Source: Luminiphilus sp.
Lineage (GTDB): Bacteria > Pseudomonadota > Gammaproteobacteria > Pseudomonadales > Halieaceae
Assembly: GCA_029253085.1 (NCBI GenBank)
Contig: JAQXAF010000063.1
Coordinates: 1-32,022, forward strand
Direction: 5' to 3'
DNA: 32,022 nucleotides
The notes beneath the pieces were generated by a model. The model did no database searches and was not told the DNA's origin. It saw only the letters and a program-made list of their open reading frames with translations. Shown in pieces: positions 1 to 32,022 of the stretch; within the stretch, counting starts at the first letter, position 1; each line of letters begins with the position of its first letter. The translations under genes and the position numbers were made by a program.

Positions 1-1
1 G

Positions 2-169
2 GTGGTTTCACAACTCTGTTCAACGCTGATTGACAGCGGTGCACCCCCCATCCATTTTTACACTATGAATCAGGCCGAACCCATGCGTACCATTGCGCGC
101 AACATTGGTCTGTTGAAGGATGGAGACAACGATGCGGGAGATCAGGCTCCACACCAAGCAGTCGCTTGA
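2..169 (+). CDS. metF: 5,10-methylenetetrahydrofolate reductase, C-terminal end (partial)
   Basis: The open frame entering from the left edge ends at TGA 167-169. Its last 55 residues include IHFYTMNQAEP, the hallmark near the C-terminus of MetF, the flavoprotein that reduces methylene-THF to methyl-THF for methionine synthesis. The family normally ends shortly after this motif; here about 30 further residues follow (RTIARNIGL and a polar tail ending HQAVA). The start lies outside the window, so only the end can be judged. The tail overlaps the rsmE start at 132 by 38 bases. The identification rests on this one motif and its terminal position. Confidence 0.8.
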   Translation: MVSQLCSTLIDSGAPPIHFYTMNQAEPMRTIARNIGLLKDGDNDAGDQAPHQAVA

Positions 170-863
170 AGAGGGCAATAACGTTCAGCTTGAAGCCGAG
201 GCAGCTCACTATTTGGTTAAGGTTTTACGTGTCCGAGTCGGCGATACCATCACGTTGTTTAACGGATCAGGGCTGGATTGGCGGTGCGCCATCACCGAGG
301 TACAAAAGCGTGCGGTAACTTTAGCAGTCGGCAGTGCAGCCAATCCCGACACAGAATCATTACTCAAAACCCATTTGGGCCTTTGCCTCAGCAAAGGGGA
401 CCGCTTCGACTGGGCGATCCAGAAAGCTACCGAAGCGGGCGTGACAACGATTACGCCGCTATACAGCGATCGAGTCGACGTGAAACTTCCCTCCGACCGA
501 ATACCAAAACGAATCGCACATTGGCAGCAAATTGTCCGCAGTGCCTGCGAGCAATGTGGCCGAACCGTTGTTCCTCAAGTCTTCGATCCGACACCGTTAT
601 CGAATTGGGCTCAAGAACAAGTCGCTGAAACCAAACTATTCCTTCATCACCGTGAAACAGCAGCGCTGCCCGAAACTCGGCCCTCGTCCGTCGCTTTACT
701 GGTGGGCCCAGAGGGCGGGCTTTCCGACATTGACCGGGACCATGCCACAGACGCTGGCTTTGTTGGCGTCAAATTTGGCCCTAGAGTATTACGCACAGAA
801 ACTGCGCCTTTGGTTGCCCTATCAATTCTGGGGGCCCGTTGGGGGGATATGGGTCAGTTTTGA
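132..863 (+). CDS. rsmE: 16S rRNA (uracil1498-N3)-methyltransferase
   Basis: RsmE is a cytoplasmic SPOUT methyltransferase that modifies U1498 of 16S rRNA using S-adenosylmethionine. The 243-residue product has the N-terminal PUA-like region (AAHYLVKVLRVRVGD) and the C-terminal trefoil-knot motifs LLVGPEGGLS (about residues 188-198) and FGPRVLRTETAPLVAL (about 214-229), which bind SAM. The ATG at 132 is chosen because MREIRLHTK matches the family N-terminus and GGAG lies six bases upstream. An in-frame ATG at 120 would add four residues. The gene starts inside the metF 3' end and converges with the hydrolase gene on the other strand, the two stop regions overlapping by about 10 bases. Confidence 0.93.
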   Translation: MREIRLHTKQSLEEGNNVQLEAEAAHYLVKVLRVRVGDTITLFNGSGLDWRCAITEVQKRAVTLAVGSAANPDTESLLKTHLGLCLSKGDRFDWAIQKATEAGVTTITPLYSDRVDVKLPSDRIPKRIAHWQQIVRSACEQCGRTVVPQVFDPTPLSNWAQEQVAETKLFLHHRETAALPETRPSSVALLVGPEGGLSDIDRDHATDAGFVGVKFGPRVLRTETAPLVALSILGARWGDMGQF

Positions 864-2104
864 AGCCGCCTTGCACACCAGTCGGCATAGGCCCATTCCA
901 GCCACCACGCCGCCGCGTTTAAATAGTGCGAGGTGCGCGGGGAGTGAACCGTCTCAAATGCGTGCTGGGCACCATGGAGTTCAGCGTACACCAAAGAAGT
1001 TGAACTCACTGCCGATAACTCAGCGACAAAGCGTCGCGCTTCCTCCACCCAAACCAAAGTGTCATGGCTACCGTGGATAAGAAATAGGGGCGGTACCTCA
1101 CCGTCAACCCAGCAAACCGGTGATGCAAGATCGAAAGCCTCTGGATCGGCCTCAGGCGTACTTTTCATCACCTTCTTCATAACGTAATCGTCAATCCGGG
1201 TGCCTTGGCGAATGCCCTCACGATTGCAAAAGTCATAAACACCGTACAAGGGCATAGCGGCTTGTACCCGAGTATCCGCCGTCTCAAAGCCCGGCTGCCA
1301 TGGTGCGTAATTACCTGACATGGCCGTCAGCGCTGTTAAATGTCCCCCGGCAGAGCCGCCCGTTACCGAGATGAAGTCAGGGTTCCCGCCCCACTCGTGA
1401 ATATTTTGACGAACCCAAGCAATCGCTTTTTTTACATCGATAATATGGTCTGGAAACGTGGCTCGAGGTGACAATCGGTAGTTAATGGCCACCACTACCC
1501 AACCCAAAGCTGCCATGTGGTGCATGAGCGGTAGCGCCTGCTCTTCTTTTTTACCGACCAGCCATGCACCACCGTGAATTTGCAGCAACACCGGCCGATC
1601 AGACCCGGGGCGGACCGGCGTGAAGATATCCAACAAGTTGCGCTTCCCAGCCTCGCCGTAGGCAATATTGCGCGCTCTTTGGACGCCGTAACGCGCAAAA
1701 CTAATGGAATGAAGCCAATCCTTGGCCGTTATCTGATGACTGAGAAGACGCCGCCGCTCAAGGGGAATCGTTTCCTCGAAGTTTTGAGGGAGTCCAACCT
1801 GTAAAGCCCGCTCCAATTGACGTCCGGTCTCAAAATGTCGCCTCAATAAAATCAGCGTGCCCAAACCAGAGAGCATCAAGACACACAGACCCGCTCGCAC
1901 CGCGGCATCACCGGGGTCAAGAAAACCTACGCCCACAGCCAACATAAGGAAGTGCACTATGAGGCCCCACACCGCGAGCTCATTGGTCGCGGTGGAAACT
2001 AAAAACCAAATCGGCACCCACCAGCCCAAAGCTCGACCGGGAATCAGCGCGGTCAGCGTGGCTATTCCCATCAGCAACGTCAGTACCCAATAAAACATAA
2101 CCAT
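854..2104 (-). CDS. membrane-anchored alpha/beta hydrolase of the hormone-sensitive lipase (HSL) type
   Basis: The 416-residue protein starts with about three hydrophobic segments (residues 1-22, 28-55, 62-85, including FYWVLTLLMGIATLTALI) and continues into an alpha/beta hydrolase domain. HGGAW (about 176-180) is the oxyanion-hole motif of HSL/BD-FAE-like esterases. GGSAGG (about 249-254) holds the nucleophilic serine. HGSHD (about 343-347) and HAFE (about 382) supply the expected Asp and His, so the catalytic triad looks complete. Substrate cannot be read from the sequence; a carboxylester is likely. The gene stands alone on the minus strand between rsmE and gshB, so context gives no pathway. 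ATG 2104 or 2098 are both possible starts; the upstream ribosome site is weak. Confidence 0.85.
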   Translation of the reverse strand: MVMFYWVLTLLMGIATLTALIPGRALGWWVPIWFLVSTATNELAVWGLIVHFLMLAVGVGFLDPGDAAVRAGLCVLMLSGLGTLILLRRHFETGRQLERALQVGLPQNFEETIPLERRRLLSHQITAKDWLHSISFARYGVQRARNIAYGEAGKRNLLDIFTPVRPGSDRPVLLQIHGGAWLVGKKEEQALPLMHHMAALGWVVVAINYRLSPRATFPDHIIDVKKAIAWVRQNIHEWGGNPDFISVTGGSAGGHLTALTAMSGNYAPWQPGFETADTRVQAAMPLYGVYDFCNREGIRQGTRIDDYVMKKVMKSTPEADPEAFDLASPVCWVDGEVPPLFLIHGSHDTLVWVEEARRFVAELSAVSSTSLVYAELHGAQHAFETVHSPRTSHYLNAAAWWLEWAYADWCARRLQN

Positions 2105-2182
2105 AAGTTACTTATTCCATTTTGGTTGCATGGCGGGGCATCGAGCCGTAACGTAACGACTCTTTGTTACCGAGGCCCCAGC

Positions 2183-3142
2183 ATGAGTCGCGATATCGGC
2201 GTGGTCATGGACCCCATCAGCGCCATGAATTACAAGAAGGATACCTCTCTTGCGTTGCTGTGGGCAGCGCGAGACCGAGGGTGGCGCCTATGGTACATGG
2301 AACAAAGTGATCTTTATCTAGATGCAGGTCAGGCTCGGGCTCGCATGCGACCCCTTGAAGTCCGTGAGGACGCTGCTGATTTTTATACCCTTGGCACCGT
2401 AGAGGACCGAGATCTGGCAGACCTTGACGCCATATTAATGCGCAAAGATCCGCCTTTTGATATGGAGTTTGTTTATACCACCCATTTACTAGAAAACGCC
2501 GAGCGGCGCGGCACCCTTATTGTGAACCGTTGCGCCAGCCTGCGCGACTGCAATGAAAAGCTTTATGCAACAGAATTTCCGCAGTGCTGTCCGACACTCA
2601 TTGTCAGCCGTGACCCCTTGCAGCTGCGTGCGTTTCACAAACAACATGGTGACGTGGTCTTTAAGCCTCTAGACGGTATGGGTGGCAGCTCTATTTTTCG
2701 CGTTCGTGAAGATGATCCCAATCTCAGCGTCATTTTGGAAACCCTGACCCAAAACGGCCAACAAACCATCATGGGACAGGTTTACCTTCCGGATATTATC
2801 AACGGCGATAAACGAATTCTTATGGTCAATGGTGAGCCGATCCCCTACGCCTTAGCCCGAGTTCCCCTGGCCGGAGAGAGCCGTGGCAATTTAGCCGCAG
2901 GTGGCTCTGGGCGCGTTCAAGCCCTAACCGATCGCGATCGCTGGATTGCAGAGCAAGTGGGACCCGACCTTCGTAGCCGCGGGCTTTTATTTGTCGGTCT
3001 GGACGTCATTGGAGAACACCTCACCGAGATCAATGTCACCAGCCCAACGTGTCTGCGAGAAATAGAGGCCGAGGCTTCTCCCGATATTGCGGCAAAGCTC
3101 ATGACCTGCATCGAATCAGAGTGGTTGCGCATTGGCCGCTGA
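2183..3142 (+). CDS. gshB: glutathione synthetase
   Basis: GshB ligates gamma-glutamylcysteine and glycine with ATP, the second step of glutathione synthesis in the cytoplasm. The 319-residue product begins MSRDIGVVMDPISAMNYKKDTS, typical of the family, and has the ATP-grasp signature VVFKPLDGMGGSSIFRV (about 159-175) and the C-terminal metal/ATP-binding EINVTSPTCLREIE. The ATG at 2183 is preferred over an in-frame ATG at 2126 because it matches the family N-terminus and GAGG lies a few bases upstream. The stop codon overlaps the proposed TTG start of the next gene. The order gshB-tonB-yqgE-ruvX is the one known from Pseudomonas. Confidence 0.96.
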   Translation: MSRDIGVVMDPISAMNYKKDTSLALLWAARDRGWRLWYMEQSDLYLDAGQARARMRPLEVREDAADFYTLGTVEDRDLADLDAILMRKDPPFDMEFVYTTHLLENAERRGTLIVNRCASLRDCNEKLYATEFPQCCPTLIVSRDPLQLRAFHKQHGDVVFKPLDGMGGSSIFRVREDDPNLSVILETLTQNGQQTIMGQVYLPDIINGDKRILMVNGEPIPYALARVPLAGESRGNLAAGGSGRVQALTDRDRWIAEQVGPDLRSRGLLFVGLDVIGEHLTEINVTSPTCLREIEAEASPDIAAKLMTCIESEWLRIGR

Positions 3143-3887
3143 TCGGCTTCTATCGGCTTCCGCCCAGTTGAATGAGCCCATCGCGCCAGCCCTTGTGGCT
3201 GCCTCGGCCATTCATGCATTGCTCATCTTGGCCATTGGCTTCGGTTTCACTTGGCCAGGATTTGAAACACAGAGCATCGCCGTGACGGTGCTTTTAACCC
3301 CTTCTAATCAGGTACCCATTGAAGCTCAGCACGTTGCAGCGCAGGATCAGCTGGGTACTACGGATGCACCAAAGCCCGCAGCGGCTCAATTCCAAATGCA
3401 AACAACAATGACCATTTCACGAGAACTGGACGGCGCCGACGGCCAGTTGGCACCAGAGGAGGTGACCCCCGATGCCATCGACCGCCAACTCAAAGATCTA
3501 AAACAAGCACTTTCGTCAATATCTGATCAAAACGCGCAAACCAATACGCGCATAGGTTCCGTGGCGGCGCGCAGATCACTCGATGCAGAATACCTGTCTC
3601 GGTGGCGTGCCCGTGTAGAGCAAATTGGCAACGTACTTTACCGGGGCCGACCATTAAGCGCGAACGGCGATGTCCGCCTCATGGTAACCGTGGCCGCCAA
3701 CGGAAACCTTGAGCGCATTCGTGTACTTGAATCGAGTGGAGATACTCGGCTCGACCGGGCGGCTCAAGATACGGTTGTTCTAGCCGCCCCCTTTCCCCCC
3801 TTTTCTGAAGCGCTGGTAAAGCGGACGCGCCGGCTAGATATTGTGCGAACTTGGCAATTCCGCTCCCAACCCGTAGAGAAGCCATAG
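3132..3887 (+). CDS. TonB C-terminal-domain energy transducer protein
   Basis: This 251-residue protein has one N-terminal hydrophobic helix (about residues 18-42), a Pro/Ala/Gln-rich periplasmic linker with a probable coiled segment (about 110-140), and a C-terminal TonB-like domain (about 155-245) with NGDVRLMVTVAANGNLERI and the SSGDTRLDRAA region. TonB proteins carry proton-motive energy from ExbBD to outer-membrane receptors. The gene occupies the place of the tonB-like gene next to gshB in Pseudomonas. No ATG lies upstream of the membrane helix. TTG 3132 (overlapping gshB) or TTG 3168 must serve, both with poor ribosome sites. No exbB or exbD is present, so its partners lie elsewhere. 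Confidence 0.8.
   Translation: MAADRLLSASAQLNEPIAPALVAASAIHALLILAIGFGFTWPGFETQSIAVTVLLTPSNQVPIEAQHVAAQDQLGTTDAPKPAAAQFQMQTTMTISRELDGADGQLAPEEVTPDAIDRQLKDLKQALSSISDQNAQTNTRIGSVAARRSLDAEYLSRWRARVEQIGNVLYRGRPLSANGDVRLMVTVAANGNLERIRVLESSGDTRLDRAAQDTVVLAAPFPPFSEALVKRTRRLDIVRTWQFRSQPVEKP
3142..3161 (+). repeat. 10-base imperfect tandem duplication at the gshB/tonB junction
   Basis: ATCGGCTTCT and ATCGGCTTCC lie back to back directly at the gshB stop codon. The pattern suggests a slippage duplication that lengthened the junction and now encodes the first residues of the TonB-like protein if TTG 3132 is the start. Confidence 0.6.
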
Positions 3888-3913
3888 CACCGATGGTGCT
3901 CGCAGAATAAATC

Positions 3914-4486
3914 ATGTCTCTGATTCCAAAACATGCTAATTCGCTGAAAGACCACTTTCTTATCGCAACACCTGCGTTAGTCGGTGGATTCTTTGCAAAG
4001 TCTCTGACCTATATTTGTGAACATAACGCCCTGGGTGCCATGGGTATCGTGGTAAACCAGCCTCTAGGCATCCCCCTGGCGGAAATTTTCGATCAACTCG
4101 ATCTAGACGCTAGGCCCGGTACCGTCAACCAGACCGTGCTCGCGGGAGGCCCTGTTCAGATTGAACACGGCTTTTTGCTCCACGACGAAGCAGGCTCTTG
4201 GGAATCAACCGTACAAATAGGACAGAAGACTTGGCTAACAACCTCTAAAGATATTTTGGAAGCCATTGCCAACGGCGATGCTAAGGGCCAAATCTTAATG
4301 GCCTTGGGCTATGCCGGCTGGTCGGCGGGGCAGCTCGAGGACGAACTGGCTGACAATGCCTGGCTCACGGTGGCGGCTGATAATGACGTACTGTTTGCAA
4401 CCCCTTATGAAAAACGGTTGCAGGCTGCTGGACGTTTATTGGGTATCGATATTCACTTAATGTCAGACGCTGCGGGGCATTCATGA
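3914..4486 (+). CDS. yqgE: YqgE/AlgH family protein (UPF0301)
   Basis: The 190-residue product matches the YqgE/AlgH family from end to end: SLKDHFLIATPAL at the N-terminus, then GAMGIVVNQPL and VLAGGPVQIEHGFLLH, and the GYAGWSAGQLEDEL motif near 135-150. The family is usually encoded just before ruvX, as here, where the two genes overlap by ATGA. Its biochemical role is unsettled; AlgH was named from alginate control in Pseudomonas, but that does not establish a function here. The length is normal. Confidence 0.93.
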   Translation: MSLIPKHANSLKDHFLIATPALVGGFFAKSLTYICEHNALGAMGIVVNQPLGIPLAEIFDQLDLDARPGTVNQTVLAGGPVQIEHGFLLHDEAGSWESTVQIGQKTWLTTSKDILEAIANGDAKGQILMALGYAGWSAGQLEDELADNAWLTVAADNDVLFATPYEKRLQAAGRLLGIDIHLMSDAAGHS

Positions 4487-4905
4487 GCCGATCTACAGGA
4501 AGAGTCATGGCCTTTGACTGGGGCCTAAAGCGCATTGGGGTTGCGGTAGGAAACACCCTGCTGGCCACTTGCGAGCCTCTATGCGTCCTCAACGCCCGAG
4601 ATGGTGTTCCCAATTGGGCCGCCATCGCCGAACTGTTTAAAGAATGGCAACCCGAGCGGCTAGTTGTAGGTGACCCTCTCAACATGGACGATTCTGTTGC
4701 AGAAATCACGCGACGTGCGCGACGCTTTAGCCGCCAATTGGAGGGGCGTTTCAATCTTCCCGTCTCGCTGATAGACGAACGCCTAACATCACGAGAAGCA
4801 CGAATTCAGCTAGAAGAGCAGGGGCTACCCTACCATGGCGCTGTGGACGCTCATGCAGCGCAGCTCATTTTGCAAAGCTGGCTGTCTGAACAGGCTGAAC
4901 GCTAA
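4483..4905 (+). CDS. ruvX: YqgF/RuvX family nuclease (putative pre-16S rRNA nuclease)
   Basis: The 140-residue protein has an RNase H-like fold signature. AFDWGLKRIGVAVG (about residues 9-22) holds the first catalytic Asp, DERLTSREA (about 97-105) the acidic/Arg motif, and VDAHAAQLIL (about 121-130) the last catalytic Asp. The family, called RuvX or YqgF, matures the 5' end of 16S rRNA in E. coli. The start overlaps the yqgE stop as ATGA, implying translational coupling. The 3' end overlaps the convergent pilU stop by about 4 bases. In Pseudomonas pyrR-pyrB-pyrC follow; here pilU comes immediately instead. Confidence 0.93.
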   Translation: MSRSTGRVMAFDWGLKRIGVAVGNTLLATCEPLCVLNARDGVPNWAAIAELFKEWQPERLVVGDPLNMDDSVAEITRRARRFSRQLEGRFNLPVSLIDERLTSREARIQLEEQGLPYHGAVDAHAAQLILQSWLSEQAER

Positions 4906-6017
4906 CTCCGCGTGTCCCGCTCAATCTCGTAGTCAACCTCACTGAGAAAGCCATCGGAACCGCGTTCATCGAGCTTTATATTCAGACGCACATCATTGCC
5001 CGAATCTGCATGTCGAATGGCCTCTTCCTTAGAAATTTCGCCCGCCTGAAACGCTTTGAATAACGATTGATCAAAGGTTTGCATTCCTTGCTCGGTCGAG
5101 CGCGCCATAAGCTCCTTGATCAGGTGAACCTCGCCTTTGCGAATATGGTCTTGCACCAATGCACTTGCCAATAAAACCTCAACGATAGGAACCCGCCCTA
5201 GTCCGTCCCGTCGCGGCAGTAACTGCTGAGCCACCATCGCCCTTAAGTTGAGCGACAAATCCATCCAGACTTGATTGTGCTGCTCAACGGGGAAAAAACT
5301 CTGTATGCGATCAAGCGCCTGATTCGCGTTGTTAGCGTGCAAGGTGCAAAGACACAGATGCCCAGTTTCAGCAAAGGCTAGCGCTGCCTCCATGGTTCGA
5401 GCTGTTCGAATTTCTCCGATCATTATCACATCCGGAGCTTGGCGCAGGGTATTAGTCAACGCCACCTCATAAGACTCAGTATCTAAGCCCACCTCTCGCT
5501 GCGTAATCAAACACCCTTTATGCTGATGCAGATACTCGATAGGGTCCTCAACGGTCACAATGTGCCCGTGACTGTGTGTATTTCGATGGTCCAGCATTGC
5601 CGCTAAAGAAGTCGATTTGCCCGTTCCCGTGCCACCCACAAAAATGACCAGACCACGTTTGAGCATTGCCAACTGTGAAATAATCTCGGGTAGCCCCAAG
5701 TCAGAGAAGCTCGGAATTTCTGAACTTATCCGGCGCAGCACCAAGCCCGGTAAACCACGCTGAACAAAAGCACTCGCTCTAAAACGCCCGTATTCGGGGT
5801 GGGTAATCGCGTAATTGGCTTCGTGCTGCATCGCAAAGCTACTGCGCTGTGCCGGGCTCATTGTCGACAAAATTAAGTCACGCACTTCCTCTTCAGACTG
5901 ACGGCACTTGTTGATTTGCACAAAGTTGCCATCAACTTTAATTGTGATGGGTGCATCTACTAAAACAAAGCCGTCGGAAGCTCTCTGCTCGACTATTACC
6001 TTGAGAATATCTTCCAT
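4902..6017 (-). CDS. pilU: type IV pilus retraction ATPase PilU
   Basis: PilU is the accessory hexameric ATPase that works with PilT to depolymerise type IV pili at the inner membrane. The 371-residue product has Walker A GGTGTGKSTS, the Asp box IVTVEDPIEYLH, Walker B DVIMIGEIRT and the His box TGHLCLCTLHANNA, all intact. PilU rather than a second PilT is indicated by GGTGTGKS (PilT has TGPTGSGKS), the longer C-terminus ending EVDYEIERDTRS, and its place immediately after pilT. The two are 35 bases apart and surely co-transcribed. The pair provides retraction for twitching motility, surface sensing or DNA uptake. No other pil genes are in the window. Confidence 0.95.
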   Translation of the reverse strand: MEDILKVIVEQRASDGFVLVDAPITIKVDGNFVQINKCRQSEEEVRDLILSTMSPAQRSSFAMQHEANYAITHPEYGRFRASAFVQRGLPGLVLRRISSEIPSFSDLGLPEIISQLAMLKRGLVIFVGGTGTGKSTSLAAMLDHRNTHSHGHIVTVEDPIEYLHQHKGCLITQREVGLDTESYEVALTNTLRQAPDVIMIGEIRTARTMEAALAFAETGHLCLCTLHANNANQALDRIQSFFPVEQHNQVWMDLSLNLRAMVAQQLLPRRDGLGRVPIVEVLLASALVQDHIRKGEVHLIKELMARSTEQGMQTFDQSLFKAFQAGEISKEEAIRHADSGNDVRLNIKLDERGSDGFLSEVDYEIERDTRS

Positions 6018-6052
6018 GCTCGCTTAATGCTCCAAAGTTCGTTGGTACCAGC

Positions 6053-7090
6053 CTACACAATTAGATCGGGCTGACGAGCTTTCTCCCGTGCCACGCTGAG
6101 GTTGACAATTTTCTTATCAACCAAATTTTGCAAAGCCCAATCCATTGTCTGCATACCATGAGATTGCCCCGACTGTATGGCAGAGTACATTTGCGCCACC
6201 TTGTCCTCGCGGATCAAATTTCGGATCGCTGCTGTACCGCGCATGATCTCGTGCGCAGCCACGCGCCCACCGCTTGTCCGTTTTAACAAAATTTGCGATA
6301 CGACGGCCTGCAGTGATTCGGCCAGCATAGAGCGCACGACAGCTTTCTCTGCCGAGGGAAAAACATCGATGATGCGATCTACGGTTTTGGCGGCAGAGGT
6401 CGTGTGCAAGGTGCCCAGTACCAAATGGCCCGTCTCCGCCGCCGTCAGGGCTAGACGAATGGTTTCAAGATCACGCATCTCACCCACCAAAATAATATCG
6501 GGATCCTCACGTAATGCCGATCGCAATGCTTCGGAAAACCCCAAGGTGTCTCGATGAACCTCACGTTGATTAACAAGACATCGTTTTGACTCGTGCACAA
6601 ATTCGATCGGGTCTTCAATGGTTAAAATATGGTCGTAACGGTTGTCATTAATGAAATCGACCATAGCCGCTAGTGTGGTCGACTTGCCTGAACCGGTCGG
6701 CCCAGTCACTAAAACGAGGCCTCGGGGAAGAAGCGCAATCTCCTTAAAGACCTCTCCTAGGCCCAGCTCCTCCATCGAAGCAACTTTAGTCGGCACCGTC
6801 CTAAATACCGCCGCTGCACCTCGGTTATGGTTGAACGCATTGACTCTGAATCGCCCGACACCGGGCACCTCAAAAGAGAAGTCTGTTTCTAGAAACTCTT
6901 CAAAGTCTTTACGCTGCCGGTCGTTCATAATGTCGTACACAAGATCATGGACTTGCGTATGATTTAAGGGCGGTATGTTAATGCGTCGAACATCACCATC
7001 GACACGAATCATAGGGGGCAGACCCGAAGATAAGTGCAAATCAGAAGCCCCTTGCTTGGCACTGAATGCTAACAACTCCGTAATATCCAT
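6053..7090 (-). CDS. pilT: type IV pilus twitching motility ATPase PilT
   Basis: PilT is the main retraction ATPase of type IV pili. The 345-residue product starts MDITELLAFSAKQGASDLHL, exactly as in the family, and carries TGPTGSGKSTT (Walker A), ILTIEDPIEFVH (Asp box), DIILVGEMRDLETI (Walker B) and TGHLVLGTLHTTSA (His box). The ATG at 7090 is chosen over an upstream in-frame ATG because AGGAGG precedes it by seven bases. pilU follows downstream and yggS is transcribed divergently 56 bases away, the arrangement seen in Pseudomonas. Confidence 0.97.
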   Translation of the reverse strand: MDITELLAFSAKQGASDLHLSSGLPPMIRVDGDVRRINIPPLNHTQVHDLVYDIMNDRQRKDFEEFLETDFSFEVPGVGRFRVNAFNHNRGAAAVFRTVPTKVASMEELGLGEVFKEIALLPRGLVLVTGPTGSGKSTTLAAMVDFINDNRYDHILTIEDPIEFVHESKRCLVNQREVHRDTLGFSEALRSALREDPDIILVGEMRDLETIRLALTAAETGHLVLGTLHTTSAAKTVDRIIDVFPSAEKAVVRSMLAESLQAVVSQILLKRTSGGRVAAHEIMRGTAAIRNLIREDKVAQMYSAIQSGQSHGMQTMDWALQNLVDKKIVNLSVAREKARQPDLIV

Positions 7091-7146
7091 GAACTGCCTC
7101 CTGAGACACGAACCTTTCAATAAACCAACCGCGCTATGATGGCAGT

Positions 7147-7833
7147 ATGGAAGAAATAAATGTAGCGACCAATTTACACAGTGTGTGGCGGCGTATAGGC
7201 GCGGCTGAGCAACTGGCGAATCGACATTCGGGCTCCGTTTCGCTGTTAGCCGTCAGTAAAACCAAACCTGACCGTTATATTCGAGCTGCCTGGGATGCGG
7301 GGCAACGCGCCTTTGGAGAAAATTATGCACAAGAAGCCGAGGAAAAAGCGCGACGCCTAGGGGATTTGGCCATTGAGTGGCACTTTATTGGACCTATCCA
7401 GTCCAACAAAACCCGCGGCCTCGCGCAGACTATGACCTGGGTGCACAGCATTGACCGTTTAAAAATTGCTCAACGGTTAAACGATCAGCGACCTGAGGTT
7501 TTGCCCCCGCTAAATCTTTGCCTGCAGGTCAAGCTTTCAGATGAGCCCAATAAATCTGGGATAATCCCCTCAGAAGTACCAACCCTCGCAGAACAAATCG
7601 TCAAGCTTCCCAATTTGCGTCTACGAGGTTTAATGGCCATCCCGGCAGCAACATCGGACTATCAAGAACAGCGAAAGGCTTTTAAACAACTACAAACACT
7701 GCTGTTTGAATTGCAAAAAAAATTTTCCGAAGTCGACACGTTGTCTATGGGAATGTCTGGCGACCTCGAGGCCGCTGTCGCTGAGGGCTCAACTCTGGTT
7801 AGGGTCGGAACTGATATTTTTGGCGCTCGCTGA
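7147..7833 (+). CDS. yggS: pyridoxal phosphate homeostasis protein (YggS/PROSC family)
   Basis: YggS is a single-domain PLP-binding protein with the alanine-racemase N-terminal barrel fold. It balances vitamin B6 and amino acid pools but has no clear enzymatic activity. The 228-residue product shows LLAVSKTKP (about residues 34-42, with the PLP lysine), FGENYAQEAEEKA, WHFIGPIQSNKTR, LSMGMSGDLEAAVAEGSTLVRVG and the terminal IFGAR. It opens the conserved yggS-proC-yggT-metX-metW cluster. TATGAT at 7135-7140 lies too close to the ATG to be a convincing promoter without leaderless translation. Length is normal. Confidence 0.95.
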   Translation: MEEINVATNLHSVWRRIGAAEQLANRHSGSVSLLAVSKTKPDRYIRAAWDAGQRAFGENYAQEAEEKARRLGDLAIEWHFIGPIQSNKTRGLAQTMTWVHSIDRLKIAQRLNDQRPEVLPPLNLCLQVKLSDEPNKSGIIPSEVPTLAEQIVKLPNLRLRGLMAIPAATSDYQEQRKAFKQLQTLLFELQKKFSEVDTLSMGMSGDLEAAVAEGSTLVRVGTDIFGAR

Positions 7834-7856
7834 ATGACCTGCTCAATGACCCGCTC
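7833..7856 (+). repeat. 12-base imperfect tandem duplication after yggS
   Basis: AATGACCTGCTC and AATGACCCGCTC follow each other right at the yggS stop, and a third partial copy begins at 7857 (AATGCCCC). It fills part of the 95-base yggS-proC gap. A possible -10 box TATACT lies at 7884-7889, but no good -35 was found. Confidence 0.65.
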
Positions 7857-7928
7857 AATGCCCCGAGACGGTGAGCGGCGCGGTATACTCTGCCGATTGG
7901 TAGATCAAACAGGTACGAGACCTTGGAT

Positions 7929-8756
7929 ATGACACAACTGCCTCAGACAATCGGCTTCGTCGGTGCGGGCAATATGGCCTCCGCGATCATCGGCGGGCTG
8001 CTAAGCGCCGGCTATGATCCCGGGCGTCTGTGTGCAGTCGACCCCAGTGAGGCTGCGCAAACTAAACTTCAAAGCCTCGGCGTAAAAGAGGTGGGTGGAC
8101 AGCCAGGCCCAACATTTCGAGCGTCGGAACTTGTCATTTTGGCCGTGAAACCACAGTTCATGCAGGCCGCGGCCGAAGGGATTAAACACCACCTCGCCCC
8201 AGAGACGGTCGTTATGTCAGTAGCGGCTGGAATCAGTGTCAGCGCACTAAAAGCCCAGCTTTCCAATTCAAGCTTGCCCGTCGTACGTTGTATGCCCAAT
8301 ACCCCTGCCTTGGTGGGCGCTGGAGCGTCAGGCCTATTCGCTAGCCCCGAGGTCACCGATGGCCAACGCGCTGGAATTGAGGCCGTCATGGGGGTAGTGG
8401 GTACGACGGTCTGGTTAGAGCACGAAGAGCATATTGATGTTGTCACCGCCATTTCGGGCAGTGGCCCCGCCTATTTTTTCGCTTTTATGGAAGCCATGAT
8501 CGCGACAGGGGAGAAACTCGGGCTTGATCATGAAACTGCGAGTCAGCTCACGCTACAAACGGCATTGGGTGCTGCCAAACTCGCGACCCAACAATCTGAT
8601 CCCGTTGCTGAATTACGCCGTAACGTCACGAGTCCGGGAGGTACCACAGAGCGTGCCCTAGAAAGCTTTGATCAGGACAACCTCGCAGCGTTGGTCGACC
8701 GGGGTATGCAAGCGTGCTTAGCCCGCGCCCAAGAAATGGCTAAGGAGTTTGGTTAA
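7929..8756 (+). CDS. proC: pyrroline-5-carboxylate reductase
   Basis: ProC reduces pyrroline-5-carboxylate to proline with NADPH or NADH, the last step of proline synthesis. The 275-residue product has the Rossmann motif IGFVGAGNMASAIIGGLL at the N-terminus, VAAGISVS, MPNTPALVGAGASGL (about residues 121-135), SGSGPAYFFAFMEAM (about 176-190) and the C-terminal SPGGTTERALE signature. ATG 7929 is preferred; a TTG two codons upstream is also in frame. yggT starts two bases after its stop, so the two are one transcript. Confidence 0.96.
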   Translation: MTQLPQTIGFVGAGNMASAIIGGLLSAGYDPGRLCAVDPSEAAQTKLQSLGVKEVGGQPGPTFRASELVILAVKPQFMQAAAEGIKHHLAPETVVMSVAAGISVSALKAQLSNSSLPVVRCMPNTPALVGAGASGLFASPEVTDGQRAGIEAVMGVVGTTVWLEHEEHIDVVTAISGSGPAYFFAFMEAMIATGEKLGLDHETASQLTLQTALGAAKLATQQSDPVAELRRNVTSPGGTTERALESFDQDNLAALVDRGMQACLARAQEMAKEFG

Positions 8757-8758
8757 TC

Positions 8759-9346
8759 ATGGCAGCACTCAATGAAATCGCCCGATATCTGCTAGAAACT
8801 GCAGCGTCCTTCTATCTAATTCTGACGGTGCTAAGAGGTATGTTGCAGCTTGCTCGCGCCGATTTTTACAACCCAATTTCACAATTCGTGGTGCGCGTAA
8901 CCAACCCACCTTTGCGGGTCATTCATCGGGTGATACCCAGTGCTGGGCGCTTTGATCCAGCGGTGCTGATATTGGCCGTGTCAGTACAGATCCTAGCCAT
9001 TATGGCTAAGCTGGCCCTCTCGGACTTTGCACTACCTGACATCACGTCCTTACTGATTTGGAGTCTACTCGGGGTCGTTGGTTTGGTCATCAACACCTAC
9101 CTCATCGCCCTTGTCGTCATGATCGTTATCAGCTGGGTGGCTCCAGGGACCCGGCATCCCGCCGTGCTGCTGACCTATCAAATCACCGAGCCCATTATGT
9201 CGCCTGTGCGCTCAATGCTTCCGTCGATGGGTGGACTCGACTTTTCGCCTATCGTCATTTTTATTGCCATCAATATGATTCAAATAGCCCTCACTCATAT
9301 GGCCACTGCAGCGGGACTTCCCCTGCAGCTGGTAATGGGTATCTAA
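8759..9346 (+). CDS. yggT: YggT family integral membrane protein
   Basis: The 195-residue protein consists of two similar halves, each with a pair of hydrophobic helices: about residues 12-30 and 66-88 in the first half, 95-128 and 160-190 in the second. The family marks are ISQFVVRVTNPPLRVIHRVIP in the first half and VLLTYQITEPIMSPVRSMLP in the second. This is the YggT (DUF165/YGGT) repeat found after proC in most gammaproteobacteria. Its function is not well defined; roles in osmotic or cation tolerance have been suggested for relatives. AAGGAG lies 13 bases upstream of the ATG. Confidence 0.92.
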   Translation: MAALNEIARYLLETAASFYLILTVLRGMLQLARADFYNPISQFVVRVTNPPLRVIHRVIPSAGRFDPAVLILAVSVQILAIMAKLALSDFALPDITSLLIWSLLGVVGLVINTYLIALVVMIVISWVAPGTRHPAVLLTYQITEPIMSPVRSMLPSMGGLDFSPIVIFIAINMIQIALTHMATAAGLPLQLVMGI

Positions 9347-9349
9347 CGG

Positions 9350-10483
9350 ATGGTTCACGCTGGGGACGTCGGCCTCGTTACAGCGGCACGGGAGGTTTTT
9401 TCTGAAACCCTCACTCTCACTTCGGGGCGAACCTTGGCGGGCTTTGAACTCATCACGGAAACCTATGGCCATCTTAATGCGCAGCGCAGTAATGCAGTAT
9501 TGATCTGCCATGCACTCAGCGGCAACCACCACGCCGCTGGCCGCTATGAATCCTCAGACCCAAAGCCCGGCTGGTGGGACCTGCATATCGGCCCCGGGAA
9601 GGCGATTGATACCAACCAATTTTTTGTCGTGTCCCTCAATAATCTTGGTGGTTGTGACGGCAGCTCGGGACCAAATACGATTAACTCTGACACCCAACAG
9701 CCCTGGGGACCTGACTTCCCACAAATCAGCGTTAGCGACTGGGTGACGACCCAGGCGATGCTGGCGGATAGGCTGGGTATTGATAGCTGGGCCGCAGTCA
9801 TTGGTGGCAGCCTAGGTGGTATGCAAGCACTCCACTGGGCGGTCCATTATCCCGATCGCGTGCGCAACTGTGTGGCACTCGCGGCGGCACCAAAACTTAC
9901 GGCTCAGAATATTGCATTTAATGAAATTGCGCGTCAGGCCATACTTTCAGATCCCGATTGGCTAGCAGGCCATTACCAACGAGAAACGGTGACACCTACC
10001 CGGGGCCTATCTCTGGCACGGATGGTCGGGCACCTGACTTACATGTCGGCAGACGGTATGAGCGATCGCTTTGGTCGAGATACCCGGAACACACCCTCGG
10101 GCACCATCGATCCGGGAGAAACCGTGTTTCAGGTAGAGAGCTACCTCCGATATCAAGGTAAGCAATTTTCAACGCGCTTCGACGCCAACACCTACCTTTT
10201 GATGACACGAGCCTTAGACCGATTCGACATCGCCGCTGATTTTAATGACTCACTCAATGAAGCGATGGCGGTGACAACCTCACGCATGCTGATCATCGCT
10301 TTCTCCAGTGATTGGCGCTTCTCTCCTGCCCGATCTCAGGAGCTGGTCGATGCCTTACTCGCGTCCGGGCGGCCTGTCAGCTATGCCGAAATCGAAACGG
10401 ACGCCGGACACGACGCATTTTTGCTTGATGAACCTCACTACACCGGGCTATTTACCGCCTGGATGCAGCAGGTCGTTATCTGA
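9350..10483 (+). CDS. metX: homoserine O-acyltransferase MetX
   Basis: MetX transfers an acyl group (succinyl or acetyl) from CoA to homoserine, the first step committed to methionine. The 377-residue product is an alpha/beta hydrolase-fold enzyme with [29 protein letters not shown], the nucleophile elbow [14 protein letters not shown] (about residues 144-157), the acid in [12 protein letters not shown] and the His in [13 protein letters not shown], so the triad is complete. In gammaproteobacteria MetX paired with MetW is often a succinyltransferase, but acyl specificity is not decided here. The stop overlaps metW as TGATG. ATG 9350 lies three bases after yggT with a weak ribosome site. Confidence 0.94.
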
Positions 10484-11076
10484 TGCGCTACGATCTTACG
10501 CAAATTGAATCTTGGATTCCCGAAGGAAGTCGCGTGCTCGATTTAGGCTGTGGTGATGGCGCATTCCTTAATCGATTACAAGAAACACGTCGCGTGCAGG
10601 GCATGGGGTTAGAACTCGATCCAGACAATCTTATTGCAGCCACACAACGTGGTGTTGATATTGTGCAGCAAGACATCGATCAAGGCCTGAGCAATTTTCC
10701 TGCGAGCAGTTTCGAAATTGTGGTCCTTGCTCACGCGCTACAGGTGCTTCACCGACCCGATAAGGTACTGCGGGACATGGTTCGAATTGGACGCGAGGCC
10801 ATTGTGACGTTTCCTAACTTCGGCCATTGGCGGTGTCGCCTACATCTCGGCCTAACCGGGCGGATGCCAGTATCGAAAGACTTGCCCTATCATTGGTACG
10901 ACACGCCCAACATTCACTTCTGCACGGTTAAAGATTTCGAAGCTCTGTGCGCGGAACTCAATATCGCGATCATAGATCAGGATATTGTGTCAGGCCCGAC
11001 AACGGCTTTATTTAAACAGTGGCTGCCCAACTTATTTGGCTCAACCGCCATTTTCAGGATCAAAGCATGCGACTAG
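10483..11076 (+). CDS. metW: methionine biosynthesis protein MetW
   Basis: MetW is a small methyltransferase-like partner of MetX and is needed for full MetX activity in several proteobacteria. The 197-residue product has a SAM-binding motif VLDLGCGDGAFL (about residues 18-29) and the MetW marks VVLAHALQVLHRPDKVL, TFPNFGHWRCRLHL and LPYHWYDTPNIHFCTVKDFEALC. It is translationally coupled to metX (stop and start share bases at 10481-10485) and its own 3' end overlaps the DUF4426 gene by 10 bases. Confidence 0.95.
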   Translation: MRYDLTQIESWIPEGSRVLDLGCGDGAFLNRLQETRRVQGMGLELDPDNLIAATQRGVDIVQQDIDQGLSNFPASSFEIVVLAHALQVLHRPDKVLRDMVRIGREAIVTFPNFGHWRCRLHLGLTGRMPVSKDLPYHWYDTPNIHFCTVKDFEALCAELNIAIIDQDIVSGPTTALFKQWLPNLFGSTAIFRIKACD

Positions 11077-11507
11077 GCTTCAGTTTTTTTATGGCATTTA
11101 CCGTCCTGGCGATGGGTGCTCAGGCACAGCAGTCCGAACGTTTTGATCGCTTCGAGCTCCATCGCAGTGTGGTGTATACCACGTTCTTATCCCCTGAGAT
11201 TGCAGCAGAGTACGGCATCGCTCGGGGTGACTTTAAAGCCATACTCACCTTATCAGTAAGAGATGTTGACGCGGGTGAAACAGCCGGTCGACCCATGTTA
11301 ATAAAGGGTGAAACCTGGGATCTCATTCGAGGTGACACACTAGAGTTTAAAGAGATTCGCGAAAATAACGCCACCTACTACATCGCTGACTTCGAGTTCA
11401 TTGACCGCGAATGGCGCTTTTTCGAGTTTGATTTCAGGCCCGAAGGTAGCGACCAAACCTACCACTACAAATTTAAGACCCAACTCTGGAAGCAAAGCGA
11501 GAGGTGA
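11067..11507 (+). CDS. DUF4426 family periplasmic protein
   Basis: This 146-residue product begins with a signal peptide (MRLGFSFFMAFTVLAMGAQAQ, cleavage likely after AQA at residue 20) and continues into a beta-rich domain with FELHRSVVYTTFLSPEIAAEYGI and a Tyr/Phe-rich C-terminus (YHYKFKTQLWKQ). It matches the DUF4426 proteins often encoded between metW and rdgB. No function is known. ATG 11067 is chosen because it creates the signal peptide and has AGGA seven bases upstream. It overlaps metW by 10 bases. Confidence 0.85.
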   Translation: MRLGFSFFMAFTVLAMGAQAQQSERFDRFELHRSVVYTTFLSPEIAAEYGIARGDFKAILTLSVRDVDAGETAGRPMLIKGETWDLIRGDTLEFKEIRENNATYYIADFEFIDREWRFFEFDFRPEGSDQTYHYKFKTQLWKQSER

Positions 11508-11511
11508 GTCG

Positions 11512-12108
11512 GTGACAAACAGTAACAACATAACCCTGCTGGCGAGCGGTAATCCGGGCAAACTTAAAGAACTACAGGCTGCCCTGTCTGATACAGGACT
11601 TGTTTTGCAACCCCAGAGTGACTTTGCTGTACCTGAGGCAGATGAAGACGGCTTAACCTTCATCGAAAATGCGCTCAAAAAAGCCCGCAATGCCGCGCTC
11701 CACACGGGTCTTCCCGCCCTGGCAGACGATTCGGGCCTGGTTGTACCGGCATTGGGTGGGGCTCCGGGTATTCACTCGGCGCGCTTTTCTGGCGAGGGAA
11801 ATGTGCAGAACAACATCAAGCTACTACAGGAGATGTTGCCCTTTGAGGGAGAGGACCGGAGAGCCTGGTTTATCTGTGTGTTGGTTCGAGTCACCAGCGC
11901 AAACGATCCTACACCCCTTATTGCTGAGGGTTACTGGCATGGTCACATTGCCAAGGAACCTTCAGGAACCTCTGGTTTTGGATATGACCCCTTATTTCAG
12001 ATCAACGCCTCAGGCCAAACTGCGGCTGAACTTAGCCCTGCAGAGAAACAAACCCTGAGTCATCGTGGCAAAGCTGTACGAACACTACGCCAAAAACTTG
12101 AACGCTAA
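11512..12108 (+). CDS. rdgB: XTP/dITP pyrophosphatase (RdgB/HAM1)
   Basis: RdgB hydrolyses dITP, XTP and related non-canonical purine triphosphates and so keeps them out of DNA. The 198-residue product has ITLLASGNPGKLKEL at the N-terminus, ADDSGLVVPALGGAPGIHSARFSG (about residues 68-91, catalytic Asp and substrate loop), SGFGYDPLF and the final LSHRGKAVRTL. The start is GTG 11512, supported by GAGG seven bases upstream and by the family N-terminus; a longer reading from 11401 would run back through the DUF4426 gene. Its 3' end overlaps hemW. Confidence 0.95.
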   Translation: MTNSNNITLLASGNPGKLKELQAALSDTGLVLQPQSDFAVPEADEDGLTFIENALKKARNAALHTGLPALADDSGLVVPALGGAPGIHSARFSGEGNVQNNIKLLQEMLPFEGEDRRAWFICVLVRVTSANDPTPLIAEGYWHGHIAKEPSGTSGFGYDPLFQINASGQTAAELSPAEKQTLSHRGKAVRTLRQKLER

Positions 12109-13252
12109 CGATATTCCACTAGCCCTTTACGTACATCTACCCTGGTGTGAGCGAAAGTGCCCCTACTGTGACTTTAATTCTCATGAGCAGTTCGATAGCA
12201 GTTTAGAAGGCGGTTATATCGATGCATTGCTGACCGATTTGCAGCAGCAGCTGGCCAGTGTACCGTCCCGACCCCTTTTTTCGGTCTTTTTAGGTGGGGG
12301 AACGCCCAGCCTGTTCAGTGGCGCCAGTATCGCAAGGCTGCTCAGCGGCATCGACCAATGCTGGGGTGTTGGACCCACAACTGAGATCACCATGGAAGCT
12401 AACCCTGGCAGTGCTGAGGCCTCTAGATTTGCCGATTACCGCAGCGCAGGCGTCAACCGGCTCAGCCTCGGTATTCAATCCTTTGCTGACGCACAACTGA
12501 CCGCCCTGGGACGCGTTCATGACAGCGCTCAGGCCATGCAAGCCATTCACTTGGCAAAACAGCATTTCAACCGCTTTAATCTCGATATTATGCACGGCCT
12601 CCCTGGCCAAAAAATCGAAACAGCCCTTGATGATTTAGAGCGGGCTATCGACCACTCCCATGGCCACGTTTCGTGGTACCAATTGACCATTGAGCCCAAC
12701 ACCACGTTTTGGTCACGGCCACCCAAACTTCCCAACGATGACATTCTCACCGATATTCAGGATGCAGGAGAGGCGCGTTTTCATGCCTCTGGTCTTACTC
12801 AGTACGAGGTATCAGCCTGGGCCTCCCCCCAGCAAATGTCACAACACAACCTTAACTACTGGACCTTTGGCGACTACATAGGTATCGGCGCAGGTGCCCA
12901 TGGAAAAATCTCGACGGAAGATGGCACCGTTGTTCGGACTCGCCGAAGCCGATCTCCTCGAGATTATCTAGCGGGTATCACCGAGGGCGTTACGCCTCAC
13001 CAGCAGGCACTCCCACAAACGGAGCTGCCTATCGAGTTTATGCTTAACGCACTCCGTCTTAAGGACGGCGTCCCGGCGTCTCTTTTTAAGGCGCACACTG
13101 GCCTTGAGTTGGCGGTGGTTAAGCCACAGATTGAAAAACTGGTGACTAAAGGCCTGCTGTCCCCTGATACCGAGCGTATCGGTACCACTGATCATGGATA
13201 TAGGTTTCTAAACGACGTAGTCGCTAGTTTCATGGATCACGACGAGAGATGA
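12065..13252 (+). CDS. hemW: HemW-type radical SAM heme chaperone
   Basis: HemW is a radical-SAM-fold protein related to HemN. It binds heme and is thought to deliver it to respiratory enzymes rather than to oxidise coproporphyrinogen. The 395-residue product has the [4Fe-4S] motif WCERKCPYCDF (about residues 27-37), GGGTPSLF, TMEANPG, GVNRLSLGIQSF, the HNLNYW motif and the C-terminal HemW region. No ATG lies near the start. GTG 12065 gives an overlap of 44 bases with rdgB, while TTG 12098 would begin closer to the usual family N-terminus (just before IPLALYVHLPWC). The start is therefore uncertain. The yggS-to-hemW order is conserved in gammaproteobacteria. Confidence 0.93.
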   Translation: MAKLYEHYAKNLNANDIPLALYVHLPWCERKCPYCDFNSHEQFDSSLEGGYIDALLTDLQQQLASVPSRPLFSVFLGGGTPSLFSGASIARLLSGIDQCWGVGPTTEITMEANPGSAEASRFADYRSAGVNRLSLGIQSFADAQLTALGRVHDSAQAMQAIHLAKQHFNRFNLDIMHGLPGQKIETALDDLERAIDHSHGHVSWYQLTIEPNTTFWSRPPKLPNDDILTDIQDAGEARFHASGLTQYEVSAWASPQQMSQHNLNYWTFGDYIGIGAGAHGKISTEDGTVVRTRRSRSPRDYLAGITEGVTPHQQALPQTELPIEFMLNALRLKDGVPASLFKAHTGLELAVVKPQIEKLVTKGLLSPDTERIGTTDHGYRFLNDVVASFMDHDER

Positions 13253-13265
13253 CCAAGAAGTCAGG

Positions 13266-13952
13266 TTAAGCGTCTCGCTTCTCAAACACCAAATCCCGCA
13301 CACAATGGCCCAGTTTCGTGCCGCGTCGCTCGAATTTTGTCTCGGGGCGCCATGATGGACGGGAAACGTATTGGCCTGTCTCTGACGTGTTACGCAAGGT
13401 CGGTTCAGCCTGCAAGACCGACAGCATATCCTCTGCATAGGGCATCCAATCAGTGGCTAAATGAACCCGCCCACTCGTAGCCAGTAATGCCGCCGCCTTG
13501 GCAATAAAGTCGGGTTGTATAAGTCGACGCTTGTGGTGCCTTTTTTTGTGCCAAGGATCAGGGAAGAAGATTTGTAAAATATCGACCGAGCCCTTGGGAA
13601 TGCACTCATCGAGAACAACCATAGCGTCCTCAGCATAAACCCGAATATTTTGGAGTTCCCGCTCTAAGGCCTGGCCCAGTAATCGGCCCACACCCGGCGT
13701 ATGCACCTCGATACCAAGAAAGCGATCAGCTGGTGCGGTTTCCGCCATGGTCAGCAACGAATCGCCCATCCCAAATCCAATCTCTACAACCCGTCGCCCC
13801 TGTGTCTCCCAACCTGACTCCCAGTCCAGTAATCCGTTGGCGGCAGTTAGGCCAAACTGGGGAAAACCAACCGACCAGCCCCGCTCTTGGCCTGCAGTCA
13901 TTCTCCCGGCTCGGAGAACAAAGCTGCGAATAGGTCTGTTGACTTCCGTCAT
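13266..13952 (-). CDS. trmB: tRNA (guanine46-N7)-methyltransferase
   Basis: TrmB forms 7-methylguanosine at position 46 of tRNA using SAM. The 228-residue product has RSFVLRAGRMTAGQ at the N-terminus, the SAM motif VVEIGFGMGDSLLTMA (about residues 55-70), the catalytic-loop motif QIFFPDPWHKKRHHKRRL (about 126-143) and the C-terminal TKFERRGTKLGH motif. All key segments are intact. Its start overlaps the stop of the DUF423 gene by four bases, and it converges with hemW across 13 bases with no obvious terminator. Confidence 0.96.
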   Translation of the reverse strand: MTEVNRPIRSFVLRAGRMTAGQERGWSVGFPQFGLTAANGLLDWESGWETQGRRVVEIGFGMGDSLLTMAETAPADRFLGIEVHTPGVGRLLGQALERELQNIRVYAEDAMVVLDECIPKGSVDILQIFFPDPWHKKRHHKRRLIQPDFIAKAAALLATSGRVHLATDWMPYAEDMLSVLQAEPTLRNTSETGQYVSRPSWRPETKFERRGTKLGHCVRDLVFEKRDA

Positions 13953-14368
13953 GACAGCGGTGTACTAGCGTTATTGCCCTTGACTAGCCCACACCCCAAT
14001 AATATTGACCACGCCATCAGCAGTGCCACACCACCCAAAGGTGTAATGGGCCCGAAGGCACTGATGTTGGTCAGTACAAGGAGGTATAAGGAACCCGAGA
14101 ACAGCAGCACGCCAACGACCATCAACCCACAAGCCAGCAAAAGCCAAGATTGCAGTCGAGATGAAAGGGCACTCTGCTGCCAAGTAGACAGCCCAAGCAA
14201 AGCAATAGCGTGCAAGAGTTGGTAGTCGGCAGCAGTCTCCCAGGTATTTAACTGTTCGGGTGTCACCAAATCACGTAACCCATGGGCACCAAAGGCACCG
14301 GCTGCAACGCCTAGGAAACCCAATAACGCGGCCCAAGATCTTGGCCAACGAGGCGCTACACCGACCAT
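13949..14368 (-). CDS. DUF423 family small membrane protein
   Basis: The 139-residue protein has four hydrophobic segments and the DUF423 features GFLGVAAGAFGAHGLRD (about residues 17-33), WETAADYQLLHAIALL and the C-terminal SAFGPITPLGGVALLMAW. The family (YgdD-like) is widespread and its function is unknown. The gene lies 10 bases after the rpoH stop and overlaps trmB by four bases, so a transcript from the rpoH promoter could continue through both. Confidence 0.88.
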   Translation of the reverse strand: MVGVAPRWPRSWAALLGFLGVAAGAFGAHGLRDLVTPEQLNTWETAADYQLLHAIALLGLSTWQQSALSSRLQSWLLLACGLMVVGVLLFSGSLYLLVLTNISAFGPITPLGGVALLMAWSILLGCGLVKGNNASTPLS

Positions 14369-14378
14369 TTCTAGATGA

Positions 14379-15254
14379 TCAGATGACGAGGGTGGTTTTG
14401 AGCTTCTTCATCGCATTAACTTCCAGCTGACGAATCCTCTCAGCCGACACACCGTATTCAGCGGCCAGCTCATGCAATGTGGCTTTTTGTTCAGCTAGCC
14501 AGCGTTGGGTCACAATATTACGGCTACGCTCATCTAAATCGCTGAGAGCCGAGCGCAATCGATTCTGGCCGTCCCGAGCTGAGTCTTCGGCCTCAATGCA
14601 TCGAGCTGGGTCAGTCGATGTATCGTCTAAGTAAGCTTGCGGTGACTGCCACGCGTCTTCGTCATCGGCGTCGGTGGGTAAGTCAAAAGCGATATCGCGG
14701 CTTGATAGACGCCCTTCCATGCGCTGAACTTCAGCTTCATCGACACCCAAGTCTGCAGCGATCGCCCGAGTCTCCTCCGCGTTTAGCCAACCCAATGATT
14801 TTTTTGCACTGCGTAAGTTAAAGAACAATTTACGCTGCGCTTTGGTCGTCGCCACTTTAACAATGCGCCAGTTACGCAAAATAAATTCATGCATTTCTGC
14901 CTTAATCCAGTGCACGGCAAAGGAGACGAGGCGCACGCCTTTGTTGGGATCAAAACGTTTTACCGCTTTCATGAGGCCCACATTACCCTCTTGAATGAGG
15001 TCACCCTCGGCGAGCCCATAGCCCGAGTAGCTTCTTGCAATATGGACAACAAAACGCAAGTGAGCGAGTACTAACTCTCTCGCAGAGTCAACACAGTCAT
15101 CATAATATAACTTTTCAGCCAGGGCTTGTTCACGGTCAACGGACAAAATGGGTATTCCGCTCACGGCCTGAACATAGGCGGGCAAATTAGCCCCGGGGGT
15201 CATAGACATAATCGCCCCGTGACCCATTGCTACTGTTTTTCCTGATTCGGACAT
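14379..15254 (-). CDS. rpoH: RNA polymerase sigma-32 (heat-shock sigma factor)
   Basis: RpoH directs RNA polymerase to heat-shock promoters (groESL, dnaK, clpB, lon and others). The 291-residue product has region 2 (LVLAHLRFVVHIARSYSGYG, GDLIQEGNVGLMKAVKRFDP, SFAVHWIKAEMHEFILRNWR), the RpoH-specific box QRKLFFNLR (about residues 138-146) that separates it from RpoD and RpoS, and region 4 with the helix-turn-helix LHELAAEYGVSAERIRQLEVNAM. Start ATG 15254 has GGAGGAGG eight bases upstream. It follows ftsYEX as in E. coli and Pseudomonas, but a perfect CIRCE operator sits in the 93-base gap before it, so control by HrcA is likely. Confidence 0.97.
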   Translation of the reverse strand: MSESGKTVAMGHGAIMSMTPGANLPAYVQAVSGIPILSVDREQALAEKLYYDDCVDSARELVLAHLRFVVHIARSYSGYGLAEGDLIQEGNVGLMKAVKRFDPNKGVRLVSFAVHWIKAEMHEFILRNWRIVKVATTKAQRKLFFNLRSAKKSLGWLNAEETRAIAADLGVDEAEVQRMEGRLSSRDIAFDLPTDADDEDAWQSPQAYLDDTSTDPARCIEAEDSARDGQNRLRSALSDLDERSRNIVTQRWLAEQKATLHELAAEYGVSAERIRQLEVNAMKKLKTTLVI

Positions 15255-15282
15255 CTTGTTATCCTCCTCCCTTCGATGCCGT

Positions 15283-15288
15283 ATTTTA
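15283..15288 (-). promoter_or_regulatory. rpoH: possible -10 box of an rpoH promoter, overlapping CIRCE
   Basis: On the minus strand TAAAAT (5 of 6 matches to TATAAT) overlaps the arm of CIRCE nearest rpoH. With 16-17 base spacing the -35 would fall within the other arm and is poor. If used, HrcA on CIRCE would cover the promoter. A second candidate is TATTAG just upstream, and CCCCCTATT beside it recalls a sigma-32 -10, but neither has a good -35. The promoter is therefore a suggestion only. Confidence 0.35.
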
Positions 15289-15312
15289 GCACTCTACGTC
15301 AGAGAGTGCTAA
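15286..15312 (-). promoter_or_regulatory. CIRCE operator (HrcA-binding site) upstream of rpoH
   Basis: The inverted repeat TTAGCACTC-N9-GAGTGCTAA is perfect in both 9-base arms and in the 9-base spacer, identical to the CIRCE consensus. CIRCE is bound by the repressor HrcA, usually before groESL, dnaK or hrcA-grpE. The near end lies 31 bases from the rpoH ATG, just upstream of its ribosome site, and it does not overlap the end of ftsX (15348). A chance match to 18 specified bases with the exact spacer in this position is very unlikely. hrcA itself is not in the window. Confidence 0.92.
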
Positions 15313-15347
15313 TAGGGGGAAGTTCAGTTACTGCACCGCATCGAAGA

Positions 15348-16304
15348 CTATCTGGGCTCCAACTCTCTGAGCTGGGTCGTTGCTGCGTGCCAGGCACTTA
15401 ATAACCCTAAAGCCCCGCCGAGAAACATCATATTCAAAACACCCATGATCCCAAGACCCGTAAAACGCCGATCACTGCTATAAAGCTGCAGCAGCTGGTT
15501 AACCGGCTCAGATAGATAAATGAAAAAGATTCCCACCATAATGGCGCCTAGTAAGCCGCCACCAAAACCTGACCACAACCCGGTGTATAAAAAAGGACGG
15601 CGCGCATAAGCGTCATTCGCCCCAATCAATTTAATCACCACGATCTCATCGCGGCGGGCCTCAATTGCGAGGCGAATAGTGTTGGCCAAAATAAGAACTG
15701 CGCCCATCATCATGAGCAAGCCAATACCCATCACAAGCCTTCTGCCTGCCTGCAATACCCCAGCCAACCGCGCCTGCCAAAGGGTATCAAAAACCACCTG
15801 ATCAACACCCCGTACAGCCTTTAACCCTTGGGCTAGGTCTGACAGGCCCTCCGACTCCACACTTGCCAAGGGATTTACTAGCAACGTGTGGGGCAATGGG
15901 TTGTCCGGAATAGAATCCAGTAATCCCACCAGCCCCGTATCCGCCGCAAATCTTGCCAACGCTTGGTCTTGCGGAATCAGAGTCACATCGCGCACATCAA
16001 CCCGGCTCTCAATCCGCTTTAGAATTTCTTCAGCGGCGTTGAGCGAGGTATCCGCCTCGAGCAAGACTGAAAAGCGTGCCGGCGAGCGCATATCATGGGT
16101 CACCGCCTCAATGTTTTGTAAAATCACCAGCAGTGAGGCTGGTAAAGCTAAAGCGATGCCCACCACCAACCAGGTGAGGCCTGTAGCCACCGGCAGCCGG
16201 AGGGCCCTCAGCAAACTATTAGACGCCGCCTGCCGATGGTGATGGATCCACGACACCACGCTAGCCCTAGGAGCAATGCCAAGCCCAGCCGCGGGCTTAT
16301 TCAT
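15348..16304 (-). CDS. ftsX: cell division protein FtsX
   Basis: FtsX is the membrane subunit of the FtsEX ABC-type complex, which controls septal peptidoglycan hydrolases and joins the divisome. The 318-residue product has an N-terminal cytoplasmic tail, a first membrane helix (about residues 38-62), a periplasmic domain (about 65-180) and three further helices (about 188-210, 235-262, 285-308) near GIGLLMMMGAVLILANTIRLAIEARRDEIVVIKLIGA, cited here by its key segments IEARRDEI and KLIGA. Its start overlaps the ftsE stop by four bases. rpoH follows on the same strand. Confidence 0.94.
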   Translation of the reverse strand: MNKPAAGLGIAPRASVVSWIHHHRQAASNSLLRALRLPVATGLTWLVVGIALALPASLLVILQNIEAVTHDMRSPARFSVLLEADTSLNAAEEILKRIESRVDVRDVTLIPQDQALARFAADTGLVGLLDSIPDNPLPHTLLVNPLASVESEGLSDLAQGLKAVRGVDQVVFDTLWQARLAGVLQAGRRLVMGIGLLMMMGAVLILANTIRLAIEARRDEIVVIKLIGANDAYARRPFLYTGLWSGFGGGLLGAIMVGIFFIYLSEPVNQLLQLYSSDRRFTGLGIMGVLNMMFLGGALGLLSAWHAATTQLRELEPR

Positions 16305-16963
16305 TGACCAGCTCCTGCCACGAGCCTTCCAGCTTTCAAAGTTACAATGCGGTGGCGTAATCTCGAGATCAAAGCAAGATCATGGCTTGCTACGATGACG
16401 GTCACGCCAACACGATTAAACGCCTCGAATAACCCCATAATCTCGGCCGAAAGCTGTGGATCAAGATTACCCGTAGGTTCATCGGCGATCAAAAATCGAG
16501 GCCTTGCAACAACAGCGCGAGCAATGCCCAGCCGCTGCTGCTCACCACCGGACAAAACCGCTGGGTTAGCTTTTTCTCTTCCCAGAAGTCCAACCTTATC
16601 GAGAGCCGCCCGAGTCCTGCGCTGAATATCACGGGGCCGAAAACCCGCTATCTCTAAAGGTAAGGCGACATTTTCAAGAACAGACCTGTCGTACAGCAGT
16701 TGATGATCCTGAAACACAATCCCGAATTCACCCCGATATCGACCGATATTGCGCCCTTTAATCCGCGCTGTATCACGACCGTCAACTCGCAGGGAGCCCA
16801 TAGAAGCGCGTTCCAGCAACATGAGTAGACGCAAAAAGGTTGTCTTACCTGCCCCCGAATGACCGGTGAGAAATACCATTTCACCTGTGCCGATCGTAAG
16901 TGACACGTCACGTAGAGCATCATGGTCCACGTAACGCTTACTCACTCGGTTAAATTCAATCAC
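16301..16963 (-). CDS. ftsE: cell division ATP-binding protein FtsE
   Basis: FtsE is the ATPase of FtsEX; ATP hydrolysis drives activation of septal wall hydrolases through FtsX. The 220-residue product has Walker [10 protein letters not shown] (about residues 34-42; most relatives have GPSGAGKST), the Q-loop [11 protein letters not shown], the signature [14 protein letters not shown] and Walker [13 protein letters not shown], followed by the switch His in VIVASHD. It starts three bases after ftsY and overlaps ftsX by four, so the three genes are one operon. Confidence 0.96.
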
Positions 16964-16966
16964 GGG

Positions 16967-17992
16967 CTACATTCGCTCACTTTCAAATAACGCGTTAACA
17001 AAAGCGGTGGCATTAAAGGGTTGAAGATCTGTCACGCCCTCACCAATACCCACAAATCGAATCGGTCGCGCCAACTTCTGCGCGATCGCAAAAATCACAC
17101 CTCCACGAGCGGTACCGTCCAGTTTGCTGAGTGCAATCCCGGTGACGCCCACAGTCCTGTCAAACTCTGCTGCCTGAGATACCGCGTTTTGACCAGTACC
17201 CGCATCGAGCACCAGCAACGTTTCGTGGGGTGCCTGAGGATCGATCTTCTGCATCACTCTGACAACTTTTTCTAGCTCATCCATCAAATGGCTTTTGTTC
17301 TGTAGCCTACCAGCCGTATCAGCTATCAGGATATCGACCCCTCTAGCCTGGGCCGCTTGCAATGCATCAAACAAAACCGAAGCGCTGTCAGCACCGGTGT
17401 GCTGCGCAATCACTGGCACGTCATTACGCTCGCCCCAGGCTTGGAGCTGTTCAACCGCAGCAGCTCGAAATGTGTCTCCAGCAGCCAACATAACCTGCTT
17501 ACCCTGTGCTTTAAAGCGGTGGGCAAGCTTGCCGATTGTGGTGGTTTTACCCGCACCATTTACCCCGACGACCAGTATCACGAAGGGTTTCTTATCGTCA
17601 GTTGCCAAGGGTTGCTCGCAAGGGCGCAGAATATCAAGCAGTGCCGATTTAGTTGCCTCCATGACTGCAGCGCCGTCCGAAAGTTCTTTTCGAGAAACTC
17701 TCTCAGTAATCGCCGAGACAATGCGTTGGGTGGCTTCTATACCCACATCAGCCGTTAACAACTGCTCTTCTAAGGCCTCCAAGACGTCTTCGTCGATCGC
17801 CTTGCGCCCCAAAAAAAGCGCGCCAATACCACTGGAAAACTGGCCGCCGGTACGACTCAGGCCGCGGCGAAAACGAGAGTACAAACCTGGCTCTTCGACG
17901 GGGAGAGCCACTGCTGGAGCCGCGCTTGTCGTATCCAGTGGTTGGCTCTGTGTTGGCTTGTCAGGTTTTTCTTTGCGCCCAAAGAATTTCAT
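16967..17992 (-). CDS. ftsY: signal recognition particle receptor FtsY
   Basis: FtsY is the SRP receptor GTPase that delivers ribosomes carrying membrane proteins to the translocon. The 341-residue product starts MKFFGRKEK, has a short charged A region, then the N domain and the G domain with GVNGAGKTTTIGKLA (G1), DTFRAAAVEQL (insertion box region), DTAGRLQNKSHLMDEL (G3), SKLDGTARGG (G4) and the final GIGEGVTDLQPF. ATG 17992 is preferred to an upstream ATG at 18019 because MKFFGRK fits the family. It heads the ftsY-ftsE-ftsX run and is divergent from rsmD. Confidence 0.95.
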   Translation of the reverse strand: MKFFGRKEKPDKPTQSQPLDTTSAAPAVALPVEEPGLYSRFRRGLSRTGGQFSSGIGALFLGRKAIDEDVLEALEEQLLTADVGIEATQRIVSAITERVSRKELSDGAAVMEATKSALLDILRPCEQPLATDDKKPFVILVVGVNGAGKTTTIGKLAHRFKAQGKQVMLAAGDTFRAAAVEQLQAWGERNDVPVIAQHTGADSASVLFDALQAAQARGVDILIADTAGRLQNKSHLMDELEKVVRVMQKIDPQAPHETLLVLDAGTGQNAVSQAAEFDRTVGVTGIALSKLDGTARGGVIFAIAQKLARPIRFVGIGEGVTDLQPFNATAFVNALFESERM

Positions 17993-18081
17993 GGCAACGT
18001 ACTCATTACAGTTTGACATTCAGTTGGTGATTGGGCCCGGCCCTCAGCCCAACATGGTAGCACTGCGTCGAGGGAGCAGAC

Positions 18082-18672
18082 ATGCGCAAAGAGGCAATTA
18101 GACACAGTAGTGGTCGACTGCGCATCATTGGGGGGGAGTGGCGAGGCCGAAAACTCAGCTTTCCTGAACAAGTTACCCATCTGCGTCCTACACCGGACAG
18201 AGTCAGAGAAACACTTTTTGACTGGCTTACGAGCCGCATTCACGGTGCCCACTGTCTGGATCTTTTTGCCGGTAGCGGCGCCCTGGGACTCGAAGCCCTA
18301 TCAAGGGGGGCAAGCCACTGCACGTTTGTCGACAATGCCAATGTGGCAACCGACGTGATTCGCCGTCATCTTAGTGATTTAGATGCCCGTGACCGCGCCA
18401 CCATCGTTTGTGGCGATGCCCTCCAGTGGCAGGGCCGCGCACCCGCCGATATTGTTTTCCTTGATCCTCCCTACTCGGCGGATTTAGTTGGCATCGCACT
18501 ACACCACCTGCTAACACAGGGTTTGCTAGCTAGCGACGCAAGGGTTTATGTTGAGCTAGAGCGCAACCAGGCGCCCCCTGACCTGCCGACTTCCTTAGAG
18601 GTCATTCGAGACAAAATCGCGGGGAGTGTTCGTTATCAGCTGCTGGCAGTTTCGGATAATGTTTGTCTGTAG
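18082..18672 (+). CDS. rsmD: 16S rRNA (guanine966-N2)-methyltransferase
   Basis: RsmD methylates G966 of 16S rRNA. The 196-residue product begins with the conserved LRIIGGEWRGRKLSF and LRPTPDRVRETLFDWL, then the SAM motif CLDLFAGSGALGLEALSRGA (about residues 59-78) and the catalytic DPPY (about 132-135). GGGAG lies eight bases before the ATG. It is divergent from ftsY, the usual arrangement. In the 89-base gap between them TTGACA (18013-18018) looks like a -35, but no -10 follows at the right distance. Confidence 0.95.
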   Translation: MRKEAIRHSSGRLRIIGGEWRGRKLSFPEQVTHLRPTPDRVRETLFDWLTSRIHGAHCLDLFAGSGALGLEALSRGASHCTFVDNANVATDVIRRHLSDLDARDRATIVCGDALQWQGRAPADIVFLDPPYSADLVGIALHHLLTQGLLASDARVYVELERNQAPPDLPTSLEVIRDKIAGSVRYQLLAVSDNVCL

Positions 18673-18709
18673 ACGGTCCGTTGTGTACATTCAGCGCGAT
18701 TAGGGCTAA

Positions 18710-20013
<1,304 letters not shown>

Positions 20014-20027
20014 AACTAGGCAGACAG

Positions 20028-20060
20028 AAAAAACCCCGGGACTGAAGACAGCACCGGGGT
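20028..20060 (-). terminator. rho-independent terminator after rpmB-rpmG
   Basis: Read on the minus strand, ACCCCGG and CCGGGGT form a 7-bp GC-rich stem around a 14-base loop, followed directly by a run of T (20028-20033). It lies 24 bases after the rpmG stop and 15 bases before the mutM start, and is the clearest terminator in the window. Confidence 0.85.
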
Positions 20061-20083
20061 AGTTTCAAAGGAAATCGCAAGCT

Positions 20084-20239
20084 CTATTTGATCTTGCCTT
20101 CCTTGTAGATCACGTGTTGCCTCGCCACTGGGTCAAACTTCTTCATTTCCAGCTTTTCTGGCATGGTGCGCTTGTTCTTATCGGTCGTGTAAAAATGACC
20201 GGTACCCGCTGTTGAGTTCATGCGAATCTTTTCACGCAT
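20084..20239 (-). CDS. rpmG: 50S ribosomal protein L33
   Basis: This 51-residue protein reads [19 protein letters not shown] at the start and ends VIYKEGKIK, matching bacterial L33 of the large ribosomal subunit. It lacks the CxxC pairs of zinc-binding L33, so it is the zinc-free form, as is usual in gammaproteobacteria. It follows rpmB by 12 bases and is followed by a strong terminator. AAGGAGA lies upstream of the ATG. Confidence 0.97.
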
Positions 20240-20251
20240 ATCAATTCTCCT

Positions 20252-20488
20252 TTAAACTTTTTCACCACGGGAACGCAATTCGGCAAGCACGGTATCGATA
20301 CCGCGCTTATCGATAATACGCATCCCTTTAGGGGATACACGAAGAGAAACGAAACGCTTCTCGGACTCAACCCAAAACCTATGGTTGTGAAGGTTTGGGA
20401 GAAAACGACGACGTGTTCGGTTCTTGGCGTGAGACACGTTGTTACCGGTTACCGGGCGTTTGCCGGTAACTTGACAGACTCGAGACAT
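20252..20488 (-). CDS. rpmB: 50S ribosomal protein L28
   Basis: The 78-residue protein begins [20 protein letters not shown] and contains [20 protein letters not shown] and the final [10 protein letters not shown], all standard for L28 of the large subunit. ATG 20488 is chosen; a longer in-frame reading to 20536 has no family match. It forms the usual rpmB-rpmG pair. A candidate promoter lies at 20527-20555, between it and the radC stop. Confidence 0.97.
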
Positions 20489-20526
20489 GATTAAACCCGT
20501 CGCAGGACACTGAAAAAAGGGTGCGC

Positions 20527-20555
20527 AACATACCAAAGCCCCGGCTTTACCGCAA
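20527..20555 (-). promoter_or_regulatory. candidate sigma-70 promoter of rpmBG with a palindrome in its spacer
   Basis: On the minus strand TTGCGG (20550-20555) and TATGTT (20527-20532) are separated by exactly 17 bases. The spacer contains AAAGCCGGGGCTTT (20535-20548), an inverted repeat. The palindrome could instead be a weak end signal for radC, whose stop is 15 bases upstream, but no T-run follows it. Confidence 0.4.
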
Positions 20556-20562
20556 GCCTTAG

Positions 20563-21240
20563 TCAGCGGAATCCCGCTAATCCCTCAGAGGCCATCGACA
20601 GAAACCGCCCTTGAGCCACGATTAAGTGATCGAGAAGCTCTATGTCTAGGAGATCTAGGGCGTGGCGGAGCCGCTCTGTAAGCTGTATATCGGCTGCACT
20701 CGGAGCCAGGCAACCAGAGGGGTGATTATGCGCAACAATCAGGGCTGAAGCGCTTAATTTTAGCGCCATTGCTACGATTTCTCGAGGGTATACGGGCGCG
20801 GCATTCAGCGTGCCGACAAACATATCACGAACCACCAGCAACTGACGTTGGGTGTCAAGGAATAAGCACGTAAACACCTCTCGAGACTGTAACAAGTAAT
20901 GATGTTGCAGGTATTCGTAGCAGCTCCTAGGATCTTTCAGCGGCGCTCGCTCAAATAGCTGCTCCTCTGCGAGCCGTGTTGCCAATAAAAGTGCGCAGCT
21001 AAGCTGACGACATCGCTGGCGATCCACGCCCGTGAGCGGTTTATCGCTGTTCAGCAACGACGCCATGCTTTCAAGCAGTGACCCGCGATGCTGGCTCAAA
21101 TAATGCGCGATCTCTACAGCAGCGGCCCCACCCGGTAACCCAAGAGCTGCAGCCAATAAATCGGCATCACTGCCCAAAAAGTCACTTTTAGACCTGTCCC
21201 ACAGTAATGAAATGCTAAATGTGTCCAAAAAGCGCTCCAA
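20563..21240 (-). CDS. radC: RadC family JAB/MPN domain protein
   Basis: The 225-residue protein has the C-terminal RadC domain with the JAMM metal motif [14 protein letters not shown] (about residues 168-181) and [16 protein letters not shown]. The N-terminal part (about 1-95) keeps the helical layout of the family but lacks the usual RPREKLL start and is clearly divergent. RadC was long called a DNA repair protein; that role is doubtful, and a metalloprotease-like or DNA-associated function has been suggested. The gene is divergent from coaBC across 40 bases, as in Pseudomonas. Confidence 0.9.
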
Positions 21241-21280
21241 GTGCTAGGGTTCAGGGTATTCTCCGGGTTAGCGCGATCTA

Positions 21281-22531
21281 ATGGGACACCTTCACAATCG
21301 GAACATCATCATCGGTGTCACAGGCGGCATTGCTGCCTACAAAATCGCCGAATTGATCCGCCTGCTACGAGGTGATGGTGCCGCAGTACGCGTCATTATG
21401 TCCCGAGGTGCGCAGGCCTTCGTCACGCCCCTCACCCTACAATCGCTATCTGGCCACCCAGTTCACACCGAGCTTCTCGATGAAACAGCGGAAATGGGTA
21501 TGGGGCATATCGAGCTCGCACGGTGGGCCGATGCCTTTCTCGTAGCGCCCGCGACGGCCGACGCGGTGGCCAGGCTTGCTGCAGGACGCGCAGATGACCT
21601 CCTAACGACAGCAGCTTTAGCGACTCCAGCACCTTTGTTTGTTGCTCCCGCCATGAACCAGCAGATGTGGAACAATGCGGCAACTTCAGCAAATATTCAG
21701 ACCCTCACAAATCGCGGTGTAAACATCATTGGCCCAGATGCTGGTGAACAAGCCTGCGGTGATGTCGGTGCTGGCCGGCTAACTGAGCCCGCAGATATTA
21801 GAGCTGAAATCAGTGCCCACTTTCCCAATAGAGCATTGGAAGGCAAACGCGTTGTGATTACGGCAGGCCCCACCCGGGAACCGTTAGACCCGGTGCGGTA
21901 CCTATCGAATCACAGCTCGGGAAAAATGGGCTTTGCCCTGGCTCAAGCTGCCGCTGAAGCTGGCGCGGAGACTATTTTAATTGCCGGTCCTGTCATGCTG
22001 GACACTCCCGACGGCGTGACTCGTGTGAATATAGAGACGGCAGGGCAAATGCATGAAGCCTGCATGGAGCAGATCCATGAATCCACAGATCTATTTGTCG
22101 GTAGCGCTGCGGTCGCAGACTATCGAGCGGAGTTCAACGCACCACAGAAAATCAAAAAAGTGGGCGATACACTAAACCTAAGCCTAATTCGAAATCCGGA
22201 TATCATTACGGAAGTCGCCAAATCCACTCATCGCCCGTCGCTGGTTGTCGGATTTGCTGCAGAAACTGAGCACCTCATGGAGCATGCAGAAGCTAAACGT
22301 GTCGCCAAAGGACTCGATGTCGTCGTTGCAAATGATGTCAGTCGCGCCGACATAGGCTTTAACAGCGACACCAACATGGTGACTTGGCTGGATAACGCAG
22401 GACATGAAGTTATCCCCTTAACCACTAAGCAGAATCTGGCAAGGCTTTTAATCGCGCGGTGTAGTAAACGGCTGTCATCGACGAGTGATAGTGACGACAA
22501 AATACCTGCGAAAATGGAGGGTGACCGTTGA
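21281..22531 (+). CDS. coaBC: bifunctional phosphopantothenoylcysteine decarboxylase / phosphopantothenate-cysteine ligase
   Basis: CoaBC (Dfp) makes 4'-phosphopantetheine from phosphopantothenate and cysteine. The 416-residue product has an FMN decarboxylase half (about residues 1-185) with GVTGGIAAYKIAELIRLL, APAMNQQMWNN and the catalytic Cys in ACGDVGAGRL, and a ligase half (from about 190) with TAGPTREPLDPVRYLSNHSS and AAVADYR. With coaD in the same window two CoA steps are covered. It converges with nothing; the next gene starts inside its stop codon region (TTGA). In most relatives dut follows, here it does not. Confidence 0.96.
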   Translation: MGHLHNRNIIIGVTGGIAAYKIAELIRLLRGDGAAVRVIMSRGAQAFVTPLTLQSLSGHPVHTELLDETAEMGMGHIELARWADAFLVAPATADAVARLAAGRADDLLTTAALATPAPLFVAPAMNQQMWNNAATSANIQTLTNRGVNIIGPDAGEQACGDVGAGRLTEPADIRAEISAHFPNRALEGKRVVITAGPTREPLDPVRYLSNHSSGKMGFALAQAAAEAGAETILIAGPVMLDTPDGVTRVNIETAGQMHEACMEQIHESTDLFVGSAAVADYRAEFNAPQKIKKVGDTLNLSLIRNPDIITEVAKSTHRPSLVVGFAAETEHLMEHAEAKRVAKGLDVVVANDVSRADIGFNSDTNMVTWLDNAGHEVIPLTTKQNLARLLIARCSKRLSSTSDSDDKIPAKMEGDR

Positions 22532-24990
22532 GCGCCGAGCAAAAAGGCCAAAGAGACGGAGAAGTGACCAGTGAAGGTGACAGCCTCAGAGGGCTGCTTT
22601 ATCGGGCGGGTCTTATCGTCCTCGCGCCAGCTTTGCTCGCATTTTTTTGGTTAGGCCTTGTTCGGGAACCACTGATTCAATCCGGTACCGCAACCAACCT
22701 CGCCCAAGCCACCGTGGAAAGCCGCGCTGATATCTTGGGTCTGTATATACAAGACCTTGAATTGCGCATCGATGTGCTGACGCTCCAGCTAGGAGACGAG
22801 ACCGAATCACAAGATTTAGCATACGCTGCGTTGAGCTTCCCCGATGCAGACGCCGTCTCATTTATTCCTCTAGACGACTTGGGTACGGTCAGTATCAGCC
22901 CCGGAGATTATGGCCTGCGCTCCCATATCGATATCGATATCGTTCGCCGTGCTTTTGGCGGGGAAGATCCAGCTCCAGAGCTTGTTGTTGTTGATGACGC
23001 AGCTTACACACTGTTTGCTCGGGGGTTGGGCAACCCCGTTAAAGGCGTTTTTATCGTTGAAGTCAGTCAACGTCGGCTAGCAAAACTGATTGCACCCGGT
23101 AGCGAGGGGCAGTATCGCATTATTCAGGATCTGCCCGGCGCCGGTAGCGCTACGGTTGCTGGAACTTTGCGCGGTGAACCCCTAGTGCATGCTGGTGTTT
23201 CGGGTACGCTTTGGAAGGTAGAATTTTCCCCCAACCCAGAGTGGCTCTCCGCTGCTCAGCCCAGTTGGTGGGGGCTTATTATCTCGGTAATCATCGCCCT
23301 AACAGGAATATTATCGGGCTTTTATCTACTCATTCAACGATCAGAACAGCTGCTAAAATTGGAGGTCCGACGGATACTTGAAGCGGCCGAGTTGCGCACG
23401 CCACTTCGAGTGACGGTGCCGGCCTTGACCCCAGTCGCCAAAATGTTGCGACAGCTAAGCTTACTCAGTCGCCGCCAGTTAGTACTTCAGGCTCGACGAG
23501 AAGCGACTCGGGAAGATTTAGGTGGAACAGCCTCCAAGGACTCAGATGTCCCGATGCCTGAGCCCACCGAAAGCCAGCAAGCGCCAGGCGAGCCGTTAAC
23601 CGATCACGAGCCACAACCCGATAGCGATGAAATTCCCGTTCATATTTTCAGGTCGGGCAGTATTCGTGGCGACGTGGAGACAGAGTTAACCGAGGCGCTT
23701 ATAGAGAGCATTGGGCAAGCCTTGGCCGTTATGTGCGGTGACCGTAATATCCAAACGCTTGTTGTCGCCCACGACTCTCGTCCAAGCAGCAAACAAATCC
23801 GAACGGTTTTAGTCAAAGCCCTGTTGGCGAGCGGCCGCGATGTGATTGATGTCGGCGAGATACCGACCCCCGCTTTTTACTTTGCAACACACGAGGCTGA
23901 AACCGATTCAGGGATCATGATCACTGGCGGTCACGGGGGTGAACAGTTCAATGGTTTCAAAATTATTTTCCATAGGAAGTTGCTGTCCGGTGTAGGAATC
24001 GACGAGATTCTTGCAACCATTCGCTCTAGGAAGACGACGCAAGGCTCGGGTCGCACGATTCGATCCCGTATTGAAGCGGACTATATCGATCGTATCGCAA
24101 TGGATGTCTCATTAGCCCTGCCATTAAAAGTCGTGGTTGATAACGACTTCGGTACGGCCGCTCGTATTACCACGCCGCTGCTCGAAGCGCTGGACTGTGA
24201 CTTGGTAAGCCTCAACTCACCAGAGGAAGGACCGCGTCCATCAGAACGCACACTCGAAGAGGCTCTGGAGTCTCTGGGAGAGCAGGTAAGGGCGGAGAGC
24301 GCAGATCTAGGTGTACTTTTTGATAGTGACGGAGATCGACTCTACACCGTGACAGAGGCCGGTATTGCCGTAGGCAACGACTTACTCCTGATGCTATTTG
24401 CAAGGGATATGCTCGAGCGCAATCCCGGCGCCGATGTGGTTTATGACATTCAATGTACTCGGCAATTCGCCCCTTTTGTGACTCGGGCCGGAGGCAGGGC
24501 GCAAATGTCACGATCTGGTCAGGCCTTTATTCAAGAGAAAATGCTTCAATCAAAAGCGCTTTTGGCTGGCGATTTATCTGGACACCTGTTCTTCGCAGAG
24601 CGCTGGTATGGCTTTGACGATGCGCCATATGCCATGGCCCGCTTGCTAGAAATTCTTGCCACGGCAAGCTCCGGGTTCGGCGATATTGTTGCTGCATTAC
24701 CGCAGTCAAGCAGCACCCCCGCAATCCACATAGCCTTAGAAAGCAGAATCCGTAAAAAAATCATGCGTACCTTGGTAAGCAATGCCGACTTCCCGGGGGC
24801 CCGAATCACAACGCTGGATGGTCTTCGTGTTGACTATGCCGATGGCTGGGGCCTTGTCCACAACTCAACTACCGAGTCAGCGCTATCTCTCCGTTTTGAG
24901 GGAAACGATGATGCGAGCCTTGAGCGTGTCAAAGGGGTTTTGCGAAAAGCCATAGCTGACGCAGAACCCGGCATTGAGTTGCCCTTCTGA
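22528..24990 (+). CDS. membrane-anchored AlgC-like protein with a degenerate phosphohexomutase domain
   Basis: The 820-residue product has a short cytoplasmic start, a membrane helix (about 24-45), a periplasmic domain (about 46-243), a second helix (about 246-268), a helical charged linker (270-370) and a C-terminal domain (about 370-820) clearly homologous to AlgC phosphomannomutase/phosphoglucomutase. Long AlgC forms in Pseudomonas share this layout. Active-site residues are altered: the phosphoserine loop TGSHNP is TGGHGG (Gly468 for the catalytic Ser), GEMSGH is GDLSGH (681-686), the R-x-S-N phosphate loop is HNSTTES (778-784), and the sugar-loop region reads MSRSGQ where AlgC has MWKTGH. 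The metal loop DSDGDR (599-604) is kept. Start TTG 22528 follows GGAGG by seven bases and overlaps the coaBC stop. It is probably a pseudoenzyme; the true mutase would be encoded elsewhere. Confidence 0.85.
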   Translation: MSAEQKGQRDGEVTSEGDSLRGLLYRAGLIVLAPALLAFFWLGLVREPLIQSGTATNLAQATVESRADILGLYIQDLELRIDVLTLQLGDETESQDLAYAALSFPDADAVSFIPLDDLGTVSISPGDYGLRSHIDIDIVRRAFGGEDPAPELVVVDDAAYTLFARGLGNPVKGVFIVEVSQRRLAKLIAPGSEGQYRIIQDLPGAGSATVAGTLRGEPLVHAGVSGTLWKVEFSPNPEWLSAAQPSWWGLIISVIIALTGILSGFYLLIQRSEQLLKLEVRRILEAAELRTPLRVTVPALTPVAKMLRQLSLLSRRQLVLQARREATREDLGGTASKDSDVPMPEPTESQQAPGEPLTDHEPQPDSDEIPVHIFRSGSIRGDVETELTEALIESIGQALAVMCGDRNIQTLVVAHDSRPSSKQIRTVLVKALLASGRDVIDVGEIPTPAFYFATHEAETDSGIMITGGHGGEQFNGFKIIFHRKLLSGVGIDEILATIRSRKTTQGSGRTIRSRIEADYIDRIAMDVSLALPLKVVVDNDFGTAARITTPLLEALDCDLVSLNSPEEGPRPSERTLEEALESLGEQVRAESADLGVLFDSDGDRLYTVTEAGIAVGNDLLLMLFARDMLERNPGADVVYDIQCTRQFAPFVTRAGGRAQMSRSGQAFIQEKMLQSKALLAGDLSGHLFFAERWYGFDDAPYAMARLLEILATASSGFGDIVAALPQSSSTPAIHIALESRIRKKIMRTLVSNADFPGARITTLDGLRVDYADGWGLVHNSTTESALSLRFEGNDDASLERVKGVLRKAIADAEPGIELPF

Positions 24991-25033
24991 TATGATGGTG
25001 ATTAAACGACCCACCTATTCACATTTAGAGTAG

Positions 25034-25924
<891 letters not shown>

Positions 25925-25932
25925 CGCATAAT

Positions 25933-25962
25933 AATTTTTAGCTCTAAGGGCTATTAAAAATT
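25933..25962 (+). terminator. AT-rich hairpin after argB, probable terminator
   Basis: AATTTTTA (25933-25940) and TAAAAATT (25955-25962) pair across GCTCTAAGGGCTAT, with a further GC pair possible inside. It begins nine bases after the argB stop. The stem is AT-rich, so it may be weak. A second inverted repeat, CTAGCC-N9-GGCTAG (25966-25986), follows closely and may belong to the slmA promoter region. Confidence 0.5.
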
Positions 25963-26018
25963 GCACTAGCCTCCGTCTATGGCTAGCATGAAAGTGACTT
26001 TCGCTGGATCAATCGTCC

Positions 26019-26618
26019 ATGGCAAACTCAAAATTAGGACGCCGGGATCAAATCTTGCAGGCATTAGCAGCGATGCTTGAGCAAGGCCCAGATACTCGCA
26101 TCACGACGGCTAGGCTCGCCAAGGAGGTTGGCGTGTCTGAAGCTGCCCTTTATCGGCATTTTCCCTCTAAAACTAAAATGTTTGAGGCGCTGATAGAGTT
26201 TGTCGAGGTGACCTTGTTCACGCGAATCAGCCGGATTACTGAGGACAAACAAAATAGCTTGGACTGCTGCTATCGAATTCTCGAGCTATTGTTGGGGTTT
26301 TGCGAGCGAAATCCGGGCATTACTCGCATTCTCCACGGCGAGGCCCTGCAGGGAGAGTCCGAACGATTACATCTTCGTGTTGCACAACTCTTTGACCGCA
26401 TCGAAACACAGCTGCGTACCGTTTTAAGAGAGGCTGAAGTCAAAGAACAGCTGAGACCCACAATATTACTCGCCGACAGTGCCAGCTTGTTATTGGCCAC
26501 GGCTGAAGGAAGAATCTCACAGTTTGTCCGCAGCGGATTCAAGCGTTCACCTCTACAAAGCTGGGACAAACAGTGGGCGCTGTTGTCAGTCGACCTAATG
26601 CGGCCCGTGCCCGCCTAA
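26019..26618 (+). CDS. slmA: nucleoid occlusion factor SlmA (TetR family)
   Basis: SlmA binds DNA sites across the chromosome and blocks FtsZ assembly over the nucleoid. The 199-residue product starts with a TetR-type helix-turn-helix (RRDQILQALAAML, then ARLAKEVGVSEAALYRHFPS about residues 31-50), continues with FEALIEFVEVTLFTRI and ILELLLGFCERNPGITRIL, and ends EGRISQFVRSGFKRSP, all typical of SlmA and not of other TetR proteins. In E. coli it sits between dut and pyrE; here between argB and pyrE. No SlmA-binding site (GTGAGTACTCAC type) was seen nearby. It converges with the next gene with one base between stops. Confidence 0.95.
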   Translation: MANSKLGRRDQILQALAAMLEQGPDTRITTARLAKEVGVSEAALYRHFPSKTKMFEALIEFVEVTLFTRISRITEDKQNSLDCCYRILELLLGFCERNPGITRILHGEALQGESERLHLRVAQLFDRIETQLRTVLREAEVKEQLRPTILLADSASLLLATAEGRISQFVRSGFKRSPLQSWDKQWALLSVDLMRPVPA

Positions 26619-26619
26619 C

Positions 26620-27279
26620 CTATTGCGCTGGCGTTTCCAGCTGATGACGCAACCTGACAACATCCTGTAACTGTTCAAATCGGTCAATATCGCGCTGATA
26701 AAGCGCCGTCATCTCAGTGATTTGAGCCTCTCGCGTCGTTATTTTATCGTCGGTACTTTCAATCTCCCTTTTAAGCAACTTAATGCTTTCAAGGTCGACC
26801 GGCTGCGGTTCAACACCGGAACGCTCAGTCGCGGCAACACGGGCTTGGGCATTTTCAACTTGCTGCCGCAAGCTTCTACGATTTGACTTAAGAATCGAGA
26901 CCCTAATTTTGAGGTCACTCAGGGATCGATCTCGCGCATCCTCAATATCGGCGATGGTCGAATACCGCAATAACAGCGACTCATCCCAATTTTGCAAGCG
27001 CTGCTGCTCAGACTTAGCGTCTTCTTCCAACTCACGAGAAAGTGCAATGTTGGCACGCTCCTCTGGCGTCATCGCCCGGGGCACAACCGATACCACCACG
27101 CCATTGGCATCTAACACTTCGTAGCCATTGTCGGCGTATTCGACGGGAACGTGAAAATCCACCACCAAAACACCGTTATCGGCTCGGTAGCGATATAAAT
27201 TTTCAGCCACTCCTAGTGTCGCAGCCATCACAAAGAAAGCCGCAAAAAGTGCACCGATCAGACGGGGGCTATACCCCAT
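26620..27279 (-). CDS. exported DUF4124-like coiled-coil protein, function unknown
   Basis: This 219-residue product has a signal peptide (residues 1 to about 24, GALFAAFFVMAATLGVA), a short beta-rich part with LYRYRADNGVLVVDFHVP and GYEVLDANGVVVSVVPR that resembles DUF4124-type domains, and a long coiled coil (about 75-215) rich in Arg, Glu and Gln. It is likely periplasmic. ATG 27279 is chosen because it gives the signal peptide; a longer reading to 27378 would sit within pyrE. It overlaps the pyrE stop by 11 bases and so is probably co-expressed with pyrE. A scaffold or envelope role is possible but unproven. Confidence 0.75.
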   Translation of the reverse strand: MGYSPRLIGALFAAFFVMAATLGVAENLYRYRADNGVLVVDFHVPVEYADNGYEVLDANGVVVSVVPRAMTPEERANIALSRELEEDAKSEQQRLQNWDESLLLRYSTIADIEDARDRSLSDLKIRVSILKSNRRSLRQQVENAQARVAATERSGVEPQPVDLESIKLLKREIESTDDKITTREAQITEMTALYQRDIDRFEQLQDVVRLRHQLETPAQ

Positions 27280-27925
27280 AACGATCTCGATAACGCTGCA
27301 TAGGATCGAGATATTGGCCCAGATCTTGAGTGGACTCAAGCCATTCGATAATGTCATGCATGGTGATGACACTCGCAACTTTCAGCCCGAGATCATCACG
27401 TACCTCATCGACCGCAGATCGAGCCCCAGATCCACGTTCGCAGCGATCCAGGCCAATAACTACCCCGTGAGCTTGGGCACCCGCATCGCGAATAAGTGCA
27501 ATCGCTTCTCTAATCGCAGTTCCAGCGGTGATCACATCATCCACGATAACCACGTCGTCCCTTAGCGGTGCACCTACCAGCAGCCCGCCTTCTCCATGAC
27601 TTTTTTGTTCCTTGCGATTAAAGCTGTAGGGCACATCAAGGCCGTGATGGCTCGCTAGAGCTATCGCAGTGGCAGTAACCAGTGGGATGCCTTTGTAAGC
27701 GGGCCCAAACAAAACCGTCGGAATCAATTCAAACGCCACGAGAGTATTAGCGTAGCACCGGCCTAGCTCTGCCAAGGCCAGTCCTCCTGAAAACCCACCC
27801 GCATTGAAAAAGTAGGGGCTCACCCGGCCAGACTTCAACTCAAATTCGCCAAAACGTAGAACCTGACACTGGATGGCCAATTCGATGAACGCCTGGCGTG
27901 TGGCGGTATGCGCTGAGTTGCTCAT
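27269..27925 (-). CDS. pyrE: orotate phosphoribosyltransferase
   Basis: PyrE joins orotate and PRPP to give OMP in pyrimidine synthesis. The 218-residue product has FGEFELKSGRVSPYFFNAG (about residues 24-42), VLFGPAYKGIPLVTATAIAL, YSFNRKEQKSHGEGG with the catalytic lysine loop, and the PRPP motif VIVDDVITAGTAIREA (about 124-139), all intact. It is divergent from crc across 124 bases, the arrangement in Pseudomonas. No uridine-sensing attenuator was recognised in that gap. Confidence 0.97.
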   Translation of the reverse strand: MSNSAHTATRQAFIELAIQCQVLRFGEFELKSGRVSPYFFNAGGFSGGLALAELGRCYANTLVAFELIPTVLFGPAYKGIPLVTATAIALASHHGLDVPYSFNRKEQKSHGEGGLLVGAPLRDDVVIVDDVITAGTAIREAIALIRDAGAQAHGVVIGLDRCERGSGARSAVDEVRDDLGLKVASVITMHDIIEWLESTQDLGQYLDPMQRYRDRYGV

Positions 27926-27947
27926 AGGTTTAGTCTTCGCTTAGTTA

Positions 27948-27975
27948 TCTGACAATCTAAATCTGGCAATCTAAA
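27948..27975 (-). repeat. 14-base imperfect tandem duplication upstream of pyrE
   Basis: TCTGACAATCTAAA and TCTGGCAATCTAAA (plus-strand reading) are adjacent and differ at one base. They lie 23-50 bases upstream of the pyrE start, within the pyrE/crc divergent gap, where they could affect promoter spacing. The rest of this 124-base gap shows nothing certain. Confidence 0.65.
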
Positions 27976-28049
27976 ATTTCTCTGCAGTCTTGATGGCAGG
28001 TCGCCGTACCTTCCCCTATGATACTGGCCTTGTTTAGACAGGACTAGCA

Positions 28050-28811
28050 ATGAAAGTCGTCAGTTTAGTAGTCGAAGGCCTAGAGCAGGCGCAGAAGGCC
28101 GGCCTTTTTGACTGGCTCCACGAGGAGGACGCAGATGTCGTTTGCCTGCAGGATACGCGTTGCTCAGAGTACACCTTAAAAGGCGATGTGTATTTCCCCG
28201 AGAACTACAGTCCCTACTTTCTCGACGACTTTGATAATCCAAAACGCAATGGCGTTGCCATTTACTGTAAAAAGCTCCCAAAAGCGATTATGACGGGCTT
28301 GGGTTTCGCCGACTTTGACAGCCGAGGTCTGTACATTCAGGCCGACTATCCCAACGTCAGTGTCGGATCACTACTGGTTCCCAGTGGGCAGGCGGGTGAC
28401 GAGGCCATGAACACTAAGCTGAAGTTTTTGGAGCAGCTGGGCCAGCACCTGCAGAAAATCAAGAATAAGCGCAGGGACTTCATCATCTGCGGCGGCTGGG
28501 AGTTGATTGGACAGCCAATTGACGCCGAAGAAGCAGGCAATCGTACTGACATCCCGGGATTTTCGAGTATTGAGCAAGCCTGGCTTCAGGAGTTGTATCA
28601 GAACGGTTATTGCGACGCTTTCAGAAGCACAAATGCTAGATCCGAAGCATTTACCTGGTGGCCGGAAGGCGATGATGCCGGTGCCCTCCGCTCAGATACA
28701 CATATCACGTCCGTGTCTCTTGAAGGCCGGGTTGATCGTGCTGTGATCAATACCGACGACGCGTTTTCAAGCCATGCGCCGGTTATCATTGAGTACGATG
28801 TTGACCTTTAG
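28050..28811 (+). CDS. crc: Crc-like exonuclease III family protein, probably not a nuclease
   Basis: The 253-residue product has the exonuclease-phosphatase fold, with MKVVSLVVEG at the start, VVCLQDTR (about residues 30-37), LLVPSGQAGDEAMNTKLKF and SSHAPVIIEYD at the end. In Pseudomonas, Crc works with Hfq to repress translation of catabolic genes and is not a nuclease. Here too nuclease residues are lost: ExoIII N7 is V7, the metal Glu of LQETK is Asp, and the GDMN loop is GGWE (148-151). The downstream His (SSHAPV) and a GRVDR segment remain. Its place between pyrE and rph is that of crc in Pseudomonas, so a regulatory role is likely, though hfq and target RNAs are not visible here. Confidence 0.82.
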   Translation: MKVVSLVVEGLEQAQKAGLFDWLHEEDADVVCLQDTRCSEYTLKGDVYFPENYSPYFLDDFDNPKRNGVAIYCKKLPKAIMTGLGFADFDSRGLYIQADYPNVSVGSLLVPSGQAGDEAMNTKLKFLEQLGQHLQKIKNKRRDFIICGGWELIGQPIDAEEAGNRTDIPGFSSIEQAWLQELYQNGYCDAFRSTNARSEAFTWWPEGDDAGALRSDTHITSVSLEGRVDRAVINTDDAFSSHAPVIIEYDVDL

Positions 28812-28832
28812 ACTGGCAATTAGACTGACAGC
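28809..28832 (+). repeat. 12-base imperfect tandem duplication at the crc/rph ends
   Basis: TAGACTGGCAAT and TAGACTGACAGC are adjacent. The first TAG is the crc stop, and the second is in frame four codons later, so crc has two tandem stops. The rph stop codon (28820-28822, minus strand) lies within the repeat. No terminator hairpin is seen between the convergent genes. Confidence 0.6.
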
Positions 28833-29551
28833 GCCTCACGCTGTTTATTGATAATAATCTGGCCACCTGCAACGGCAAGGTCGAGCATACTGTTTAACTC
28901 GGCCCTTTCGAAAGCTGCGCCCTCAGCAGTGCCCTGAACCTCGATCAGGCCTCCACCCTCAGCAACAACGACGTTCATGTCCGTGTCCGCCGTCGAATCT
29001 TCTGCATAGTCAAGGTCTAGCACAGCCTGACCTTTCCAGACACCAACGGAAACAGCACCTATCAAAAACTTGAGCGGATCGGACTGCAAAGATTGTTTTC
29101 GCTGCAGGGTATTCAAGGCGTCAACAACGGCAACGCAAGCCCCCGAAATAGACGCGGTCCGGGTACCACCATCGGCCTGAATGACATCACAGTCGAGGGT
29201 AAGGGTATTTTCACCCAAGGCTTTTAAATCGATCGCAGCCCGCAGCGATCGCCCAATGAGACGCTGAATTTCAACGGTTCTACCAGACTGCTTACCTCGA
29301 CTGGCCTCTCTGTTCATTCGGCTTCCCGTGGATCGGGGCAACATTCCGTACTCTGCTGTCAACCAACCTTGACCCTTACCCCGCAAAAATCCAGGTACGC
29401 CCGGGGTGAGTGAGGCCGTACAAAGCACTCGGGTTTGTCCAAAAGAGACCAAGACCGAGCCCTCTGCATGACAAGTAAAATTACGCTCAAAAGTAATCGC
29501 TCTGAGTTCATCAAGCGCTCTACCGCTTGGGCGGCCTAAAGTAATCGACAT
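28820..29551 (-). CDS. rph: ribonuclease PH
   Basis: RNase PH trims tRNA 3' ends by phosphorolysis. The 243-residue product has [16 protein letters not shown] (about residues 29-44), [22 protein letters not shown] (about 60-81), [28 protein letters not shown] (about 117-134) and [17 protein letters not shown] (about 177-193), all standard, and the full C-terminus is present, unlike the frameshifted gene of E. coli K-12. It is divergent from yicC. Confidence 0.97.
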
Positions 29552-29666
29552 AGAACAAGTCCTTCAAAAAATCGGGTTATCACTGGCCGTGCCATGCCCG
29601 CCCCACCTGTTAAACTCAGTAGTAAAAGTCACTAATGACGAACTAGAAGCAACAGGGGATAGCAAG

Positions 29667-30530
29667 TTGACGCAGAGCATGACTGGGTTTTCGCGCGCCA
29701 TTGTAACAACTGACTTCGTATCGGTCACAATAGAAATGAGATCGGTCAATAATCGTTATCTTGACGTGCAAGTTCGTTGCCCTGAAGTCCTTCGATCGCA
29801 GGAGTCCGATTGGCGTCAAAAAATTGCAAAACAAATTACTCGAGGCAAGGTGGACGTATCCGTTCGAACCGACCTCGTGGAACAAAATGGATCGCTGCAG
29901 TTAGATTCAGGCCGCCTTGAAGAATTGCAAACTGTATTGAGCCAGCTAGGGGAGCAATTTCCCGATTCGCCACCGCCTGATCAGCTCGCATTACTAATGG
30001 CGCCGGGTGTTATCACTAATAAGACCACGGGCGAATCGGAGTGGATCGAAGCCGGAGCAGGCGCTCTAAAGCGAGCGCTTAGTGGGCTGGTTGCCACCAG
30101 AGAAGAGGAAGGCGGTAAACTGGAAAGCCTAATTTTAAGCCGATGCGAGGCCTTCAAGAACTACCTTGCAGACTTTCGAGCGGCCCTGCCAGATTTGCAG
30201 CAAGCCAATCGACAACGGCTGCTTGACCGGATACAACAGCTGTCGGTGGAACCCGATGCGAAAAGATTAGAGGAGGAGCTGGTTTACAGTGCCCAAAAAA
30301 CAGATGTCGATGAAGAACTAGATCGGCTGGATGCCCACCTAGTGGCAATAGAGGTCGCGATAAAAGGCAAGCAACCCTGTGGTCGCCGTCTTGATTTTTT
30401 AATGCAGGAGCTCAATCGGGAAGCCAATACGCTGGCGTCAAAGTCGGCATCCCTATTAACGACTCAGACCGCTGTAGAATTTAAGGTGCTCATCGAACAG
30501 ATGCGGGAACAAATTCAGAACATTGAATAA
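29667..30530 (+). CDS. yicC: YicC family endoribonuclease-like protein
   Basis: The 287-residue product starts TQSMTGFSRA after a TTG initiator and contains IEMRSVNNRYLDVQVRCPE, RGKVDVSVRTD and the C-terminal KTDVDEELDRLDAHL, GRRLDFLMQELNREANTLASK, typical of YicC. E. coli YicC has the same length and has been linked to RNA cleavage and small-RNA decay. TTG 29667 is chosen because AGGGGA lies nine bases upstream and the N-terminus then matches the family; ATG 29679 would lose the conserved TQS segment, and an ATG at 29589 lies too far upstream. It is divergent from rph, and gmk follows after 15 bases. Confidence 0.92.
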   Translation: MTQSMTGFSRAIVTTDFVSVTIEMRSVNNRYLDVQVRCPEVLRSQESDWRQKIAKQITRGKVDVSVRTDLVEQNGSLQLDSGRLEELQTVLSQLGEQFPDSPPPDQLALLMAPGVITNKTTGESEWIEAGAGALKRALSGLVATREEEGGKLESLILSRCEAFKNYLADFRAALPDLQQANRQRLLDRIQQLSVEPDAKRLEEELVYSAQKTDVDEELDRLDAHLVAIEVAIKGKQPCGRRLDFLMQELNREANTLASKSASLLTTQTAVEFKVLIEQMREQIQNIE

Positions 30531-30545
30531 AGGAGGTAACAAAGC

Positions 30546-31175
30546 TTGGAAGCGCATCCACCAACAGGCAATCTACTGACCGTATCAGCACCAAGTGGCG
30601 CGGGTAAAACCTCGCTAGTGCGTGCTCTTATCGAGCGCAGACCAAATTTAAGTGTTTCCGTGTCCCATACGACACGCCCTATGCGGCCAGGAGAAGTTGA
30701 TGGCGTCAATTATCACTTCATCTCTAAAGCGGCCTTCATTGCAGCGCAGGAGTCCGGGGAGTTCTTTGAATGGGCCGAGGTATTTGGTCACTTTTATGGA
30801 ACAGCCAAAGCCGAGGTGGCTTTGCGCAGAGCTGCAGGCAGCGACGTTATTTTAGAAATTGACTGGCAGGGCGCTCGACAAGTAAAGGCTGTTTGCCCTG
30901 AAAGCTGCTGTATTTTCGTGTTACCGCCCTCAATCGCGGACTTAGAAAGCCGACTCACAAACCGGGGGCAAGATATGCCAGACACGATAAAACGACGTAT
31001 GGACGAGGCACAAAGTGAAATGGCCCACTGGCCCGACGCTGATTATTTAGTCCTAAACGACGACTTTGATCGTGCCCTGACAGATCTAACCACCATTACT
31101 GACAGCCTTCGGCTCACGCTGGATTATCAATCAAGAGGCCTAAGCAAGATTCTCGATGCCCTAACCCCCCACTGA
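30546..31175 (+). CDS. gmk: guanylate kinase
   Basis: Gmk phosphorylates GMP to GDP with ATP. The 209-residue product has the P-loop SAPSGAGKTSLVRAL (about residues 14-28), VSHTTRPMRPGEVDGVNYHF (about 39-58, GMP-binding Arg and Tyr), FFEWAEVFGHFYGT and ILEIDWQGARQVK (about 100-112), all intact. The start is TTG 30546; AGGAGGT at 30531-30537 lies eight bases before it and directly follows the yicC stop, so the two genes are coupled. rpoZ and spoT follow, as in other gammaproteobacteria, placing GMP recycling next to the (p)ppGpp enzyme. Confidence 0.97.
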   Translation: MEAHPPTGNLLTVSAPSGAGKTSLVRALIERRPNLSVSVSHTTRPMRPGEVDGVNYHFISKAAFIAAQESGEFFEWAEVFGHFYGTAKAEVALRRAAGSDVILEIDWQGARQVKAVCPESCCIFVLPPSIADLESRLTNRGQDMPDTIKRRMDEAQSEMAHWPDADYLVLNDDFDRALTDLTTITDSLRLTLDYQSRGLSKILDALTPH

Positions 31176-31214
31176 GGTGATTTTTACCATAGTCCGCTCC
31201 CACTCGTAGTGAGG

Positions 31215-31246
31215 TATACTGGTGGACTGATTCGCGTTTGTGCGAA
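31215..31246 (+). promoter_or_regulatory. rpoZ: possible rpoZ promoter -10 box and leader hairpin
   Basis: TATACT at 31215-31220 resembles a -10 box, with no convincing -35 at 16-18 bases. Ten bases downstream TTCGC and GCGAA (31231-31235 and 31242-31246) form a small perfect stem with a six-base loop, which would sit at the 5' end of the transcript before the AGGAG ribosome site. Both are weak signals in the 94-base gmk-rpoZ gap. Confidence 0.35.
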
Positions 31247-31269
31247 ATTAATAGGAGATCGATTCACCC

Positions 31270-31527
31270 ATGGCACGCATCACTGTAGAAGATTGTTTAG
31301 ACAATGTGGACAACCGTTTCGAGCTGGTTATGCTAGCGTCCAAACGGGCTCGTCAAATCGCGACCCAAGGTAAGGACCCCCTTGTCGATGAGGAATCAGA
31401 TAAACCTACCGTGATTGCTTTACGCGAAATTGCGGAAGGCAAAGTGACTCCCGAGCTTATTGCACGTGAAACCGAAATCGAAGCTGAAGAAGAGCTGGCA
31501 GCGAGTTTCGAAACACCCGTTTACTAG
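31270..31527 (+). CDS. rpoZ: RNA polymerase omega subunit
   Basis: Omega assists folding of beta' and is part of a ppGpp-binding site on RNA polymerase. The 85-residue product begins [19 protein letters not shown] after Met and includes the conserved [13 protein letters not shown] and [10 protein letters not shown], with an acidic C-terminal tail. AGGAG lies upstream of the ATG with a rather long spacing of about 12 bases. spoT begins about 20 bases after the stop, the standard rpoZ-spoT pairing. Confidence 0.97.
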
Positions 31528-31547
31528 CCTTCGGGTAATAGAGACCT

Positions 31548-32022
31548 TTGGTTGCCGGTACGTTTCAGGTCCTTAGCAGCTCCCTTACAGATGCTAGGTC
31601 ACGGCTGCGGTTTAAAACCGCTGCGCTTACCCATCAAGAAAACGCCGGCGACACTGATCGTTCTTTTGCAAGCTTTGAACGTCAAATCACGACCTACCTC
31701 CATGACACGCAAGTCTTATTAGTCAAGCGTGCCTACTTCTTTGCCGAACAAGCCCATTACGGCCAAGTGCGTCGCAGTGGCGAGCCCTACGTCACGCACC
31801 CATTAGCCGTTGCCAGTGTTCTAGCAGAAATGCATATGGACCATCAAAGCCTGATGGCCGCACTGCTGCATGACACTATTGAAGACACCGGTGTTACGAA
31901 AGAAGATATCGGAGCGCAATTTGGTGCGGAAGTGGCTGAGCTCGTCGATGGTGTGAGCAAACTTACACATATTGAATTCGATAGTCTTGAGCACAAGCAG
32001 GCAGAAAACTTTCAAAAGATGG
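31548..32022 (+). CDS. spoT: bifunctional (p)ppGpp synthetase/hydrolase SpoT, N-terminal part (partial)
   Basis: SpoT makes and degrades (p)ppGpp. The 158 codons present run off the right edge and contain the start of the HD hydrolase domain: RAYFFAEQAHYGQVRRSGEP, YVTHPLAVASVL, the metal motif LLHDTIEDTG and ELVDGVSKLTHIEF, close to the Pseudomonas protein, so hydrolase residues are intact as far as seen. There is no in-frame ATG before the domain. TTG 31548 is the likeliest start and gives about 35 residues more at the N-terminus than typical SpoT; CTG 31605 is an alternative. It belongs with gmk and rpoZ. Confidence 0.92.
   Translation, partial: MVAGTFQVLSSSLTDARSRLRFKTAALTHQENAGDTDRSFASFERQITTYLHDTQVLLVKRAYFFAEQAHYGQVRRSGEPYVTHPLAVASVLAEMHMDHQSLMAALLHDTIEDTGVTKEDIGAQFGAEVAELVDGVSKLTHIEFDSLEHKQAENFQKM

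Follow-up and report, generated by a model that had tools for sequence, protein, structure and literature searches.

The HrcA repressor with its CIRCE operator and the heat-shock sigma factor sigma-32, encoded by rpoH, are usually taught as alternative heat-shock designs. HrcA/CIRCE regulation is said to occur in Bradyrhizobium as well, in work attributed to Minder and colleagues in 2000. In the classical HrcA/CIRCE systems of Bacillus, Chlamydia and Helicobacter, the operator is found at groESL and dnaK, where it lies over or near the core promoter, and HrcA is an established GroE-dependent repressor, its activity being helped by GroE (PMC6032397, in the sections available to us).

A CIRCE at rpoH itself has already been predicted in print. 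For Geobacter sulfurreducens, which has hrcA, a perfect TTAGCACTC-N9-GAGTGCTAA element was predicted upstream of rpoH, at position -51 from the translation start, by Rodionov et al. in 2004 (PMC545781). That work deals with the delta-proteobacteria and, in its accessible sections, names G. sulfurreducens only among rpoH genes and does not mention an overlap with a sigma-E promoter. A second reference point is the rpoH promoter P3 of Escherichia coli. This promoter depends on sigma-E and is the one through which sigma-E was discovered, with GGAACTT as the sigma-E -35 element (PMC8103513, likewise in its accessible sections).

Here, we compare these systems with the rpoH locus of a Luminiphilus genome. 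The stretch of DNA that was analysed, referred to below as the window, covers 32,022 nucleotides at its full length.

A perfect operator between ftsX and rpoH

The rpoH gene of the window (14379-15254, minus strand) encodes a protein of 291 amino acids that is assigned to sigma-32 by its family profile (TIGR02392, 389.7 bits against a cut-off of 323.1). Its upstream neighbour on the same strand is ftsX (15348-16304); FtsX, FtsE and FtsY all score above their family cut-offs. The gap between ftsX and rpoH is 93 bases long and contains the 27-base sequence TTAGCACTCTACGTCAGAGAGTGCTAA at 15286-15312 on the minus strand. This is a 9-9-9 inverted repeat that matches the CIRCE consensus with 0 mismatches, and its form is identical to the one predicted for G. 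sulfurreducens. It is a predicted HrcA site. A sequence-only reading of this DNA had placed a perfect CIRCE 31 bases before the sigma-32 gene, between ftsX and rpoH, and had proposed that a candidate -10 element, TAAAAT, overlaps one operator arm. All of this proves to be exact: bases 15255-15285 separate the operator from rpoH, the end of ftsX lies at 15348 on the other side, and TAAAAT, at 15288-15283, does overlap the arm. A likely ribosome site, GGGAGGAGG, can be read at 15263-15271 on the minus strand. The repeat gives no terminator-like or Rfam match.

With up to three mismatches allowed, the window contains this one CIRCE element and 100 dinucleotide shuffles of it contain none. The same scan over the whole assembly (2.29 Mb in 152 contigs, 78.9% complete) finds the rpoH site as the sole place. 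A control pattern written backwards also finds one place in this assembly at three mismatches or fewer, so that about one three-mismatch match per genome is to be expected by chance, while a perfect match is not.

The genome also encodes the repressor on which the sequence-only reading depended. A full-length hrcA is present (350 aa; TIGR00331, 314.5 bits against a cut-off of 197.2), located upstream of grpE, dnaK and dnaJ. The Pfam model of the winged-helix DNA-binding domain (HrcA_DNA-bdg) reaches 20.2 bits on this protein, with a cut-off of 21, and the whole-protein model passes.

Conservation of the operator tracks hrcA

Among 146 relatives searched, RpoH is found in 140, HrcA in 103 and CIRCE with two mismatches or fewer in 107. 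When the regions upstream of rpoH are scored at three mismatches or fewer, CIRCE is present in 96/96 genomes with hrcA and in 6/41 without it (n = 137; Fisher p ~9e-27, not corrected for relatedness). The 137 genomes are the rpoH-bearing relatives without G077, where rpoH sits at the contig start, G112, where it is partial, and G087 (68 bases). Each genome is scored by its best rpoH copy, which hides a second copy lacking CIRCE in G093; in G038 both copies carry the operator. None of 2780 shuffled rpoH upstream regions contains CIRCE at this threshold. The same pattern is seen in the other families of the order alone (17/17 with hrcA against 2/37 without), and within the genus of the window all 52 genomes with a readable rpoH upstream region have the operator with 0 mismatches. 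Four of the six relatives that have CIRCE but no detected hrcA belong to this genus and are incomplete (G021, G032, G044 and G048; 58-88% complete), and their hrcA may simply be missing from the assemblies.

Across the class, HrcA is found in 277 of 370 sampled genomes. In a sample with one genome per family, CIRCE precedes rpoH in 52/53 families with hrcA and in 3/17 without (p 5e-11), where lack of hrcA means absence from the HrcA match table. The 70 upstream regions of this sample, made up of the 30 best-scoring ones and 40 taken at a fixed step down the list, come from 130 rpoH-bearing genomes among 140 examined. The sole sampled family with hrcA but without CIRCE at rpoH is represented by G178 (best match with 6 mismatches). 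The three families with CIRCE and no detected hrcA are those of G225, G209 and G262, the last having a perfect operator in a 97% complete genome.

CIRCE at rpoH is therefore the rule and not an oddity among the sampled hrcA-bearing members of the class. The wiring put forward in the sequence-only reading, with HrcA acting on rpoH, gains support from the presence of hrcA and from this conservation, as far as sequence can speak to it, but it is not unusual, being near-universal in these genomes.

The same arrangement can be named in many groups. At least 120 loci from named genomes have CIRCE followed by an rpoH-like start; they were selected for CIRCE and thus provide names and not a frequency. 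Of the 120 loci listed, 114 align to the RpoH of the window over more than 200 amino acids. They include Haliea, Halioglobus, Parahaliea, Sediminihaliea, Pseudoalteromonas, Rheinheimera and Alishewanella, as well as Methylomonas, Thioalkalivibrio, Dyella, Rhodanobacter, Aromatoleum, Polynucleobacter and Curvibacter, and the closest RpoH sequences among them are those of Haliea, Sediminihaliea and Halioglobus (75-77% identity). Going by the loci listed, the window is most probably from the Halieaceae.

A few individual genomes deserve a separate remark. G178 (locus L391) has a small genome of 1.5 Mb that is 94% complete, in which rpoE was looked for and not found. Three loci, L387 (G262), L349 (G225) and L165 (G106), have an rpoH operator with 0-1 mismatch in genomes that are 96-99% complete and in which no hrcA was found; recent loss of hrcA, a diverged HrcA or assembly gaps are possible explanations. 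One CIRCE-rpoH locus (L279) comes from a record titled as a Klebsiella pneumoniae metagenome-assembled genome and is possibly mislabelled.

Two predicted promoters overlap the operator

Sigma-E promoters follow the consensus (G)GAACTT, a spacer of 15-17 nt and a TCNNA-type -10. The window contains TGAACTT-N16-TCTGA in this arrangement on the minus strand: the sigma-E-type -35, TGAACTT, is located at 15320-15326, and the -10, TCTGA, at 15299-15303, 16 nt after GAACTT and inside the CIRCE spacer. A promoter scan in addition finds a sigma-70-like promoter, TTAGCA-N18-TAAAAT with an upstream TG, that agrees with the consensus at 9 of 12 positions and has an 18-nt spacer. Its -35, TTAGCA (15307-15312, minus strand), is formed by the left CIRCE arm and its extended -10, TGCTAAAAT (15283-15291, minus strand), overlaps the right one. 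The candidate -10 of the sequence-only reading, TAAAAT, overlaps the arm as proposed but accounts for one half of the promoter region; the sigma-E-type promoter, of the kind of E. coli rpoH P3, spans the other half of the operator. The genome has its own rpoE (290.4 bits against a cut-off of 236.15) and an rseA-type anti-sigma gene (RseA_N, 39.8 bits against 24).

The same GAACTT-N16-TCTGA is found upstream of rpoH in E. coli MG1655, behind ftsX and with the gene order of the window; we take this sequence to be P3. The E. coli ftsX-rpoH gap differs in having no CIRCE, the best match having 8 mismatches in 18 positions, and in the distance from the start of GAACTT to the rpoH start codon, which is about 120 nt compared with about 70 in the window. 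Seven of 14 control genomes have an HrcA match, and E. coli is not among them.

When upstream regions are aligned on CIRCE, a shared GGAACTT appears some 15 bases ahead of the operator, and a shared TCTNA runs across the left arm and the spacer. GAAC[CT] is in place at 112/158 rpoH CIRCE sites and at 0/16 groESL CIRCE sites, the latter including one locus, L021, in which the longest open frame is something other than groES. By group, it is present at 28/53 sites of the genus, 28/31 of other genera of the family, 17/19 of the order and 39/55 of the class sample, and also in 82 of the 120 named loci listed. Outside the genus this amounts to 84/105 sites, compared with 1.2 sites on average and never more than 5 across 500 shuffles. 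A TC[TC]NA -10 occupies the expected place at 99/158 rpoH sites and 3/16 groESL sites. The spacing between the -35 and the -10-like element is 15-17 nt in 99/107 pairs, though the -35 slides against CIRCE; for example, CIRCE offsets of -15/+7 and -13/+9 both give 16 nt. On the other side of the operator, the triplet that follows CIRCE ends in AT at 126/158 rpoH sites and 0/16 groESL sites. Taking both features together, 87 of the 158 sites have GAAC[CT] and AT, 39 have AT only, 25 have GAAC[CT] only and 7 have neither.

These numbers bear on the possibility that HrcA acts on rpoH only through the sigma-70-like TTAGCA-N18-TAAAAT promoter, with GAACTT being incidental or serving another function. 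The frequency of AT after the operator, the sites with AT but without GAAC[CT] and the detection of a sigma-70-like promoter by the scan all speak for it. We nevertheless regard it as unlikely, given that GAAC[CT] is kept at a fixed distance far more often than in the shuffles and at none of the 16 groESL sites, and that the E. coli promoter P3, which is sigma-E dependent (PMC8103513, in the sections available), shares GAACTT-N16-TCTGA.

The promoter positions also matter for a reading in which the inverted repeat works as RNA, either as a hairpin that affects the stability or translation of the rpoH mRNA or as an ftsX terminator. A stem of 9 bp with a loop of 9 nt is possible, and one-sided changes in the arms keep a G-U pair in 34/62 variant pairs, yet a two-sided compensating change occurs in only 1/62. 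The presence of CIRCE moreover tracks hrcA, and an mRNA started at either of the overlapping promoters would contain little or none of the repeat. An RNA function is thus very unlikely.

Within the genus of the window, 25/53 sites have no GAAC[CT] even though rpoE is found in 22 of these 25 genomes, so that even here some sites do without the sigma-E part. The sigma-E input can be lost with CIRCE still in place, which suggests that the operator is not kept merely as a part of that promoter. Genus sites without GGAACTT (L062, L052, L055 and others) often have GGTAATTTTTTGGGT or GGTATTTTTCAGGGT directly before CIRCE, perhaps reflecting a switch to another promoter type. In the class sample the CIRCE arms vary mostly on one side: the left arm is often TTGGCACTC, and the right arm is kept as GAGTGCTAA in most cases, as if it doubled as a -10 region.

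Targets downstream of sigma-32

No groEL was found in the 78.9% complete assembly and the groESL part of the circuit therefore rests on relatives. Of 30 CIRCE loci listed among these, 14 are at rpoH and 16 at groESL, with groES read in 15 of the latter. Relatives with CIRCE mostly have one or two sites, and only part of the second sites was read. The closest relative found, G016, has CIRCE at groESL, as do others. A match to CTTGAA/CCCCAT with at most one mismatch is present in 14/16 groESL loci, 13 of them downstream of CIRCE (shuffle minima of 1-3 mismatches). The sigma-32-type promoter after the groESL operator has 1 mismatch in G016 and 0 in G031 and G006.

In the genome of the window itself, a perfect CTTGAA-N15-CCCCAT lies upstream of grpE and a sigma-32-type site with 1 mismatch upstream of dnaK, the best of 30 shuffles having 3 mismatches in each case. 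At hrcA and dnaJ no sigma-32-type site better than chance was found. CIRCE is absent from the start of hrcA, with a best match of 9 mismatches in 170 nt. In relatives, 24/30 hrcA loci give 7-9 mismatches and the other 6, in which the start motif was not found, are unscored; in G016 a 5-kb region around hrcA contains no CIRCE with three mismatches or fewer. This is a difference from G. sulfurreducens, whose hrcA-grpE-dnaK-dnaJ genes also carry CIRCE according to the available sections of PMC545781. Compared with the classical HrcA/CIRCE systems, the target here is the gene of the heat-shock sigma factor, and the hrcA-dnaK operon has sigma-32-type promoters and no CIRCE.

The single CIRCE in an incomplete assembly, its absence from hrcA and the survival of the site in some genomes without hrcA would fit a leftover operator, with rpoH of this organism no longer under HrcA. 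Such a relic would hardly be free of mismatches in all readable genomes of the genus, and CIRCE is gone in most lineages without hrcA (35/41 among the relatives and 14/17 in the class sample). As the hrcA of this genome is intact and the closest relative found has CIRCE at groESL, we consider this explanation extremely improbable.

Proposed mechanism

We think it highly probable, judging from the sequence, that HrcA controls rpoH through the CIRCE element as its operator, which lies over a sigma-E-type and a sigma-70-like promoter, and that GroEL gates this control. The sequence itself shows the operator, the promoter-like elements and how they overlap, the genes for HrcA, RpoE and an RseA-type protein, the sigma-32-type sites at grpE and dnaK, and the conservation; HrcA binding, its dependence on GroEL, the use of the promoters and the direction and strength of the effect are what we infer here. 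Bound to its operator, HrcA would cover the core of the two overlapping promoters, the sigma-E-type one and the sigma-70-like one with its extended -10. With GroEL plentiful, HrcA would be folded and active, and both rpoH and the groESL housekeeping promoter would be held down. Once unfolded proteins occupy GroEL, HrcA would become inactive and rpoH would be transcribed, strongly so if sigma-E is also free. Sigma-32 would then drive groESL, from the second promoter just after CIRCE, together with grpE and dnaK, until GroEL is restored and the circuit is shut again.

In this class, HrcA/CIRCE and sigma-32 thus appear to be wired in series and not to be alternatives. On one promoter of about 45 bp, HrcA as the sensor of GroEL and sigma-E as that of the envelope appear to meet with sigma-32 as the cytoplasmic response. 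With such wiring, GroEL is expected to feed back on rpoH at the level of transcription, a feedback missing from E. coli.

In the accessible parts of the HrcA, CIRCE and rpoH literature, PMC545781 alone describes CIRCE at rpoH, and we found no description of an overlap between CIRCE and a sigma-E promoter there. As far as that literature goes, what appears to be new is that nearly all hrcA-bearing members sampled from the class have the arrangement and that sigma-E and HrcA elements are fused in one promoter. It is fairly likely that rpoH CIRCE sites have been described earlier for some beta- and gammaproteobacterial species.

A possible origin of the E. coli-type promoter

In the ancestor of the Gammaproteobacteria, among which the betaproteobacteria are counted here, rpoH may have had a fused promoter with a sigma-E -10 inside the HrcA operator, and the E. 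coli-type P3 may be a remnant after loss of hrcA; to us the arguments for and against this appear evenly balanced. If it is true, the rise in sigma-32 under envelope stress may be limited by how far a shortage of GroEL frees HrcA, and the textbook organism shows a derived, unguarded form of the gate. Among rpoH upstream regions without CIRCE, 37/51 have no P3-like promoter by the pattern used and 14/51 retain one (shuffle mean 0.6, maximum 5 in 200). These remnants would fit a course in which hrcA was lost and the operator then decayed around a promoter that was kept. In 9 of the 14 upstream regions that retain P3, the left arm is nearer to the consensus than the right arm, most clearly in G135, G144 and G211.
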